Positions 1-64,000 of a DNA stretch of 64,000 nucleotides are shown piece after piece. The position numbers were made by a program, and so were the translations under genes. The notes under the pieces were generated by a model. That model was not told where the DNA came from. It ran no database searches and saw nothing but the letters and a program-made list of their open reading frames with translations. Where the stretch lies: positions 62,001 to 126,000 of the forward strand of contig NZ_JARGES010000043.1 in the NCBI RefSeq assembly GCF_029210365.1. The letters run 5' to 3'. This DNA is from Mesorhizobium sp. YIM 152430 (GTDB taxonomy: Bacteria; Pseudomonadota; Alphaproteobacteria; Rhizobiales; Rhizobiaceae). The first letter of the stretch is position 1. Every line of letters starts with the position of its first letter.

Positions 1-501
1 GACAGCCGTGCCGCGCCCGAGACGATCTTCAACGCCAGTCCCGGCGAACTGTTCGTCGTTCGCAATGTCGCGAACCTGGTCCCGCCCTATCAGCCGGACG
101 ACAAGCTTCACGCAACGTCGGCGGCGCTTGAATTCGCCGTGCAAAGCCTCAAGGTGAAGCACATTGTCGTGCTCGGTCACGGTCGCTGCGGGGGCATTTC
201 GGCCGCGCTCAATCCGATGAGCGAGCCGCTGTCGCCCGGCGACTTCATCGGCCGCTGGATGAGCCTCGTCGCCCCGGCCGCGCAGATGGTCGCCGGCAAC
301 AACATCATGACGCCCGGCGAGCGCCAGACGGCGATGGAGCGCATCTCGATCCGCTTCTCGCTCGCCAATCTGCGCACGTTTCCCTGTGTCGACATCCTGG
401 AGAAGAAAGGTCGGCTGACGCTGCACGGCGCCTGGTTCGACATCTCGTCCGGCGAATTGTGGGCGATGGACCCGACGTCGGGCGATTTCGAGCGGCCCTG
501 A
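1..501 (+). CDS. Beta-carbonic anhydrase, 5' end outside the window
   Basis: This zinc enzyme interconverts CO2 and bicarbonate in the cytoplasm. The frame is open from base 1, so the start lies upstream; 166 codons remain of a family usually near 210-225 residues. The visible part begins in the DSR of the CxDxR active-site motif, whose Cys ligand is just outside the window. LFVVRNVANLVPPY follows, then the zinc ligands His and Cys of GHGRCGG at visible codons 60 and 63. The C-terminal part, ending in a beta strand that reads LHGAWFDISSGELWAMD, is typical of the family. It converges with the MFS gene one base away. Confidence 0.95.
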   Translation, partial: DSRAAPETIFNASPGELFVVRNVANLVPPYQPDDKLHATSAALEFAVQSLKVKHIVVLGHGRCGGISAALNPMSEPLSPGDFIGRWMSLVAPAAQMVAGNNIMTPGERQTAMERISIRFSLANLRTFPCVDILEKKGRLTLHGAWFDISSGELWAMDPTSGDFERP

Positions 502-502
502 C

Positions 503-1774
503 CTACTCCGCGGACGCGGCAGGCGTAATGACGGTGCGCGCCAGCGCCGGCTCGGGATAGCGGCTCCACAGGAGCCACGACAGGATCGCGAAGAAGCCCA
601 TCGCCGGGATCACCGTCGCGATGCCGGTGACCGGGTCTCCGACCAGCGCCGCGATCATGCCGCCGACGAGCCCGCCGCCCATCTGGATGAAGCCGCTCAT
701 CGAGGCGGCCGCCCCCGCCATATGCGGAAAGGGGGCGAGGGAGGCCGTCGACATGGCCGGCATGACGAAGGCGATGCCGAACGCATAGATGCCGACCGGC
801 GCCATGACAAGAAGAAAGCTCGGCTCGAAGGCGCGCATCCCGATGGCGAGCATCAGGCTGCCGGTGGCGATGAACCAGAGCCCCGGCTTGACGAGCTGGT
901 AGGCGCTGCGCGTTCCCATCAGCCGGCGCATGACGACGGCGCCGATGAAGAACGCGCCCGACTGCATCAGCATTCCCAGGCCGAACTGGGTCGGGGTCAG
1001 CCCGACGCGGTCCATCAGCACGAAGGGCAGGATGGTGGCGAGCGTGTAGAGCGCGCCCACCGATCCGCCCATGACAAGGCTCGACCACATGAAATAGCCG
1101 CTGCCCGACAGCGAACGATAGGAGCGGACGAGCGCGCGCGGCCTGATGCACGAGGGATCGCGCATGACCGTTTCCGTCAACGCGAACTTGACGACGAGAA
1201 TGACGGTGACGCCGAAGGCGAGCATGAATGCGAAGATCGAGTGCCAGCCGAAAAGCTCCATCGCCACGCCGCCGATGGTGGGTGAGAAGGCCGGGCCGAT
1301 GCCCAGGATCATGCCGATCAGGTTCATGATCCGCGCCGAGCGCTCGTTGGTGAACAGATCGCGCACGATGGCGCGCGCGATCGCGACGCCGGCCGCCGCC
1401 CCGATGCCCTGCGCGAAGCGGGCGGCGATCAGAAGCTCGATCGTCGGCGCCAGGATGGCCGCCATGGTCGCGACAAGGTAAATGCCCATGAAGGCGATGG
1501 TGATCGGCTTGCGGCCATAGCCGTCGGACAGCGGCCCGCAAACGAGCTGGGCGAAGGCGAAGCCGGCGAAATAGAGCGACAGCGTCATCTTCACCGCCGC
1601 GTCGGTGGTGCCGAATGCGCGCACGATCTCCGGCATGGCGGGCGTGAACAGCGCCATCGAGATCGGCCCGATGGCAACGAGTAGAGCGCCGATGATCGAG
1701 ACGCGCAATTCGCTCATCACCGGCGTCGACGCGACGGGCTGCGCCCCGACCGGCTGCCCTTGCTGCACGTTCAT
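503..1774 (-). CDS. Bcr/CflA-type MFS drug efflux transporter
   Basis: A 423-residue inner-membrane protein with about 12 hydrophobic segments. The loop between TM2 and TM3 carries the MFS signature GPLSDGYGRKP, and TM4-5 carries RFAQGIGAAAG...RAIVRDLF, which is characteristic of the Bcr/CflA (DHA1) multidrug family. It probably exports small drugs by proton antiport; the substrate cannot be read from sequence. Its start overlaps the stop of the upstream MarR gene by four bases (ATGA), so the two form an operon and the pump is probably under MarR control. Confidence 0.9.
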   Translation of the reverse strand: MNVQQGQPVGAQPVASTPVMSELRVSIIGALLVAIGPISMALFTPAMPEIVRAFGTTDAAVKMTLSLYFAGFAFAQLVCGPLSDGYGRKPITIAFMGIYLVATMAAILAPTIELLIAARFAQGIGAAAGVAIARAIVRDLFTNERSARIMNLIGMILGIGPAFSPTIGGVAMELFGWHSIFAFMLAFGVTVILVVKFALTETVMRDPSCIRPRALVRSYRSLSGSGYFMWSSLVMGGSVGALYTLATILPFVLMDRVGLTPTQFGLGMLMQSGAFFIGAVVMRRLMGTRSAYQLVKPGLWFIATGSLMLAIGMRAFEPSFLLVMAPVGIYAFGIAFVMPAMSTASLAPFPHMAGAAASMSGFIQMGGGLVGGMIAALVGDPVTGIATVIPAMGFFAILSWLLWSRYPEPALARTVITPAASAE

Positions 1775-2238
1775 GCCGCCGAACTCCGCGCCTCGATCCG
1801 CGCATCCGACAGATTGCAGCGCACGGTCTTGAGCACCTTGAGCATGGCCGCCCAGTCCTTCGGGTCGACCGATTGCGCGGCCTGTATCCGCGTCTCGTCG
1901 CCGAATATCTTGATCTGGTCGAGAACGGCGTCGGCAGCATTGGTAAGGGCGATCAGCTTCGCCCGGCGGTCGGACGGGTCGGGAAGCCGCTCGATCAGCC
2001 CGCGCGCCTCTAGACGGTCGACATAGGACGAGACGGTCATCGCCTCGACGCCGATGCGCTCGGCCAGCACCGACTGGCGTACCGTGCCGGCGCGCGCGGC
2101 ATGGGCGAGAAGCCGCGCCTCGGCGGGCGTCAGGTCCATGCCGGAGCCGGCGATGCGCCGGTCCATCTCCGCGCGCAACATGCGGGCGAGGTCGGTCACG
2201 AGGAAACCGAAGGATTCGGGGTCGATCTGTCGTGTCAT
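1771..2238 (-). CDS. MarR-family transcriptional regulator
   Basis: A 155-residue winged-helix regulator. The central part (about residues 30-105) reads LTPAEARLLAHAARAGTVRQSVLAERIGVEAMTVSSYVDRLEARGLIERLPDPSDRRAKLIALT, the MarR recognition helix and the DRRAK wing. Proteins of this family bind palindromes as dimers and release DNA when they bind phenolic or drug-like ligands. It is the first gene of a two-gene operon with the MFS pump and is divergent from the M3 peptidase across a 127-base gap. It most likely represses its own operon. Confidence 0.9.
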   Translation of the reverse strand: MTRQIDPESFGFLVTDLARMLRAEMDRRIAGSGMDLTPAEARLLAHAARAGTVRQSVLAERIGVEAMTVSSYVDRLEARGLIERLPDPSDRRAKLIALTNAADAVLDQIKIFGDETRIQAAQSVDPKDWAAMLKVLKTVRCNLSDARIEARSSAA

Positions 2239-2243
2239 GATAT

Positions 2244-2251
2244 TAAGCTTA
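2244..2251. promoter_or_regulatory. Candidate MarR operator
   Basis: The perfect 8-bp palindrome TAAGCTTA lies 6 bases upstream of the marR start codon, in an AT-rich patch of an otherwise GC-rich region. It is embedded in a looser GATA...TATC symmetry (about 2239-2261). The position, overlapping the likely ribosome-binding or promoter region of the MarR-MFS operon, fits autorepression. The palindrome is short, so the call is tentative. Confidence 0.3.
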
Positions 2252-2365
2252 CCTTATTATCATCCAAACTTAGTATTTGCCGTTTCAGGCGTCAAGCCGG
2301 CGTGGTTGCCGGCCGGAGCGCACCAGCCTAAATGTCGGCGACACGCCCCATCCAAGGACCTGCGA

Positions 2366-4396
2366 ATGACCGTCGATCTTGCCCGCCACCCCCTTACCCA
2401 TTGGACCGGCCCGCTTGGCCTGCCCGCTTTCGAGGTGATTTCCGACGACGATTTCGGCCCCGTCTTCGACGCCGCACTGAAGGCGCATGAGGCCGAGATC
2501 GCCGCGATCGCGGGCAATTCCAACCCGCCTTCGGTCGAAAACGTCCTCGCCGCGCTCGAACTGGCCGGCGAGGCGCTGGGTCGCGTCTCGGCGATTTTCT
2601 GGTGCAAGGCGGGCGCAGACACCAACCCGCAGATTCAGGCGATGGAGCGCGAGATCTCGCCGAAGATGGCGCGGCACTTCTCCGCGATCCACATGAATGC
2701 GGCGCTTTTCGCCCGCATCGACGCGCTTTACGCCCGGCGCGACACGCTCGACCTCGACGCCGAAACGTCGCGCGTCCTCGAAAAGACCTGGAAACGCTTC
2801 GTGAAGTCCGGCGCCAAGCTCGATGCGGTCTCCAAGACGCGGCTCGGCGCGATCAACGAGGAACTGGCCTCGCTCGGCTCCGCCTTCGGCCAGAACGTGC
2901 TTGCCGACGAGGCCGGATGGGTGCGTTTCCTCGACGCGGGCGATCTCGACGGCCTGCCTGATTTCGTCCGCGACGCGATGGCCGAAGCCGCTGCCTCGCG
3001 CGGGCAGGAGGGGCGCTACGCGATCACGCTCTCGCGCTCGATCTACGAGCCCTTCACCACCTATTCGACGCGCCGCGACCTGCGCGAGGAGGCCTGGCGC
3101 GGCTTCACCGCGCGCGGCGAGAAATCCAATGCCGACCTCGTGGCGAAGACGCTGGCCCTGCGCGCCGAAAAGGCGCGGCTGCTCGGCTATGACAGCTATG
3201 CGGCGCTGAAGCTCGACGACACGATGGCCAAGACGCCGGACGCCGTGCTGGGCCTGCTCGAACCGGTTTGGGAAAAGGCCCGCGCGCGCGCCGCCGAAGA
3301 CCAGCGCGAACTGGAGCGCCTTGCCAGGACCGCCGGCGCGAACGAGCCCTTCGCGGCCTGGGACTGGCGCCACTATGCCGAAAAGCTGCGCGCCGAGCGC
3401 TATGATTTCGACGAGGCGGAACTGAAGCCCTATCTGCAACTCGACCGCATCATCGAGGCGTCATTCGACGTCGCCACCCGCCTTTTCGGCATCACCTTCG
3501 CTGAAAAGACCGGCATCGCCGCCTGGCATCCCGACGTGCGCCTCTTCGAGGTGAAGAACCCGGACGGCTCGCACCGTGCGACCTTCCTCGCCGATTATTT
3601 CAACCGCCCCTCGAAACGCTCCGGCGCGTGGATGAGCAGCCTGCAATCGGGTTTCGCGCTCGGCGACGGCCAGCCGCCGATCATCTATAATGTCATGAAT
3701 TTCGCAAAGCCGCCGAAGGGCGAGCCGGCGCTGCTTTCCATGGACGAGGCGCGCACGCTTTTCCACGAATTCGGCCATGCGCTGCATGGAATGCTGACCG
3801 ATGTCACATGGCCTTCGGTCTCGGGCACCTCGGTCTCGCGCGATTTCGTCGAATTGCCTTCGCAGCTTTATGAGCACTGGCTGACCGTGCCCGATATGCT
3901 GCGGAAACACGCAGTTCACTATCGCACGGGCAAGCCGCTTCCGCAGGACCTGCTGGACAAGATGCTGGCAGCGAAGAATTTCGGCCAGGGTTTCGCGACG
4001 GTGGAGTTCACCGCCTCCGCGCTGGTCGACATGGCCTACCATGCCGAAGCCGAAGCGCCGGCCGATCCGGCGGCGTTCGAGGCGCTAACGCTGAAGCGGC
4101 TCGACATGCCCGACGCCATCGCCATGCGTCACCGCACGCCGCATTTCAGCCATGTCTTCTCCGGTGACGGCTATTCGGCCGGCTATTATTCCTACATGTG
4201 GTCGGAAGTGCTGGATGCGGACGCCTTTGCGGCGTTCGAGGAAACCGGCGATGCGTTCGACGGCGAAACGGCCCGAAAGCTGAAGACGCATATTTATGCT
4301 GCCGGCGGATCGAAGGACCCCGAAGAACTCTATCTGGCGTTTCGCGGCAAGATGCCGACCGCCGCGGCGATGATGGCGAAGCGCGGCCTGACTTGA
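2366..4396 (+). CDS. M3 family metallopeptidase (peptidyl-dipeptidase Dcp / oligopeptidase A type)
   Basis: A 676-residue cytoplasmic zinc peptidase that degrades short peptides. The HEFGH zinc site is at residues 467-471, in LFHEFGHALHG, and the third ligand Glu is near 496 in FVELPSQ. The C-terminal HVFSGDGYSAGYYSYMWSEVLDADAF block is the conserved M3 substrate-binding region. The length matches Dcp (about 680). The open frame runs further upstream to 2054, but the ATG at 2366 has an AAGGA ribosome-binding site eight bases before it and gives the family N-terminus. The upstream extension would lie inside the marR gene on the other strand. Confidence 0.92.
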   Translation: MTVDLARHPLTHWTGPLGLPAFEVISDDDFGPVFDAALKAHEAEIAAIAGNSNPPSVENVLAALELAGEALGRVSAIFWCKAGADTNPQIQAMEREISPKMARHFSAIHMNAALFARIDALYARRDTLDLDAETSRVLEKTWKRFVKSGAKLDAVSKTRLGAINEELASLGSAFGQNVLADEAGWVRFLDAGDLDGLPDFVRDAMAEAAASRGQEGRYAITLSRSIYEPFTTYSTRRDLREEAWRGFTARGEKSNADLVAKTLALRAEKARLLGYDSYAALKLDDTMAKTPDAVLGLLEPVWEKARARAAEDQRELERLARTAGANEPFAAWDWRHYAEKLRAERYDFDEAELKPYLQLDRIIEASFDVATRLFGITFAEKTGIAAWHPDVRLFEVKNPDGSHRATFLADYFNRPSKRSGAWMSSLQSGFALGDGQPPIIYNVMNFAKPPKGEPALLSMDEARTLFHEFGHALHGMLTDVTWPSVSGTSVSRDFVELPSQLYEHWLTVPDMLRKHAVHYRTGKPLPQDLLDKMLAAKNFGQGFATVEFTASALVDMAYHAEAEAPADPAAFEALTLKRLDMPDAIAMRHRTPHFSHVFSGDGYSAGYYSYMWSEVLDADAFAAFEETGDAFDGETARKLKTHIYAAGGSKDPEELYLAFRGKMPTAAAMMAKRGLT

Positions 4397-4419
4397 GATC
4401 AGGGGGATCGAGGGCACTC

Positions 4420-4461
4420 TGCGAAGCGGCTTCGGGCTCGCTCCAGCGATCTCGCTTCGCA
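4420..4461. repeat. Inverted repeat, 9-bp perfect arms
   Basis: TGCGAAGCG at 4420-4428 is the reverse complement of CGCTTCGCA at 4453-4461, separated by 24 bases. It sits between the stops of the convergent M3 peptidase and asd genes, just before the terminator hairpin. It could be the plus-strand transcription end of the peptidase gene, although there is no T-run, or a remnant of a dispersed palindromic element. Confidence 0.5.
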
Positions 4462-4477
4462 AATCCAGCAGACAGAA

Positions 4478-4499
4478 AGGCCGGGCGCAAACCCGGCCT
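4478..4499 (-). terminator. Rho-independent terminator of asd
   Basis: Perfect 8-bp stem AGGCCGGG / CCCGGCCT with a 6-base loop. Read on the minus strand it is followed by TTTCTGTC, so it ends the asd transcript, whose stop codon is 29 bases upstream. Confidence 0.75.
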
Positions 4500-4528
4500 C
4501 TCGCAGTCAACTCAACTCATGCCAACTT

Positions 4529-5563
4529 TCAGGCGGCCTGCTTCTTCGGCTGGATCAGGCCGCGCGCGACGAGGAGTTCGGCGATCTGGACGGCGTTGAG
4601 CGCAGCGCCCTTGCGCAGATTGTCGGAGACGACCCACATGTTGAGGCCGTTCTCGATCGTCTGGTCCTCGCGGATGCGGGAGATGTAGGTAGCATCCTCG
4701 CCGGCCGAATCGAGCGGGGTGACGTAGCCGCCATCCTCGCGCTTGTCGATGACGAGGCAGCCGGGCGCGTCGCGCAGGATCTCGCGCGCCTCGTCGGCCG
4801 TGATCGGATTCTCGAACTCGATGTTGACCGCTTCGGAATGACCGATGAAGACCGGCACGCGCACGGCGGTGCAGGTGACCTTGATCTTCGGGTCGAGCAT
4901 CTTCTTGGTCTCGGCCATCACCTTCCACTCTTCCTTGGTGGAGCCGTCATCCATGAAGACGTCGATATGCGGGATGACGTTGAAGGCGATGCGTTTGGTG
5001 AACTTCTTGGCCTCGACCGGATCGGCGACGAAGACGGCGCGGGTCTGGGTGAAGAGCTCGTCCATGCCTTCCTTGCCGGCGCCTGAGACCGACTGGTAGG
5101 TCGAAACCACGATGCGCCGGATGGTGGCCTTGTCGTGCAGCGGCTTCATCGCCACGACGAGCTGCGCGGTCGAGCAGTTGGGATTGGCGATGATGTTCTT
5201 GCGGGTGAACAGCGAGATCGCATCGGGGTTCACTTCCGGCACGATCAGCGGCACGTCCTGGTCGTAGCGGAAGGCGGACGAGTTATCGATGACGACGCAG
5301 CCCTGGCGGCCGATCTTCGGCGACCATTCCTTCGACACATTGCCGCCGGCCGACATCAGGCAGATGTCCGTGTCGGAAAAGTCGTACTGTGCGAGATCGC
5401 GCACCTTCAGCGTGCGGTCGCCATAGGAGACTTCCGTGCCCTGGCTGCGGCGCGAGGCGAGCGCGACGATTTCGTCGGCCGGAAAGCCGCGCTCTTCCAG
5501 AATGTTCAGCATTTCGCGCCCGACATTGCCGGTGGCGCCTGCGACTGCGATCTTGAAACCCAT
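4529..5563 (-). CDS. asd: Aspartate-semialdehyde dehydrogenase
   Basis: This enzyme reduces aspartyl-4-phosphate to aspartate semialdehyde with NADPH. The product leads to lysine/diaminopimelate, threonine and methionine. The 344-residue length fits the family. The Rossmann motif GATGNVGREM is near residue 9, and the catalytic Cys is in NPNCSTAQLV (about residue 130). GKEGMDEL and the C-terminal RIREDQTIENGLNMWVVSDNLRKGAALNAVQIAE are diagnostic. The start has a GAGG ribosome-binding site nine bases upstream. The gene stands alone, with its own terminator at 4478-4499. Confidence 0.97.
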   Translation of the reverse strand: MGFKIAVAGATGNVGREMLNILEERGFPADEIVALASRRSQGTEVSYGDRTLKVRDLAQYDFSDTDICLMSAGGNVSKEWSPKIGRQGCVVIDNSSAFRYDQDVPLIVPEVNPDAISLFTRKNIIANPNCSTAQLVVAMKPLHDKATIRRIVVSTYQSVSGAGKEGMDELFTQTRAVFVADPVEAKKFTKRIAFNVIPHIDVFMDDGSTKEEWKVMAETKKMLDPKIKVTCTAVRVPVFIGHSEAVNIEFENPITADEAREILRDAPGCLVIDKREDGGYVTPLDSAGEDATYISRIREDQTIENGLNMWVVSDNLRKGAALNAVQIAELLVARGLIQPKKQAA

Positions 5564-5912
5564 ATCGTTGATCCTCGATCTCTCCGCGCTTCATCTTCGA
5601 GACCGCCCGCCGGCCATGAAGCGGACCTCTCCCTGGCCAGACCGGGGAGAGAACGGAAAGGCCAAGAAATCAGACGGTTTTCGTAGTCGTTTTGGAAAGC
5701 TTTGTGGCCAGGGTCGAACGAACGCGTGCGCGAGTCTCGCCGCGCCCGAAGGCGGCGGACGAAGAGGCCATGAATGCCAGTATGAGGCCGCGCATTGCAA
5801 ATTTCCCGTTCGCAGCGGGTTTTACGCGCTTCTGCGGCGGAGTCAATCGAGGGAAGCGGCAGTCTGATATGCGTTTTTCGTTCCGACTCCCGGCCTGCCG
5901 ACTGCCGCAATC
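5564..5912. other. 349-base intergenic stretch upstream of asd
   Basis: This gap holds the asd promoter region and the 3' flank of the metallopeptidase gene, both on the minus strand. No convincing terminator, tRNA or repeat was seen. The only open frame worth noting is the 41-codon minus-strand frame listed separately (5670-5795). Other frames here run into flanking genes and have rearrangement-like, arginine-rich composition. Confidence 0.6.
5670..5795 (-). CDS. Possible 41-residue small protein upstream of asd
   Basis: A minus-strand ATG frame of 41 codons ends 106 bases before the asd start. The product begins MRGLILAFMASSSAAFG, a short hydrophobic N-terminus, and ends in a basic, Thr/Lys-rich tail, TLATKLSKTTTKTV. 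The ribosome-binding site is weak. It may instead be a leader peptide or chance. I do not recognise it, and it is listed because the composition is protein-like and it would otherwise be overlooked. Confidence 0.25.
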   Translation of the reverse strand: MRGLILAFMASSSAAFGRGETRARVRSTLATKLSKTTTKTV

Positions 5913-6992
5913 TCAATGCGGTCCCGACCGTCCCCGCGTCTGCGCCATCAGTTCATGCACATAGCGCAATTTCTCGGCCACCGGTTCTGAGATCACGAAC
6001 GGATAGAGGTCCGGCAGCCCCATGCAGCGGTTGATCTGGTTGGAGGCCTCGCACAGGATCAGCCAGCGCGTCAGGAGTTCGTCGAAATCGGCGGGCGGCT
6101 CGGGATCGGCCGCATGGGCGGCGATGGGCTGGTCGGCGAATTCGCCCTCATTGGGCGGAAGATCGTGATCGATCGCGGTGTCGAGCCGGCCGAGCGGCAT
6201 GTTGAGCGCCGCCGTCATCTCCAGCGTATCATAGATGTGCAGGTAATGCGCCCAAGTCTCGGCCCAGTCCTCCCAGGCGTGGCTCGCCGCGTATTGGGAG
6301 ATGAAATCCTGCTCCCAGCCCGGCCGCGGGCCGGCCTCGTAGTGGCGCTGGAGAGCCTGCATGTAATCCTCGCCTTCGTCGCCGAACAACGCGCGGAAGC
6401 GACCCAGCCACTGCCCGTCGTCGCGGATCAGGCGGTCCCAGTAGTAATGGCCGAGTTCGTGCCGGAAATGGCCGAGCAGGGTGCGGTAGGCTTCGCCCAT
6501 CGCAACCCGCATCTTCTCGCGCTCCGGGCTGTCCGCCTCGGCGACGTTGAGCGTGATCAGCCCGTTGTCGTGGCCCGTCAGGACGCGCTCTCCCCCCGGA
6601 CCCCCGCCAACGGGGTCGGCGAGGAAATCGAAGGCGAGGCCGATCTCATCGCGTGGATCGGCCTTGGGAAAGACGTCCAGCCCGAAATGGAGAAGTTGGT
6701 AGATCGCGCGTTTCTTGGCGGCCTCGGTGTGCGCCCAGCGCTCGGGATTTCCCTGGATCGACAGGTCGGGAATGGTCTTGTTCAAGGAACAGGCGCGGCA
6801 AAAACCGCCCTCGACCTCGGCAACCCAGTTGCAGGCGGCCGGCAGCGCGTTGGTGCAGGTGAAGCCGCCCTGTCCCGTCACGACGAAATTCTCCTGCATC
6901 GGATCGTAGAGGACGGGGGTGCCGCAGGCCAGGCACATGCCGTTCTCGAAATAGAGACGGCTTGAACATTGCGGGCAGGAAAAGAGCTTCAT
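5913..6992 (-). CDS. Zinc-ribbon putative metallopeptidase (DUF2248 / PF15887-like)
   Basis: A 359-residue soluble protein of a poorly characterised family. The N-terminus has two zinc-ribbon CxxC pairs, CPQC and CLAC, near residues 7-25, and a further C...C pair around 45-70 (CTNALPAACNWV, FCRAC). The middle contains a gluzincin-like site HELGHYYWDRL (about residue 180), compatible with HExxH zinc proteolysis, followed by a conserved aromatic region with EDWAETWAHYLHIYDTLE. No signal peptide is seen. The substrate is unknown. The gene is monocistronic by spacing. Confidence 0.8.
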   Translation of the reverse strand: MKLFSCPQCSSRLYFENGMCLACGTPVLYDPMQENFVVTGQGGFTCTNALPAACNWVAEVEGGFCRACSLNKTIPDLSIQGNPERWAHTEAAKKRAIYQLLHFGLDVFPKADPRDEIGLAFDFLADPVGGGPGGERVLTGHDNGLITLNVAEADSPEREKMRVAMGEAYRTLLGHFRHELGHYYWDRLIRDDGQWLGRFRALFGDEGEDYMQALQRHYEAGPRPGWEQDFISQYAASHAWEDWAETWAHYLHIYDTLEMTAALNMPLGRLDTAIDHDLPPNEGEFADQPIAAHAADPEPPADFDELLTRWLILCEASNQINRCMGLPDLYPFVISEPVAEKLRYVHELMAQTRGRSGPH

Positions 6993-7081
6993 GGGAGGTC
7001 ATCCGGGAGAGGTCGTCGAAACCGGGAAACTCGCGACGATCGCAGCCGTTCCGGCAATCGGCGCATGGCGCAAAAGAAAAA

Positions 7082-7103
7082 CCGCCGGCACAAGGCCGAC
7101 GGC
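7082..7103 (-). terminator. Rho-independent terminator of the SH3/DUF1236 gene
   Basis: CCGCCGGC / GCCGACGG stem with one internal mismatch and a 6-base loop. On the minus strand it is followed by a long T-rich tract (TTTTTCTTTT), and it lies 24 bases past the stop at 7128. Confidence 0.75.
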
Positions 7104-7127
7104 TTTTCCTGCGAGATTGCCCCGGCT

Positions 7128-7802
7128 TTAGCGGACGATGTAGACGATCCGGCGTGATTCCGGCTCGATGACGACCGGCTGGCCGTTGATATAGGCGTAG
7201 CGATAGTCGTAATCGGGAATCTCGCGGATCTCGACGGTGTCCGGCACGCCGGCGCCGACGACCACCTCGCCCTCGAGATAGACCGGCTCGACTTCGTTCT
7301 CGACCACATAGCTGCGAAGCTGCGGGTCCGGATCGGTGAGGACGCCCTCCGTCAGGCCGCCGGTTGCGGCGCCCGCCACCGTTCCGACGGCAGCGCCGAT
7401 CGGGCCGGCAACCAGAGCCCCGGCGATCGCGCCGGTCGCAGCGCCGGAAATTGCGCCCGCGCCGGTGGCGGTGTTCGCTTCATAGGTGGCGACCGGGATC
7501 ATCTCGGCCGGGCGCTCAGTCACGACGATCTGAGTGCCGGCATTGTCTGCGACCAGATAGTCGGAATAGGCCCAGCCTTCCGCGCCGGCGGCCGAAACCT
7601 GGCACCATTTGGAGTTTTCGAGGCAGCCGGCGAGCGTGGCTTCGCCATTCGCGGCGATCGAGCCGACGATGGGATATTCCGGGCCGGGACCAGCGCGAAC
7701 GTTCAAATCGGTCGTCGCGGTCACGGCGGTCTGTGCAAGAGCCGCCGACGAGGCGAGCAGCACGACGGCGATCGCCGCCGACGATGTCAGGATGTTTTTC
7801 AT
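7128..7802 (-). CDS. Exported SH3-domain / DUF1236 envelope protein
   Basis: A 224-residue protein with a signal peptide (MKNILTSSAAIAVVLLASSAALA). A bacterial SH3b domain follows at about residues 25-85 (ATTDLNVRAGPGPEYPIVG...), then a Gly/Ala-rich glycine-zipper-like stretch (about 110-150) that may insert in or lie along a membrane. The C-terminal DUF1236 repeat region ends YINGQPVVIEPESRRIVYIVR. Its role is unknown, probably periplasmic, binding cell wall or protein. The start at 7802 is chosen because GGAG lies nine bases upstream and the signal peptide begins there; an upstream in-frame start at 7829 adds nine polar residues. A sigma-EcfG-like promoter lies upstream. Confidence 0.88.
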   Translation of the reverse strand: MKNILTSSAAIAVVLLASSAALAQTAVTATTDLNVRAGPGPEYPIVGSIAANGEATLAGCLENSKWCQVSAAGAEGWAYSDYLVADNAGTQIVVTERPAEMIPVATYEANTATGAGAISGAATGAIAGALVAGPIGAAVGTVAGAATGGLTEGVLTDPDPQLRSYVVENEVEPVYLEGEVVVGAGVPDTVEIREIPDYDYRYAYINGQPVVIEPESRRIVYIVR

Positions 7803-7841
7803 GTTCGTATTCTCCGCAGGGGGTGTCACCTTCGCGGTAAC

Positions 7842-7866
7842 AACGGCGTGAATGGCGCCTGGTTCC
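7842..7866 (-). promoter_or_regulatory. Candidate EcfG (general stress) promoter
   Basis: On the minus strand the sequence reads GGAAC-N16-CGTT, the consensus known for alphaproteobacterial general-stress sigma factor EcfG. Its -10 element is about 40 bases before the start codon of the SH3/DUF1236 gene. It was found by eye; no start-site data exist here. Confidence 0.5.
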
Positions 7867-8043
7867 CGCGCGGATGCGGGACGTTTGCGGGCGGATCACA
7901 ATTCGGTCAACATGATCGGACAACCACAACGGGATAACGTGCGGGTAAGAAGCGTATGCAAGAGTGATCGGCAGGCCGGCGCTTTTGCGTCCGCGCGCCC
8001 GCATGGGCCACACTTCATCTCAGGCATTTCGAAAGGCAGACGG

Positions 8044-8859
8044 ATGGCAGGACGGGGAAAGATTTTGCTGGGCGCGGTCGTGGCACTGGCGGCGAGCGTG
8101 TCGCTTGCAAAGGCGCAGCAATGCGGCAATGACGGTGCGGGCTTCGAGGCCTGGAAGGGCCAGTTCGTGCAGCGCGCGGCATCGAGCGGCATCGGACAGC
8201 GCGGCGTCGCGGCCTTGCAGGGCACGAGCTACGCGACGCGTACCATCGCGGCCGATCGCAAGCAGGGCGGCGGCTTCACGCTGACCCTCGACCAGTTCCT
8301 GGAACGGCGTGGCGGCAACGCCATCGTTTCGCGCGGCACCCAGTTGAAGCGGCAAAATGCCGATCTCCTCGCCCGCATCGAGCGAGTTTACGGCGTGCCC
8401 GCCGGTCCGCTGATGGCGATCTGGGGCATGGAGACCGGTTTCGGCGGCTTCCTCGGCAACGAGAACATCCTGTCCGCCGTCGCCACGCTCGCCTATGACT
8501 GCCGCCGTTCGGAATTCTTTTCCGGCCATCTGATCGGCGCGCTGCAACTCGTCGACCAGGGCAATCTCGACCCGGCCGCCAAGGGCGCGGCGCATGGCGA
8601 AATCGGCCAGACGCAGTTCCTGCCCGCCAATGTCGTGCGCTACGGCGTCGACGGCGATGGCGACGGTCGCATCGACCTGATCAACAGCCGCGCCGACGCG
8701 CTCGCCTCGACCGCGAACTTCCTGCGCGGCCATGGCTGGCGCGCGGGCGAGGGCTACCAGCCGGGCGAGCCGAATTTCGCGGCGATTCAGGGCTGGAACG
8801 CGGCCAGCGTCTATCAGCAGGCGATCGCCGTGCTCGGCCAGCGCATCGACGCGAACTGA
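8044..8859 (+). CDS. Lytic murein transglycosylase, MltB family (GH103/SLT_2)
   Basis: This enzyme cleaves the MurNAc-GlcNAc bond of peptidoglycan, forming 1,6-anhydro ends. The 271-residue protein has a signal peptide (MAGRGKILLGAVVALAASVSLAKA) and no lipobox, so it is probably soluble in the periplasm. The catalytic Glu is E130 in IWGMETGFGGFLGNEN. The downstream GEIGQTQFLPANVVRYGVDGDGDGRIDL and DALASTANFLRGHGW blocks are diagnostic. The C-terminal peptidoglycan-binding domain of some homologues is absent. The ATG at 8044 is chosen over earlier in-frame starts because AAAGG precedes it and the signal peptide starts there. Confidence 0.93.
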   Translation: MAGRGKILLGAVVALAASVSLAKAQQCGNDGAGFEAWKGQFVQRAASSGIGQRGVAALQGTSYATRTIAADRKQGGGFTLTLDQFLERRGGNAIVSRGTQLKRQNADLLARIERVYGVPAGPLMAIWGMETGFGGFLGNENILSAVATLAYDCRRSEFFSGHLIGALQLVDQGNLDPAAKGAAHGEIGQTQFLPANVVRYGVDGDGDGRIDLINSRADALASTANFLRGHGWRAGEGYQPGEPNFAAIQGWNAASVYQQAIAVLGQRIDAN

Positions 8860-8883
8860 GGCCGAACGGCCGGACATGAAAAA

Positions 8884-8899
8884 GGGGCCGCGCGGCCCC
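8884..8899. terminator. Bidirectional terminator between lytic transglycosylase and argG
   Basis: The perfect 16-base palindrome GGGGCCGCGCGGCCCC is flanked by an A-run on the left and TTTTTT on the right. It works as an intrinsic terminator for both convergent genes. Confidence 0.9.
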
Positions 8900-8926
8900 T
8901 TTTTTGTTGCCTGGACCGTCTCAGGT

Positions 8927-10150
8927 TCAGCCCTTGCGCTTCCTGGCCGCCAGCGTGCGCAGGCGCAGGGCGTTGAGGCGGATGAAGCCTTCGGCGTCCT
9001 TCTGGTCGTAGGCGCCGCGGTCGTCCTCGAAGGTGACGAGCGCGTCGGAATAGAGCGATTTTTGCGAGCGGCGGCCGGTGACGATGACGTTGCCCTTGTA
9101 GAGATTCAGGCGGACCTCGCCCTCGACGTCCTCCTGGCTCTTGTCGATCAGCGCCTGTAGCATCTCGCGCTCGGGCGAGAACCAGAAGCCGTTATAGATC
9201 AGCTCCGCATAGCGGGGCATGATGTCGTCCTTCAGATGCGCCGCGCCGCGGTCGAGCGTGATCGATTCAATCGCGCGATGCGCGGCGAGAAGGATCGTGC
9301 CGCCGGGCGTCTCGTAGACGCCGCGCGACTTCATGCCGACGAAGCGGTTCTCGACCAGATCGAGACGGCCGATGCCGTTGTCACGGCCGAGGTCGTTGAG
9401 GGCGGCGAAGAGGGTCGCCGGAGACATTTCCCTGCCGTCCAGCGCGACCGGGTCGCCCTTCTTGAAGGTGATGACGATGTCCGTCACCTTGTCCGGGGCG
9501 TCCATTGGCGAGATGGTGCGCTGGTGGACATATTCCGGCGGCTCCTGCCACGGATCCTCCAGCACCTTGCCCTCGGAAGACGAGTGCAGCAAATTCGCAT
9601 CGACCGAGAACGGCGCCTCGCCTTGTTTGTCCTTGGTCACCTGGATCTGGTGCTGTTCGGCGAAATTGATCAGGTCGGTGCGCGACTTGAAGGTCCAGTC
9701 GCGCCACGGCGCGATGACCTTGATGTCCGGGTTCAGCGCATAGGCGGAGAGCTCGAAGCGGACCTGGTCGTTGCCCTTGCCCGTCGCGCCGTGGGCGATG
9801 GCATCGGCGCCGGTTTCGGCCGCGATCTCGACCAGGCGCTTGGAGATCAGCGGTCGCGCGATCGAGGTTCCAAGAAGATAGGTGCCCTCATAGACGGCAT
9901 TGGCGCGGAACATCGGGAAGACGAAGTCGCGGATGAATTCCTCGCGCACGTCCTCGATATAGATCTGCTGGATGCCGAGCATCTCGGCCTTGCGGCGCGC
10001 CGGGTCCAGTTCTTCGCCCTGGCCGAGATCGGCGGTGAAGGTGACGACCTCCGCGCCCAGTTCCGTCTGGAGCCATTTCAGGATGATGGAGGTGTCGAGC
10101 CCGCCCGAATAGGCGAGCACGACCTTCTTCACGTCTTTCCACTTCGACAT
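8927..10150 (-). CDS. argG: Argininosuccinate synthase
   Basis: This enzyme joins citrulline and aspartate using ATP, the penultimate step of arginine synthesis. The 407-residue protein begins [21 protein letters not shown], with the ATP-pyrophosphatase loop at residues 13-21. [13 protein letters not shown], the tail [14 protein letters not shown] and the block [19 protein letters not shown] are family signatures. A longer frame to 10234 exists, but the ATG at 10150 gives the standard N-terminus. It is isolated here, not beside other arg genes, as is common in Rhizobiales. Confidence 0.97.
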
Positions 10151-10223
10151 TCGGGGACCTGCTTGAGATGAATTCCGATGCGGGCGGTAGCGCCCGTCCG
10201 GTCGCTCTTTTAGCAGGAATGTC

Positions 10224-10246
10224 GGGCCGGACAAGGCATCCGGCCC
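10224..10246 (-). terminator. Hairpin after the TRAP operon
   Basis: Perfect 8-bp stem GGGCCGGA / TCCGGCCC with a 7-base loop, just past the stop of the small membrane protein gene that ends the TRAP operon. The minus strand has no T-run behind it, so it may be an RNA-processing or stabilising hairpin rather than a true terminator. Confidence 0.45.
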
Positions 10247-10252
10247 GCCGCG

Positions 10253-10444
10253 TCAGTCGAGCGCGCGCGTTCGCCGCGAGCGGGTGCCGCGCCTAGCCGT
10301 CTCGAACAGGTCGTAGAGAACGGCCACGATGCCGAGCCCGATGACGATTGCGAGGTCGAGCCGCGGCACCTTCCACAAGATGACCGCGAAGAAGGCGACG
10401 AACCCGATCAGGGCGAGCGGCGGAGCCAGTCTGGCGGCAAGCAT
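10253..10444 (-). CDS. Small two-helix membrane protein in TRAP operon
   Basis: A 63-residue protein with two hydrophobic helices (about residues 5-25 and 30-47), a short basic linker and a strongly basic tail (RRGTRSRRTRALD) that should face the cytoplasm. It follows dctM by 15 bases on the same strand, so it is probably co-transcribed with the transporter. It is too short for any known TRAP subunit. I do not recognise the family; it might stabilise the transporter or be unrelated. Confidence 0.7.
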   Translation of the reverse strand: MLAARLAPPLALIGFVAFFAVILWKVPRLDLAIVIGLGIVAVLYDLFETARRGTRSRRTRALD

Positions 10445-10459
10445 CGAATGCGTCCTTTG

Positions 10460-11878
10460 CTATCGCCCGTAGATCGCCTGGGGCAGCCAGTAGACGATCT
10501 GCGGGAAGGTGTAGAGCAGCGCCATGGTGATGAAGACCATGCCCACATAGGGCAGCGAGCCTGCGAAGATCTGCGTCAGGCGGACCTCCGGCGGCGCGAT
10601 GCCCTTGAGGTAATAGGCCGACATCGCCATCGGCGGCGTCAGGAACGAGGTCTGGAGGTTGAGCGCGATCAGGATGCCGAAAAACAGCGGATCGATCTCG
10701 AAGATCACCAGGAGCGGCAAAAAGATCGGCACGAAGATGATGATGATCTCCGACCATTCGAGCGGCCAGCCGAGCAGGAAGATGATGAACTGGGCCAGGA
10801 TCAGGAACTGGAAGGGTGTCAGATCCATGCCGACGACGAAGTCGCGCACCACATGCTCGCCGCCGAGATAGGAGAACACCGACGCGAAGACCCAGGAGCC
10901 GACGAACAGCCAGCAGACCATCGCGGTCGTGCGCACGCTCAGATAGACCGATTCGCGCAGGCGCCGCCAGGTCAGAGCGCGATAGGCGATTGCAAGGACC
11001 AGTCCGCCCAGCGCGCCGATCGCGGCTGCCTCCGACGGCGTCGCCAGACCGAACAGGATCGCCCCGAGGACCGACATGATGAGAATGGCGAGCGGGAAGA
11101 AGGAGGTGAGCATCATCCACATGAGCCGGGCGAACGGGATCGGCTCCTCGGGTTCGACCGGCTTCGGCGCAAGGTTCGGCTGCATCATAGCGCGAACGAT
11201 GATGTAGACGAGATACATGCCCGCGAGCAGGAATCCGGGAAGAAGCGCCCCGGCATAAAGTCGCACGATCGAGGTGCCCGATGCCGCCGCATAGACGATC
11301 AGCATGATCGAGGGCGGGATCAGGATGCCGAGCGTGCCGCCGGCACAGATGACGCCCGAGGCGAAGCTGGTGTCGTAGCGCGCCTTCATCATCGCCGGAA
11401 AGGCGAGCAGGCCCATCAGCGTGACGACGGCGCCGACGATGCCGGTGGCCGTGGCGAAAAGCGCGCAGGTGATGAGCGCGGCGACCGCCATCGAACCGGG
11501 AAGGCGGCGCGAGGCGATGCTCAGCGTTTCGAACAGGCGGTCGACGATGTTGGCGCGCTCGACGATGTAGCCCATGAACAGGAACAGCGGGATCGCGGTC
11601 AGGACGTCGTTCGCCATCACCGAATAGGTCTGGTTGACGAAGAGATCGAAGATGCGGTTGTTGAAGAAGCCGCCGATCCAGGACTGCCACAGATCGAAGG
11701 ACGAAACGTCCTGGTCGAGCATCCGGTTATACGGCGCCCACATGCGGTTGGCGTCGAAATAGGCGTAGTAGCCGAAGGCGATCGCCAGCGCCATCAGCGT
11801 GAAGGCGATCGGAAACCCCAGCATGATGACGAAGATGAACAGCCCGAGCATCACCAGGGCAATGACGGGATCGCTCAT
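10460..11878 (-). CDS. dctM: TRAP transporter large permease (DctM family)
   Basis: The channel-forming subunit of a tripartite ATP-independent periplasmic transporter that uses the sodium gradient to import an organic acid or related solute. It has 472 residues and about 12-13 hydrophobic helices. It begins MSDPVIALVMLGLFIFVIMLGFPIAFTLM and contains GTLGILIPPSIMLIVYA, the DctM signature. The frame is open upstream to 11998, but the ATG at 11878 overlaps the dctQ stop by four bases (ATGA), which fixes the start. Confidence 0.94.
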   Translation of the reverse strand: MSDPVIALVMLGLFIFVIMLGFPIAFTLMALAIAFGYYAYFDANRMWAPYNRMLDQDVSSFDLWQSWIGGFFNNRIFDLFVNQTYSVMANDVLTAIPLFLFMGYIVERANIVDRLFETLSIASRRLPGSMAVAALITCALFATATGIVGAVVTLMGLLAFPAMMKARYDTSFASGVICAGGTLGILIPPSIMLIVYAAASGTSIVRLYAGALLPGFLLAGMYLVYIIVRAMMQPNLAPKPVEPEEPIPFARLMWMMLTSFFPLAILIMSVLGAILFGLATPSEAAAIGALGGLVLAIAYRALTWRRLRESVYLSVRTTAMVCWLFVGSWVFASVFSYLGGEHVVRDFVVGMDLTPFQFLILAQFIIFLLGWPLEWSEIIIIFVPIFLPLLVIFEIDPLFFGILIALNLQTSFLTPPMAMSAYYLKGIAPPEVRLTQIFAGSLPYVGMVFITMALLYTFPQIVYWLPQAIYGR

Positions 11879-12495
11879 TGGCGGGGCTCCTCGGGCGTGA
11901 CGACGTCGACGGCTTCGCTGCCGTGCTGAAGGACCGGCGCATTCTCGCGCAGCATGATGGTTTCGAGTTCCTCGACATCGGGCGCGGGCTGCGGCCATTC
12001 GTTCGTGCGCATGGTGACGAGGCAGCGGCAGACCTGCGCGATGCCCTGGATCAGAAGCAGGGCTCCCGCGGCGACGATGATTGTCTTGAACTGGTAGATG
12101 GGCATTCCGGCCGGGCTCATGGTGCTGACTTCCATGAAACCCCAGGAGCGGCTGGCATATTTCCAGCCGGAGATGACCAGCGCCAGAACGCCCGGAAAGA
12201 AGAAGAAGAAATAGAGGACGAACTCGACCTTGGCCTGCGTACGCGGCTGCCAGAGCCGGTAGATGAAGTCGCCGCGCACATGTCCGTTACGTGACAGCGT
12301 ATAGGCGCCCGCCATCATGAACATGGTGCCGTACATCATGTAGCTGAGGTCGAAGGCCCAGGGGGTCGGAGCGCGAAACGCGTAGCGGACGAGAACCTCG
12401 TAGCCGACGCCGAGAGCCATGATGACGATGCACCACGCGAAGACCTTGCCGAACCACGCCGACAACTCGTCGGCGAATGCGATGAAGCGGAGCAT
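11875..12495 (-). CDS. dctQ: TRAP transporter small permease (DctQ family)
   Basis: A 206-residue membrane subunit with four predicted helices. It pairs with DctM in the inner membrane and docks the periplasmic binding protein. ALGVGYEVLVRYAFRAPTPWAFDLSYMMYGTMFMMAGAYTL is the family hallmark. A hydrophilic C-terminal tail of about 45 residues (TNEWPQPAPDVEELETIML...) is longer than usual for the family. It lies between dctP and dctM, and a stable hairpin separates it from dctP. Confidence 0.92.
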   Translation of the reverse strand: MLRFIAFADELSAWFGKVFAWCIVIMALGVGYEVLVRYAFRAPTPWAFDLSYMMYGTMFMMAGAYTLSRNGHVRGDFIYRLWQPRTQAKVEFVLYFFFFFPGVLALVISGWKYASRSWGFMEVSTMSPAGMPIYQFKTIIVAAGALLLIQGIAQVCRCLVTMRTNEWPQPAPDVEELETIMLRENAPVLQHGSEAVDVVTPEEPRQ

Positions 12496-12522
12496 GTACT
12501 GCCAATCCCGATTACAGATAAA

Positions 12523-12551
12523 GTCCGGCCCCTGACGAACAGGAGCCGGAC
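12523..12551 (-). terminator. Intercistronic hairpin between dctP and dctQ
   Basis: GTCCGGC and GCCGGAC arms with an inner CCTG/CAGG extension and a 5-base loop. On the minus strand it is followed by a short T-rich stretch (TTTATCTG). It probably attenuates transcription or protects the dctP mRNA, so that more binding protein than permease is made. Confidence 0.6.
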
Positions 12552-12574
12552 GCAGAGCGCGCGGGGCTTGACCC

Positions 12575-13711
12575 TTAGCCTTCCATCTTCAGCTTGCCGG
12601 GGAAGTAATGCTCATAGGCAAGCGCCAGATCGGCGGAGTTCATCAGTTCGTAGAAGGTGACACGTTCGACCCATTCGCGCTGGCTGTCGAGCACCTTCTT
12701 CATGTAGGGGTCGGCCTCGAGCGTGGGGATGATCTTGTCCCAGGCATCGAGCTGCGCGGCGAGAATCTCCTGCGAGGTGCGATGCACGGTCACGCCATGC
12801 TCTTCCTGCAACTTGACCAGATCGGCCGAATAATTGTCGAGCGCGAGCGCCGTGTTGGCCGTACTCGCGGCCTCGACGCCATATTCGAGAATGGCCTTCA
12901 GGTCGTCGTCCAGCCCGTCGAAGACGTCGCGGTTGAACATGAATTCGAAGGATTCGCTCGCCTGATGGTAGGATGACAGGATGTAGTGCTTGGCGACATC
13001 CTGCGAGCCGAAGCGAAGATCCGACGATGGATTGTTGAACTCGAAGGCGTCGATGACGCCGCGCTCCATCGCCGGCACGATTTCGCCGCCCGGAAGCTGG
13101 GCGACGCTCATGCCCATTTCCTGGAGAAGGTCGGCGGCAAGACCGACGGTGCGATACTTGAAGCCGTTGATGTCCGCGACCGTTGTGACGGGCTCCTTGA
13201 ACCAGCCGAAAGGCTGGGCCGGCATCGGGAAGCCGTAGAAGCTGACGACGTTGAGGCCCATGATGTCCTGGGTCAGTTCCTCGTAAAGCTCCTTGCCGCC
13301 GCCCTGGTGGAACCAGGCGAGCATGGTCGTGGCGCTGCCGCCGAAGACGGGGCCGGTGCCGAACAGCGAGGCCGCTTTGTGCTTGCCGTACCAGTAGACC
13401 GGGACGGTGTGGGTGGCGTCGATGATGCCGTCATTGACGGCGTCGAGCACCTGGAAGGCGCCGACGACGGCGCCGGCCGGCAGGAGCTCGAACTGGATGC
13501 GCCCCCCCGACATCTTCTCGACGCGCTCGATATATTGCCGTGCGAAATCCATCCAGATGTCGGACGAGGGCCACGACGTCTGCATCTTGATCGTGACGGG
13601 CGCCTGCGCCAGAACGGCGGGCGCGGCCAATGCGCCGGCCGCCGTTGCGCCGACGACCGTGGTTGCACCGGCGCCGAGGAACTTGCGACGCGAAAGCGAT
13701 TTGTTTTCCAT
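12575..13711 (-). CDS. dctP: TRAP transporter substrate-binding protein (DctP family)
   Basis: A 378-residue periplasmic solute receptor. The N-terminus has a twin-arginine signal (SRRKFLGAGATTVVG...ALAAPAVLA), so it is probably exported folded. The mature part starts VTIKMQTSWP and contains the GFKYRTVGLAADLLQEMGMSVAQLPGGEIVPAMERGVIDAFEFNNPSSD region of the TakP-like subgroup, which bind 2-oxo acids and related carboxylates. The ligand here cannot be deduced. It is the first gene of dctP-dctQ-dctM-small protein. Its homologues often form dimers. Confidence 0.93.
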   Translation of the reverse strand: MENKSLSRRKFLGAGATTVVGATAAGALAAPAVLAQAPVTIKMQTSWPSSDIWMDFARQYIERVEKMSGGRIQFELLPAGAVVGAFQVLDAVNDGIIDATHTVPVYWYGKHKAASLFGTGPVFGGSATTMLAWFHQGGGKELYEELTQDIMGLNVVSFYGFPMPAQPFGWFKEPVTTVADINGFKYRTVGLAADLLQEMGMSVAQLPGGEIVPAMERGVIDAFEFNNPSSDLRFGSQDVAKHYILSSYHQASESFEFMFNRDVFDGLDDDLKAILEYGVEAASTANTALALDNYSADLVKLQEEHGVTVHRTSQEILAAQLDAWDKIIPTLEADPYMKKVLDSQREWVERVTFYELMNSADLALAYEHYFPGKLKMEG

Positions 13712-13764
13712 GATTGGTCTCCTCCCAAAGACAGCGCCGGCATTTCTCGCCGGCCCTGCCGGGG

Positions 13765-13792
13765 AGGATAGCTATTACGTTAACTAACGCAA
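13765..13792 (-). promoter_or_regulatory. Candidate promoter and operator of the TRAP operon
   Basis: On the minus strand TTGCGT and TATCCT are spaced 16 bases apart, a plausible sigma-70 promoter about 53 bases before dctP. The spacer contains the inverted repeat CGTTA-AC-TAACG (13778-13789), a position where a repressor would block RNA polymerase. The sequence resembles operators of GntR-type regulators only in general form. Confidence 0.4.
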
Positions 13793-13872
13793 GCGGGTGG
13801 CGCCCGTTGTGTTCCATCTACGACTAATGGCTAATATGAGCCGACCCGTCTTTCCGTGTCTGGATCACCTCC

Positions 13873-14517
13873 ATGGACTTCCTGCCGACCACCGCCACCC
13901 TTCTCCAGTTCGCCGTCGCCACGATCGTGATCGCGATCACGCCGGGGCCGGACATGACGCTGTTCGTCGGCCGTGCGCTGTCCGAGGGGCGTTCGGCGGG
14001 CTTTGCCTGCATGATCGGCGCGATGACCGGGATCGTCATCCACACGGCGCTGGTCGCGCTCGGCCTGTCGGCGCTGATCGTCGCCTCGCCGCAGGCGTTC
14101 TTCGTCCTGAAGCTCGTCGGCGCGCTCTATCTCGTCTGGCTCGCCTACCAGGCGATCCGCCACGGCTCGGCCTTCTCGCCGGACATGGGAGAGGTCCGCG
14201 CAAGACGCTCGTTCTTCGCCAACTGGGCCACGGGGCTCGGGATCAATCTCTTGAACCCGAAGATCATCCTGTTCTTCATGACCTTCCTGCCGCAATTCGT
14301 CTCGGCGTCGGACCCGGATGCGCCGGCCAAGCTGTTCTTTCTGGGCGCGCTCTTCATTCCGCTATCGCTACCGATCACCGTGCCGATGGTGATCGCGGCC
14401 GACAGGTTCTCGGCGCTGCTGAAGCGCTCGCCGCGGGTGACGCGCATCATCGATTATGTGTTCGCAGGGGTATTTTCGGCCTTCGCGTTGCGCATCCTCA
14501 TGACGCAGGCGCGGTAG
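13873..14517 (+). CDS. LysE/RhtB-family translocator
   Basis: A 214-residue inner-membrane exporter with six predicted helices, of the family that exports amino acids such as lysine, threonine or homoserine lactone. The hallmark TPGPDMTLFVGRALSEGRSAGFACMIGAMTGIVIHTALVALGLSALI spans helices 1-2, and GLGINLLNPKIILFFMTFLPQFV lies in the centre. The substrate is unknown. It is divergent from dctP across 161 bases and overlaps the end of the minus-strand gene 14498-14929 by 20 bases. Confidence 0.92.
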   Translation: MDFLPTTATLLQFAVATIVIAITPGPDMTLFVGRALSEGRSAGFACMIGAMTGIVIHTALVALGLSALIVASPQAFFVLKLVGALYLVWLAYQAIRHGSAFSPDMGEVRARRSFFANWATGLGINLLNPKIILFFMTFLPQFVSASDPDAPAKLFFLGALFIPLSLPITVPMVIAADRFSALLKRSPRVTRIIDYVFAGVFSAFALRILMTQAR

Positions 14518-14929
14518 GCTCGTCGCGCCAGCGGCCCGCATTGCGTCCGGCGACCAGCCAATAGGCGAAAGCTCCCAACGCACCGGCCACCGAGAACAGG
14601 ATCGCCATTGCCGCACCATCCCCCGAGGCGCGGGGGCCGAAGACGATCAGCAGACCGATCGGCGCGGGTATGAAGGCGCCTGTCGCGACATGGACGAGCC
14701 AGTGCCGCCACCGTCGCCACTCCGCCAGGATGACGAAATTCAGGGCGGGAATGAGGGCATATGCGGCAAGGATCAGGAGGATCGTCGTCACTCGATCGGC
14801 CAGACCGTGCCTCAACCGAGTGAACTCGCCGGCGAGAAGCGCTCCCAGCAAAGCGGGAAGAAGAAGCGTCGCTCCGGCGGTAAGGAATGCGAGGGCGAGC
14901 CCCGTCACGATCGTGACGGTGCGGCTCAC
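14498..14929 (-). CDS. Four-helix membrane protein, paralogue of its upstream neighbour
   Basis: A 143-residue membrane protein with four predicted helices and a C-terminal YWLVAGRNAGRWRDE motif. The upstream gene encodes a protein of the same size and topology ending YWAIAGRNAGMWRGD, so the two are tandem paralogues. The GTG at 14929 overlaps the upstream stop by four bases (GTGA), which supports this start over an ATG at 14989. The function is unknown. The 3' end overlaps the LysE gene on the opposite strand by 20 bases. Confidence 0.75.
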   Translation of the reverse strand: MSRTVTIVTGLALAFLTAGATLLLPALLGALLAGEFTRLRHGLADRVTTILLILAAYALIPALNFVILAEWRRWRHWLVHVATGAFIPAPIGLLIVFGPRASGDGAAMAILFSVAGALGAFAYWLVAGRNAGRWRDEPTAPAS

Positions 14930-15390
14930 GATGGAGCCCGGCCGGCGTCGCCTCTCCACATTCCCGCATTGCGTCCGGCAATCGCCCAATAGGCGATGCC
15001 GCCGACGAGACCGGCGGCGAGCGTCAAAAGCATCAGGCCGGTATCGGTCGCGGCTGCGGGAGCGTCGAGCGCCGCAGCCATCTGCCAGCCGGCATAAAGC
15101 GCCACCGGTGCGCCGGCGAGCGCGTGGGCGAGCCAGGATCGCCAGCCGATGAGTTCGGCGGCGACCGCCACCAGCAGGAAGGCACCGAAGGACAGATTGG
15201 CGATGATCAGGGCGAAGAACGGCACGGTGACGAAGAGCGTCGGCCGCGCGGCCTCTGAGAATTCAGGGATGACCGCGACGACGGTCGAGGCGAAGAGAAG
15301 GTTGAGAAACAGGCTGGCGGCCAGGCAGGCGACGACGAAGCCGGCAAGGATCGCGACGAAGCGGACCAGATAGGTGACGAGGCGGTCCAT
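14926..15390 (-). CDS. Four-helix membrane protein, first of two tandem paralogues
   Basis: A 154-residue protein with helices near residues 8-32, 50-80, 90-110 and 120-140. The WRSWLAHALAGAPVALYAGW segment corresponds to WRHWLVHVATGAFIPAPIGL in the downstream paralogue, and both end in a GRNAGxWR motif. The ATG at 15390 lies 11 bases after the rlmN stop, so rlmN and the pair are probably one operon. I do not recognise a function. Analogous small membrane proteins follow rlmN in other Rhizobiales as far as I recall. Confidence 0.78.
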   Translation of the reverse strand: MDRLVTYLVRFVAILAGFVVACLAASLFLNLLFASTVVAVIPEFSEAARPTLFVTVPFFALIIANLSFGAFLLVAVAAELIGWRSWLAHALAGAPVALYAGWQMAAALDAPAAATDTGLMLLTLAAGLVGGIAYWAIAGRNAGMWRGDAGRAPS

Positions 15391-15401
15391 CCTCGCCGGG
15401 C

Positions 15402-16625
15402 CTATTCGCCGTGGCCGGCGATCATCATAGCCTCGAGCGCCAGGCGCTCCGACTTCTTCATGCGCTCGGATTCGGATTTCAACTGGCCGCAGGCGGCGAG
15501 GATGTCGCGGCCGCGCGGGGTGCGGATTGGCGAGGCGTAGCCGGCGGCATTGACGTAGTCGGCGAATTTCTCGATCTGCTCCCAGTCCGAGCACTGGTAG
15601 TTCGAGCCCGGCCACGGATTGAACGGGATCAGATTGATCTTGGCCGGAATGCCGCGCAGCAGCTTCACCAGCGCCTTGGCGTCGTCCATCGAATCGTTGA
15701 TGTCCTTGAGCATTACATATTCGAAGGTGATGCGCCGCGCGTTCGACAGGCCGGGATAGTCGCGGCACGCCTGGATCAACTGCTCGAGCGGGTATTTCTT
15801 GTTGATCGGCACCAGCAGGTCGCGCAGGTCGTCGTTGACGGCGTGGAGCGAGATCGCCAGCATGACGCCGAGCTCGTCACCGGTTCGGTAGATTTCCGGC
15901 ACGACGCCGGAGGTGGAGAGCGTGATGCGGCGCTTGGACAGGGAGAGCCCGTCGCCGTCGGAGGCGATCAGCAGCGCCTTCTTCACCTCCTCGAAATTGT
16001 AGAGCGGCTCGCCCATGCCCATCATGACGATGTTGGTGATCTTGCGCCCTTCCGCCGGCACGATCGCGCCGTCCGGCGTATCGCGGTCGGGAAAATCGCC
16101 GAGCCGGTCGCGCGCAGTCATCAACTGGGCGAGGATTTCCTCGGCCGTCAGGTTGCGCACCAGCTTCTGCGTGCCGGTATGGCAGAAGGTGCAGGTCAGG
16201 GTGCAGCCGACCTGGCTCGAAATGCACAGCGTCCCGCGCCCTTCCTCGGGAATGTAGACGGTCTCGATCTCGACCGGGCGGCCGGCACCGCGCGGCGGGA
16301 AGCGGAACAGCCATTTGCGCGTGCCGTCCTCGGAGATCTGTTCCTCGACGATCTCCGGCCGGGCGATGGTGAAGGTTTCGGCCAGCTTGCCGCGCAGCTC
16401 CTTGGAGATGTTGAACATATGGGCGAAATCGGAGACGCCGCGCACATAGAGCCAGTGCCAGAGCTGCTGGACGCGCATCCTGCGCTGCTTTTCGGGAATG
16501 CCGATCACGCCCAGCGCCTCGGCCATCTCGGCCCGCGACATGCCGATCAGCGACGGCTTTTCCGCGCTCTTCGGGCGAAGGGCGGCGCGGGTCGCAGGTT
16601 CGGTCAGGTCGAGCGTCAGGGTCAT
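15402..16625 (-). CDS. rlmN: 23S rRNA/tRNA adenine-C2 methyltransferase
   Basis: A radical-SAM enzyme that methylates C2 of A2503 in 23S rRNA and A37 in some tRNAs. It has 407 residues. The iron-sulfur cysteines are C141, C145 and C148 in [26 protein letters not shown], the [12 protein letters not shown] region and AISLHAVND are signature blocks. A C-terminal Cys in LAACGQL matches the conserved mechanistic Cys that becomes transiently methylated. It is the first gene of a probable operon with two membrane proteins. Confidence 0.97.
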
Positions 16626-16760
16626 CGTCCAGCATTCTTGAAATGTCGCGCATGGGTCGTCGCGGAAGTCCGCGAAACGCCCGCTTCTAACACGAACGGG
16701 CGCGCGCCGCTATTTTCGCGGTCGAGGCACTCACATAGGCGACGCTGCCGCAAATGAAAA

Positions 16761-16782
16761 GGCCGGGGCTCGCGCCCCGGCC
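16761..16782 (-). terminator. Rho-independent terminator of ialB
   Basis: Perfect 9-bp stem GGCCGGGGC / GCCCCGGCC with a 4-base loop. On the minus strand it is followed by TTTTCATTT. It lies 26 bases past the stop of the IalB gene. Confidence 0.85.
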
Positions 16783-16808
16783 GATTCGAAGATCGCGGCT
16801 GCGGGAAC

Positions 16809-17312
16809 CTAGCTGCAACTCTGGATCGAGTTCAGCGCCGCGGTGATGCCGCGCAGCGAGAAGGTATAGTTGGTGTCGTTGCCGCGACCCGATTTGGCCG
16901 AGACCTTCATGTCCGCGCCGCCGCGCATGGCGGCGATCAGTTCGCCTTCCTGGGCGGCGTTCTCGAGCCAGGCCGACGTGCCGCGCGTGAACATCGAATA
17001 GGTCGAATTGCCGACCTGCACCGTCACCTTGGAATTGTCCTGGAAATTGTAGGACGCGATGAACTGCGGCTCGTAGGCGACGTTCTGGCCGGGCTTCTGG
17101 CTGACGAAGAAGAAGATGTCGCCATGGTTGAGGCTGGTCGGCTGCTTGTCGGTCGGAACCGTCAGCACGTAGCACACGCGCCCGCCGTCACCCTCGTAGG
17201 AATAGGTGCCCCAGGCATTGTGCTGGCCGATCTTGGTTGCGGACTGGGCGAGCGCCGGCGTGGCGAGAGCGACCATGCTGAGGCAGGAGAGTGTCGCGAT
17301 TGTTCTGCGCAT
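16809..17312 (-). CDS. Invasion-associated locus B (IalB) family protein
   Basis: A 167-residue secreted protein with a cleavable signal peptide ending ALA-Q near residue 22. The family, named from Bartonella IalB, is widespread in Rhizobiales, including non-pathogens; its biochemical role is unsettled. NAWGTYSYEGDGGRVCYVLTVPTD and FFFVSQKPGQNVAYEPQFIASYNF are typical. Two cysteines, one in RVCYVL and the last at the C-terminus (QSCS), may form a disulfide. It is monocistronic, with its own terminator. Confidence 0.9.
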   Translation of the reverse strand: MRRTIATLSCLSMVALATPALAQSATKIGQHNAWGTYSYEGDGGRVCYVLTVPTDKQPTSLNHGDIFFFVSQKPGQNVAYEPQFIASYNFQDNSKVTVQVGNSTYSMFTRGTSAWLENAAQEGELIAAMRGGADMKVSAKSGRGNDTNYTFSLRGITAALNSIQSCS

Positions 17313-17696
17313 GGCTTACCTTTGATCCCTGTCTGATCGTTTTGGACTGCTTAACGAAACGGGCCGAGAGGCCCGGATTGCCTCGAATTTTACGGAAACG
17401 GGGTTACCAAAGAATAAACCGGCTGGCGAGCGCTTGCCGATCTCCGAGATTCCCTTCCCCTCATCCGGGCTGTCTGCCCGGCTTCGGGATCACTTCAAAT
17501 CGCATGGGCGCATCCTTGTCGTGAGCGCCCGCTGTCCCGACCGGGATGTTGAACCGGGCAAAGGCGGCAATATTTTGACTGAATGTGTCAGGCCGTGAAG
17601 TTGGGACCGAACTTGGCGGTTGCGCCTGCGAAACGCGCCGCTTAGTCTTGCCCCGACTGCGGCACCACGGCCGTTCGGGAGAGTTTTCCGCTTCGC
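17313..17696. other. 384-base divergent intergenic region, ialB and ECF sigma factor
   Basis: This gap must hold the promoters of ialB (minus) and of the sigma factor gene (plus). The only structure noted is a short stem, GGGCC-GAGA-GGCCC (about 17361-17374), in the 5' untranslated region of ialB. Open frames that enter this gap are the non-coding side of the sigma gene. I found no match to an autoregulatory ECF promoter by eye. Confidence 0.5.
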
Positions 17697-18272
17697 ATGA
17701 CGACGACGCCTGCACAGGACCACGCAAGGCTGGCCGCTCGCGTGGCCGTCGATCGCGACCGGGCCGCCTTCGAAATCCTGTTCGATCACTTCGCGCCGCG
17801 CGTGAACGGCCATCTGCAACGGCTCGGCATGGAACGCGGCCAGGCCGAGGATCTGACGCAGGAAGTGATGTCGGTGCTGTGGCACAAGGCGCATTTGTTC
17901 GATCCGGCAAAATCCTCGCTCGCCACCTGGCTCTACCGCATCGCGCGCAACCGTCGGATCGATCTGTTGCGCCGGGACAAGTCCCACCGCCTCGATCCGG
18001 CAGATCCGATCTTCGAGCCGGATGCGCCGGAGCCGGCGGACGAGGCGGTCGACGGCGCGCGTCGTGACGAGCGGGTGCGGCTGGCGATCGGCGCATTGCC
18101 GTCAGAGCAGGTCGAATTGATCCGGCTCGCCTTTTTCGCCGGGCTGTCGCACAGCCAGATCGCGGAGCGCACCGGCCTTCCGCTCGGCACCGTCAAGTCA
18201 CGCATCAGGCTGGCTTTTTCGCGATTGCGCAAGGCTTTGGAAACCGACCCGCAGGTCGACACCGCCGACTGA
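17697..18272 (+). CDS. ECF sigma factor, RpoE/ECF11-like, without a neighbouring anti-sigma gene
   Basis: A 191-residue sigma-70 family factor. Region 2 spans about residues 20-90 (AFEILFDHFAPRVNGHLQRLG...DLTQEVMSVLWHKAHLFDPAKSSLATWLYRIARNRRIDLLRRDK). Region 4 spans about 125-180 (ALPSEQVELIRLAFFAGLSHSQIAERTGLPLGTVKSRIRLAFSRLRKAL). The sequence closely resembles Rhodobacter RpoE, which answers singlet oxygen and is held by the zinc anti-sigma factor ChrR. The next gene here is on the opposite strand and is not ChrR-like, so control must come from elsewhere or be transcriptional. Confidence 0.9.
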   Translation: MTTTPAQDHARLAARVAVDRDRAAFEILFDHFAPRVNGHLQRLGMERGQAEDLTQEVMSVLWHKAHLFDPAKSSLATWLYRIARNRRIDLLRRDKSHRLDPADPIFEPDAPEPADEAVDGARRDERVRLAIGALPSEQVELIRLAFFAGLSHSQIAERTGLPLGTVKSRIRLAFSRLRKALETDPQVDTAD

Positions 18273-18276
18273 TCAG

Positions 18277-18657
18277 TCAGCCGGGACGGGCAAAACGCTC
18301 CAAGGCCGCCTCGGCGGCATTGCGATGCTCCGGCTTGATGTGAGCGCGGACATTGGCGATGGCCGCCGTCAGGACGGCGATGTCGTCGGTGAAGCCGAGG
18401 CCGAGGATGAAGTCGGGCACGAGGTCGAAAGGCAGGACGAAATAGGCGAGCGCCGCCAGAAGCGTGCCGCGCACACGCAGCGGCGTCGACGGATCGAGTG
18501 CGCAATAATAGGCGGCGACCAGTTCGTCGGCGAAAGGAATGTGGCGCGAGGCGCGCCTGAAGGTGCGCCAGAAGCCGCCCGCCACCCGGCGCGCCCGCTC
18601 CTGATGGGTGCGGCTGTCGCCCGGCTCGAGGATGTCATCGATGGTCGCCTGCTTCAT
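18277..18657 (-). CDS. YkvA family protein (DUF1232)
   Basis: A 126-residue membrane-associated protein. The DUF1232 core is PLRVRGTLLAALAYFVLPFDLVPDFILGLGFTDDIAVLTAAI (about residues 60-105), with the LPxDLxPD signature. The function is unknown. The ATG at 18657 gives the family N-terminus; an upstream extension of the frame looks non-coding. It converges with the sigma factor gene four bases away. It lies 52 bases downstream of phhB on the same strand. Confidence 0.85.
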   Translation of the reverse strand: MKQATIDDILEPGDSRTHQERARRVAGGFWRTFRRASRHIPFADELVAAYYCALDPSTPLRVRGTLLAALAYFVLPFDLVPDFILGLGFTDDIAVLTAAIANVRAHIKPEHRNAAEAALERFARPG

Positions 18658-18709
18658 GGCTTCCCGGTCCCGTTGATCGGAAATTACATGGGAGCCGGCG
18701 AGCGGCGCT

Positions 18710-19006
18710 TCAAGTTTCTGAAAGCCGATCGAACCGCTTCGCCATGTCGACATCGCGCTGCGACAGCCCGCCGACATCGTGCGACGTCAATCGGATGTCG
18801 ACGCGGTTGTAGACATTCGACCATTCGGGATGATGGTCGGCCTTTTCGGCGGCGAGCGCGCAGCGCGTCATGAAGCCGAAGGCCTGGACGAAGGTCTTGA
18901 ATTTGAAGCTGCGCGAAATGCCCTTGCCGTCCGCATCGCGCGTCCAGCCCGGCAGCGCGTCCAGCGCCGCCGGGATTTCCGCCTCAGAAAGCGCGTCCTT
19001 CGCCAT
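18710..19006 (-). CDS. phhB: 4a-hydroxytetrahydrobiopterin dehydratase (pterin-4a-carbinolamine dehydratase)
   Basis: A 98-residue cytoplasmic enzyme that dehydrates 4a-hydroxytetrahydrobiopterin, recycling the cofactor of phenylalanine hydroxylase. The signature [EK]ADHHPEWSNVYNRVDIRLTSHDVGGLSQRD is complete, with the two catalytic histidines in HHPEW and the third in SHDVGG. Its ATG shares one base with the thpR stop (TGATG), which fixes the start. No phhA lies nearby, as is common in alphaproteobacteria, where the protein may also serve molybdopterin or folate pathways. Confidence 0.93.
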   Translation of the reverse strand: MAKDALSEAEIPAALDALPGWTRDADGKGISRSFKFKTFVQAFGFMTRCALAAEKADHHPEWSNVYNRVDIRLTSHDVGGLSQRDVDMAKRFDRLSET

Positions 19007-19605
19007 CAGCGCGGCGTCCATGCCGGTTGGGGGACGTGCGCCCAGCCGCCGCGCGGCGCCTGCTCGACCTGTTGATCGAGCGGCCATGCCTCTTCGACGA
19101 CATAGGGACCACCGCCGATCGAATCGCGCGAGGACATCATCACGAAGCGGCCAACCCGGAATGGAGCCGTCGAGAAATTGCCGCGCATGGAGAGGTAATG
19201 CGCGACCTCGCCGGGCGAGACGTTGCGCAGCCGCGCGATCGTGACATGAGGGGCGAACTTGCGGGCGTCAGCGGGCAGGCCGAGCCGCTGGCCGATCCGC
19301 TCGATCTCGCCCTGAAGCGCGTTCAATTCGGGCGAGGGTGCGACGCCGGCATAGATCGAATGCGGCTTCTTCGAGCCGAATGCGCCGACGCCGGACAAGG
19401 TCAGCATGAAGGAGTTGCGCCGAACGCGGTCGAGTGCGACGGCGATCTCATCCGCGACGTGGCCCTCCACATCGCCGTAAAAGCGCAGTGTCAGGTGATA
19501 GTTCTCGGGGTCGATCCAGCGGGCACCGGCAAGGCCGCCACGCAGGAGAGAGAGCGAAAGGGCGGCGTCGCGCGGAATTTCGAGAGCGGTGAAAAGTCGC
19601 GGCAT
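19006..19605 (-). CDS. thpR: RNA 2',3'-cyclic phosphodiesterase (2'-5' RNA ligase family)
   Basis: A 199-residue 2H phosphoesterase that opens 2',3'-cyclic phosphates on RNA; in vitro such enzymes also join tRNA halves. The two HxT motifs are H37-L-T39 (YHLTLRF) and H120-V-T122 (HVTIARL). FTALEIP at the N-terminus and the C-terminal FMLTLSGVGAFG...SIYAGV are typical. The frame is open upstream to 19830, but the ATG at 19605 starts at the family N-terminus. It is translationally coupled to phhB. Confidence 0.93.
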   Translation of the reverse strand: MPRLFTALEIPRDAALSLSLLRGGLAGARWIDPENYHLTLRFYGDVEGHVADEIAVALDRVRRNSFMLTLSGVGAFGSKKPHSIYAGVAPSPELNALQGEIERIGQRLGLPADARKFAPHVTIARLRNVSPGEVAHYLSMRGNFSTAPFRVGRFVMMSSRDSIGGGPYVVEEAWPLDQQVEQAPRGGWAHVPQPAWTPR

Positions 19606-19907
19606 GGTCTGGTCCTTCCCCAAATCCGGCCAGCTGCTGACTGGAGCAGACGGCTTTAACCGCTTCGGACGCCAAGATTGCCTGGAAGGCGCCGAAGCCG
19701 GGATGTCAGCCCGAAAATCGGGCGGCGAACCGGGCGGCGAAAAACAGCGCTTTGCAGTGCGGCATCTGCCGTCCGGGACTTTTCTCCGGCATTTCGAGAC
19801 CGGCTCTGGCCCTCCTCGAATCGACTGCATCTTGCATTCAGCGAATCACCGGCGGCGATTTTGCGCAAGCGATTTTGCAGCGCAGCGTAATTCATCAACC
19901 GTTAACG
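19606..19907. other. 302-base intergenic stretch upstream of thpR
   Basis: It holds the thpR promoter region and the 3' flank of the GDSL esterase gene, both minus strand. The perfect palindrome CGTTAACG lies at 19900-19907, immediately after the esterase stop, within an AT-rich patch. No terminator with a T-run and no credible open frame was seen. Confidence 0.5.
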
Positions 19908-20543
19908 TTACCCTTGCTCGGCAATATAGGCTTCGACCAATGGGAGGACGCCGTCGACCATGCGGTCGACCCCGGCCGCGCTCGGATGCATCCGGTCCTC
20001 CAGCGTCATGCCCGAAACGGTGGTCACGCCGTCAAGGAAGAACGGGTAGAGCTCGACGTCGAAGCGGCTCGCCAGTTCCGGATAGATGCCGTTGAAACGG
20101 GTCCCATAGGACGCGCCCAGATTCGGCGCGGCAAGCATCCCCATCAGCATGACGTCAATGTCGCGGGCATCGAGCCGCTCCAGCATCTGCGTCAGATTGC
20201 GTTCGGTGACGTCCGGGTCGACGCCGCGCAGCATGTCGTTGGCGCCGAGGCCGAGAATGACGAGTTGCGTGTCGTCCGGCACCGACCAGTCGAGACGGGC
20301 AAGGCCCGCGCTCGTCGTGTCGCCGGAGACGCCGGCATTGGCGATCACCACATCGTGACCGCGCGCCTTTAGCGCTTCTTCGAGCTTTTCGGGAAAGGAT
20401 TCTCCTGGCCCAAGCTGGTATCCGGCCATCAGACTGTCACCGAAAGCGACGATCCGCACCGGTTCGGCTAGCGCCGAAGCGATACTTCCCAGCAAGGCCA
20501 GTCCGCCTGCGACCAAAACGCGTATGGAAGAATTGAACGCCAT
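19908..20543 (-). CDS. TesA-like arylesterase / acyl-CoA thioesterase I (SGNH/GDSL hydrolase)
   Basis: A 211-residue periplasmic lipase/esterase with a signal peptide ending SALA-E (about residue 26). The SGNH blocks are complete: GDSLMAGYQLG (Ser37), the Gly in NAGVSGDT, the Asn in GLGANDMLRG, and the Asp/His pair in DRMHPSAAG. It hydrolyses short esters or thioesters. It is divergent from the YbbA-YbbP ABC genes, the same arrangement as tesA-ybbAP in Escherichia coli, which suggests a shared function in lipid or ester handling at the membrane. Confidence 0.92.
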   Translation of the reverse strand: MAFNSSIRVLVAGGLALLGSIASALAEPVRIVAFGDSLMAGYQLGPGESFPEKLEEALKARGHDVVIANAGVSGDTTSAGLARLDWSVPDDTQLVILGLGANDMLRGVDPDVTERNLTQMLERLDARDIDVMLMGMLAAPNLGASYGTRFNGIYPELASRFDVELYPFFLDGVTTVSGMTLEDRMHPSAAGVDRMVDGVLPLVEAYIAEQG

Positions 20544-20587
20544 CACCCACAACCCATATGAAACCAGCCGGTTCGCCGGCCCCGTCA

Positions 20588-20603
20588 GGGAACGACCGTT
20601 CCC
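20588..20603. promoter_or_regulatory. Inverted repeat between esterase and YbbA genes
   Basis: GGGAACG-AC-CGTTCCC, a perfect 7-bp inverted repeat with a 2-base spacer. It is roughly midway in the 92-base divergent gap, 44 bases from the esterase start and 32 bases from the YbbA start. It is a candidate operator controlling both units. Confidence 0.45.
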
Positions 20604-20635
20604 GCTTCAAGAAGCGCATATAGGAGCGATCGGCC

Positions 20636-21334
20636 TTGGCAGAACCCGTCATCGAGATGAAAGACGTTTCGCTCACGCTTGGCGAGGGTGCCTCGTCGGT
20701 TCATGTCCTCAAAGGCATCAGTCTCGACATCGCCGCCGGCGAGACGGCCGGCATCGTCGGGCCGTCCGGGTCTGGCAAGTCGACGCTGCTGATGGTGCTC
20801 GCCGGGCTGGAGCGCATCGATGCCGGTCGAATCCGGATCGCCGGCGAAGACCTGACGGCGATGAGCGAGGACCAGCTTGCCGCCTTCCGGGGTCGCAATG
20901 TCGGCATCGTCTTCCAGTCCTTCCATCTGATCCCCAACATGACGGCGCTCGAAAACGTCGCCGTGCCGCTGGAACTCGCCGGCCGGGACGACGCCTTCGC
21001 GGTTGCAGAACGTGAACTCACCGAAGTCGGGCTGAAGGATCGCCTGACGCACTATCCTGGCGAACTGTCCGGCGGCGAGCAGCAGCGCGTGGCCATTGCC
21101 CGCGCCCTCGCCCCCTCCCCGCGGCTCCTCATCGCCGACGAGCCGACCGGCAATCTCGACCAGGCGACCGGCCGGCAGATCGCCGACATGCTGTTCGCCA
21201 AGACAGTCGAGCGCGGCATGACCTTGATGCTCGTCACGCACGATCCGGCACTGGCGGCGCGCTGCTCGCGGCAGATCGCCATCCGGTCGGGGCGGATCGA
21301 GAGCGAGCCGCAATTGCAGGCGGTGCGGGCGTGA
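20636..21334 (+). CDS. ABC transporter ATP-binding protein, YbbA/LolD type
   Basis: A 232-residue ATPase. Walker A is GPSGSGKST (residues 42-50), the signature is [15 protein letters not shown], and Walker B is LLIADEPTG, with the LDQATG D-loop and H-loop His in VTHDP. This type powers MacB/LolCE-like permeases that extract or move lipids or hydrophobic solutes. Translation begins at TTG, preceded by a GGAG ribosome-binding site. It overlaps the permease gene by four bases (GTGA). Confidence 0.93.
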
Positions 21335-23877
21335 CCTCCCGACACCTCGCACTCGCCTTCCGCTTCGCCGGCCGCGAAATGCGCGCCGGGCTGTCCGGTT
21401 TCCTGATCTTCATCGCCTGCATCGCGCTCGGCGTCGCGGCCATCGGCGGAGTCAATTCGGTCGCGCAGGCGATCACGCTCGGCGTTTCGAATCAGGGCCA
21501 GACGCTGCTCGGCGGCGACATGCGCTTCCAGCTCAACCAGCGCGAGACGACGCCGGACGAGGCCGAGTTCCTGGCCGAGCTCGGCGATGTGACGCACACC
21601 GCCGGCATCCGATCGATGGTGCGGCTCGAGGACGGCTCCGACCAGACGCTGGTCGAGGCGAAGGCCGTGGACGCCGCCTATCCGCTCTACGGCGCCGTCG
21701 AGACCACCCTCGCCGATCCCATCGCGACGCAGATCGAGGAACGCGACGGCATATATGGCGCGGTCGGTCCCGACATCCTGTTCCAGCGGCTCGGACTCCA
21801 GATCGGCGACCGGGTCATCCTCGGCGAGCAGATTTTCGAACTGCGCGCCGAACTCCTGAACGAGCCCGACGCGATCTCGGACGGGTTCGGCCTTGCGCCG
21901 CGCCTGATGGTCTCGATCGACGGCCTGCGTGCCTCGGGTCTGTTGCAGGAAGGCAGCCTCGTTGAACACGGCTACAAGATCCGCATGGCGGCCGGCACCA
22001 CCGAAGAGGAGATCGAGGCCGTGCGCGATGCCGCTGCCGCACAGTTTCCCGAAGCCGGCTGGTCGATCCGCTCGCGCACCAATGCCGCGCCGTCGCTTTC
22101 GTCGAACATCGAACGCTTCTCGCAGTTCCTGACGCTGGTCGGGCTGACCGCGCTCGTCGTTGGCGGGGTCGGTGTCGCCAATGCCGTGCGCGCCTATCTC
22201 GATGCCAAGCGGGGGGTCATCGCCACCTTCAAGAGCCTCGGCGCCTCCGGTGCGCTGGTTTTCTCGATCTACCTGATCCAGATCCTGATCATCGCCGGCG
22301 TCGGCATCGCCATCGGGTTGGTGCTGGCCGCGATCATGCCGTTCGCGGCGAGCGCCATGCTTGCCAGCGTCCTGCCGATCCCATCCGAAGGCGGCATCTA
22401 TCCCGGCGCGCTGGGATTGGCCGCGCTGTTCGGCCTGATGGTGACGCTCGCCTTCGCCATATTGCCGCTCGGCCGCGCCCGCGACGTGCCGGCCACCGCG
22501 CTCTTCCGTGAACTGGGGCTCGAGGGCCGCGGCCTGCCGCGTGCGGTCTACGTCTTGTCGGCCGCCGCCATCGCCGTCCTGCTGGCATTTCTCGCCGTCT
22601 GGTTTTCCGGCGACCGGCGGATCGCGACCATCTTCGTCGGCGCGACCATCTTCGCGTTCCTCGTCCTGCGTATCGTCGGAAGCCTCGTCCAGACCCTCGC
22701 ACGCCGCTCGCCGCGCGTCTCGTCCACGGCGCTCAGGCTCGCGCTCGGCAACGTCCACCGTCCCGGAGCGCTGACGCCGTCGGTCGTCCTGTCGCTCGGC
22801 CTCGGCCTGACGCTGCTCGTCACGCTGGCTCTGATCGACGGCAATCTCAGGCGGCAGATCGCGGGTAATCTGCCCGAACAGGCGCCGAATTTCTTCTTCG
22901 TCGACATCCAGGCGAACGAGGTCGAGGATTTCGCCGCGCTGGTCGAGACCGAATCGCCCGAAGGCAAGCTCATCCGCGTGCCGATGCTGCGCGGCCGGGT
23001 GATGGAGATCAACGAGGTCGACGTGCGCGAGATCGAGGTTCCGCCGGAAGGCGCCTGGGTGCTGCGCGGCGACCGCGGCATCACCTATGCCCGCAACGCG
23101 CCGGAGAACTCCACCCTCACCGAAGGCGAATGGTGGCCGCAGGACTATGACGGCGAGCCGCTGGTCTCGTTCGCCGCCGAAGAGGGTGGCGAGATCGGGT
23201 TGAGGCTCGGCGACACGATCACCGTCAACGTGCTCGGCCGCAACGTCACCGCGCGGATCGCGAATTTCCGGCAGGTCGAATGGGAATCGATGGGCATCAA
23301 CTTCGTCATGGTGTTCTCGCCCAACACCTTCGCCGGCGCGCCGCATTCCTGGCTTGCGACGCTTGCCGACGACACCGCGGACAACGCCGACGAAGCGCGC
23401 ATTCTCAACGCCATCACCCGCAATTTCCCCTCGGTGACCTCGGTGCGGGTCAAGGACGCGCTCGACATCGTCAACCAGATCGTCGCGCAGCTTGCGGTCG
23501 CGATCCGCGCGGCGGCGGGCGTCGCGCTCGTCGCCTCAGTGCTGGTGCTCTCGGGCGCGCTTGCCGCCGGAAACCGCGCGCGGGTGCATGACGCGGTCGT
23601 GCTGAAGACGCTCGGCGCGACGCGGCGCACACTGATCACCGCCTTTTCGCTCGAATACACGATCATCGGGCTGGCCACCGCGATCTTCGCGCTGTTTGCC
23701 GGCGGCGTCGCGGCCTGGTTCGTCATCGCGCGAATCATGGGGCTGCCTTCGGCCTTCCTGCCGGAAGTTGCCGTGTCGACCATCGTCATCGCGCTGGTCC
23801 TGACGGTCGGCTTCGGCCTCGTCGGCACGTGGCGCGTGCTGGGCCACAAGGCGGCACCCGTCTTGCGCGAGCTTTAG
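21331..23877 (+). CDS. ABC transporter permease, YbbP type (two FtsX domains)
   Basis: An 848-residue inner-membrane protein with about ten helices: one near residue 20, clusters at about 260-385 and 400-460, one near 480-500, and a final group at about 715-840. Large periplasmic domains follow TM1 and lie between about 505 and 710. The two FtsX domains (VGLTALVVGGVGVANAVRAYLDAKRGVIATFKSLGASG and RVHDAVVLKTLGATRRTLITAFSLEY) are the ATPase-coupling regions. The start is GTG, coupled to the ATPase gene. The cargo is unknown. Confidence 0.93.
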   Translation: MTSRHLALAFRFAGREMRAGLSGFLIFIACIALGVAAIGGVNSVAQAITLGVSNQGQTLLGGDMRFQLNQRETTPDEAEFLAELGDVTHTAGIRSMVRLEDGSDQTLVEAKAVDAAYPLYGAVETTLADPIATQIEERDGIYGAVGPDILFQRLGLQIGDRVILGEQIFELRAELLNEPDAISDGFGLAPRLMVSIDGLRASGLLQEGSLVEHGYKIRMAAGTTEEEIEAVRDAAAAQFPEAGWSIRSRTNAAPSLSSNIERFSQFLTLVGLTALVVGGVGVANAVRAYLDAKRGVIATFKSLGASGALVFSIYLIQILIIAGVGIAIGLVLAAIMPFAASAMLASVLPIPSEGGIYPGALGLAALFGLMVTLAFAILPLGRARDVPATALFRELGLEGRGLPRAVYVLSAAAIAVLLAFLAVWFSGDRRIATIFVGATIFAFLVLRIVGSLVQTLARRSPRVSSTALRLALGNVHRPGALTPSVVLSLGLGLTLLVTLALIDGNLRRQIAGNLPEQAPNFFFVDIQANEVEDFAALVETESPEGKLIRVPMLRGRVMEINEVDVREIEVPPEGAWVLRGDRGITYARNAPENSTLTEGEWWPQDYDGEPLVSFAAEEGGEIGLRLGDTITVNVLGRNVTARIANFRQVEWESMGINFVMVFSPNTFAGAPHSWLATLADDTADNADEARILNAITRNFPSVTSVRVKDALDIVNQIVAQLAVAIRAAAGVALVASVLVLSGALAAGNRARVHDAVVLKTLGATRRTLITAFSLEYTIIGLATAIFALFAGGVAAWFVIARIMGLPSAFLPEVAVSTIVIALVLTVGFGLVGTWRVLGHKAAPVLREL

Positions 23878-24007
23878 AAACGGCTCACATTCACGTCAGC
23901 GTCGACGAATCGGGACCATTTGCCGCCGTTCACGCCACATTTCAGCGTCGGTTTGGTCTTGTGATCGCCGCACGGAATGCGCATATTCCGCCACAGGCAG
24001 TGCTGGA

Positions 24008-24064
24008 GTCCCGCCAGCGGCGCCTGGGCGAATGTCTGAAGTCAAGCCCGACACCGGACGGGAC
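24008..24064 (+). ncRNA. Probable ybhL leader RNA motif (cis-regulatory)
   Basis: The closing stem GTCCCG (24008-24013) / CGGGAC (24059-24064) encloses a first hairpin CCAG-CGGCGC-CTGG (24014-24027) and a larger region with GGGC/GCCC pairing potential. It ends 22 bases before the start codon of the YbhL-like (Bax inhibitor-1) gene. A structured ybhL motif is known upstream of this gene in alphaproteobacteria, described together with SAM-II, serC, speF and suhB. The position and form fit, but I could not compare to the covariance model. A second palindrome, CGGAAT-N6-ATTCCG, lies at 23973-23990. Confidence 0.55.
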
Positions 24065-24086
24065 AGTAGCAAAGAGGACCATTCAC

Positions 24087-24866
24087 ATGGCTGACCTTCG
24101 TAATTATCAGGCGCGGTACGGGGCCGCCGGCGTCCAGGCCGATGCCTCTATCGACCAGGGCCTGCGCGCCTATATGCTCAGGGTCTACAACCTGATGGCG
24201 CTTGGCCTTGCCATCACCGGCGTTGCCGCCCTCGGCACCGTCACGCTCGCCACCACCTCCGACCCGAGCCAGGCCGTCGCCACGCTCGGCAACGGCTCGA
24301 TGCTGACCGCGCTCGGCGCGACGCTCTACGGCTCGCCGCTGCGCTGGGTCGTCATGCTCGCGCCGCTCGCCATGGTGTTCTTCCTGTCGTTCCGCATCGA
24401 CAAGATGAGCGTCTCGGCCGCGCAGACCACCTTCTGGGCCTATGCCGCGCTGATGGGCGTGTCGCTGTCGTCGATCTTCCTGGTTTATACCGCCCAGTCG
24501 ATCACGCAGACCTTCTTCATCACCGCGACCGCCTTCGGCGCCCTGTCGCTGTGGGGCTACACGACCAAGCGCGACCTGACGGGCATGGGCTCGTTCCTGA
24601 TCATGGGCGTGTTCGGCCTGATCATCGCCATGATCGTCAACATCTTCCTACAGTCCTCGGCGCTTCAGTTCGCGGTCTCCGCGATCGGCGTGCTGATCTT
24701 CGCGGGCCTGACCGCCTACGACACGCAGAAGATCAAGGAGATGTATTTCGAGGGCGACGGCGCCGTCGCCATGGGCCGCAAGGCCATCATGGGCGCGCTG
24801 CGTCTCTATCTCGACTTCATCAACCTGTTCCTGTTCATGCTGCAATTCCTGGGCAACCGCGAATAG
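24087..24866 (+). CDS. Bax inhibitor-1 / YccA (YbhL) family membrane protein
   Basis: A 259-residue inner-membrane protein with seven predicted helices. The TMBIM signature is visible in helices 1-2 (AYMLRVYNLMALGLAITGVAALGTV) and toward the C-terminus (LTAYDTQKIKEMY...ALRLYLDFINLFLFMLQFLGNRE). Bacterial homologues (YetJ) conduct calcium in a pH-dependent way; others interact with FtsH. The ATG at 24087 has an AGAGGA ribosome-binding site, and the longer open frame upstream overlaps the leader RNA. The gene is probably controlled through that leader. Confidence 0.93.
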   Translation: MADLRNYQARYGAAGVQADASIDQGLRAYMLRVYNLMALGLAITGVAALGTVTLATTSDPSQAVATLGNGSMLTALGATLYGSPLRWVVMLAPLAMVFFLSFRIDKMSVSAAQTTFWAYAALMGVSLSSIFLVYTAQSITQTFFITATAFGALSLWGYTTKRDLTGMGSFLIMGVFGLIIAMIVNIFLQSSALQFAVSAIGVLIFAGLTAYDTQKIKEMYFEGDGAVAMGRKAIMGALRLYLDFINLFLFMLQFLGNRE

Positions 24867-24891
24867 GCTGCACAACATCCAGACGAGCAAG

Positions 24892-24911
24892 GGGCGGTCT
24901 TCGGGCCGCCC
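24892..24911 (+). terminator. Rho-independent terminator of the Bax inhibitor-1 gene
   Basis: An 8-bp stem (one G-U pair) closed by a C(UUCG)G tetraloop and followed by TTTTT, 25 bases after the stop codon. Confidence 0.9.
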
Positions 24912-24993
24912 TTTTTCGTTGGTCCAGCGACCATGGCGATTTTCACTGCCGCAATGCTCGATTATGCAGGGATGTCCCGGAGAGACCGACTGC

Positions 24994-25557
24994 ATGATCG
25001 CCATTCGTCCAGCCACGCGCAACGACCTTCCCGCCATCACCGAAATCTATGCCGACGCCGTCGAAAACGGGACGTCGAGCTATGAATTGACCCCGCCCGA
25101 TCTCGCCGAGATGACGACGCGCTTTGCCGCGCTCGAGGCAGGCGGGTTTCCCTATCTCGTGGCCACGCGCGACGACCGCCTCGTCGGCTTTGCCTATGCC
25201 GGCGCGTTCCGGCCGCGCCCGGCCTACCGCTTCATCGTCGAGAACTCCGTCTATGTCGCGCCCGAGGCGAAAGGGCAGGGCGTCGGCCGGTTATTGATGG
25301 AGAAACTGATCGAAGCAGCGACCCGGCTTGGCTTTCGCCAGATGATCGCCGTCATCGGCGACGGGCGCCCCGACAGCGCTTCGATACGGCTCCACGCGAA
25401 GATGGGTTTTGCGGATGCCGGCAGGCTCGTCGGCACCGGCTACAAGCACGGCCGTTGGCTCGACACGGCCTTCATGCAGCTTGCGCTCAACGAGGGCGCG
25501 GATGCGCAGCCGGACCCCGCCTCGCTGCCCGAACGCCGGTTTCGCGGCGAGGCGTGA
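24994..25557 (+). CDS. GNAT N-acetyltransferase, phosphinothricin acetyltransferase type
   Basis: A 187-residue acetyltransferase. It begins MIAIRPATRNDLPAITEIYADAVENGTSSYEL, the PAT/Bar-type N-terminus, and contains the acetyl-CoA loop VAPEAKGQGVGRLLMEKLIE (about residues 85-105). DSASIRLHAKMGFADAGRLVGTGYKHGRWLDTAFMQLAL is the C-terminal family block. It may acetylate phosphinothricin, methionine sulfone or another amino acid analogue. The ATG at 24994 is chosen over an upstream in-frame start by family alignment. It converges with ccmB eight bases away. Confidence 0.9.
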   Translation: MIAIRPATRNDLPAITEIYADAVENGTSSYELTPPDLAEMTTRFAALEAGGFPYLVATRDDRLVGFAYAGAFRPRPAYRFIVENSVYVAPEAKGQGVGRLLMEKLIEAATRLGFRQMIAVIGDGRPDSASIRLHAKMGFADAGRLVGTGYKHGRWLDTAFMQLALNEGADAQPDPASLPERRFRGEA

Positions 25558-25564
25558 CGGCGCT

Positions 25565-26230
25565 TCAGTCCGACGACGATCTGAGCGCCAGCGCCGCCGA
25601 GAAGGGGCCGATCACCGCGAAGAAGAGGGTGAGGGCGCACAGGATCAGGAAGGGCGGCAGGAAGGGCTGCGGGTCGTTCGCCGCGCCATGGGCGGCAGAG
25701 ACGCCGAAGATCAGCACCGGGATCACCAGCGGCAGGATAAGGACGGAAACGAGTAGGCCGCCGCGCGGCAGCGAGACGGCGACCGCCGCGCCCACCGCGC
25801 CGATGAAGGCGATGGCCGGCGTGCCGGCGAAAAGCGTCGCCGAGGTCGCGAGGATCGCCACCGGCTCCATGTTCATGAACAGACCGAGCAGCGGCGAGGC
25901 GACGACCAGCGGCAGCACGCTCGCCGTCCAGTGCGCCGCACATTTGACGAAGATCGTGACGGCCAGCATGTGGCGCTGGTCGGCGAGGATCAGGAGATCG
26001 AGCGACCCGTCCTCGCGGTCGGCCTGGAACAGGCGGTCGAGGCCGAGGAGCGAGGCGAGCAACGCGCCGATCCACAAGATGGCGGGGCCGATTCGGGCGA
26101 GGAGGTTGAGGTCGGGTCCGACGCCGAACGGGACGACGGCGACGACAGCGAGAAAGAACAGGACGCCCACCAGCGCCCCGCCGCCGGCCCGAATGCCGAG
26201 CCGGATGTCGCGGTGGAGGAGGGCTAGCAT
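25565..26230 (-). CDS. ccmB: Heme exporter protein B (cytochrome c maturation)
   Basis: A 221-residue inner-membrane protein with six helices, the permease partner of CcmA. CcmAB use ATP to release holo-CcmE from CcmC during c-type cytochrome assembly. The N-terminus MLALLHRDIRLGIRAGGGALVGVLFFLAVVAVVPFGVGPD and the DREDGSLDLLILA block are characteristic. The frame runs upstream through a repeat element to 26317, but the ATG at 26230 gives the standard start. It is separated from ccmA by 223 bases that hold a palindromic element. Confidence 0.94.
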   Translation of the reverse strand: MLALLHRDIRLGIRAGGGALVGVLFFLAVVAVVPFGVGPDLNLLARIGPAILWIGALLASLLGLDRLFQADREDGSLDLLILADQRHMLAVTIFVKCAAHWTASVLPLVVASPLLGLFMNMEPVAILATSATLFAGTPAIAFIGAVGAAVAVSLPRGGLLVSVLILPLVIPVLIFGVSAAHGAANDPQPFLPPFLILCALTLFFAVIGPFSAALALRSSSD

Positions 26231-26282
26231 GAGGGCAATGCCCAAGCGTTGTGGGATACCACCCCCACTCCGTCCCTTCGGG

Positions 26283-26372
26283 CCACCTCTCCCCCTGCCC
26301 GGGGGAGAGGAAACCAAGCTGGAAAAACGCCGACGATGCGGCGGCGCATTTCCTCTCCCCCGGGCAGGGGGG
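26283..26372. repeat. Large palindromic intergenic element between ccmA and ccmB
   Basis: Two arms of about 23 bases, complementary to each other, lie at about 26290-26313 and 26349-26372, with about 35 bases between. Each arm is itself a near-palindrome built on CTCTCCCC-N4-GGGGAGAG. Such CCCCCTGCC/GGGGGAGA elements are dispersed in Rhizobiales genomes (RIME/mosaic-type elements). Further C/G-rich complementary blocks extend the element to about 26450. The element may stabilise or terminate the ccmA mRNA. Confidence 0.75.
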
Positions 26373-26453
26373 GCCGGAGGACGGGCGAGACCCGTGGCTC
26401 GCCCCGGCCAGGCGGCCGCCGAAGGCGGGCGGCGTGGGGGTACTTGCGCTGCG

Positions 26454-27059
26454 TCATGCGTTCACGCCGCCCATCACCATCTCCCGCGCTCCCCCGATCC
26501 CCAGCGGCACATGCGTCGCCGCCATGATCAGCCCGCCATCCTCCAGATGCGCCCTCATCAGCCCGGCGAATTGCCGTTCCGACCGCGCATCGAGCCCTGC
26601 CGTCGGCTCGTCCAGCAGCCAGACCGGGCGGTAGCTCACCAAAAGCCTTGCGATCGAGGCACGGCGCTTCTGGCCGGTGGACAGATAGCCGAAAGGCAGA
26701 TGGCCGATGTCGGGCAGGCCGACCATCTCCAGCGCCTCGTCGATTTCGAGATGCGGCTCGCCCTCGAAGTCGCGCCAGAATCTGAGATTCTCCTCGACGG
26801 TGAGCGCCGTCTTCATCGCGTTCTGGTGGCCGAGATAGTGCGCCGACGAGGCGATCGTCTCATCGCCGGCGCCTTCGAGCGAAACGCTCCCCGCCGATGG
26901 CGCGAGAAGCCCGGCGACGACGCGCAGCAGGGTCGACTTGCCCGAGCCGTTCTCGCCGGTCACGACCAGCGCCTCGCCGGCCGAAATCGAAAAGTCGAGC
27001 GGACCGAACACATGTTCGCCGGCCCGTTCGCCGCTCAGCCCTGTCGCCATGAGCCGCAT
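26454..27059 (-). CDS. ccmA: Cytochrome c biogenesis ATP-binding protein
   Basis: A 201-residue ABC ATPase, partner of CcmB. Walker A is GENGSGKST (residues 35-43), the signature is YLSTGQKRRASIARLL, and Walker B is VWLLDEPTAGLD. The short length and LGHQNAMKTALTVEENLRFW, the CcmA-specific Q-loop region, separate it from other ABC ATPases. The product works at the inner-membrane cytoplasmic face. It is divergent from acnA across 260 bases containing an Irr-like box. A second ATG at 27050 is possible. Confidence 0.95.
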   Translation of the reverse strand: MRLMATGLSGERAGEHVFGPLDFSISAGEALVVTGENGSGKSTLLRVVAGLLAPSAGSVSLEGAGDETIASSAHYLGHQNAMKTALTVEENLRFWRDFEGEPHLEIDEALEMVGLPDIGHLPFGYLSTGQKRRASIARLLVSYRPVWLLDEPTAGLDARSERQFAGLMRAHLEDGGLIMAATHVPLGIGGAREMVMGGVNA

Positions 27060-27114
27060 GACGGACCCCTTGCTAATTATCGATACGGACGACGAATTTT
27101 GCTCCGCCGCTCTC

Positions 27115-27144
27115 TAGAACTCTTCTACGAAATTCTCTATAGAA
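27115..27144. promoter_or_regulatory. Candidate Irr (iron control element) binding site
   Basis: TAGAA-CTC-TTCTA (27115-27127) is a perfect inverted repeat, followed by a second, looser one, TTCT-CTAT-AGAA (27133-27144). Irr binds ICE motifs built from TTAGAA/TTCTAA half-sites in Rhizobiales and is known to control iron-using genes. From memory, acnA and cytochrome genes are predicted targets. The site lies 55 bases from the ccmA start and about 175 bases from the acnA start. Confidence 0.5.
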
Positions 27145-27319
27145 CCGGCAACCACGCCAGCGGTCGGCGTGCAGATCATTTTGGCCGAACCAGCATAGCG
27201 CGCCGCCTTGAACGGCCCGGTTGCGAGGTGACGGACAGCGGAAATGACCGTACCCGCACCTTTGCGCGTGATGCACACTGGCGTTCGTCCCCATCGGCAC
27301 CGACAGTTAGGGAACGCAC

Positions 27320-30013
27320 GTGTCAAAATCTCTCGACAGCTTCAATTGCCGCCGCACGCTCGACGTGGCGGGCGCGCAGTACACCTACTACAACCTGATC
27401 GAAGCCGAGAAGAACGGCCTGACGGGCGTCTCGAAACTGCCCTTCTCGATGAAGGTGCTGCTGGAGAACCTGCTGCGCAACGAGGATGGCCGCACGGTCA
27501 CCAAGGAATCGATCCAGGCCGTGGCGGGCTGGCTCGACGACAAGGGCACCGCCGGCGTCGAGATCGCCTATCGCCCCGCGCGCGTCCTGATGCAGGACTT
27601 CACCGGCGTTCCGGCCGTCGTCGATCTTGCCGCGATGCGCGATGCGATGGTCTCGCTCGGCGGCGATCCGGAGAAGATCAACCCGCTCGTGCCCGTCGAC
27701 CTCGTCATCGACCATTCGGTGATCGTCGACGAGTTCGGCACGCCGATGGCGTTCGCCCGCAATGTCGAACTGGAATACCAGCGCAACGAGGAGCGCTACA
27801 AGTTCCTGAAATGGGGCCAGCAGGCGTTCGACAATTTCCGCGTCGTGCCGCCCGGCACGGGCATCTGCCATCAGGTCAACCTCGAATATCTCGCCCAGAC
27901 CGTCTGGACCCGCGAGATCGACGGCGAGACGATCGCCTATCCGGACACCTGCGTCGGCACCGACAGCCACACGACGATGGTCAACGGGCTAGGCGTCCTC
28001 GGCTGGGGCGTCGGCGGCATCGAGGCGGAGGCGGCCATGCTCGGCCAGCCCGTCTCCATGCTCCTGCCGGAAGTCATCGGCTTCCGCCTCACCGGCAAGC
28101 TCAAGGAAGGCGTCACCGCGACCGACCTCGTGCTCACCGTCACGCAGATGCTGCGCAAGAAGGGCGTCGTCGGCAAGTTCGTCGAGTTCTTCGGCGAGGG
28201 CCTGTCGTCCATGTCGCTCGCCGACCGCGCGACGATCGGCAACATGGCGCCGGAATATGGCGCGACCTGCGGCTTCTTCCCCGTCGACGGCGAGACCGTG
28301 CGCTACCTGACCACTTCGGGCCGCGCGCAGGACCGCATCGATCTCGTCGAAGCCTATTCGAAGGCACAGGGCATGTGGCGTGAGGCCGGTTCGGCCGATC
28401 CGGTCTTCACCGACCAGCTCGAACTCGACCTCGGCTCGGTCGTCCCGTCCATGGCCGGCCCGAAGCGCCCGGAAGGCCGTGTCGCGCTCGGCGACATCGC
28501 CTCGGGCTTCGCCGCCGCGCTGACCAATGAATACAAGAAGACCGTCGATCTTTCCAAGCGCCACGCCGTCAAGGGCGCGGACTACGAGATCGGCCATGGC
28601 GACGTCGCCATTGCCGCCATCACGTCCTGCACCAACACGTCGAACCCATCGGTTCTGATCGGCGCCGGCCTTCTTGCCCGCAATGCCAATCGCCTTGGCC
28701 TGAAGCAGAAGCCCTGGGTCAAGACCTCGCTCGCGCCGGGCTCCCAGGTCGTCGCCGAATATCTCGAAAAGTCCGGCCTCCAGAGCGAGCTCGACCAGAT
28801 CGGCTTCAACCTCGTCGGCTTCGGCTGCACGACCTGCATCGGCAATTCCGGTCCGCTGCCGCAGCCGATCTCTGACACGATCAACGAGAAGGAACTCATT
28901 GCAGCGGCGGTTCTTTCAGGAAACAGGAATTTCGAAGGCCGCGTCTCGCCGGACGTGCAGGCGAACTACCTCGCCTCGCCGCCCCTCGTCGTCGCCTATG
29001 CGCTCGCCGGTTCCGTCAAGATCGACCTGACCAGCGAGCCGCTGGGCGAGGATCGTGACGGCAATCCGGTGTTCCTGAAGGACATCTGGCCGTCCTCGAT
29101 CGAGATCCAGGAGTTCATCGCCAGGCATGTGACGCGCGAACTCTTCGCGTCGAAATATGCCGACGTCTTCAAGGGCGACGAGAACTGGCAGAAGGTCGAA
29201 GTCTCGGCCGGCCAGACCTACACATGGGACGACGATTCGACCTATGTGCAGAACCCGCCCTATTTCGAAGGCATGGGCGCCAAGGCCGGTTCGTCCATCG
29301 CGCCCATCGCGGGCGCGCGCGTTCTCGGCCTCTTCGGCGACAAGATCACCACCGACCACATCTCGCCGGCCGGTTCGATCAAGGCGGCGTCCCCTGCCGG
29401 CAAATATCTCACCGACCATGGCGTCGGCGTCGCAGACTTCAACCAGTACGGCACGCGGCGCGGCAATCATGAAGTGATGATGCGCGGCACCTTCGCCAAT
29501 ATCCGCATCCGCAACCACATGCTCGGCGAAAACGGGCGCGAGGGCGGCTACACGATCCACTACCCCTCGAAGGAGGAGATGTCGATCTACGACGCGGCCA
29601 TGCAATACAAGGCCGAAGGTGTCCCGCTCGTCGTCTTCGCCGGCATCGAATACGGCAATGGCTCCTCGCGCGACTGGGCGGCCAAGGGCACCAACCTGCT
29701 CGGCGTGCGCGCCGTCATCGCCCAGTCCTTCGAGCGCATCCACCGCTCCAACCTCGTCGGCATGGGCGTCATTCCGTTCTGCCTGGAGGACGGCACGAGC
29801 TGGAAGGATCTCGGCCTGAAGGGCGACGAGACCGTCACCATCGACGGGCTCGACCAGATCAAGCCGCGCCAGAAGATGATCGCAAAGGTCACCTTCGCGG
29901 ATGGCTCCATGAAGGACGTGCCGATCTGGTGCCGCATCGATACGCTCGACGAGCTCGACTATTTCAAGAATGGCGGCATCCTCCACTACGTGCTGCGCGA
30001 TCTCGCCGCCTGA
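27320..30013 (+). CDS. acnA: Aconitate hydratase A
   Basis: An iron-sulfur enzyme of the TCA cycle that isomerises citrate to isocitrate. The 897-residue length matches AcnA/IRP1. The cluster ligands are C437 (SCTNTSNPS), C503 and C506 ([11 protein letters not shown]). [19 protein letters not shown] and [15 protein letters not shown] are further active-site blocks. Translation starts at GTG with an AGGGA ribosome-binding site. A terminator follows directly, so it is monocistronic. As an iron-rich protein it is a likely Irr target through the upstream palindrome. Confidence 0.97.
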
Positions 30014-30047
30014 CCGTTCATCGCGGCCATCAAGGTCGCGTGATCTG

Positions 30048-30069
30048 AACCGGGGCTTCGGCCCCGGTT
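30048..30069 (+). terminator. Rho-independent terminator of acnA
   Basis: Perfect 9-bp stem AACCGGGGC / GCCCCGGTT with a TTCG tetraloop, followed by TTTT, 34 bases after the stop. Confidence 0.92.
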
Positions 30070-30208
30070 TTTTCGTCTATGGGGCAAAAAGTGCTGTGAC
30101 CCGGCGAAAGCGATGTCATTTGACGTCGTTTGGCGCAAAACTTTCACCGCAACGTGACTTTCCGTTGACCTCGGGGCGGGCCTAACCTTATCCCGAACAG
30201 GCGGCGCC

Positions 30209-31000
30209 ATGTCGGCTCGACCGCTCGCAACCGGAATGATGATGGGCAAGCGCCGCGCATTCGGGCTGATCGTCTTCACGACAATCTCCCTTTGGATATT
30301 ACCGGTATCGGCAACCCCCGATATCGACAGGCCTGTCGCCGTCGTCGAATTGTTCACCAGTCAGGGATGCGATTCGTGTCCCCGCGCCGACGCGCTTCTT
30401 GAGCAACTTGCCGAACGCGGCGACGTGGTGGCTCTCGCCTTCCACGTCGATTACTGGGACTATCTCGGCTGGAAGGACACGCTGGGCCGGCCGGAAAACA
30501 GCGAGCGCCAGCGCGAATATTCGCGCATGTTCGGCAACCGCTCGGTCTATACCCCGCAGATTGTCGTGAACGGCTCGATCGACGTGAAGGGCTCGAAGCC
30601 CGCGCGCGTGGAATCGGCCTTGCGGCGGGCGCAGATGGCCAATTCGCTTGCCCTCGACATCGATCTCGCCTTCGCCGACGACAGCCTCGTGGTCAGGATC
30701 GGCGCCGGGGAGGCTCCCGCCGAGGCTGCGATCGTGATCGTCTATTTCGAAGAGCGGGTCGACGTTGCGATCCTGCAAGGCAAGAACCGCGGCCGGACCC
30801 ACAGCTACGTCCATCCGGTAATGGCCTATCACGGGGCCGGCATGTGGCAGGGCAAGAGCCAGGAACTCAGAATGCCGCTTCACGACGTCCGCAAGAAGAG
30901 CAATGGCGGGGTCGCCGTCATCGTTCAGGAGATCAACGCCAACGGTCTGCCGGGAACGATCCGCGGCGCGGCGATGATCCACCATCGGCCCGGTTCCTGA
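30209..31000 (+). CDS. DUF1223 exported thioredoxin-fold protein
   Basis: A 263-residue secreted protein. A hydrophobic signal segment (AFGLIVFTTISLWILPVSA) is followed by PVAVVELFTSQGCDSCPRADALLEQLAE, with a CxxC pair (C54, C57), and by VYTPQIVVNGSIDVKGS, the DUF1223 core. The thioredoxin-like fold and CxxC suggest a periplasmic redox role. Its place between acnA and the ccmCDG genes suggests, without proof, a link to cytochrome c or heme redox chemistry. Three ATGs at 30236-30244 are alternative starts. Confidence 0.85.
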   Translation: MSARPLATGMMMGKRRAFGLIVFTTISLWILPVSATPDIDRPVAVVELFTSQGCDSCPRADALLEQLAERGDVVALAFHVDYWDYLGWKDTLGRPENSERQREYSRMFGNRSVYTPQIVVNGSIDVKGSKPARVESALRRAQMANSLALDIDLAFADDSLVVRIGAGEAPAEAAIVIVYFEERVDVAILQGKNRGRTHSYVHPVMAYHGAGMWQGKSQELRMPLHDVRKKSNGGVAVIVQEINANGLPGTIRGAAMIHHRPGS

Positions 31001-31327
31001 CGCGGTGGCAAGGCTCTGCTTTTATTTGGGGAATTGTTGACCGGAGTTGGTTCGATCCGACGTCGGCCCCGTGGGCGGGGGGCTTGGGGTTACGGAAACC
31101 GGGTCGGACCGAACCGTCTCAGGCAACGGGTGCAGACTGTCCTCGGATTGGGGCGGCAAATGGGATTAATTGCGGCGGAATTAAGTCACACAATCACCAA
31201 TTCGGACAGCCTGTCCCGCGTCGTGAAATAGATGTGATCCAAGCGCCACAGTGCATTTGGCCTTGCAATCGCGCGCCGCCCGCGCGACCCTTCGCCTGTC
31301 GCGAAACTGTCACGAGGAGGTTCGCCG
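31001..31327. other. 327-base intergenic region with RNA-like structure
   Basis: No credible gene: the best plus-strand frame (65 codons from TTG at 31034) is arginine/glycine-rich and unsupported. The first half folds well (listed separately). Nearer the downstream gene lies TTCGC-CTGTC-GCGAA (31291-31305), a short inverted repeat, before a strong GAGGAGG ribosome-binding site for DUF2794. Confidence 0.6.
31049..31115 (+). ncRNA. Candidate structured RNA of unknown class
   Basis: An 11-base helix GGTTCGATCCG (31049-31059) with CGGACCGAACC (31105-31115), 10 of 11 paired, encloses two hairpins. These are GCCCC-N8-GGGGC (31066-31083) and GGTT-N5-AACC (31088-31100). The region continues with GTCT/AGAC pairing at about 31116-31137. 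No T-run terminator was found at the end. The transcript strand is assumed from the flanking genes. It could be a small RNA or a 5' leader for DUF2794. Confidence 0.35.
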
Positions 31328-31711
31328 ATGACCGATGGCGGATTTGGCGGAGGCACCGACGCTTCCGCAATACTCATCCCGCTCCATGAAGCCCGCCGCG
31401 AGCGCATGGAGCTTCCCGTCACTTTCCACCGTCTCGAACTCGATCTGATCCTGCGACTTTACGGCCGGATGGTCGCCGCAGGCGAGTGGCGTGACTATGC
31501 CATCGATCATCTGAAGGACCGGGCGCTCTTTTCGGTCTTCCGTCGCACCAGCGAAGTTCCGCTCTTCCAGATCGTCAAGACACCGGCGCTGGCCCGCAAA
31601 CAGGGCGCCTTCTCGGTAGCCGCCGCAAATGGCGTGATCCTGAAACGCGGCCACGAACTGCCGCGCGTGCTCACCATATTCGATTCCAAGCTGAAGCTCG
31701 TCGGCGCCTGA
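31328..31711 (+). CDS. DUF2794 domain-containing protein
   Basis: A 127-residue soluble protein restricted, as far as I know, to alphaproteobacteria. The domain covers most of the length: VTFHRLELDLILRLYGRMVAAGEWRDYAIDHLKDRALFSVFRRTSEVPLFQIVKTPALARKQGAFSVAAANGVILKRGHELPRVL. The function is unknown. It lies 78 bases before ccmC on the same strand and could be co-transcribed. The ribosome-binding site GAGGAGG supports the start. Confidence 0.88.
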   Translation: MTDGGFGGGTDASAILIPLHEARRERMELPVTFHRLELDLILRLYGRMVAAGEWRDYAIDHLKDRALFSVFRRTSEVPLFQIVKTPALARKQGAFSVAAANGVILKRGHELPRVLTIFDSKLKLVGA

Positions 31712-31789
31712 CGCGCGCGACGAACTCACGCACAGGGGCGTGATCATGCGGCGATTGCACGGTCGCCCGCCGCGGGCTATCTGGAAGCG

Positions 31790-32557
31790 ATGAGCCAAAC
31801 CACCGCCCCCGCAGCCAGATTGACCGATCTCGCCAACCCGACGCGGTTCATCGGCATCGTCGATCGTCTGCTTCCCTTGGTCTACGGCCTCGCCGCACTG
31901 ACGCTCGCCGTCGGCCTCTATCTGAGCTTTGCCGCGCCCGAGGACTACCAGCAGGGCATCACGGTGAGGATCATGTATATCCATGTGCCCTTCGCATGGC
32001 TTTCCATGATGTGCTACTCGCTGATGGCCGTTTCCGCGCTCGGCACGCTGGTCTGGCGCCATCCGCTGGCCGACGTCGCGCTCAAGGCCGCCGCCCCGCT
32101 CGGCGCCGCCTTCACGCTTCTGGCCCTCGCCACCGGCTCGATCTGGGGCAAGCCGATGTGGGGAACTTGGTGGGTTTGGGACGCGCGGCTGACCTCGGTC
32201 TTCGTCCTTTTCCTCATGTATCTCGGCATCATCGCGCTGACCCGCGCGCTGGACGATCCGGGTCGCTCGGCAAGGGCGGCCGCCATCGTGACGCTGGTCG
32301 GCTTCATCAACATCCCGATCATCAAATTCTCGGTCGACTGGTGGAACACGCTGCACCAGCCCGCCTCGGTCATCCGGCTCGACGGCCCGACGATCCATTC
32401 CTCCATGCTGTGGCCGCTGCTCGTCATGGCCGCCGGCTTCACTCTCCTTTTCCTCGCCTTCCACCTGACGGCGATGCGGACCGAGATCTGGCGCCGCCGG
32501 GTCGCCGCGATGCGCCGGCTCGCTGCACGGCGCGCGGACGTGGAGGTGAGCGCGTGA
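31790..32557 (+). CDS. ccmC: Heme exporter protein C (cytochrome c maturation)
   Basis: A 255-residue inner-membrane protein with six helices that loads heme onto CcmE. The tryptophan-rich heme-handling motif WGTWWVWDARLTS is complete, and the flanking histidines (HVPFAW, NTLHQPAS) that ligate heme are present. VRIMYIHVPFAWLSMMCYSLMAV and IKFSVDWWNTLHQPASVIRLDGPTIHSSMLWPLL are typical. The stop overlaps the ccmD start by four bases. The gene is separated from ccmAB by acnA and two other genes. Confidence 0.96.
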   Translation: MSQTTAPAARLTDLANPTRFIGIVDRLLPLVYGLAALTLAVGLYLSFAAPEDYQQGITVRIMYIHVPFAWLSMMCYSLMAVSALGTLVWRHPLADVALKAAAPLGAAFTLLALATGSIWGKPMWGTWWVWDARLTSVFVLFLMYLGIIALTRALDDPGRSARAAAIVTLVGFINIPIIKFSVDWWNTLHQPASVIRLDGPTIHSSMLWPLLVMAAGFTLLFLAFHLTAMRTEIWRRRVAAMRRLAARRADVEVSA

Positions 32558-32712
32558 GCCATGTCGCCTATGTCAGCGCCGCCTACGGGACGACGATCCT
32601 CGTCCTGGCCGGTATTGCGCTCTGGCTCGTCGCCGACCATCGCGCGCGACGGCGCGAACTCGCCGATCTCGAGGCGCGCGGCGTGCGCCGGCGTTCGCAG
32701 GCGAAGCCATGA
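32554..32712 (+). CDS. ccmD: Heme exporter protein D (small ccm subunit)
   Basis: A 52-residue protein with one membrane helix (TTILVLAGIALWLVADH) and a basic cytoplasmic tail rich in Arg (RARRRELADLEARGVRRRSQAKP). It helps release CcmE from CcmABC. It starts at GTG overlapping the ccmC stop (GTGA) and ends overlapping the ccmG start (ATGA). This coupling on both sides supports it strongly despite its length. Confidence 0.9.
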   Translation: MSHVAYVSAAYGTTILVLAGIALWLVADHRARRRELADLEARGVRRRSQAKP

Positions 32713-33281
32713 GCATGGAGGCCGAGACCTCGAGGAAGCGCCTGCCCTGGCTGGCGCTCCTGCCGCTTCTGCTCTTCCTCGCGCTTGCCGGCGTCTTCCT
32801 GTTCCAGCTTCTGTCGGGCCGCGATGCATCCGTCGTCCCCTCCGCGCTGATCGGCGCGCCGGCGCCGCAGACGAGCCTGCCGCCGCTCGAAGGCTCGACG
32901 CTTCCCGGCATCGAGAGCGCCGCCTTCGACGGCAAGCTGACGCTCGTCAATGTCTGGGCGTCGTGGTGCGCGCCATGCCGGCAGGAGCATCCGTTGCTGA
33001 TGGAGCTTGCCGAGGACGAGGACCTCGTCATCGCCGGCCTGAACTACAAGGACCGGCCCCAGCAGGCGCGGGCCTTTCTCGCCGAACTCGGCAATCCCTT
33101 TGACGCAATCGGCGTCGACGGCTCCGGGCGTACCGCCATCGACTGGGGCGTCTACGGCGTGCCGGAAACCTTTCTGGTCGGCCCGGACGGCATGATCCTC
33201 TACAAGCATGTCGGCCCGTTCACGGCCCGATCGATGCGCGACGGGCTGATGCCGGCGATCGAACGGGCGCGGGGCGGCTGA
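32709..33281 (+). CDS. ccmG: Cytochrome c maturation thiol:disulfide interchange protein
   Basis: A 190-residue membrane-anchored periplasmic thioredoxin (DsbE) that keeps the apocytochrome CXXCH cysteines reduced. One N-terminal helix (LPWLALLPLLLFLALAGVFLFQLL) is followed by a thioredoxin domain with active site WCAPC (C87, C90). The CcmG-specific segments GLNYKDRPQQARAFLAELGNPF and VYGVPETFLVGPDGMILYKHVG are present. It is the last gene of ccmCDG and converges directly with the sqdC-like gene, with no bases between. Confidence 0.95.
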   Translation: MSMEAETSRKRLPWLALLPLLLFLALAGVFLFQLLSGRDASVVPSALIGAPAPQTSLPPLEGSTLPGIESAAFDGKLTLVNVWASWCAPCRQEHPLLMELAEDEDLVIAGLNYKDRPQQARAFLAELGNPFDAIGVDGSGRTAIDWGVYGVPETFLVGPDGMILYKHVGPFTARSMRDGLMPAIERARGG

Positions 33282-34160
33282 TCAGGCCAGGAGCGCGCGG
33301 ATCGTTCGTTCGAGAAGAGGACGGCCGCCGGGTGTCCAGCCCAGTGATTTCAGCCGGGAACACTCCATCTCGTTGATCGCCGCCCAATTCGCCCGCTCGG
33401 GCAGGGGATTGGGCGAGCCGGTCGCTGCCTGAACGATGGCGAGCAGATCGTGCCGGTCGACCATCATGTCGGAAACGTTGAGGATCGGCGGCGCTTGCTC
33501 GCGGAGCGCGATGCGGATGGCGGCGGCGACGTCCTCGCCATGGACTTCGGTGCCCGCGCGCGGGGCGATCGTCCTGCCGGCCAGATAATCCTCGAAAAGG
33601 TCCGCCCATTTGTGCCGGCGGCCCCGACCGGCAGGACCGTAGACGCCGGTGACGCGCAGGACGATCGACGTGAAATCTGCGTCCGCCATTGCGACCAACG
33701 CCTGTTCCGCGTCGCGCTTGACCTTGCCGTAGAGCGTGTCGGGGATCGCAGGCGTGTCTTCGTCCAGCGTCGTGCCGGCGGCCTTGGTTCCATAGACGGC
33801 GCGTGTCGACAGAAAGATCACGCGAGAAAGGCCGGCCGCCTTCGCCGCTTCGAACAACGCGACCGAGCCGTCGCGATTGCGCCGGACGAAGCTGGCCGGA
33901 TCGTCGCCCTCACCGCCGCGATATCTGCCGGGCAGGTGGTCGAATGCGGCATGGACGACCGCGTCGAAGCCGGCGAAGGCTTCCGGCCTGAATGTCTGCG
34001 GTTCGAGATGGCCGCCGATGAAGCCGACCGGCCGGGAGAAGAAGCCGGCCAATGGTTCGGAGCGGCCGAAAACCGTCACCGCGTCGCCATCGGCCAGAAG
34101 CCGCTCGACGATGAAACGCCCGACATAGCCCGAACCGCCGGTGACGAGGACGCGTCTCAT
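33282..34160 (-). CDS. NAD(P)-dependent epimerase/reductase, probable SqdC
   Basis: A 292-residue extended-SDR protein. The Rossmann motif GGSGYVGRFIVERLL is at residues 8-22, and the catalytic Ser and YxxxK are in FLSTRAVYG and YGKVK. It is translationally coupled to the glycosyltransferase (ATGA overlap) in a group with sqdB. In Rhodobacter and Sinorhizobium the sqdBDC operon makes sulfoquinovosyl diacylglycerol, and SqdC is a reductase-like protein. The SqdC name rests on context. The ATG at 34160 is fixed by the overlap; a longer frame exists. Confidence 0.8.
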   Translation of the reverse strand: MRRVLVTGGSGYVGRFIVERLLADGDAVTVFGRSEPLAGFFSRPVGFIGGHLEPQTFRPEAFAGFDAVVHAAFDHLPGRYRGGEGDDPASFVRRNRDGSVALFEAAKAAGLSRVIFLSTRAVYGTKAAGTTLDEDTPAIPDTLYGKVKRDAEQALVAMADADFTSIVLRVTGVYGPAGRGRRHKWADLFEDYLAGRTIAPRAGTEVHGEDVAAAIRIALREQAPPILNVSDMMVDRHDLLAIVQAATGSPNPLPERANWAAINEMECSRLKSLGWTPGGRPLLERTIRALLA

Positions 34161-34990
34161 GGCGATGGATTGGCCAGCGTGTCGATGTCGGGGATGTTCT
34201 CGCCGGTGAGATAAGCGTGCCACAGATCGATCAGCGGGCGCAGCTTGCCGGCCTTCGGATGGTCGGCCTCCCACGGCTTTTCATACTGGAAGTGAATCAC
34301 GCGCACCGACTTCCAGTCCCACAGCGCCGGCAGGGCGAACCAGGCATATTGCAGCATGTTGTCGAACACCGGCAGGCCGTGCCAATCGGGGAAGAACGCC
34401 TGAAGGAAGGTCTGGTCGGTGCGCCGCCAGTGCGCGCCGGGCGCGTCGAGCCGGGTCAGCATCGCGTCGAAGGTTGCGCGCGCGGGCTTTGCAACGAACA
34501 CGCCGGAGTTCATCCGGTGAAAGTCGGCAAGGCTCTCATAGACGTTCGGCGCGGCGCAGAATTCGGGATAGCCGAAGAGCCGGTCGATGTTGCGGACCAC
34601 GATCACGTCGGCGTCGATGAAGACGATGCGCTCGTAATCTTCAAGCTCCCACAGCCTCAACTTGGCGAAATTGTCGAGCGGGGTGTGAAAGTCCGGCTTG
34701 CGGCCCTTGGTAAAGGGCTTTTCCGCGTGGATGCGGGCGCGGGAATGGCGCTCGTTGAAGGCGTCGGAGGTGGGCAGGAGGCCCGCGCGGTGGAGTTTCG
34801 CGCCGAGTGCGGTCAAGGGCGCGAGCATCTGCGCGTCCACCCCGCCCGTGTGCATGACCACGATGTCGGCCGCCGTGCCGGTCAGCTTCAGCGAGCGGAC
34901 GAGGGCGGTGGCGCCGAGGACGTAGTCGGGATTGGTGACGAGGGTGGCGTAGGCGTTGCGCTGCATGATGCGGTCTTGGGGCTCGGTCAC
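34157..34990 (-). CDS. Glycogenin-like GT8 glycosyltransferase, probable SqdD
   Basis: A 277-residue glycosyltransferase with the GT8 DxD motif D126-A-D128 in ERIVFIDADVIVVRNID. NAYATLVTNPDYVLGATALVRSL at the N-terminus and FPDWHGLPVFDNMLQYAWF late in the protein fit the glycogenin fold. In Rhodobacter SqdD is a glycogenin-like protein proposed to transfer sulfoquinovose to diacylglycerol. Two genes upstream is sqdB, which makes that donor. The start at 34990 overlaps the stop of the DUF2283 gene by four bases; an internal ATG at 34966 is possible. Confidence 0.85.
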   Translation of the reverse strand: MTEPQDRIMQRNAYATLVTNPDYVLGATALVRSLKLTGTAADIVVMHTGGVDAQMLAPLTALGAKLHRAGLLPTSDAFNERHSRARIHAEKPFTKGRKPDFHTPLDNFAKLRLWELEDYERIVFIDADVIVVRNIDRLFGYPEFCAAPNVYESLADFHRMNSGVFVAKPARATFDAMLTRLDAPGAHWRRTDQTFLQAFFPDWHGLPVFDNMLQYAWFALPALWDWKSVRVIHFQYEKPWEADHPKAGKLRPLIDLWHAYLTGENIPDIDTLANPSP

Positions 34991-35181
34991 GCGGCGGGCG
35001 ACAGCAATTCTCTCGACAGTTGCGTCTTCGCATCGAGAAGTTCGATGCCGACGATATGACCTGCCTCGTCGAAATCGAAGGCGACGCCGGGCGAAACTTC
35101 CTCGCTATCGAGGACCTTCGCACTGGAAAGCCGGATATAGGCCGCGTTGGCGGCGGCGTCGTATTTCATGTGCGGGGTCAT
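34987..35181 (-). CDS. DUF2283 domain-containing small protein
   Basis: A 64-residue protein covering the whole DUF2283 domain: MKYDAAANAAYIRLSSAKVLDSEEVSPGVAFDFDEAGHIVGIELLDA. The family has no known function and is often found near toxin-antitoxin-like or stress genes. Here it lies between sqdB and the sqdD-like gene and is coupled to the latter by an ATGA overlap. The start at 35181 has a GGAAGG ribosome-binding site, and the one at 35169 has none. There are 132 bases between sqdB and this gene. Confidence 0.82.
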   Translation of the reverse strand: MTPHMKYDAAANAAYIRLSSAKVLDSEEVSPGVAFDFDEAGHIVGIELLDAKTQLSRELLSPAA

Positions 35182-35313
35182 GGTCGCCTTGCCTTCCGAT
35201 CGAAAAACACAGTCGATATACGGATATGGGCGTCGCTTTCCAAGCAAGCCACGCGAAGGGTGCGGTCGTCGAAAGCCGGAATCGCCTGAAACGACGCTCG
35301 GCGTCGCTGGCAC

Positions 35314-36534
35314 TCAGCTAACGCTCTTCAGCGCCTTGCCTTCCGGGTCGCGGTCGAGCGTGGGGGCGATGTCCCTGGTCCAGGCGGAGACGGCAGGGAT
35401 GCGGGAGCGGTCGACGCGGTAGGCGTATTTCTTCGCCACGTCCACGACCTCGGACAACAGCCCTTCGGCGAGCCGGATCGGGTCGAGGCCCAGCGCCATG
35501 AACTGTTCGTTCTGCACGACGAGCTCGTTCTCGGCCGCTTCCTTGCGCGGGTTGGGCAGATACGCGACCTTGGCACCGGCGATCTTCGCGACCAGTTCGG
35601 CCAGGTCGCGCACGCGATGCGTCTCGGTCATCTGGTTGAAGATCTTGACGCGCTCGCCGCGCCTGGGCGCGTTCTTGAGCGCGATCTCGATACAGCGCAC
35701 CGAATCCTGGATGTGGATGAAAGCGCGGGTCTGGCCGCCTGTTCCGTGTACCGTCAGCGGATAGCCGATCGCCGCCTGGATCAGGAAGCGGTTCAGAACC
35801 GTGCCGTAGTCGCCATCATAGTCGAAGCGGTTGACGAGCTGGACGTGGCGGCGCGTCTGGTCTGTATGCGTGCCCCAGACGATGCCCTGGTGCAGGTCTG
35901 TGATTCTGACACCGTCGTTCTTGGCATAGAACTGGAACAGCAACTGATCGAGGCATTTGGTCATGTGGTAGATCGAGCCGGGATTGGCCGGATAGAGGAT
36001 CTCCTGCTTCACCGTTTCGCCGGCCATCGTGTCGATGCCGACCGGGAGATAGCCCTCGGGGATCGCCGCGCCGACTGTCGAATAGCCGTAGACGCCCATG
36101 GTGCCGAGGTGCACCAGATGCGCATCGAGGCCGGTCTCGACCATCGCGTTCAGCAGATTGTGGGTCGCGCTGACATTGTTGTTGACCGTGTAGTTCTTGT
36201 GCCGGTCCGATTTCATCGAATAGGGCGCGGCGCGCTGTTCGGCGAAGTGGATGATCGCGTCCGGCCGTTCGCTCGCGAGCCACCCCTTCAAGAGATCGTA
36301 GTCGCGGGCGAGGTCGATCAGGTGGAAATGGATGCGCCGGCCGGTCTCCTGATACCAGATGCGCGTCCGCTCCTGGATCGAATCCATCGGCGTCAGCGAC
36401 TGCACGCCGAGTTCGGTGTCGATCCAGCGGCGCGACAGATTGTCGAGGATGTGGATGTCGTGGCCTTCATTCGACAGATGCAGGCTCGTCGGCCAGCCCA
36501 CGAAACCGTCACCGCCCAGAACCGCAATCTTCAT
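35314..36534 (-). CDS. sqdB: UDP-sulfoquinovose synthase
   Basis: This enzyme converts UDP-glucose and sulfite to UDP-sulfoquinovose, the donor for the sulfolipid SQDG. The 406-residue protein begins MKIAVLGGDGFVGW, the SQD1-specific Rossmann motif. It contains HFAEQRAAPYSMKS, NNNVSATHNLL, HLGTMGVYGY and YHMTKCLDQLLFQFY (YxxxK). SQDG can replace phospholipids when phosphate is scarce. It lies 57 bases after the PPOX gene on the same strand. The ribosome-binding site is AAGGAG. No clear Pho box was found. Confidence 0.93.
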   Translation of the reverse strand: MKIAVLGGDGFVGWPTSLHLSNEGHDIHILDNLSRRWIDTELGVQSLTPMDSIQERTRIWYQETGRRIHFHLIDLARDYDLLKGWLASERPDAIIHFAEQRAAPYSMKSDRHKNYTVNNNVSATHNLLNAMVETGLDAHLVHLGTMGVYGYSTVGAAIPEGYLPVGIDTMAGETVKQEILYPANPGSIYHMTKCLDQLLFQFYAKNDGVRITDLHQGIVWGTHTDQTRRHVQLVNRFDYDGDYGTVLNRFLIQAAIGYPLTVHGTGGQTRAFIHIQDSVRCIEIALKNAPRRGERVKIFNQMTETHRVRDLAELVAKIAGAKVAYLPNPRKEAAENELVVQNEQFMALGLDPIRLAEGLLSEVVDVAKKYAYRVDRSRIPAVSAWTRDIAPTLDRDPEGKALKSVS

Positions 36535-36591
36535 CGAAGCACACTCCTTGGATCGTCAGGCCGAATGTCGCCGACCTATGTGACGTGGATA

Positions 36592-37206
36592 TTACCAGAG
36601 CGACGTCTTGTAGGCGTCGTCCAGATCGCGGTCGATGACGGTCGCGGCAACGGAAAGGGCGAGCTGGTCGCGCAGCATTTCGCCCAGCGTCGGCATTTCG
36701 GAGCGCGCCGGCCAGGTTTCCGGCTTCCACAGCGCGGAGCGCATGAACGCCTTGGCGCAGTGCATGTAGGCGGCACGGATTTCGACAACGAGCGCGCTGA
36801 TCGCCGGCTTGCCGTCGACGGCGAGACGATTGCAAAGCTGCGCGTCTGCGGTGATGCGGCCGATGCCGTTGACACGCAGCGTCTCGTTCATGCCGGGGAT
36901 GAGGAAGAGAAGCCCCACCGTCGGGTTGACGACGATGTTCTGCCAGGTGTCGAGCCGGTTGTTGCCCGGCCGGTCGGGGATCGCCAGCGTGTGGTCGTCG
37001 AGGATCGCGACGAAGCCGGGCCGGTCGCCCTTGGGCGTCACGTCACCATTGCCCGCATCGTCGGACGAGCCGATCAAGACGAAGGGCGAGCGTTCGAGGA
37101 AGCGGCGCGCATGTGCGTCGAGCGCAGGCAGTTCCTTGCGGACGGCCCCGTCGCCGGGCTGCCGGTAATGCGCGCGCAAATCTTCGCGGCTGGTGATGAA
37201 ATCCAT
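36592..37206 (-). CDS. Pyridoxamine 5'-phosphate oxidase family FMN protein (MSMEG_1061-like)
   Basis: A 204-residue flavoprotein-type split barrel. GDVTPKGDRPGFVAILDDHTLAIPDRPGNNRLDTWQNIVVNPTVGLLFLIPGMNETLRVNG (about residues 55-115) is the FMN-binding core of the MSMEG_1061 PPOX subgroup. These proteins are not PdxH; they probably use FMN or F420 to reduce unknown substrates. It is last in a minus-strand run from dapF and ten bases after yciB, so it is probably co-transcribed with it. Confidence 0.88.
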   Translation of the reverse strand: MDFITSREDLRAHYRQPGDGAVRKELPALDAHARRFLERSPFVLIGSSDDAGNGDVTPKGDRPGFVAILDDHTLAIPDRPGNNRLDTWQNIVVNPTVGLLFLIPGMNETLRVNGIGRITADAQLCNRLAVDGKPAISALVVEIRAAYMHCAKAFMRSALWKPETWPARSEMPTLGEMLRDQLALSVAATVIDRDLDDAYKTSLW

Positions 37207-37216
37207 GACGGAAGTC

Positions 37217-37882
37217 CTATTCGGCAGGTTCGCCCTTGCCCGTTTCGGCCAGCGAATGGCGCATGATCAGCGGCATCTGGGAAAGCGTGAAGGCGATGGT
37301 GATCGGCATCGTGCCCCAGACCTTGAAGGCGACCCAGAAATCGGTCGAGAAATTGCGCCAGACGATTTCGTTCAGCAGGGCGAGAAAGACGAAGAACAGG
37401 CCCCAGCGCAAGGTCAGCTTGCGCCAGCCTTCGGCGTCGAGCTTGAAGGCGGCCTCGAAGACGTAGCCGAGCAGCGCCTTGCCGAACATCAGCCCGCCGA
37501 GCAGCACCGCGGCGAAGAGACCGTTGACGATGGTCGGCTTCATCTTGATGAAGATTTCGTCCTGAAGATAGAGCGTCAGCGCGCCGAAGACGAAGACGAC
37601 GACGCCGGAGACGAGCGGCATCATCGGCAGCGTGCGCGTCAGTGTCCAGGAGACGGTGAGCGCGATGGCGGTGGCGATCATGAACAGGAAGGTGGCGAGG
37701 AAGATCGGATCGCCGATCGAGCCCAGCGCCGGAAATATCTCGGTCAGCCACTCGCCTCGCAGGTTTGCGAAGAAGAAGACGAGCAGCGGCCCGAGTTCGA
37801 GCGCGAATTTCAGCAGCGGATTGATCTCCACCTTCTTCGGGTCGCCGGGTTCGCGTTCGATGATGCGTTCGCTCATGCTCAA
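37217..37882 (-). CDS. yciB: Inner membrane-spanning protein YciB / septation protein A
   Basis: A 221-residue membrane protein with five or six helices. The family signatures are [78 protein letters not shown] and [38 protein letters not shown]. In enteric bacteria YciB affects cell division and envelope synthesis. It overlaps the ftsY stop by four bases, so it is translationally coupled, the usual arrangement in Rhizobiales. Confidence 0.95.
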
Positions 37883-39384
37883 TTCACTCCAGCGATCGCC
37901 CGGGCGAAATCGCGTGCTTCGAAGGGTTCGAGGTCGTCGACGCCTTCGCCGACGCCGATGAAATAGACGGGCAGGCGATATTTGGCGGCGATTGCGACCA
38001 AAATACCACCGCGCGCGGTGCCGTCGAGCTTGGTCATCACGATGCCGTTGACGCCCGCCACGTTGCGAAAGATCTCGACCTGGTTCATCGCGTTCTGACC
38101 GGTCGTCGCATCGACCGTCTGGAGCACGGTATGCGGCGCTTCGGGATCGTGCTTGCCGAGAACACGCACGACCTTTTCCAGTTCGGCCATCAGTTCGGCC
38201 TTGTTCTGCAAGCGGCCGGCGGTGTCGATGATAAGAACGTCGGAGCCGTTCGCCTTGGCCTTTTCGAACGCGTCCCAGGCAAGTCCGGCCGCGTCGGCAC
38301 CGAGCTTCGAGGCAACGACATCGGAGTCGGTGCGCTCGCCCCAGATCTTGAGCTGCTCGATGGCAGCGGCGCGGAACGTGTCGCCCGCGCCGAGCGTGAC
38401 CTTCAGCCCGCCGGCGACGAGCTTGGCGGCGAGCTTGCCGATCGTCGTCGTCTTGCCGGTTCCGTTGACGCCGACGACGAGGATGACATGCGGTTTCACC
38501 GACAGGTCGAGTTCGAGCGGCCTGGCGACCGGGGCCAGAACCTTCTCGACCTCACTCGCCATGACCGCGCGCACCTCGGCGTCCGAGACATCACGCCCGA
38601 ACCGGCCTTCGCTCAGGGAATCGGTGATGCGGATAGCGGTTTCCATGCCGAGATCGGCGCGCAGGAGCACGTCTTCCAGATCCTGCAACGTGTCCTCGTC
38701 GAGCTTGCGCTTGGTGAAGACGCCGGAAATGTTGGTCGAAAGCTCGCGCGAGGAGCGCGACAGGCCGTCGCGCAGCCGGTCGAACCACGGCCGCTGGGCG
38801 GCGGGCGCGGCAATGGGTGCCGAGGCCGGTCCGCGCTCGACGGTCCTCGACACGCGCACCAGCGCCGAGGGATCGGGCTCGATCTCGACCTTGCGCTTCA
38901 GGAATTCGGGAACGGCCGGCGCTTCGGCCCGCGGCGGCGGGGTGGGCGCCGGTTCCGGCGCGATCTCGGGCAGCGGCGCGGGCGGTGTCTCGACGGGCGC
39001 GGGCGGGATTTCCGTCGGCGGCTCGGGGAGTTCGGCCGGCGGGAGCGGAACCTCGGCCGGGGCAGGCTCAGGCGTCGGCTTTTCGACCGGAACCGGATCG
39101 ACCGGCACTTCCGCCGGCGGCGCCACCGGCTCCGGCTCGGGAAACTCGCGCGGCTCCGGGGCCTGGTCCGGCGTCTCGATCGGCACTTCGGGAACGGGTT
39201 GCGGCCCAAGCGGGGCCGGCGCAGGCTCGACTTCGTCCGCCCGCGGCTGGCGCAAAAAATCCGGCAGGGCTGGCGCATCGACGGTTGGACCGGCCGCCCT
39301 CGACGCGATCTCCTCGCGCGGGGCTTCCTCGGCGGCCTCGTCCTTGCGGCCGAAGGAAAACATCTTCTTGAAGAAACCGGCCAT
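37879..39384 (-). CDS. ftsY: Signal recognition particle receptor FtsY, with a long Pro/Glu-rich N-terminus
   Basis: A 501-residue SRP GTPase that docks ribosome-SRP complexes at SecYEG. The NG domain occupies about residues 210-500. The P-loop is [15 protein letters not shown] (residues 305-319), G3 is DTAGRLQNK, and G4 is [10 protein letters not shown]. Residues 1-25 ([11 protein letters not shown]) are basic and amphipathic, for lipid binding. Residues about 25-180 are an acidic, proline-rich spacer with repeated PAPxPP/PVExP units. The protein is longer than the usual 300-400. It lies ten bases after mtaB. Confidence 0.96.
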
Positions 39385-39393
39385 CGAATTCCC

Positions 39394-40683
39394 TTATGCG
39401 GCGCGCTGGGCGCGCGTCGTTGCGGTCAGCCGCTCGCCGTCATGGCCGGTGACGACCGCTTCCACGATCTCGCCGGGCGCGCCGGCGTCGATGGCGGCCA
39501 TGGTGAAGCCTTCGGTGCGGCCAATCCCGTCGCGCTCGACGAGAATGCGCTGGCACGTCCCGGCCAGCTTCGCCAGATGCCGGCGATAGGCGCCATCGCC
39601 GGCGCTGCGCAGCCGCGCGGCACGGTCCTTGACGATTTCGCGCCGAACCTGCGGCATCCGCGCGGCGGGCGTGCCCTCGCGCGGCGAAAACGGAAAGACG
39701 TGCAGATGCGTCAGCCCGCATTCCTCGACGATCTTCAGCGAATTCTCGAACATCGCCGCGGTCTCGGTCGGGAAGCCGGCGATGATGTCGGCGCCGAAGA
39801 CCATGTCGGGACGAAGCCGACGCACATCCTCGCAAAAGCGGATCGAATCCTCTCGCAGATGGCGTCGTTTCATGCGCTTCAAAATCATGTCGTCGCCGGC
39901 CTGCAATGACAGATGCAGATGCGGCATCAGACGGGTCTCGGTGGCGATCGCCTCCATCAGTTCGGGATCGGCCTCGATGGAATCGATGGAGGAAAGACGC
40001 AGTCGCGCGAGGTCCGGCACCTGACGCAGCACCGTCCTCACCAGTTTGCCGAGCTTCGGCGCGCCGGGCAGGTCCGCGCCATAGCTCGTTATGTCGACGC
40101 CGGTCAGCACGATCTCGGCATAGCCGTTGCCGACGAGGCGCTTGACCTGATCGACAACCGCCCCCATCGGCACGGATCGCGAATTGCCGCGCCCATAGGG
40201 GATGATGCAGAAGGTGCAGCGGTGGTCGCAGCCATTTTGCACCTGCACGAAGGCGCGGGCGCGGCCCTCGATGGCGTCGACCATGTGGCCGGCGGTCTCG
40301 GTCACCGACATGATGTCGTTGACCCGCGCCTTTTCGAACTGGTTGATGCCGAAATCCGGCAAGGCACGGTAGTTGTGCGCCTTCAGCTTTTCCTCGTTGC
40401 CGAGAACCAGATCGACCTCTCCCATCTGCGCAAACGTGCCGGGCTCGGTCTGCGCCGCGCAGCCGGTGACGATGATGCGCGCATCCGGGTTCTCGCGCCG
40501 CGCCTTGCGGATCGCCTGCCGCGCCTGGCGCACGGCTTCGGACGTCACCGCGCAGGTGTTGAAGACGATCGCACCGCCCGCGAGTTCGCCAAGGCCGGCT
40601 TCCGTCGCCTCGCGGCGCATGACCTCGGATTCATAGGTGTTCATGCGGCAGCCGAAGGTGACGATGTCGAGGCCCTTGGTCAT
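39394..40683 (-). CDS. mtaB: tRNA t6A37 methylthiotransferase
   Basis: A radical-SAM enzyme that adds a methylthio group to t6A at position 37 of ANN-decoding tRNAs. The 429-residue protein has the N-terminal MTTase domain ([32 protein letters not shown], with three cluster cysteines). The radical-SAM motif [18 protein letters not shown] follows at about residues 143-160, and a C-terminal TRAM domain. The ATG at 40683 overlaps the dapF stop (ATGA), so the upstream extension to 40791 is rejected. Confidence 0.95.
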
Positions 40684-41573
40684 GCCGCGCTCGTCTCGTC
40701 TCGGCTCCACGCGCCGGTAACCGGATCGAACAGACCGGAAAATTCCCACTCGGCCGGGCCGGTCATGATCACATGGTCGTCCTCGCGCCATTCGATCAGA
40801 AGCGGGCCGCCGGGCACCGTCACCGTTACCAACCGGTCGGTGCGGCGGGTGCGGACGGCGGAGACGGCGGCGGCGCAGGCGGCCGAGCCGCAGGCGCGCG
40901 TCAGACCGGCGCCGCGCTCCCAGGTGCGGATCGTCATCGCGTCCCGTGCCGTCACCTGGGCGATGGTAATGTTGCAGCGCTCGGGGAAGATCGGATGGTT
41001 TTCCAGAAGCGGCCCGAAACGCTCCAGATCATACGACCGGACATCGTTCTCGACCCAGAAGATCGCGTGCGGATTGCCCATCGAGGCGACGGAGGGCGAA
41101 TGCAGCACCGGCGCGTCGATCGGGCCGATCTGCAATTCGATCATGCGCGTGTCGTGGAACTCCTCGGCCAGCGGAATGTCCTGCCAGCCGAATTTCGGGA
41201 TGCCCATGTCGACCGAGATCCGCCCGTCCTCGTGTTCCTGCGCGGTCAGGATGCCGGCGATCGTCTCGAAGGTGAAGACGCGCGCGCCCGTCTCGGCGGC
41301 CAATGCCTGCACCACGCACCGCATCCCGTTGCCGCAGGCCTGCGCCATCGACCCGTCCGAATTGATGATTTCGATGTAATTTGCGGTTCCCGGCGTCCTC
41401 GGATCGTGGATCGCCATGATCTGGTCGAAGCGCGTCGCGGGATCGGCGTTGAGCGCGATTGCGGCGGCCGGCGTCACGCGCTCCCTACGGCCGCGCATGT
41501 CGGCAACGACGATCTCGTTGCCGAGCCCGTTCATCTTCGCAAATGGCGCCCCATGGGCCAAAACCGTGCTCAT
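40680..41573 (-). CDS. dapF: Diaminopimelate epimerase
   Basis: Converts LL- to meso-diaminopimelate for lysine and peptidoglycan. It has 297 residues. The catalytic thiols are C80 in [10 protein letters not shown] and the later Cys in [30 protein letters not shown] at the N-terminus and [18 protein letters not shown] in the centre are family blocks. It heads the coupled minus-strand run dapF-mtaB-ftsY-yciB-PPOX, a layout I recall as conserved in Rhizobiales. Confidence 0.97.
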
Positions 41574-41622
41574 GCGCCGCTATATGGCGGAAACGGCAGG
41601 CAATTACCAGTGTCGGCGCCGC

Positions 41623-41796
41623 TCAGAGCCGGACGGAATCGGCCCAGCCGAAGACCAGAAGCAGGATGACGAACAGCGCGATGGCGAGTGCCGCGATGGC
41701 AAACGCGATGCGGCTGGCCACCCGCGAGACGCTGCGCAGGCCGACCGCGCTGGCGATCAACGCCACCACCACGAAGAAGATGAACCAGCCGAACAT
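41623..41796 (-). CDS. Small DUF1328-like membrane protein
   Basis: A 57-residue protein made of two hydrophobic helices (FGWFIFFVVVALIASAVG and IAFAIAALAIALFVILLLVFG) joined by a short Arg/Ser linker. This pattern is like DUF1328/YtjA small membrane proteins. The ribosome-binding site GAGGGGG, about five bases before ATG, is strong. It lies between the MBL hydrolase gene (32 bases upstream) and dapF (49 bases downstream), all on the minus strand. The function is unknown. Confidence 0.82.
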   Translation of the reverse strand: MFGWFIFFVVVALIASAVGLRSVSRVASRIAFAIAALAIALFVILLLVFGWADSVRL

Positions 41797-41828
41797 TCAA
41801 AGCCCCCTCTGAAAGAACGGGGGGCAGC

Positions 41829-42914
41829 TTAAGCGATTCCTGAAGGAATGTCCCATGCCTCGCCCGGCTGGAGCGGACGGAAGCGCTCGCGCGCGATGCC
41901 GGCCGTGTCGAGCGCGGCGAGAAGCAGGTCGCGCGGCTCCTCGATCGCCTCGTTGGTGAGCTGGAACGTGCCCCAGTGGTGGCCGATGGCGAAATCGGCA
42001 TTTGCGAGTTTCATGCCCTCCACCGCTTCGTTCGGGTCCTGGTGCTGGGCAGCCATGAACCAGCGCGGATCGTAGGCGCCGACAGGCAATATGGCGAGGC
42101 GGAAGCCGCCATGCTTTTGCGCCGCCGCGCGGTAGTTGATGCCGGAATGAAAACCGGTGTCGCCGACATGATAGATCTTGCCGGCGGGGGTCTCGACGAC
42201 GAAGGAAGCCCAGAGCGCCATGCGCCGGTCGCGCATTCCGCGCGCCGACCAGTGATGCGCCGGCTCGCAGTGGATGGTGGCCGGACCGAATTCGAGCGCG
42301 TCACCCCAGTCCTGGACGTCGATGCGCATGTCGGGAACGTCCGTCCTGACGATCACGTCGTTGCCGAGCGGGGTGACGACCAGCGGGTCGTGCGCCGTCT
42401 TCAGGCGCGCGAGCGTCGCAAGGTCGAGATGGTCGTAGTGATTGTGCGTCAGGAGCACCAGATCGACCTTCGGCAGATCCTCGAAGGCGATGCCGGGCGG
42501 ATTGATCCGCGCCGGGCCGGCGAACTGGAAGGGCGAGGCGCGCGTCGAGAAGACCGGATCGGTCAGGATGTTCAGCCCGGACACCTGGATCAGCATCGTC
42601 GCATGGCCGATCATGGTGACCCGCACGGCGTCGCCATCGATGGCGGCGTCGGGAATCGCGCCCGCGAAAGGGCTCGGGAAGTCTTTCGGCCAGCGTGCCC
42701 GCGTCTCCTGGAACTGCCAGCGCAGGAGATCCGAAAACCCGCGCGGCTCCTCGCCGCCGGGATTGAAGAAGGTGCGTCCGTCGAAGTGATCGCTGACGGG
42801 GCCGCTATAGTAGCGATTGCCGGTCTGGGCCTTCGCGATGCCTATGCCGCCGGCCATCGCCGCCAGTCCGCCCAGTCCCAGCCAAGTCAGCATGTGTCGC
42901 CTGTTCATCTTCAT
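41829..42914 (-). CDS. MBL-fold metal-dependent hydrolase (UlaG / NAPE-PLD-like), exported
   Basis: A 361-residue metallo-beta-lactamase-fold protein. The core motif is THNHYDHLD (HxHxDH; about residues 155-163), and further ligands lie in CEPAHHWSARG and GDTGFH. The fold and AINPPGIAFEDLPKVD resemble NAPE-hydrolysing phospholipase D and UlaG lactonases. The N-terminus MKMNRRHMLTWLGLGGLAAMAGG looks like a twin-arginine or single-helix signal. An earlier ATG at 42956 adds 14 residues. The substrate is unknown. Confidence 0.88.
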   Translation of the reverse strand: MKMNRRHMLTWLGLGGLAAMAGGIGIAKAQTGNRYYSGPVSDHFDGRTFFNPGGEEPRGFSDLLRWQFQETRARWPKDFPSPFAGAIPDAAIDGDAVRVTMIGHATMLIQVSGLNILTDPVFSTRASPFQFAGPARINPPGIAFEDLPKVDLVLLTHNHYDHLDLATLARLKTAHDPLVVTPLGNDVIVRTDVPDMRIDVQDWGDALEFGPATIHCEPAHHWSARGMRDRRMALWASFVVETPAGKIYHVGDTGFHSGINYRAAAQKHGGFRLAILPVGAYDPRWFMAAQHQDPNEAVEGMKLANADFAIGHHWGTFQLTNEAIEEPRDLLLAALDTAGIARERFRPLQPGEAWDIPSGIA

Positions 42915-43135
42915 GAGCGGGAAATTACCCGATGGTTCCTCGTGCGCAAATGACATAAGCGTGGGTTCAAGCCCATCAGACTGTTGAATTTCGGCAACAG
43001 CACATCGTAAATTAACCTTGTTGAGCCGATGATGACCCGACCGTCGCCACAGTTGCGCGCGAATGGGCGCATCAAAGGGACGAACATTCAGGAACCTGCG
43101 GAGTGACCGGGCGTTGCTTCGACGGAGGTGGATCA

Positions 43136-43714
43136 ATGACTCTGACAAAAAGCACGCTACTCATCGCAGTTTCCGCTCTGGCCGTCACCGGCTGCACGAG
43201 CGACCGGTTCTCGCGCGTCGACACCCGCCCGGCCGTGGTCGCGACGGCGCCCGCGCCGATCACGGCCGCGCCGGCCGGTCAGGTCTCGTCGAGCCAGTTG
43301 CCGCCTCCCACCCAGCCCGGCGTCACCAATCCCGGCCCGATCCAGCCTGGCATGGCGCAGGGCGCGTTCCCGGCGGCTCCCGGTTCCGAGGATGGCGGCA
43401 CGCAGGTCGCATCGCTTCCGCCGCAAGGTGGCGCGCCAGTTTCGGCGGGCGGCGTCGCCGGCGTCTGGAACGCGCAGGTCGCCGGTCAGTCCTGCCGCAT
43501 CGCGACGCCCCAGACGCGCTTCGGTGAAGGCTTCCGCGCCGGCCCGCTGCGCTGCCCCGCCCCGCTCGACGGCGTGCGGTCATGGAACGTTTCGGGCTCG
43601 ACGCTGACGCTCTACGACGCCAATGGCAGCGCGCTGGCCAATCTGTCCTCGGCCGGCAGCGGGTCGTTCAACGGTCAGACCTCGAACGGCCAGCCGCTTT
43701 CTCTCACCCGGTAG
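43136..43714 (+). CDS. omp19: Omp19-type outer membrane lipoprotein (AprI/Inh-like protease inhibitor)
   Basis: A 192-residue lipoprotein with signal and lipobox LAVTGC (Cys20). A low-complexity Pro/Ala/Gly linker spans about residues 30-105. The C-terminal domain reads GVAGVWNAQVAGQSCRIATPQTRFGEGFRAGPLRCPAPLDGVRSWNVSGSTLTLYDANG, which matches Brucella Omp19. That protein inhibits host and bacterial proteases. The two Cys residues in the domain probably pair. A GGAGG ribosome-binding site supports the ATG at 43136. The order omp19-zapE-mdh agrees with what I recall of Brucella. Confidence 0.92.
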   Translation: MTLTKSTLLIAVSALAVTGCTSDRFSRVDTRPAVVATAPAPITAAPAGQVSSSQLPPPTQPGVTNPGPIQPGMAQGAFPAAPGSEDGGTQVASLPPQGGAPVSAGGVAGVWNAQVAGQSCRIATPQTRFGEGFRAGPLRCPAPLDGVRSWNVSGSTLTLYDANGSALANLSSAGSGSFNGQTSNGQPLSLTR

Positions 43715-43732
43715 GCGCAGGGCCTTTGCTCC

Positions 43733-44887
43733 ATGCCGCATGACGGCCTGCCCGCATTCCGCTCGGTCCGCGATGCCTATCTCGACCGAGTGGAGCATGG
43801 CGAACTCGCGCGCGACGAGCGCCAACTTGCGCTGGCGGACCGGTTCGACCGTTTGGCGGCAGACATTCGCACCAAGCGCGTCGCCGTGAAATCGAGCGCG
43901 CTCGGCTGGCTGTTCGGCAAGCGCCGCGAGGCGCGCGAACTGGTGAAGGGTCTTTATCTCCACGGCGGGGTCGGGCGCGGCAAGACGATGCTGATGGACC
44001 TCTTCTTCGAACTCCTGCCCGTCAGGCGCAAGCGGCGCGCCCATTTCAACGACTTCATGGCCGACGTTCACGACCGGATCGGGCGGCATCGCGAGGCGCT
44101 GAAGCGCGGCGAGACGAAGGAGAACGATCCGATTCCAGTCGTCGCCGCCGCGCTCGCCGAAGAGGCCTGGGTGCTGTGCTTCGACGAGTTCACCGTCACC
44201 GACATCGCCGATGCGATGATCCTGTCGCGGCTGTTCACGGCGCTGTTCGAGCGCGGCGTGGTGCTGGTCGCCACCTCCAACGTCGCGCCGGACGATCTTT
44301 ATCGCGACGGCCTCAATCGCGGCCTCTTCCTGCCTTTCGTCACCGTGCTCAATGCGCATTGCGAAATCCTGCCGCTCGACGGCGAGACGGATTACCGGCT
44401 GGAAAAGCTCGGCCGGATCCCGGTCTACATCACGCCATGCGCCGGCGAGGGCGAACGGCTGATGGACGAGGCCTGGGACGTCGCCAGTTCCGGCCACCAG
44501 ACCCAGCCGCGAACCATCCATGTCAAGGGCCGCGAGATTCCGGTTCCGATGGCGAACGGGCGCGCGGCGCGGTTCGCTTTCGACGACCTTTGTGCCCGGC
44601 CGCTCGGTGCGCGCGACTATCTCGCCATCGCCGCCGAATTCGATACGATCCTGGTCGATTGCGTCCCGGCAATGGGCCTCGACCGGCGCAACGAAGCCAA
44701 ACGCTTCATTCTGCTCGTCGATACGCTCTATGACCGGAAGATCCGGCTGATACTTTCGGCGGAAGTCCCGCCGCAGCACCTCTATCGGGCAAAATCCGGC
44801 GCTGAGGCATTCGAGTTCGACCGGACTGTCTCCCGTTTGATCGAAATGCAAAGCTCCGACTGGGTAAAGCCCAAAAGGGTCGCATAA
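43733..44887 (+). CDS. zapE: Cell division protein ZapE / AFG1-like ATPase
   Basis: A 384-residue AAA+-like ATPase. Walker A is GGVGRGKT (residues 78-85), and Walker B is CFDEFTVTDIADAMIL. In Escherichia coli ZapE binds FtsZ at the constricting ring; the mitochondrial homologue AFG1 acts in protein quality control. VVLVATSNVAPDDLYRDGLNRGLFLPFV is a strong family block. It is 18 bases after omp19 and is followed by a hairpin at 44921-44956 before mdh. Confidence 0.95.
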   Translation: MPHDGLPAFRSVRDAYLDRVEHGELARDERQLALADRFDRLAADIRTKRVAVKSSALGWLFGKRREARELVKGLYLHGGVGRGKTMLMDLFFELLPVRRKRRAHFNDFMADVHDRIGRHREALKRGETKENDPIPVVAAALAEEAWVLCFDEFTVTDIADAMILSRLFTALFERGVVLVATSNVAPDDLYRDGLNRGLFLPFVTVLNAHCEILPLDGETDYRLEKLGRIPVYITPCAGEGERLMDEAWDVASSGHQTQPRTIHVKGREIPVPMANGRAARFAFDDLCARPLGARDYLAIAAEFDTILVDCVPAMGLDRRNEAKRFILLVDTLYDRKIRLILSAEVPPQHLYRAKSGAEAFEFDRTVSRLIEMQSSDWVKPKRVA

Positions 44888-44891
44888 AATT

Positions 44892-44907
44892 CTTACGTTT
44901 ACGTAAG
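44892..44907. promoter_or_regulatory. 16-bp perfect inverted repeat upstream of the mdh-suc operon
   Basis: CTTACGT-TT-ACGTAAG starts five bases after the zapE stop and lies 174 bases before the mdh start. The ACGT-centred half-sites with a 2-base spacer look like a dimeric regulator operator. The form recalls MerR-type LiuR sites in proteobacteria, but that resemblance is from memory. A GC-rich genome makes such an AT-balanced palindrome unlikely by chance. Confidence 0.55.
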
Positions 44908-44920
44908 TCCGCAATCATCT

Positions 44921-44956
44921 AACCGATTGAAAGATTTGAGACTCAAAGAATCGGTT
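44921..44956 (+). terminator. Long hairpin between zapE and mdh
   Basis: AACCGATT (44921-44928) and AATCGGTT (44949-44956) enclose an inner perfect stem TTTGAG-A-CTCAAA (44935-44947). It is followed by GAATTTTC. It could end the zapE transcript or form in the 5' leader of the mdh operon as an attenuator; sequence alone does not decide. Confidence 0.5.
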
Positions 44957-44958
44957 GA

Positions 44959-46047
<1,089 letters not shown>

Positions 46048-46059
46048 GGATTCCCCGGC

Positions 46060-47256
<1,197 letters not shown>

Positions 47257-47261
47257 GCCTG

Positions 47262-48164
47262 ATGTCCATCCTGATCAACAAAGACACCAAGGTTCTCGTC
47301 CAGGGCCTCACCGGCAAGACCGGTACGTTCCACACGGAACAGGCGCTCGCCTATCACGGCACGCAGATGGTCGGCGGCATCCACCCCAAGAAGGGCGGTG
47401 AGACGTGGACCGGATCGAAGGGCGAGAGCCTGCCGATCTTCGCGACCGTCGCAGAAGGCAAGGAGCGGACCGGCGCCGACGCATCGGTCATCTACGTGCC
47501 GCCGGCAGGCGCGGCCGATGCGATCCTCGAGGCGATCGAGGCCGAGATCGGCCTCATCGTCTGCATCACCGAGGGCATCCCGGTCATGGACATGGTGAAG
47601 GTCAAGGCGCGCCTCGACCGTTCGTCCTCGCGCCTGATCGGCCCGAACTGCCCCGGCGTGCTGACGCCCGACGAGTGCAAGATCGGCATCATGCCGGGCA
47701 ATATCTTCAAGAAGGGCTCGGTCGGCGTTGTCTCGCGCTCCGGCACGCTTACCTATGAAGCGGTCTTCCAGACCACCAATGCCGGTCTCGGCCAGACCAC
47801 GGCCGTCGGCATCGGCGGCGATCCGGTCAAGGGCACCGAGTTCATCGACATGCTCGAAATGTTCCTCGCCGACGACGAAACCAAGTCGATCATCATGATC
47901 GGCGAGATCGGCGGTTCGGCCGAGGAGGACGCGGCGCAGTTCCTGCGCGACGAGGCCAGGCGCGGCCGAAGCAAGCCGATGGCAGGCTTCATCGCTGGCC
48001 GCACGGCGCCGGAAGGCCGCACCATGGGCCATGCCGGCGCGGTGATCTCGGGCGGCAAGGGCGGTGCGGAAGACAAGATTGCGGCGATGGAGGCGGCGGG
48101 CATCCGCGTGTCCCCCTCGCCGGCACGTCTCGGCACGACGCTGGTCGAGGCGTTGAAGGGTTAG
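47262..48164 (+). CDS. sucD: Succinyl-CoA ligase (ADP-forming) alpha subunit
   Basis: A 300-residue subunit that binds CoA and carries the phosphorylated His. [46 protein letters not shown] is the CoA-binding domain. [20 protein letters not shown] is the signature, and the catalytic His is near residue 257 in [11 protein letters not shown]. The ATG at 47262 matches the family start. The stop is the first base of the sucD-sucA repeat cluster. Confidence 0.97.
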
Positions 48165-48255
48165 TGAATGGTGAATTGTGAATGGTGAATGAGATGATGG
48201 ATCGGCCGCCACGCTTCGGCCCAAACCATTCACCATTCACCATTTTCCCATTCAC
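48164..48255. repeat. Repeat cluster in the sucD-sucA gap (GAATGGT units, inverted)
   Basis: On the left, 48164-48190 carries two near-identical copies of GTGAATGGTGAAT; on the right, 48225-48255 carries three ATTCACC-type copies in the reverse orientation. The spacer (48191-48224) contains its own GGCCG/CGGCC short symmetry. The array can fold as one long hairpin with about 20 bases per arm, inside an operon. It starts at the last base of the sucD stop codon. Confidence 0.85.
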
Positions 48256-48295
48256 CCCAAAAAGGAGACGGAGCGCGCGCTCCGAGATTGAAAAA

Positions 48296-51283
48296 ATGGC
48301 ACGTCAGGACCAGGCCAACGACCGGGCTTCGCTCACCTCGTTCCTCTATGGCGGCAATGCCGCCTATATCGACGAGCTCTACGCGTCCTGGCAGGACAAC
48401 CCCAATTCGGTCGAGCCGGAATGGCGTGAATTCTTCGCCGAACTGAAGGATGACGCCGAAAGCGTCCAGAAGGGCGCTGCCGGTGCGTCATGGTCGAAGA
48501 AGCACTGGCCGGTCGCCGTCAATGGCGAACTCGTCTCAGCGCTCGACGGCAATTGGGGTGCGCTCGAACAGCATTTCGAGAAGAAGTTCAAGGCCAAGGC
48601 GCCCGACGGCACCTCCGCGCTCTCGCCGGATCAGGTGATGCAGGCGACGCGTGATTCCGTGCGCGCCATCATGATGATCCGCGCCTTCCGGATGCGCGGT
48701 CATCTCCATGCCAATCTCGATCCGCTCGGCATCGCCGAAGCCAAGGAAGACTATAACGAGCTGTCGCCGGAAAATTACGGCTTCACGGAAGCCGATTACG
48801 ACCGGCCGATCTTCATCGACCATGTGCTCGGGCTCGAATTCGCAACCATCCGCGAAATGGTCGAAATCCTCAAGCGCACCTATTGCTCGACGCTCGGCGT
48901 CGAGTTCATGCACATCTCCAACCCCGAGGAGAAAGCCTGGATTCAGGAGCGCATCGAGGGGCCGGACAAGGGCATTGACTTCACCGCCAACGGCAAGAAG
49001 GCGATCCTCGCCAAGCTGATCGAGGCCGAGGGCTTCGAGCAGTTCATCGACGTCAAGTACAAGGGCACCAAGCGGTTCGGCCTCGACGGCGGCGAGGCGC
49101 TGATTCCGGCGCTGGAGCAGATCATCAAGCGCGGCGGCGCCATGGGTCTGAAGGAGATCGTGCTCGGCATGGCCCATCGCGGCCGGCTCAACGTCCTGTC
49201 GCAGGTGATGGCGAAGCCCCACCGCGCCATCTTCCACGAATTCAAGGGCGGCTCCTTCGCCCCCGACGACGTCGAGGGCTCGGGCGACGTGAAGTATCAT
49301 CTCGGCGCCTCGTCGGACCGCGAATTCGACGGCAACAAGGTCCATCTGTCGCTGACGGCCAACCCGTCGCATCTCGAAATCGTCAATCCCGTCGTGATGG
49401 GCAAGGCGCGCGCCAAGCAGGACCAGATCTTCGGCCGCACACGCGAGGAAGTCGTGCCGATCGAGGCGCGCGCCAAGGTGCTGCCGCTCCTGCTGCACGG
49501 CGATGCGGCCTTCGCCGGGCAGGGCGTCGTCGCGGAGATCCTCGGCCTGTCGGGTCTGCGCGGCCACCGCGTTGCCGGCACGCTGCATTTCATCATCAAC
49601 AACCAGATCGGCTTCACCACCAATCCGCGCTTCTCGCGCTCCTCGCCCTATCCGTCCGATGTGGCGAAGATGATCGAGGCGCCGATCTTCCATGTGAACG
49701 GCGACGATCCGGAAGCCGTCGTCTACGCGGCCAAGATCGCGACCGAATATCGGATGACGTTCCACAAGCCGGCCGTCATCGACATGTTCTGCTACCGCCG
49801 CTTCGGCCACAATGAGGGCGACGAGCCAGCATTCACGCAGCCGATCATGTACAAGTCGATCCGCCAGCACCGGACGACCGTGCAACTCTATTCGGCGAAG
49901 CTGATTTCCGAAGGCGTCGTCTCGGAAGGCGAGGTAGAGAAGATGCGGGCCGACTGGCGCGCTCATCTGGAACAGGAATGGGAGTCGGGCCAGGCCTACA
50001 AGCCGAACAAGGCCGACTGGCTGGACGGCGCATGGACGGGCCTGCGCACGGCGGACACCCAGGACGAGATGCGTCGCGGCAAGACGGCGGTGCCGGTCAA
50101 GTCGCTGAAGGAACTCGGCAGGAAACTGACAGAAGTGCCGAAGGATTTCGAGGCGCACAAGACCATCCAGCGCTTCATGGACAATCGCCGCAAGATGATC
50201 GAGACGGGCGAGGGCATCGACTGGTCGACCGCAGAAGCTCTTGCCTTCGGTGCGATCCTGATGGACGGCAATCCGATCCGCCTCTCCGGCCAGGATTCGG
50301 AACGCGGCACGTTCTCGCAGCGCCATTCGGTCCTCTATGACCAGCGCGACGAGGATCGCTACATCCCGCTCAACAATCTGGGGCCGCAGCAGGCCAATTA
50401 CGAAGTCATCAACTCGATGCTTTCGGAAGAGGCGGTGCTCGGCTTCGAATACGGTTTTTCCCTCGCAGAGCCGCGCGCGTTGACGCTGTGGGAGGCGCAG
50501 TTCGGCGATTTCGCCAATGGCGCGCAGGTCGTCTTCGACCAGTTCATCTCGAGCGGCGAACGCAAGTGGCTGCGCATGTCGGGTCTCGTCTGCCTTCTGC
50601 CGCACGGCTATGAAGGACAGGGACCGGAACATTCCTCGGCGCGCCTCGAACGCTTCCTCCAGATGTGCGCGGAAGACAACATGCAGGTCGCCAACGTCAC
50701 CACGCCGGCGAACTATTTCCACATCCTGCGCCGCCAGTTGAAGCGCGACTTCCGCAAGCCGCTGATCATGATGACGCCGAAATCGCTCCTGCGCCACAAG
50801 CGCGCCGTGTCGACTTTGGCCGAAATGTCGGGCGAAAGCTCGTTCCACCGCCTGCTCTGGGACGACGCGCAATATCTCGGCGACCAGCCGATCAAGCTGG
50901 TCAAGGATTCGAAGATCCGCCGCGTCGTCCTGTGCTCGGGCAAGGTCTATTACGACCTTTACGAAGAGCGCGAAAAGCGCGGCATCGACGACGTCTATCT
51001 CCTGCGCGTGGAGCAGCTCTACCCGTTCCCGGCCAAGGCGCTGATCAACGAACTCTCGCGCTTCCGCAACGCGGAGATGGTGTGGTGCCAGGAAGAGCCC
51101 AAGAACATGGGCTCCTGGGCCTTCATCGACCCGTATCTGGAATGGGTGCTCGCGCATATCGACGCCAAGCACCAGCGCGTGCGCTATACCGGCCGTCCGG
51201 CCGCGGCATCGCCGGCCACCGGCCTGATGTCGAAGCATCTCGCACAGCTCGAAGCGTTCCTCGAAGACGCGCTCGGCGAATAG
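48296..51283 (+). CDS. sucA: 2-oxoglutarate dehydrogenase E1 component
   Basis: The thiamine-diphosphate decarboxylase of the 2-oxoglutarate dehydrogenase complex, with SucB (E2) and Lpd (E3). It has 995 residues. [33 protein letters not shown] is the conserved N-terminus. [34 protein letters not shown] and NNQIGFTT mark the catalytic region, and [38 protein letters not shown] the second half. The ATG at 48296 is preceded by AAAGGAG and a poly-A stretch; an earlier frame start at 48182 is rejected because it reads through the repeat cluster. Confidence 0.98.
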
Positions 51284-51311
51284 AAACGAACAAAGGCAAG
51301 GCAACCGAACG

Positions 51312-52529
51312 ATGGCCACCGAAATCCGCGTCCCGACCTTGGGCGAATCCGTCTCCGAGGCAACCATCGGCAAGTGGTTCAAGAAGGCCGGCGACGCCAT
51401 CGCCGCCGACGAACCAATCGTCGAGCTGGAAACCGACAAGGTGACCGTCGAGGTGCCCGCGCCCGCCGCCGGAACGCTCTCCGAGATCACCGTTCAGGAG
51501 GGCGAGACGGTCGAGGTCGGCGCGCTCCTGGGCATGATCGCCGCCGGCTCGGGTGCGGCCGCTGCCCCGAAGAAGGAAGAGGCGAAGCCTGCTCCGGCAC
51601 CCGCCAAGGAAGAAAAGGCGGCCGCTCCGGCGAAGACCGGCGACATGCCGGCCGCGCCGTCCGCCGCCAAGCTGATGGCGGAGAAGAACGTCTCGGCCGA
51701 CCAGGTTTCGGGTTCGGGCAAGCGCGGACAGGTCTTGAAGGGCGATGTGCTCGACGCGATCGCAAAAGGCCCCGCTGCAAAGGCCGAAGCGCCGCAGGCC
51801 GCCCGCGCGCCGTCCTCCGGCGACGACGCCTCGCGCGAAGAGCGCGTGAAGATGACGCGCCTGCGCCAGACCATCGCGCGGCGCCTGAAGGACGCGCAGG
51901 ACACCGCCGCCATGCTCACCACCTTCAACGAGGTGGACATGAAGCCGGTCATGGATTTGCGCTCGAAGTACAAGGACCTGTTCGAGAAGAAGCACGGCGT
52001 GAAGCTCGGCTTCATGGGCTTCTTCACCAAGGCGGTGACCCATGCGCTGGCTGAAATCCCGGCCGTCAATGCCGAGATCGACGGCACCGACATCATCTAC
52101 AAGAATTTCGCCCATATCGGCGTCGCGGTCGGCACCGACAAGGGCCTCGTCGTGCCGGTCGTGCGCGATGCGGACCAGATGTCGATCGCCGAGATCGAGA
52201 AGGAAATCGGCCGCCTCGGCCTCGCCGCGCGCGACGGCAAGCTCGGCATGGCCGACATGCAGGGCGGCACCTTCACCATCTCCAATGGCGGCGTCTACGG
52301 CTCCTTGATGTCGACGCCGATCCTCAACGCGCCGCAGTCGGGCATTCTCGGGATGCACAAGATCCAGGAGCGTCCCGTCGTCGTCGGCGGCCAGATGGTC
52401 ATCCGCCCGATGATGTATCTCGCGCTCTCCTATGATCACCGCATCGTCGACGGCAAGGAAGCCGTCACCTTCCTTGTGCGCGTCAAGGAGACGCTGGAGG
52501 ACCCCGAGCGCCTCGTTCTCGACTTGTAG
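51312..52529 (+). CDS. sucB: 2-oxoglutarate dehydrogenase E2, dihydrolipoyl succinyltransferase
   Basis: A 405-residue core protein. The lipoyl domain (about residues 1-77) has the lipoylated Lys43 in [12 protein letters not shown]. An Ala/Pro/Lys-rich linker (about 80-115) and the E1/E3-binding domain (about 115-150) follow. The catalytic acyltransferase domain ends [36 protein letters not shown], with the HxxxDG motif. It has one lipoyl domain and lies 28 bases after sucA. Confidence 0.97.
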
Positions 52530-52553
52530 GGCAGGGTCTGCGAGGCTTCAGCG

Positions 52554-52982
52554 ATGGCCTACGATCCCGACATTCCGCCGATTCAGGTTCACCTGTGCGT
52601 CAGGGGCGGGAAGGCGGCCGTCGCCTGGTATGAGACCGCCTTCGCGGCGGTCGAGACCTACGAACAGATGGCCGAGGACGAGGCGCGCATCCTGCACGCC
52701 AACCTCGCTCTTTTCGACTCGGAAATCATGCTGCATGACGAGTTCCCCGAATTTGGCGGCGACGTGATGGGGCCGGACACGCGCGGCGGCGCCAGCATGA
52801 CCGTTTCGGTCAATCTGGCGACGCCGGAAAAGGTGGACGCCGCCTTCGCAAGGGCCGTGGAGGCCGGGGCGGATGTCGTGATGAAGCCTGCCGACGTCTT
52901 CTGGGGCGCGCGCTACGCCAAGCTACGCGATCCATTCGGCCATGTCTGGGCGTTCAACGCGCCTTTGGGGAGTGGGAGATGA
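52554..52982 (+). CDS. VOC family protein (glyoxalase/PhnB-like)
   Basis: A 142-residue two-repeat betaalphabetabetabeta protein. IQVHLCVRGGKAAVAWYETAF, the segment AEDEARILHANLALFDSEIMLHDEFPEFGGDVMGP and DPFGHVWAFNAP match PhnB-type VOC proteins. These bind metals or small molecules and include glyoxalases and resistance proteins; no substrate can be assigned. It lies 24 bases after sucB, and its stop overlaps the SDR start (ATGA), so it is inside the TCA operon. Confidence 0.85.
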   Translation: MAYDPDIPPIQVHLCVRGGKAAVAWYETAFAAVETYEQMAEDEARILHANLALFDSEIMLHDEFPEFGGDVMGPDTRGGASMTVSVNLATPEKVDAAFARAVEAGADVVMKPADVFWGARYAKLRDPFGHVWAFNAPLGSGR

Positions 52983-53725
52983 CCCGCGGCATCCTCGTCA
53001 TCACCGGCGCCTCGCGCGGCATCGGCGCGGCCACCGCCCGGCTTGCCGGCGCAGCGGGCTATGACGTCCTCGTCAACTACGTCGCCAACGCGGATGCTGC
53101 CGCCTCCGTCGTCGCCGGCATTCAATCCGCCGGCGGTCGCGCTTTCGCGGTTCAGGCCGACGCATCGACCGAAGCCGGCATCGCAACGATCTTCGCCGCC
53201 GCCGACAGGCGCGGCAAACTCGCGGGCCTCGTCAACAATGCCGGCGTGGTCGACGCCAGGTCGCGCGTCGACGAAATGGACGAGGCGCGGCTGACGCGGA
53301 TGATGCGCACCAACATCGTCGGCCCCATGCTCGCCGCGCGCGAGGCGGTGCGCCGTCTGTCCACGCTTCACGGCGGTCAGGGCGGCCCCATCGTCAACGT
53401 CTCGTCGGTCGCCGCAAAACTCGGCAGCCCGGCCGAATATGTCGACTATGCCGCCTCCAAGGCCGCGATCGACACCTTCACGCTCGGCCTCGCCCGCGAG
53501 GTCGCGACGGAGGGTATTCGCGTCAATGCGGTGCGACCCGGCATTATCGACACCGAAATCCATGCCTCGGGCGGCCAGCCAGACCGCGTTCAGCGGGTCA
53601 GGGGCATGGTCCCCATGCTGCGCGAGGGCAAGGCCGACGAGGTGGCGCACGCCATTCTCTGGCTGTTGTCCGACGAGGCATCCTACACGACAGGCGCGCT
53701 GCTCGACGTCGGCGGCGGGCGCTAG
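52979..53725 (+). CDS. SDR family oxidoreductase (FabG-like)
   Basis: A 248-residue classical short-chain dehydrogenase. TGASRGIG (residues 9-16) is the nucleotide motif, NNAGVVD the structural NAG, and Ser plus YxxxK are in IVNVSSVAAKLGS and YVDYAASKAAID. The C-terminal TGALLDVGGGR is typical. The substrate is unknown. An SDR between sucB and lpd is, as I recall, a recurrent Rhizobiales feature, though its link to the TCA cycle is unexplained. Confidence 0.92.
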   Translation: MTRGILVITGASRGIGAATARLAGAAGYDVLVNYVANADAAASVVAGIQSAGGRAFAVQADASTEAGIATIFAAADRRGKLAGLVNNAGVVDARSRVDEMDEARLTRMMRTNIVGPMLAAREAVRRLSTLHGGQGGPIVNVSSVAAKLGSPAEYVDYAASKAAIDTFTLGLAREVATEGIRVNAVRPGIIDTEIHASGGQPDRVQRVRGMVPMLREGKADEVAHAILWLLSDEASYTTGALLDVGGGR

Positions 53726-53752
53726 AACGGTATCATCAGGAAGGACGGATCA

Positions 53753-55159
53753 ATGAGCTATGATGTTGTGGTGATCGGCGCGGGGCCGGGCGGCTATGTG
53801 TGCGCCATCAAGGCGGCGCAGCTCGGCCTCAAGGTCGGGCTCGTCGAAAAGCGCGCCACGCCCGGCGGCACCTGCATCAATATCGGCTGCATTCCGTCGA
53901 AGGCGCTTTTGCACGCCTCCGAAATGTACGCCGAGGCGAGTCATTCCTTCGCCGCGCTCGGCATCGACGTCGGCAAGCCCAAGCTCGATCTCGACAAGAT
54001 GCTCGGCCACAAGCAGGCGACCGTCGACGCCAACGTCAAGGGCCTCGAATTTCTGATCAAGAAGAACAAGATCGACTGGCTGCGCGGCACCGGCAAGGTG
54101 CTCGGCGAAGGCAAGCTTTCCGTCACCGGCGAGGACGGGGCGGAAAAGGAGATCGAGGCGAAGAACATCGTCATCGCCACCGGCTCCGACGTCGCGGGCA
54201 TTCCCGGTGTCGACGTCAAATTCGACGAAAAGACCATTGTCTCGTCCACCGGCGCTCTGTCGCTCGAAAAAGTGCCGGGCACGCTCATCGTCGTCGGCGG
54301 CGGGGTCATCGGGCTCGAGCTCGGTTCGGTCTGGGCGCGTCTCGGCGCGAAGGTCACCGTCGTCGAATATCTCGACACGATCCTCGGCGGCATGGATGGC
54401 GATCTCGCCAGGCAGTTCCAGAAAATTCTCGCCAAGCAGGGCCTCGACTTCAAGCTCGGCGCCAAGGTTACCGGCGTAGCCAAGTCCGGCAAGGGCGCAA
54501 AGGTCACCTTCGAGCCGGTGAAGGGCGGCGACGCGGAGACGCTCGACGCCGAAGTCGTCCTGGTCGCGACCGGCCGCCGCCCGTTCGTCGACGGGCTCGG
54601 GTTCGAAGCTGCGGGCGTGGTGCTCGACGAGCGCGGCCGTGTTGCGGTCGACGATCACTTCCGAACCTCGATCCCCGGCATCTACGCCATCGGCGACGTG
54701 ATCCGCGGCCCGATGCTTGCCCACAAGGGCGAGGACGAGGGCGCGGCGGTCGCCGAGATCATCGCCGGACAGGCCGGCCACGTAAATTACGACGTCATTC
54801 CGAGCGTCGTCTATACGAGCCCGGAAGTCGCCTCCGTCGGCAAGACCGAGGAAGAACTGAAGAAGGCCGGCATCGCCTACAAGGCCGGCAAGTTCCCGTT
54901 CTCCGCCAATGGCCGCGCGCGCGCGATGCTAAAGACCGACGGCTTCGTGAAGGTTCTGGCCGACGAGGCGTCGGACCGCGTGCTCGGCGTCCACATCGTC
55001 GGCTTCGGCGCCGGCGAGATGATCCACGAGGCGGCGGTGCTGATGGAATTCGGCGGTTCCTCGGAAGACCTCGCCCGCACCTGCCATGCACATCCGACCA
55101 TGTCGGAAGCCGTCAAGGAAGCAGCTTTGGCCACCTTCTTCAAGCCGCTCCATATGTAG
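53753..55159 (+). CDS. lpd: Dihydrolipoyl dehydrogenase (E3)
   Basis: A 468-residue FAD enzyme that reoxidises the lipoyl groups of 2-oxoglutarate and other dehydrogenase complexes. The FAD loop is [20 protein letters not shown], and the redox disulfide is C41-C46 in [16 protein letters not shown]. The NAD loop is [20 protein letters not shown], and the C-terminal catalytic dyad is in [16 protein letters not shown]. It is the last gene of the mdh-suc run. A weak hairpin follows at 55196-55237. Confidence 0.97.
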
Positions 55160-55195
55160 GCGGCGGCCACGCCGCTTTTCCGGCCGGGCCCCTCG

Positions 55196-55237
55196 CCCTT
55201 CATCCCTCCTTCCGTCTTGCGGCCGGAGAATGAAGGG
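55196..55237 (+). terminator. Weak inverted repeat after lpd
   Basis: CCCTTCAT (55196-55203) pairs with ATGAAGGG (55230-55237), with further TCC/GGA pairing inside. There is no T-run. It is the only candidate end signal found between the convergent lpd and VOC genes. Confidence 0.35.
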
Positions 55238-55266
55238 TTGGAGGCATGTCCGGTGACCGGAACGCG

Positions 55267-55671
55267 TCAATCCGCCTTCGGCGCAGGCCCCACCACCGCC
55301 CAGTTGTGGCCGAACGGATCGTTGAACTGGCCGTAGAGATCGCCCCAGAAGGCGACTTCGAGCGGCATCTTCACCTCGCATCCCGCCGCGATCGCGCGGT
55401 CCCAGACGGCACGGGCGTCGTCGGCGATGATGTTCAGCGTCGTGCCCTGCGGCTCGACCCAGGGATAGCCATGTTCCGGCATCGCGTCGGCAATCATCAG
55501 CGTGCCGCCATTGATGACGAGTTCGCAATGCATGATGCGCTTGCCGTCATCCATCATCATGCGCTCGCCCTGCTCTTCGGCGCCGAGCGCGCGCTTGTAG
55601 AATTCGATGGCGGCGACCGCATCCTTCGACATCAGATGCGGCGTCACGCCGGGATAGTTGTAGTCCGACAT
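55267..55671 (-). CDS. VOC family protein, PhnB type
   Basis: A 134-residue VOC protein. VTPHLMSKDAVAAIEFYKRALGAEEQGERMMMDDGKRIMHCELVINGGTLMIAD is the PhnB-like N-terminal half; the C-terminal half ends VAFWGDLYGQFNDPFGHNWAVVG. Its substrate is unknown. A GGAGG ribosome-binding site fixes the start at 55671. It is 16 bases after the DUF1428 gene on the same strand, so the two share the ECF42-type promoter at 56076-56102. PhnB-like proteins are frequent targets of ECF41/42 sigma factors. Confidence 0.88.
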   Translation of the reverse strand: MSDYNYPGVTPHLMSKDAVAAIEFYKRALGAEEQGERMMMDDGKRIMHCELVINGGTLMIADAMPEHGYPWVEPQGTTLNIIADDARAVWDRAIAAGCEVKMPLEVAFWGDLYGQFNDPFGHNWAVVGPAPKAD

Positions 55672-55687
55672 CGATCCGTCCTCCGTG

Positions 55688-56041
55688 TCAGCGCTCGATG
55701 AAGGCTTCGAACCCGCCATAGATGAAGCGCTTGCCGTCAAACTGCATGTTTTCCATCGCAGGCTTCATGCGCGGGTCCTCGAACACCTTCTTCATCACCT
55801 CGTCGCGCCTGGCCTTGTCGGGATAGGTCGCCCAGGCGAAGACCACGATCTCGTCGTCCTTGGCCTGCACGGCGCGCGGGAACGAGGTCAGTTCGCCATA
55901 GGGCACGTCGTCGGCCAGACATTCGACATAGCCGGTCGCGCCATGCTCCAGCCAGACATCTGCCGAAACGCGTGCATGTTTCTTGTAGGTTTCGAGATTG
56001 GCCTTCGGGACGGAAAGCAGGAATCCATCGACATAGCTCAT
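55688..56041 (-). CDS. DUF1428 domain-containing protein
   Basis: A 117-residue dimeric alpha/beta-barrel-like protein of unknown function. MSYVDGFLLSVPKANLETYKKHA at the N-terminus, EIVVFAWATYPDKARRDEVMKKVFEDPRM in the centre and FDGKRFIYGGFEAFIE at the C-terminus are family blocks. The domain covers the whole protein. It is the first gene of a two-gene unit with the VOC protein and carries an ECF42-type promoter 34 bases before its start. Confidence 0.9.
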   Translation of the reverse strand: MSYVDGFLLSVPKANLETYKKHARVSADVWLEHGATGYVECLADDVPYGELTSFPRAVQAKDDEIVVFAWATYPDKARRDEVMKKVFEDPRMKPAMENMQFDGKRFIYGGFEAFIER

Positions 56042-56075
56042 GGGAAGTCTCCTTTTCGGGTTGGTTCGGCACTAT

Positions 56076-56102
56076 GACGAACGGCGGTCGACCGTGCCGA
56101 CA
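56076..56102 (-). promoter_or_regulatory. Candidate ECF42 promoter of DUF1428-VOC
   Basis: On the minus strand TGTCGG (56097-56102), a 17-base spacer and CGTC (56076-56079). The -10 element ends 34 bases before the start codon. Identical elements and spacing precede the SRPBCC and YciI genes. Confidence 0.65.
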
Positions 56103-56194
56103 TCGCGATGGCGAAAAACTTCGCCCATGCCGGGGCAGGCGGTACGGAACCGGGTGGCGACGCAGCGATTGTACAGCCGCGATTGGAGAAATGA

Positions 56195-57808
56195 ATGCGC
56201 GCAAGCGGAAAATTGCTGGCCCTCGGCGCGGCCCTCGTCACGGCCGCCGCCCTGCGCCGCGCATTCAGCTTGCCGCAGCGCGCCCTGCCCGCGCCGGCGC
56301 CGGCGCTCGACCTGTCCGACACGACGCTTGCCCGCATGACGCGCCCGGCGGTCGAGGCCCACCGCGGATTTTCCGGTGTCCATCTGCTCGCCGACGGCTC
56401 GGAAGCCTTCGCCACCCGCATGTCGCTCGCACGCCAGGCCGAAAAGACGCTCGACCTGCAATATTACATCTGGCGCGGCGACCGCACCGGCACCATGCTT
56501 CTGGAAGAGGTGCTCGACGCCGCCGAGCGCGGCGTTCGCGTGCGGCTTCTCCTCGACGACAACGGCATCGACGGGCTCGACCAGGTGCTGTTCGCGCTCG
56601 ACCGGCATCCGCGCGTGGAGGTGCGGCTGTTCAATCCCTTTCCCCTCCGCTGGCCCAAGGTGCTGGGCTACCTCTTCGATTTCCAGCGCCTGAACCGGCG
56701 GATGCACAACAAGAGCTTCACCGTCGACGGACAGGCGACCGTGATCGGCGGCCGCAATATCGGCGACGAATATTTCGGCGTCGCCGACGGTCCGCTCTTC
56801 GCCGATCTCGACGTGCTCGCCATCGGCCCGGTCGTCGGCGAGGTTGCGGCGCAATTCGAGGATTACTGGAATGCCGCGTCATCCTTTCCCGCGCGGCTGC
56901 TTCTGCGCCGGGTCGGGCCGCGTCATCTGCGACGGTTGCGCAGGCGCAGTTCCATCGTCGAGCGCGATCCGACCGCGCGGCGCTTCCTGAAGGCGGTCCG
57001 CGACCTCGAAATCGTGCGCCAGCTCGCCGAGGCGCGACTGCCGATGGAATGGGCGAAGGTGACGCTTCTGCACGACGACCCCGGCAAGGCGCTCGGCCAT
57101 CGCAGGAAGGGCGCGGGCGGCGAGGTGCGGCTTTCCGGTCTGCTTGAAAACGCGATCGGCGCGCCGAAGCGCGAACTCGCCATCATCGCGGGATACTTCG
57201 TGCCCGGAAAGCGCGGCGTCGCCAATCTGCGTGCCTTGCGTGCCCGCGGCGTCAAGGTCTCGATTCTCACCAACGCCTATGAGGCGACGGATGTCGGCGC
57301 GGTCCATGCCGGCTATGCGCCTTATCGGCGGCAATTGCTGCGCGCCGGGGTCCGGCTGTATGAAATGTGCGACAGCTCCCGCCGCGCTCCATCGCGCAAG
57401 GAACGCCGCAAGGGTTCCCGGCTCGGCGTCTCGAGCCGCCTGCGCGGCTCCGGAAGCAGTTCGGCATCTGCCCTTCGCGCCGGGGCGTCGACCCTCCACG
57501 CCAAGACCTTCGCGGTCGACCGCGAGCGGCTGTTCGTCGGCTCGTTCAATTTCGATCCGCGCTCGATCGATCTGAACACGGAGATGGGCATCGTGATCGA
57601 TTCGCCGACGCTGGCCGGCCTCGTCGCCGACGCTTTCGACGACGTGGTGCCGGACAATGCCTATGAGGTGGCGTTGTCCGACCGTCGCGGACTGGTCTGG
57701 AAACGCCCGGACCTGTCGACACCGCTCCGGCGCGAGCCCGGCATGGGGCTGCGCGACCGGCTGGCGATCGGCATCCTGAAGCGTCTGCGCATCGAATGGC
57801 TGTTGTAG
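56195..57808 (+). CDS. Phospholipase D / cardiolipin synthase-like protein
   Basis: A 537-residue protein with an N-terminal hydrophobic segment (LLALGAALVTAAALRRAF), probably an anchor or signal. It has two HKD motifs: HNKSFTVDGQATVIGGRNIGDEYF (His171) and HAKTFAVDRERLFVGSFNFDPRS (His435). This pairing marks the PLD superfamily, which hydrolyses or transfers phosphatidyl groups. The YclP/PssA/Cls type cannot be fixed. It lies on the opposite strand to its ECF42-linked neighbours, lacks their promoter, and converges with the SRPBCC gene. Confidence 0.9.
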   Translation: MRASGKLLALGAALVTAAALRRAFSLPQRALPAPAPALDLSDTTLARMTRPAVEAHRGFSGVHLLADGSEAFATRMSLARQAEKTLDLQYYIWRGDRTGTMLLEEVLDAAERGVRVRLLLDDNGIDGLDQVLFALDRHPRVEVRLFNPFPLRWPKVLGYLFDFQRLNRRMHNKSFTVDGQATVIGGRNIGDEYFGVADGPLFADLDVLAIGPVVGEVAAQFEDYWNAASSFPARLLLRRVGPRHLRRLRRRSSIVERDPTARRFLKAVRDLEIVRQLAEARLPMEWAKVTLLHDDPGKALGHRRKGAGGEVRLSGLLENAIGAPKRELAIIAGYFVPGKRGVANLRALRARGVKVSILTNAYEATDVGAVHAGYAPYRRQLLRAGVRLYEMCDSSRRAPSRKERRKGSRLGVSSRLRGSGSSSASALRAGASTLHAKTFAVDRERLFVGSFNFDPRSIDLNTEMGIVIDSPTLAGLVADAFDDVVPDNAYEVALSDRRGLVWKRPDLSTPLRREPGMGLRDRLAIGILKRLRIEWLL

Positions 57809-57809
57809 G

Positions 57810-58286
57810 TCAGAGTGTTTTGGCGAGCGCCTCGAGCTGGTCGGCGCAAATGCCCCAGCCCTCGTGGAAACCCATCTTCTCATGGGTCTCCTTGTCTTCG
57901 GCCCGCCAATGGCGCGCCCGCGCCGTGTAGCGTGTCCGGCCACCCTCATCGGCCAACGTGACGATGCCGGTGAAGAACGGCTTTTGCGACGGCACCCAGC
58001 CTTGCGTATAGGCATCGGTGAAGACGATCTTCTCGTTCGGCACGATCTCCAGATAGACGCCGTCATTGGGATATTCGTTTCCGTCCGGGTCGCGCATGAC
58101 GATGAAGGACCGCCCGCCCGGACGGACGTCGACCTCGGCCTTCGCAATCGTCCACGGCGCCGGAACGAACCATTTCGGCAGGAGGTCGGCGTCGGTCCAG
58201 CAGCGGAAGAGCTTGTCGCGCGGCGCGGCGAGAAGGCGGGTGAGGACGAGTTCGTGTTCGGTTTCGGCTTTGGGTTCCGGGGTCAT
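57810..58286 (-). CDS. SRPBCC (AHSA1/START-like) family protein
   Basis: A 158-residue ligand-pocket protein. ELVLTRLLAAPRDKLFRCWTDADLLPKWFVPAPWTIAKAEVDVRPGGRSFIVMRDPDGNEYPNDGVYLEIVPNEKIVFTDAY is the AHSA1-type N-terminal half; the C-terminus ends MGFHEGWGICADQLEALAKTL. The ligand is unknown. Such proteins are common ECF42 regulon members. The ATG at 58286 has a GGAGA ribosome-binding site; an upstream frame to 58349 is rejected because it covers the promoter. Confidence 0.9.
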   Translation of the reverse strand: MTPEPKAETEHELVLTRLLAAPRDKLFRCWTDADLLPKWFVPAPWTIAKAEVDVRPGGRSFIVMRDPDGNEYPNDGVYLEIVPNEKIVFTDAYTQGWVPSQKPFFTGIVTLADEGGRTRYTARARHWRAEDKETHEKMGFHEGWGICADQLEALAKTL

Positions 58287-58316
58287 GGCGATCTCCTTCG
58301 TGGTGTCTGGTCCAAG

Positions 58317-58343
58317 GACGTTTCGACGCCGCCGGAACCGACA
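58317..58343 (-). promoter_or_regulatory. Candidate ECF42 promoter of the SRPBCC gene
   Basis: On the minus strand TGTCGG (58338-58343), a 17-base spacer and CGTC (58317-58320), ending 30 bases before the start codon. It also lies between the sigma gene stop (58360) and the SRPBCC start, so it makes SRPBCC a separate unit. Confidence 0.65.
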
Positions 58344-58359
58344 TGGCAAACCGAAAAAA

Positions 58360-59607
58360 CTAGCCGGCCTGCGCCTGCATCCGGTCGAGATGGCTGCGGA
58401 TATGGGCGGCCTCGGCCGGATTGCGCGCGAGCGCGATGGCGCGGTCGAACGCCTCGCGCGCCTCGCGGCAGCGGCCGAGTTCGAGAAGCAGCCCGCCGCG
58501 CAGGCCGTGATAGTTGAAATAGCCCGCCAGCCGGTCGCCGAGCGGCTCGATCAGCTCGAGCGCGGCCTGCGGACCGTCCATCTTCGCCACCGCGACGGCC
58601 CTGTTGAGCGTGACGACCGGCGATGGTTCGATACGCTCCAGTATCCGGTAGAGAAGTTCGATCTCTCGCCAGTCGGTTTCCCCGGCCGTCGTCGCGCGCG
58701 CGTGGAGCGCGGCGATTGCCGCCTGGATCTGGTAGCTTCCGGGCTGGCGGTGCCGGAACGCCTTGTCCACGAGCGCCAGCCCCTCGCCGATCATCTTGGC
58801 GTTCCAGCGCGAACGGTCCTGATCGTCGAGAAGGACGATTCCGCCCGCCCCATCGATTCGCGCGGCGGCACGCGACTGCTGAAGCAGCATCAGCGCCAGC
58901 AGCCCCATGATTTCCGGCTCGGTCGGGAAGATGCGCAGCAGCAGCCGGCCGAGCCGGATCGCTTCCTCGCACAGAACGGACGCCGCTTCGCTCGCGCCCG
59001 GCCGGGAGGAATAACCTTCGTTGAAGACGAGATAGATCATCGCCGCGACCGCGCCGACACGGCTCGACCGCGCGACGGCGTCCGGCGTCTCGAACTGGCG
59101 GCCCGACGCGGCGATCTTCGCCTTGGCGCGGGTGATCCGCTGTTCCATCGCCGCTTCCGAGACGAGGAAGGCGCGCGCGATCTGCGGCACGGTGAGGCCC
59201 GAGACGATGCGCAGCGCCAGCGCCACCTGATGCTCGGCCGGCAGCGCCGGGTCGGAGCACACGAAAAGCAGGCGCAATATGTCGTCGCGATAGTCGCCAT
59301 GGTCGATCCGGTCGGCAAGCGGCGTCTCGACGTCGTCGAGATCGGACAGCACCGGCTCTTCAGGCAGCGCAACGAGGCGCTTGTCGCGCCGCACCGCGTC
59401 GATGCCGACATTGCGCCCGACGAAGATCAGCCACGCGGCCGGATCGCGTGGGGCGCCGTTCTTCGGCCAGTTCTTCAGCGCCCTCAGACACGCCTCCTGA
59501 AACGCCTCTTCCGCGCGGTCGAGGTCGCGGAAATAGCGCAAGAGAGCGCCGACCGCCTGCGGGCGGGCGGCGGATATGAGCGTTTCGAGGGCGCGGGCGT
59601 CGGTCAT
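58360..59607 (-). CDS. ECF42-type sigma factor with a TPR-like C-terminal extension
   Basis: A 415-residue sigma factor. Region 2 is at about residues 15-85 (AVGALLRYFRDLDRAEEAFQEACLRALKNWPKNGAPRDPAAWLIFVGRNVGIDAVRRDK). Region 4 is at about 115-165 (VALALRIVSGLTVPQIARAFLVSEAAMEQRITRAKAKI). A C-terminal extension of about 230 residues, with helical TPR/DUF6596 character, contains LVFNEGYSS, NRAVAVAKMDGPQAALELIE and AFDRAIALARNPAEAAHIRSHLDRM. ECF42 factors have this architecture and have no separate anti-sigma factor. It is coupled to the YciI gene by an ATGA overlap. Confidence 0.9.
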   Translation of the reverse strand: MTDARALETLISAARPQAVGALLRYFRDLDRAEEAFQEACLRALKNWPKNGAPRDPAAWLIFVGRNVGIDAVRRDKRLVALPEEPVLSDLDDVETPLADRIDHGDYRDDILRLLFVCSDPALPAEHQVALALRIVSGLTVPQIARAFLVSEAAMEQRITRAKAKIAASGRQFETPDAVARSSRVGAVAAMIYLVFNEGYSSRPGASEAASVLCEEAIRLGRLLLRIFPTEPEIMGLLALMLLQQSRAAARIDGAGGIVLLDDQDRSRWNAKMIGEGLALVDKAFRHRQPGSYQIQAAIAALHARATTAGETDWREIELLYRILERIEPSPVVTLNRAVAVAKMDGPQAALELIEPLGDRLAGYFNYHGLRGGLLLELGRCREAREAFDRAIALARNPAEAAHIRSHLDRMQAQAG

Positions 59608-59987
59608 GAAGCGTGCATGTCCTTGTCCCGCTCGCGCATGTAGCCGACCGGGCGGATTTCATAGGAGCCGCCGCCGGGATTGGCTTCGGCGAGGTCCTTC
59701 GAGAAGGCGAGCGCCTCATCGAGATTGTCGAAATCGACGAGATAGAAGCCGAGGAACTGTTCCTTGGTCTCGGCGAACGGGCCATCGATGACGAGCGGTT
59801 CGCCGCCAGCCTTGCGCAGCGTCGTGGCCGCCGTCGTCGGCAGCAGCCGCGCGACCGGGCCGAGCCTGCCGGACCGCTCGACCGGCTGGAGCACGGCGTC
59901 GAGGCGCGCCATGACGGCGTCGTCCTCTTCCTTGGTCCACTGGCCGACCGTGTCTTCGTGGTTGTAACAAAGAATGGCGTAGAGCAT
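59604..59987 (-). CDS. YciI/DGPF family protein, ECF42 partner
   Basis: A 127-residue YCII-related protein with the DGPF motif in VIDGPFAETKEQFLGFYLVDFDNLDEALAFSKDLAEANPGGGSYEIRPV. MLYAILCYNHEDTVGQWTKEEDDAVMARLDAV is the N-terminal half. DGPF proteins are the standard genomic partner of ECF42 sigma factors; their chemistry is unknown. It precedes the sigma gene and shares its promoter, so the sigma factor probably controls itself. Confidence 0.9.
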   Translation of the reverse strand: MLYAILCYNHEDTVGQWTKEEDDAVMARLDAVLQPVERSGRLGPVARLLPTTAATTLRKAGGEPLVIDGPFAETKEQFLGFYLVDFDNLDEALAFSKDLAEANPGGGSYEIRPVGYMRERDKDMHAS

Positions 59988-60014
59988 GTCCTGGCCTCGC
60001 GCGCTTGATCAAAA

Positions 60015-60041
60015 GACGAACGACGACAGGCGTAGCCGACA
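60015..60041 (-). promoter_or_regulatory. Candidate ECF42 promoter of the YciI-sigma unit
   Basis: On the minus strand TGTCGG (60036-60041), a 17-base spacer and CGTC (60015-60018), ending 27 bases before the YciI start codon. It sits after the rpsP terminator, so the unit is independent of the ribosomal operon. Confidence 0.68.
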
Positions 60042-60087
60042 GATTTCGCTGCGGCAATTTCGAAAAAATGCGCGGCCGCGCAAACAA

Positions 60088-60116
60088 AAGCCCCGCCGGC
60101 GAAACCGGCGGAGCTT
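60088..60116 (-). terminator. Rho-independent terminator of rpsP
   Basis: Core stem CCGCCGG / CCGGCGG with loop CGAAA, extended by outer A-T and G-C pairs after one mismatch. On the minus strand it is followed by TTTTGTTTG. It lies 24 bases after the rpsP stop. Confidence 0.88.
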
Positions 60117-60139
60117 GGGCGACTTCCTGAAACCAGATC

Positions 60140-60568
60140 TTACGAAGCGGCTTCTTCCGAAGTCTCCTCAGTGGCCGGAGCGTTGGCAGCCTCGGCTGCG
60201 GCAGCCTCGTCGGCAGCCTTCTTGGCGGCGGCGTCTTCCTCGGCCTTCTTCTGGGCGGCGACGCGCTCCTGAGCCTTCTGGCCCGGCTCGGCCTTCTTCG
60301 GGTTGTTGCGGGCTTCGCGCTTGACGATGCCGGCCTGGTCGAGGAAGCGCAGCACACGGTCGGTCGGCTGGGCGCCGTGGTCGAGCCAATGCTGGATGCG
60401 CTCGTTGTTGAGCTTCACGCGTTCGCCATCCTTGGGCAGCGTCGGGTTCCACGAACCGACCTGCTCGATGAAGCGGCCGTCGCGCGGCGCGCGAACGTCG
60501 GCGATGACGACATGGTAATAGGGGCGCTTCTTGGAGCCCGCGCGGGACAGACGAATCTTCAGTGCCAT
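60140..60568 (-). CDS. rpsP: 30S ribosomal protein S16, with Ala/Glu/Lys-rich tail
   Basis: A 142-residue small-subunit protein. The S16 fold is residues 1-80 ([79 protein letters not shown]). The last 60 residues are a low-complexity charged tail ([34 protein letters not shown]), a usual feature of Rhizobiales S16 and probably disordered. The next downstream genes are not rimM-trmD-rplS, which normally follow. It is 24 bases after chorismate mutase. Confidence 0.97.
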
Positions 60569-60592
60569 TTCAGTTCTCCTGGAAAAGTGGTC

Positions 60593-60910
60593 TCAAGCGT
60601 TTTCGTGTTTCTCAGAGGCGATCGCCTCGTGATGGCGGATGACTTCGCGGACGATGAAGTTCAAAAACTTCTCCGCGAAATCGGGGTCGAGATTGGCGTC
60701 GTCGGCAAGCCGGCGCAGCCTTTCGATCTGGGTTTTCTCGCGCGCCGGGTCGGCCGGCGGCAGGCCGTGCTCGGCCTTCAGCCTGCCCACCGCCTGCGTG
60801 CAGCGGAAGCGCTCGGCGAGCATGTGGATCAGCGCGGCATCGATATTGTCGATCGAGGCGCGGTAGCCGGCGAGGAGGTCGCGCGCCCGCGCGGCGTCGT
60901 CTTGCGTCAT
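60593..60910 (-). CDS. Chorismate mutase (AroQ class)
   Basis: A 105-residue helical enzyme that rearranges chorismate to prephenate for phenylalanine and tyrosine. RARDLLAGYRASIDNIDAALIHMLAERFRCTQAVGRLKAEHGLPPADPAREKTQIERLRRLADDANLDPDFAEKFLNFIVREVIRHHEAI is the AroQ fold, with its conserved Arg, Lys, Glu and Gln. The ATG at 60910 has GAGGA five bases before it. A GTG at 60922 overlaps the ffh stop and is the alternative. The place between ffh and rpsP is conserved in Rhizobiales. Confidence 0.93.
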   Translation of the reverse strand: MTQDDAARARDLLAGYRASIDNIDAALIHMLAERFRCTQAVGRLKAEHGLPPADPAREKTQIERLRRLADDANLDPDFAEKFLNFIVREVIRHHEAIASEKHENA

Positions 60911-60918
60911 GATCGTCC

Positions 60919-62478
60919 TCACTTCTTCTTCGGCAGGCCCGGAAGGCCGCCGAGCCCCGGAAGGCCACCGCCGCCCAGACCCGGCAACCCGCCCGGCAGG
61001 CCCTTGCCGAGACCGGAAGCCTGAACCTGTTTCTGCAAGGCTTCGAGCTGCTTGGGGTCCATCTTCGACAGATCCGGCATTCCGCCGCCCCCAAGACCGC
61101 CGAGGCCGCCCATGCCCCCAAGACCCATCTTGGAGGCCATGCCGCCCATCAGGCCGCGCATCATGCCGCCGCCCTTGCCCTTGCCGCCCATGGCTTTCAT
61201 CATGTCGGCCATCTGGCGGTGCATCTTGAGAAGCTTGTTGATCGCGGCGGCATCGGTGCCCGAGCCGGCGGCGATGCGCTTCTTGCGCGAATGCTTCAAG
61301 AGGTCGGGATTGGAGCGTTCGGCCTTCGTCATCGACTGGATGATGGCGATCTGGCGCGCGAAGGTCTTGTCGTCGAAACCGGCGGTCGCGATCTGGTCCT
61401 TCATCTTGCTCATGCCGGGCATCATGCCCATGATCCCGCCCATGCCGCCCATCTTCTGCATCTGGCGAAGCTGGTCGGCGAGGTCGTCGAGGTCGAACTT
61501 GCCGGCCTGCATCTTCCTGGCCATCGCCTGCGCCTTTTCGGCGTCGATGGTCTCGGATGCGCGCTCGACGAGCGAGACGATGTCGCCCATGCCCAGGATG
61601 CGGTCGGCGATGCGCTTGGGGTAGAACTCCTCCAGCGCATCCATCTTTTCGCCGGTGCCGATCAGCTTGATCGGCTTGCCGGTGACGGCGCGCATGGACA
61701 GGGCCGCGCCGCCGCGCCCGTCGCCGTCCATGCGGGTCAGAACGAGGCCGGTGATGCCGACGCGCTGGTCGAAATTCTGCGCCAGGTTGACGGCGTCCTG
61801 GCCGGTTAGCGAATCCGCGACCAGCAGGATTTCGTGCGGCTTGGCGACGGCCTTGATCTCGGCCATCTCCGCCATCAGCGGCTCGTCGATATGGGTGCGG
61901 CCGGCGGTGTCGAGGATGACGACGTCATGACCGCCGAGCCTTGCCGCCTGCACGGCGCGCCGCGCGATGTCGACCGGCGACTGGCCGCTAACGATCGGCA
62001 GAGTGGGAACTTGAGTCTGCTCGCCGAGCTGGCGCAACTGCTCCTGCGCGGCCGGGCGGCGCGTGTCCAGCGAGGCCATCAGGATCTTCTTGCCCTGGCG
62101 CGCGGTCATCCGCTTGGCGATCTTGGCCGAGGTCGTCGTCTTGCCCGAGCCCTGCAAGCCGACCATCATGATGACGACCGGCGCCGGCGCGTTCAGATCG
62201 ATGGTCGCGCCTTCCGCGCCCAGCATCTCGACCAGTTCGTCATGGACGATCTTGACGACCATCTGGCCGGGCTTGATCGACTTCAGCACTTCCGCGCCAA
62301 CGGCCTTCGCCTTGACCTTGTCGGTGAAGGAACGGACGACCTCGAGCGCGACGTCCGCCTCGATCAGCGCACGGCGAACCTCGCGCAGCGCCGCCGAGAC
62401 ATCCGCCTCGGAAAGCGCGCCGCGGCCCGTCAGGCCGTTCAGGATGGAGCCGAGCCGCTCCTGAAGTGATTCAAACAT
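60919..62478 (-). CDS. ffh: Signal recognition particle protein Ffh (SRP54)
   Basis: A 519-residue GTPase that binds 4.5S RNA and signal peptides. The N domain is about residues 1-90, and the G domain has the P-loop GLQGSGKTTTSAKIA (107-121), DTAGRTH and TRMDGDGRGGAALS. The methionine-rich M domain is about 300-430 (GGMGGIMGMMPGMSKMKDQ...). The C-terminal tail is an unusual Gly/Leu/Pro-rich repeat (GLGGMGGLGGLGGGGMPDL..., GLPGLGGGGLPGLGGLPGLPKKK) ending in lysines. It heads ffh-chorismate mutase-rpsP. Confidence 0.97.
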   Translation of the reverse strand: MFESLQERLGSILNGLTGRGALSEADVSAALREVRRALIEADVALEVVRSFTDKVKAKAVGAEVLKSIKPGQMVVKIVHDELVEMLGAEGATIDLNAPAPVVIMMVGLQGSGKTTTSAKIAKRMTARQGKKILMASLDTRRPAAQEQLRQLGEQTQVPTLPIVSGQSPVDIARRAVQAARLGGHDVVILDTAGRTHIDEPLMAEMAEIKAVAKPHEILLVADSLTGQDAVNLAQNFDQRVGITGLVLTRMDGDGRGGAALSMRAVTGKPIKLIGTGEKMDALEEFYPKRIADRILGMGDIVSLVERASETIDAEKAQAMARKMQAGKFDLDDLADQLRQMQKMGGMGGIMGMMPGMSKMKDQIATAGFDDKTFARQIAIIQSMTKAERSNPDLLKHSRKKRIAAGSGTDAAAINKLLKMHRQMADMMKAMGGKGKGGGMMRGLMGGMASKMGLGGMGGLGGLGGGGMPDLSKMDPKQLEALQKQVQASGLGKGLPGGLPGLGGGGLPGLGGLPGLPKKK

Positions 62479-62792
62479 CCGCCGTCCTTCATGTCTCGTG
62501 CATCATCGCCCGAGAGGTAATGCGTGCCGCGGCAAATCCCAACGGTCCAAAGCGGAACGACACCCGGGGGCGCATGGCGCTGCCGGGTGTTGACCTCCGG
62601 GATCGGCCTTTTCTCAAGGAAAAGTGTCCTGGTCGGCTGCTCGGAGTGGTCACTCGTCGCGGAAACTGGCGGCTTTTGACCGCAAAAATGCGACGGAGTC
62701 AAGGCAGGCGCTCTCTCCATCGTGAAGTGCAGCCCATGGACGCGGGTGACGGCGGACCTAGGTTAAGCGTGACCATTCGAAGGAGGTCGATC
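62479..62792. other. 314-base divergent region, ffh and DUF6152 genes
   Basis: This gap carries the ffh promoter (minus) and the DUF6152 promoter (plus). Several open frames cross it, but they are extensions of flanking genes. A plus-strand TTGACC (about 62588) is a possible -35 box, though no good -10 follows. An AGGAGG ribosome-binding site lies just before 62793. No palindrome or terminator was recognised. Confidence 0.5.
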
Positions 62793-63176
62793 ATGCGACA
62801 CTCATTCCTGCGTGCCTGCATCCTCGCAGGCGCCCTTGCGGCGGGCGCGATCCCGCCCGCCATCGCCCATCACGGCTGGTCCTGGGCCGAAGAGGAATTC
62901 TCCGAACTCACCGGGACGGTCCGTTCCGTCTTCGTCGGCAATCCTCATGCGCGGCTGGAACTCGAAGTCGAGGGCGAGGTCTGGACGGTCGAACTCGCTC
63001 CGCCCGCGGCCACGGCGCGTTCGGGCTTCACCGAAGAGGCCGTGTCGACCGGCGATGAGGCGACCGTCGTCGGCCATCGCTCGCTCGATCCCGATAAGCG
63101 GGTGTTCAAGGCCGTCCGGGTCATCGTCGGCGAAGAGACCTATGACGTCTATCCGCGCAGGCTTCCGCCGGCCTGA
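62793..63176 (+). CDS. DUF6152 exported protein
   Basis: A 127-residue secreted protein with a signal peptide ending AIA-HHGW. The mature part has the HHGWSW start and FSELTGTVRSVFVGNPHARLELEVEGEVWTVELAPPAATARSGF, the DUF6152 core. The function is unknown; the two histidines near the mature N-terminus could bind a metal. The AGGAGG ribosome-binding site six bases before ATG is the strongest in the area. It is three bases before the DUF6644 gene. Confidence 0.85.
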   Translation: MRHSFLRACILAGALAAGAIPPAIAHHGWSWAEEEFSELTGTVRSVFVGNPHARLELEVEGEVWTVELAPPAATARSGFTEEAVSTGDEATVVGHRSLDPDKRVFKAVRVIVGEETYDVYPRRLPPA

Positions 63177-63179
63177 CGC

Positions 63180-63623
63180 GTGAAATTGCTTTCCGCACTG
63201 GAGACGCTCGCGCCCGTCGAGGCGCTGAAAGTCTCGTTCTACGCCTATCCGGTCGTGAATGGGCTGCACGTCCTGTCGGTCGGCACGCTGATCGTCTCGA
63301 TCCTGCTGCTGGACCTGCGCATCCTCGGTGCCTTCGCCAGCCTGCCGGAAGATGCGGCGATGCGCGTTTTCCGCCGCCTCGCGCTGACCGGCTTTGCCGG
63401 CGCCGTCCTGACCGGCCTGCCGATGTTCGCGATCCAGGCGACGACCTATGCCGCAAACCCCGCCTTTCGCATCAAGATGGCGCTTCTCTTCGTCGCCGGG
63501 ATCAATGCCGCGCTCTTCGCGATCCTGCGGTCGCCGCGCGCGGGACGCGGACTGGCGGCGCTCTCCCTCGTCCTTTGGCTCGGCGTTCTCTTCGCCGGCC
63601 GGTTCATCGGCTTCGTCGAATAG
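63180..63623 (+). CDS. DUF6644-like membrane protein
   Basis: A 147-residue protein with four predicted membrane helices (about residues 20-45, 63-82, 93-112 and 120-143). HVLSVGTLIVSILLLDLRILG and LTGLPMFAIQATTYAANPAFRIKM resemble DUF6644. Translation begins at GTG three bases after the DUF6152 stop. The two families are found as pairs and probably act together at the membrane, but the role is unknown. A histidine in helix 1 could bind heme or metal. Confidence 0.8.
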   Translation: MKLLSALETLAPVEALKVSFYAYPVVNGLHVLSVGTLIVSILLLDLRILGAFASLPEDAAMRVFRRLALTGFAGAVLTGLPMFAIQATTYAANPAFRIKMALLFVAGINAALFAILRSPRAGRGLAALSLVLWLGVLFAGRFIGFVE

Positions 63624-63626
63624 AAA

Positions 63627-63656
63627 AACGCCGCCCCGGCGAACCGGGACGGCGTT
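63627..63656. terminator. Bidirectional terminator, DUF6644 and minus-strand gene
   Basis: A 13-position stem with one C-A mismatch and loop CGAA. It is flanked by AAA on the left and TTTT on the right, so it can end both convergent transcripts. Confidence 0.85.
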
Positions 63657-63682
63657 TTGTCACAAAAGCGAAACGTGTCGCC

Positions 63683-64000
63683 TCACCAGGGACGGACCCA
63701 GCCCTGGATCACGGTCTGCTTGTCGCGGTGATTGCCGCCCAGCACGGCGCCGAAATAGGCGGCAGCGGCGGAGATCAGCAGCGAGGCGGCGGTGATGAAA
63801 GCGGCGATCATGCCAATGCGGCGCGCCTGATCGGCCGTTTCGCGGGCGGTGGCCTCCAGTTGCTGGGCCTGCGCCCAGACCTCGTCGACGCGGGCCTGCG
63901 CCTCGGCTTCCTCGACGCCGGTGCGGGCGGCGACGACGCTGGCCAGATAGGCGCGGTCGGCTTCGGCAAGTTCGCCTTCCGTCACGGCGGTGACGAGAAT
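63683..64000 (-). CDS. Small membrane protein of Rhizobiales, 5' end beyond the window
   Basis: The frame is open to the window edge, so the start lies further right; a GTG at 63985 is in frame but is probably internal, since ILVTA precedes it in the same frame. The visible part has a helical region with ADRAYLASVVAARTGVEEAEAQARVDEVWAQAQQLEATARETADQARRIG, followed by one membrane helix (MIAAFITAASLLISAAAAYFGAVLGG) and ending HRDKQTVIQGWVRPW. It looks like a hypothetical envelope protein I have seen in Rhizobiales; the function is unknown. Confidence 0.75.
   Translation of the reverse strand: MLVTAVTEGELAEADRAYLASVVAARTGVEEAEAQARVDEVWAQAQQLEATARETADQARRIGMIAAFITAASLLISAAAAYFGAVLGGNHRDKQTVIQGWVRPW

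Follow-up and report, generated by a model that had tools for sequence, protein, structure and literature searches.

Do the three gene units that share one two-part sequence around a sigma factor gene of Mesorhizobium sp. YIM 152430 belong to a regulon of that factor, and is this regulon the compact, self-contained and self-activating ECF42 module proposed in a preliminary description? In the window, the whole 64,000-nucleotide stretch of DNA analyzed here, there are three exact copies of TGTCGG-N17-CGTC, all on the minus strand, and exact matching confirmed the distances originally given between the end of the motif and the following ATG: 27 nt for the YCII gene, 30 nt for AHSA1 and 34 nt for DUF1428. 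The first predicted ECF42 promoter (60015..60041, minus strand), with a T at +2 after CGTC, precedes the YCII-domain gene (59604..59987, minus; Pfam PF03795, E = 2.8e-20), which overlaps by 4 nt the start of the gene for the 415-aa ECF42 sigma factor (58360..59607, minus). The second, an exact match at 58317..58343 (minus), precedes an AHSA1/SRPBCC gene (57810..58286, minus; PF08327, E = 5.2e-33). The third, likewise exact (56076..56102, minus), precedes a DUF1428 gene (55688..56041, minus; PF07237, E = 1.7e-43) followed after 16 nt by a VOC (glyoxalase-fold) gene (55267..55671, minus; PF00903, E = 1.5e-13), the start of which, 55671, is our choice from the sequence, the list of open reading frames having a longer TTG start. 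All four expected families (YCII, AHSA1, DUF1428 and Glyoxalase/VOC) are thereby present by Pfam. Between AHSA1 and DUF1428 lies a PLD-family gene (PLDc_2; 56195..57808, plus strand); because it is on the opposite strand, where a pattern search of the window found no motif, and because the AHSA1 and DUF1428 matches are separated by only 83 and 85 nt in the relatives G004 and G028, we place it outside the regulon, as was first suggested.

The sigma factor has the domain composition of an ECF42 member, in agreement with its initial classification. Sigma70_r2 (PF04542), Sigma70_r4_2 (PF08281) and TIGR02937 all scored over cut-off, giving the sigma2 and sigma4 domains of the ECF type, and the C-terminal extension of about 200 residues matched DUF6596 (E = 1.4e-33). 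TPR-like repeats in this extension are indicated by a below-cut-off match to TPR_2 and by the AlphaFold2 model (mean pLDDT 82.5), in which the C-terminal half is nearly all helix, mostly above 80 pLDDT; the best Foldseek matches of the model were mostly TPR proteins, with some ECF sigmas, none at E ≤ 0.001. A YCII/DGPF-type gene adjoins the sigma gene and overlaps its start, and Pfam found no anti-sigma family among the nine neighborhood proteins scanned. The SnoaL-like domain that marks ECF41 was absent from the sigma in the Pfam scan, which placed DUF6596 instead, and the scores against NF006089 (27 of 240 bits) and NF007214 (24.5 of 271 bits) were far below cut-off. In other ECF42 members the extension is reported to be required for activity (PMC8999054). 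The promoter form here, TGTCGG/CGTC, departs from the Streptomyces ECF42 consensus (TGTCGA/CGA-or-T-C). The one-base difference in the −35 element was noted correctly but is no oddity of this locus; it does not disqualify the factor from ECF42, because TGTCGG is the rule throughout the clade of sigmas with glutamate at residue 155 and in the mapped promoters of Sinorhizobium meliloti RpoE10.

Bare occurrence of the pattern carries little meaning. In 100 dinucleotide shuffles of the window we observed a mean of 0.36 matches, and three were reached in one shuffle; genome-wide (3.83 Mb) we counted 18 exact N17 matches, compared with 4 for a reversed-pattern control. The genome scan with N16-18 spacers originally advised as a check would have misled: it gave 175 matches (control, 17), of which 157 were N16 or N18, so we discarded it as uninformative and adopted N17. 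Since 59 of 61 related genomes contain the bare N17 pattern, presence alone is meaningless, and what counts is position before the right genes. The reading that all three copies arose by chance in a GC-rich genome has a negligible probability: although 11 of the 18 genomic N17 matches have no convincing gene start behind them (judged by eye, in this genome only) and a twelfth is not conserved, the three lie in a 4.8-kb block, each 27–34 nt before a gene, the copies are conserved in relatives while the spacers diverge, and the motif extends to an extra T at +2. The fuller motif is TGTCGG-N17-CGTCnT. The T at +2, which played no part in site choice, is found at 29 of 30 sites in orthologue-bearing genomes, compared with 10 of 29 matches in loci collected by pattern search (L102-L130), a set in which at least L110 is a true YCII promoter; over 64 unique sites it amounts to 1.8 bits.

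Across genomes, the motif depends on the presence of the sigma. The exact motif stands before 30 of 45 homologues where a close sigma orthologue is present (AHSA1, 9 of 12 rows; DUF1428, 10 of 12 rows), before 0 of 51 where no full-length ECF42 hit exists, and before 0 of 24 in genomes with only a diverged ECF42, where six of the homologues carry TGTCGA; in relatives it likewise precedes YCII-sigma. The 120 rows counted are 30 locus-assigned rows per family drawn from longer homologue lists, and the diverged class includes G008 and G023, whose diverged sigma has Glu155 and which hold none of the six TGTCGA sites. The comparison of 30/45 with 0/51 gives a Fisher P of 5e-14, with rows that come from shared genomes and hence are not independent; for 11 of the 45 homologues in orthologue-bearing genomes, allowing one mismatch still gave no match. 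What began as a guess from sequence, a shared promoter motif, is thus supported as a regulon across genomes. In the present genome the motif comes from sequence alone, and it might be the binding site of another regulator rather than an ECF42 promoter. We consider this very improbable, since the motif tracks the presence of the sigma, its −35 base tracks a sigma4 residue, the two-part layout with fixed 17-nt spacing suits a sigma promoter, and promoter mapping in S. meliloti identified the same sequences (PMC6180224).

The regulon extends beyond the block. Outside it, conserved copies of the motif stand before at least three further units: a Ble-like VOC gene, a PhnB-type VOC gene, and a BNR-repeat gene followed by a MoaD-like ORF. 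Some six units in all appear to be under the control of the ECF42 sigma, and the closed, compact module gives way to VOC-, AHSA1- and YCII-type genes dispersed over the genome. One more unit, at C37:23271 (a 54-aa ORF, then a VOC gene, then a WYL-type regulator-like ORF, labels assigned by eye), was rejected as a conserved member, as no motif with at most one mismatch was found within 500 nt before its homologues, either in 3 of 3 from the genus or in 4 more distant ones.

We therefore read these units, with a probability of roughly 0.88, as the regulon of an RpoE10-type ECF42 sigma that targets scattered TGTCGG-N17-CGTCnT promoters and whose extension is the likely sensor. The YCII-sigma operon would supply the factor, which would direct RNA polymerase to these promoters and transcribe the units directly. 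The targets would be small ligand-binding or detoxification-type genes (AHSA1, DUF1428-VOC, the two further VOC genes, and the BNR-repeat gene with its MoaD-like ORF), suggesting a role of the regulon in detoxification. A separate anti-sigma would not be needed if, as in a published proposal, the C-terminal TPR-like extension, perhaps together with the YCII protein, acts as the sensor.

Whether the sigma also activates its own operon, as was proposed at the outset, is where the evidence conflicts. In 69 of the 81 loci with a Glu155 sigma, an exact N17 motif with base G lies no more than 1.1 kb upstream, and 64 of these 69 motifs fall 380–560 nt before the sigma match, where the YCII promoter sits; of the remaining 12 loci, 3 are short of upstream DNA, 5 have a one-mismatch motif near the usual place and 4 have none there. 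This conservation predicts self-activation of the YCII-sigma operon. In S. meliloti, overexpression of RpoE10 reportedly gave no increase for the leading gene of the rpoE10 operon, whose mapped start overlaps the motif (PMC6180224). Both observations would fit real promoters before an operon that is not self-activated, the sigma being made constitutively while the other units respond; we judge this unlikely given the conserved motif at the YCII promoter and its unselected T at +2. Self-activation is a prediction from the conserved motif before YCII-sigma that conflicts with one overexpression result. The transcription start then expected 6–8 nt after CGTC was slightly short, as it lies 9 nt after CGTC in one mapped S. 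meliloti promoter, counted on the Table 1 sequence (PMC6180224).

The last −35 base covaries with residue 155 of the sigma. Among sigmas for which a site was found, base 6 is G (TGTCGG) in 69 of 69 with Glu155, while 54 of 58 others have TGTCGA, the rest having T (3) or G (1) at base 6; 65 of 192 sigmas yielded no N17 site. Residue 155 was the most informative of the 75 columns scored (100–174; 104 loci), with an MI/H of 0.956, and columns 107, 126, 134 and 131 were nearly as informative (0.82–0.91). Its codon here (59143..59145, minus) falls in the sigma4 helix 151–167 of the model, and the residue aligned with it (R171 in sigmaE, K170 in SigW) forms a hydrogen bond to the template guanine at −31, with the side-chain density at SigW K170 described as weak (PMC6713349). 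ECF41-type factors have Arg at this position (25 of 25 readable helices, from 30, read by eye) and C at base 6, with TGTCAC at 24 of 30 loci, 22 of these with N17 to CGTC. The covariation, the model helix and the aligned contacts make it probable that Glu155, in the recognition helix of sigma4, recognizes the G:C pair that ends the −35 element (−31), where it would contact the cytosine; in other ECF42 factors a small residue would be paired with A:T. We lean towards two ECF42 promoter dialects arising from one residue–base contact, with Glu155 specifying G at −31 (TGTCGG, CGTCnT) and small residues A (TGTCGA), just as Arg or Lys specifies C in ECF41, sigmaE and SigW, so that a single pair would separate two ECF42 circuits in one genome.

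The link could also be a by-product of shared descent, with other residues setting specificity. A rapidly built tree of 189 sigmas placed just three changes between Glu and other residues and only one independent pair was scorable, so we rejected the covariation as proof via independent events; within ECF42 it is nearly one event and rests on essentially one clade. One sigma outside the main Glu155 clade, L298 from Actinomadura, also has Glu155, but no site was found for it. The few changes, the four nearly equivalent columns and an off-pattern locus, L276 (Ala155 yet TGTCTG, not TGTCGA), favor descent; at L392, Gly155 goes with TGTCGG in a genome that also carries a Glu155 sigma. Against descent, residue 155 tops all scored columns, the aligned residue reads pair −31 in sigmaE and SigW, ECF41-type factors add a third pairing, and both pairings coexist inside one genome: of seven genomes with both promoters found, 5 are G/A, 1 is G/T and 1 is G/G. 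Descent as the whole explanation is thus possible but doubtful. The contact model provides a new lead, a prediction at the level of one residue and one base that is amenable to reporter assays. A general sigma–promoter code has reportedly been published. For ECF42 we found no published statement of the Glu155/−31 link, a weak absence given that subscription literature lay mostly outside the search; the main text of PMC3817407 does not mention ECF42, and the passages searched in the MoClo toolbox paper give no ECF42 promoter sequence.

The regulon is not new in kind, as its motif, spacer and gene types have already been mapped for S. meliloti RpoE10, an ECF42 factor. There, TGTCGG-N17-CGTC precedes the YCII-rpoE10 operon, a pair of a hydrophobic-ligand-binding and a glyoxalase-like gene, and another glyoxalase-like gene pair, the latter two operons rising at least 2-fold on RpoE10 overexpression and one target operon being assigned, from its SMb locus tag, to a different replicon (PMC6180224). 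In contrast, DUF1428-VOC and AHSA1 have separate promoters here, PhnB-type VOC and BNR-repeat units are added, and a PLD gene lies inside the block. The ECF42 factor of Streptomyces venezuelae and ECF-10 of Pseudomonas putida use the −35 element TGTCGA. Both resemble the present sigma in their sigma2-sigma4 domains, long TPR extension and YCII neighbor (PMC8999054), and the Streptomyces and Pseudomonas ECF42 loci L318, L304 and L325 have Ala155 with TGTCGA sites 918–1044 nt upstream of the sigma match. ECF41 is alike in having a C-terminal extension instead of an anti-sigma and a 17-nt spacer to CGTC, but its extension is SnoaL-like (PMC8999054). It differs, too, in the Arg that takes the place of Glu155 and in its −35 element, TGTCAC.

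We searched the 64-kb window for TGTCGG-N17-CGTC (a 17-nt spacer) and recovered exactly three matches, all on the minus strand (60015-60041, 58317-58343 and 56076-56102), the same three copies, one per unit, that the preliminary description had reported; its observation is thus confirmed. Shuffled windows held a mean of 0.36 matches, with three or more in 1 of 100 shuffles. The motif ends 27 nt before the ATG of the YCII gene, 30 nt before that of AHSA1/SRPBCC and 34 nt before that of DUF1428, which is followed by a VOC gene. YCII and the sigma gene (58360..59607, minus strand) overlap at the start of the latter, whose 415-aa ECF42 product comprises sigma2, sigma4 and a DUF6596/TPR-like extension. 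Between AHSA1 and DUF1428, on the opposite strand, lies the PLD gene. Because match coordinates place AHSA1 and DUF1428 only 83 and 85 nt apart in two related genomes (G004 and G028) versus 1,771 nt here, the PLD gene probably entered the block later; its loss from both relatives is less likely. Some 1.5 kb below the block, a plus-strand pair that lacks the motif comes to its end (52554-53725): a further VOC gene with an SDR gene behind it.

Across the whole genome the exact N17 motif has 18 matches, six of them 27-44 nt before a gene whose relatives repeat the motif. Three of these six conserved units are those of the block; the other three sites lie before a Ble-like VOC gene (C7:309962), a PhnB-type VOC gene (C10:448782) and, at C7:292137, a BNR-repeat gene, behind which is an ORF that is MoaD-like by eye. 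The VOC and BNR sites are each exact in 5/5 genomes of the genus; a good BNR homologue occurs in six more genomes, two with the site at one mismatch and four without it. A seventh candidate (L037 1528-2907, an extracted locus on contig 37 of this genome, ~23.3-24.7 kb), labeled by eye as a 54-aa DUF1127-like ORF, a VOC gene and a YafY/WYL-type regulator ORF, was rejected, the exact motif not being conserved in 3/3 genus homologues. The remaining 11 of the 18 matches had no convincing gene start as judged by eye in this genome only. Since three of the six conserved motif-bearing units lie away from the block, the regulon is scattered over the genome, with at least six units, and the module is not self-contained as had been suggested.

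We then compared motif and sigma factor across 120 homologues of AHSA1, DUF1428, PhnB and VOC (30 locus-bearing rows per family, from 61 related genomes), looking up to 350 nt upstream. Where the genome had a sigma orthologue of at least 64% identity, the motif was exact in 30/45, had one mismatch in 4/45 and was missing in 11/45. Genomes without a full-length ECF42 match gave 0/51 exact and 1/51 with one mismatch (Fisher P = 5e-14 against the orthologue class, the rows sharing genomes and ancestry), and those with only a diverged ECF42 gave 0/24 exact and 6/24 with one mismatch, all six TGTCGA. At the sequence level, motif presence therefore depends on sigma presence. Two positions past CGTC, at a base that played no part in site selection, T stands in 29/30 exact homologue sites vs 10/29 matches in pattern-search loci. 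The information content of this position is 1.8 bits across the 64 unique sites ahead of the YCII-sigma operon of factors with Glu155, and 0.1 bits across 42 sites belonging to other ECF42. Our working motif is TGTCGG-N17-CGTCnT.

Our set of 192 ECF42-like sigma genes of at least 270 aa came from related genomes, from 385 genomes of the class and from 80 named contigs. In the 1.1 kb upstream of each we looked for TGTCGx-N17-CG(A/T)C and read its last -35 base (base 6); 127 of the genes gave a site. Glu155 went with G in 69/69, and Ala, Gly, Ser, Thr or Gln at 155 (n = 58) with A in 54, T in 3 and G in 1. Column 155 ranked best of 75 columns over 104 loci (MI/H 0.956), with several others close at up to 0.91. 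Twelve Glu155 loci had no site: three lack upstream DNA, four have none in the usual place, and five have one-mismatch sites there, all with G. Both sigma kinds occur in 15/82 genomes, and in the seven with promoters found for both, five pair G with A, one G with T and one G with G. The last may reflect cross-regulation. A Gly155 factor (L392, genome G306) has a TGTCGG promoter; because its genome also has a Glu155 ECF42, it may be switched on by that sigma. In L332 (719-1489, sigma strand) the sigma gene follows two YCII-like ORFs in tandem, and the motif lies ~810 nt upstream, before the first of them; sigma matches in L048 and L049 (G001 and G004) contain one internal stop codon, possibly just the gene end.

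Residue 155 (codon 59143..59145) lies within helix 151-167 of a predicted structure model and, in a sequence alignment by eye, matches B. subtilis SigW K170 and what, by our residue count, we take to be R171 of E. coli sigmaE. A general ECF specificity code has reportedly been published. Judging by the SigW element and the length of the spacer, we place TGTCGx at -36 to -31, making base 6 position -31. According to PMC6713349, sigmaE R171 and SigW K170 hydrogen-bond the template-strand guanine at -31, the K170 density being weak. Lys or Arg would read G opposite C at -31, Glu would read C opposite G, and a small residue would accept T opposite A. A third state, Arg with C, is consistent with what ECF41-type factors show (30 loci, best NF007214 matches): the aligned position is Arg in 25/25 readable helices by eye, and TGTCAC occurs in 24/30 loci, 22 of these with the N17 spacer common to ECF42. 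This Glu155/-31 code is plausible on sequence grounds and testable, but not proven, because on a quick tree residue 155 changes three times with one scorable independent pair, and because one Ala155 locus (L276) has TGTCTG-N17-CGTC upstream of its sigma, changed at base 5 rather than base 6.

Gene content, motif, conservation, sigma dependence and residue-base covariation are seen in the sequence. The ECF42 extension is described in PMC8999054 as essential for activity and thought to be under protein-partner control, with YCII a candidate; the same source links P. putida ECF-10 to antibiotic and oxidative stress. We propose that a compound would be sensed through the sigma extension, with or without YCII, that sigma would then induce a number of small proteins of the ligand-binding or glyoxalase-fold type, and that these might bind or modify the compound. 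The earlier interpretation is partly supported.

The closest counterpart is RpoE10, the ECF42 factor of Sinorhizobium meliloti, whose promoters are given in an ECF study (PMC6180224, Table 1). All three listed sequences contain TGTCGG, 17 bases and CGTC: before SMc01151 (YCII, with rpoE10 downstream), before SMc01149-SMc01148 (hydrophobic-ligand domain and glyoxalase-like) and before SMb20475-SMb20474 (glyoxalase-like and unknown). RpoE10 overexpression raised the latter two operons at least 2-fold but not SMc01151, where the mapped start overlaps the motif; the authors therefore concluded that the rpoE10 operon is apparently not activated by its own sigma factor. For that reason, the self-activation previously proposed for the YCII-sigma unit is something we infer only. 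Because the RpoE10 promoters share motif and spacer, and both systems place them before YCII-sigma and glyoxalase-like genes, the block is a relative of this known system, not new in kind; the sharp, testable addition is Glu155 and -31.
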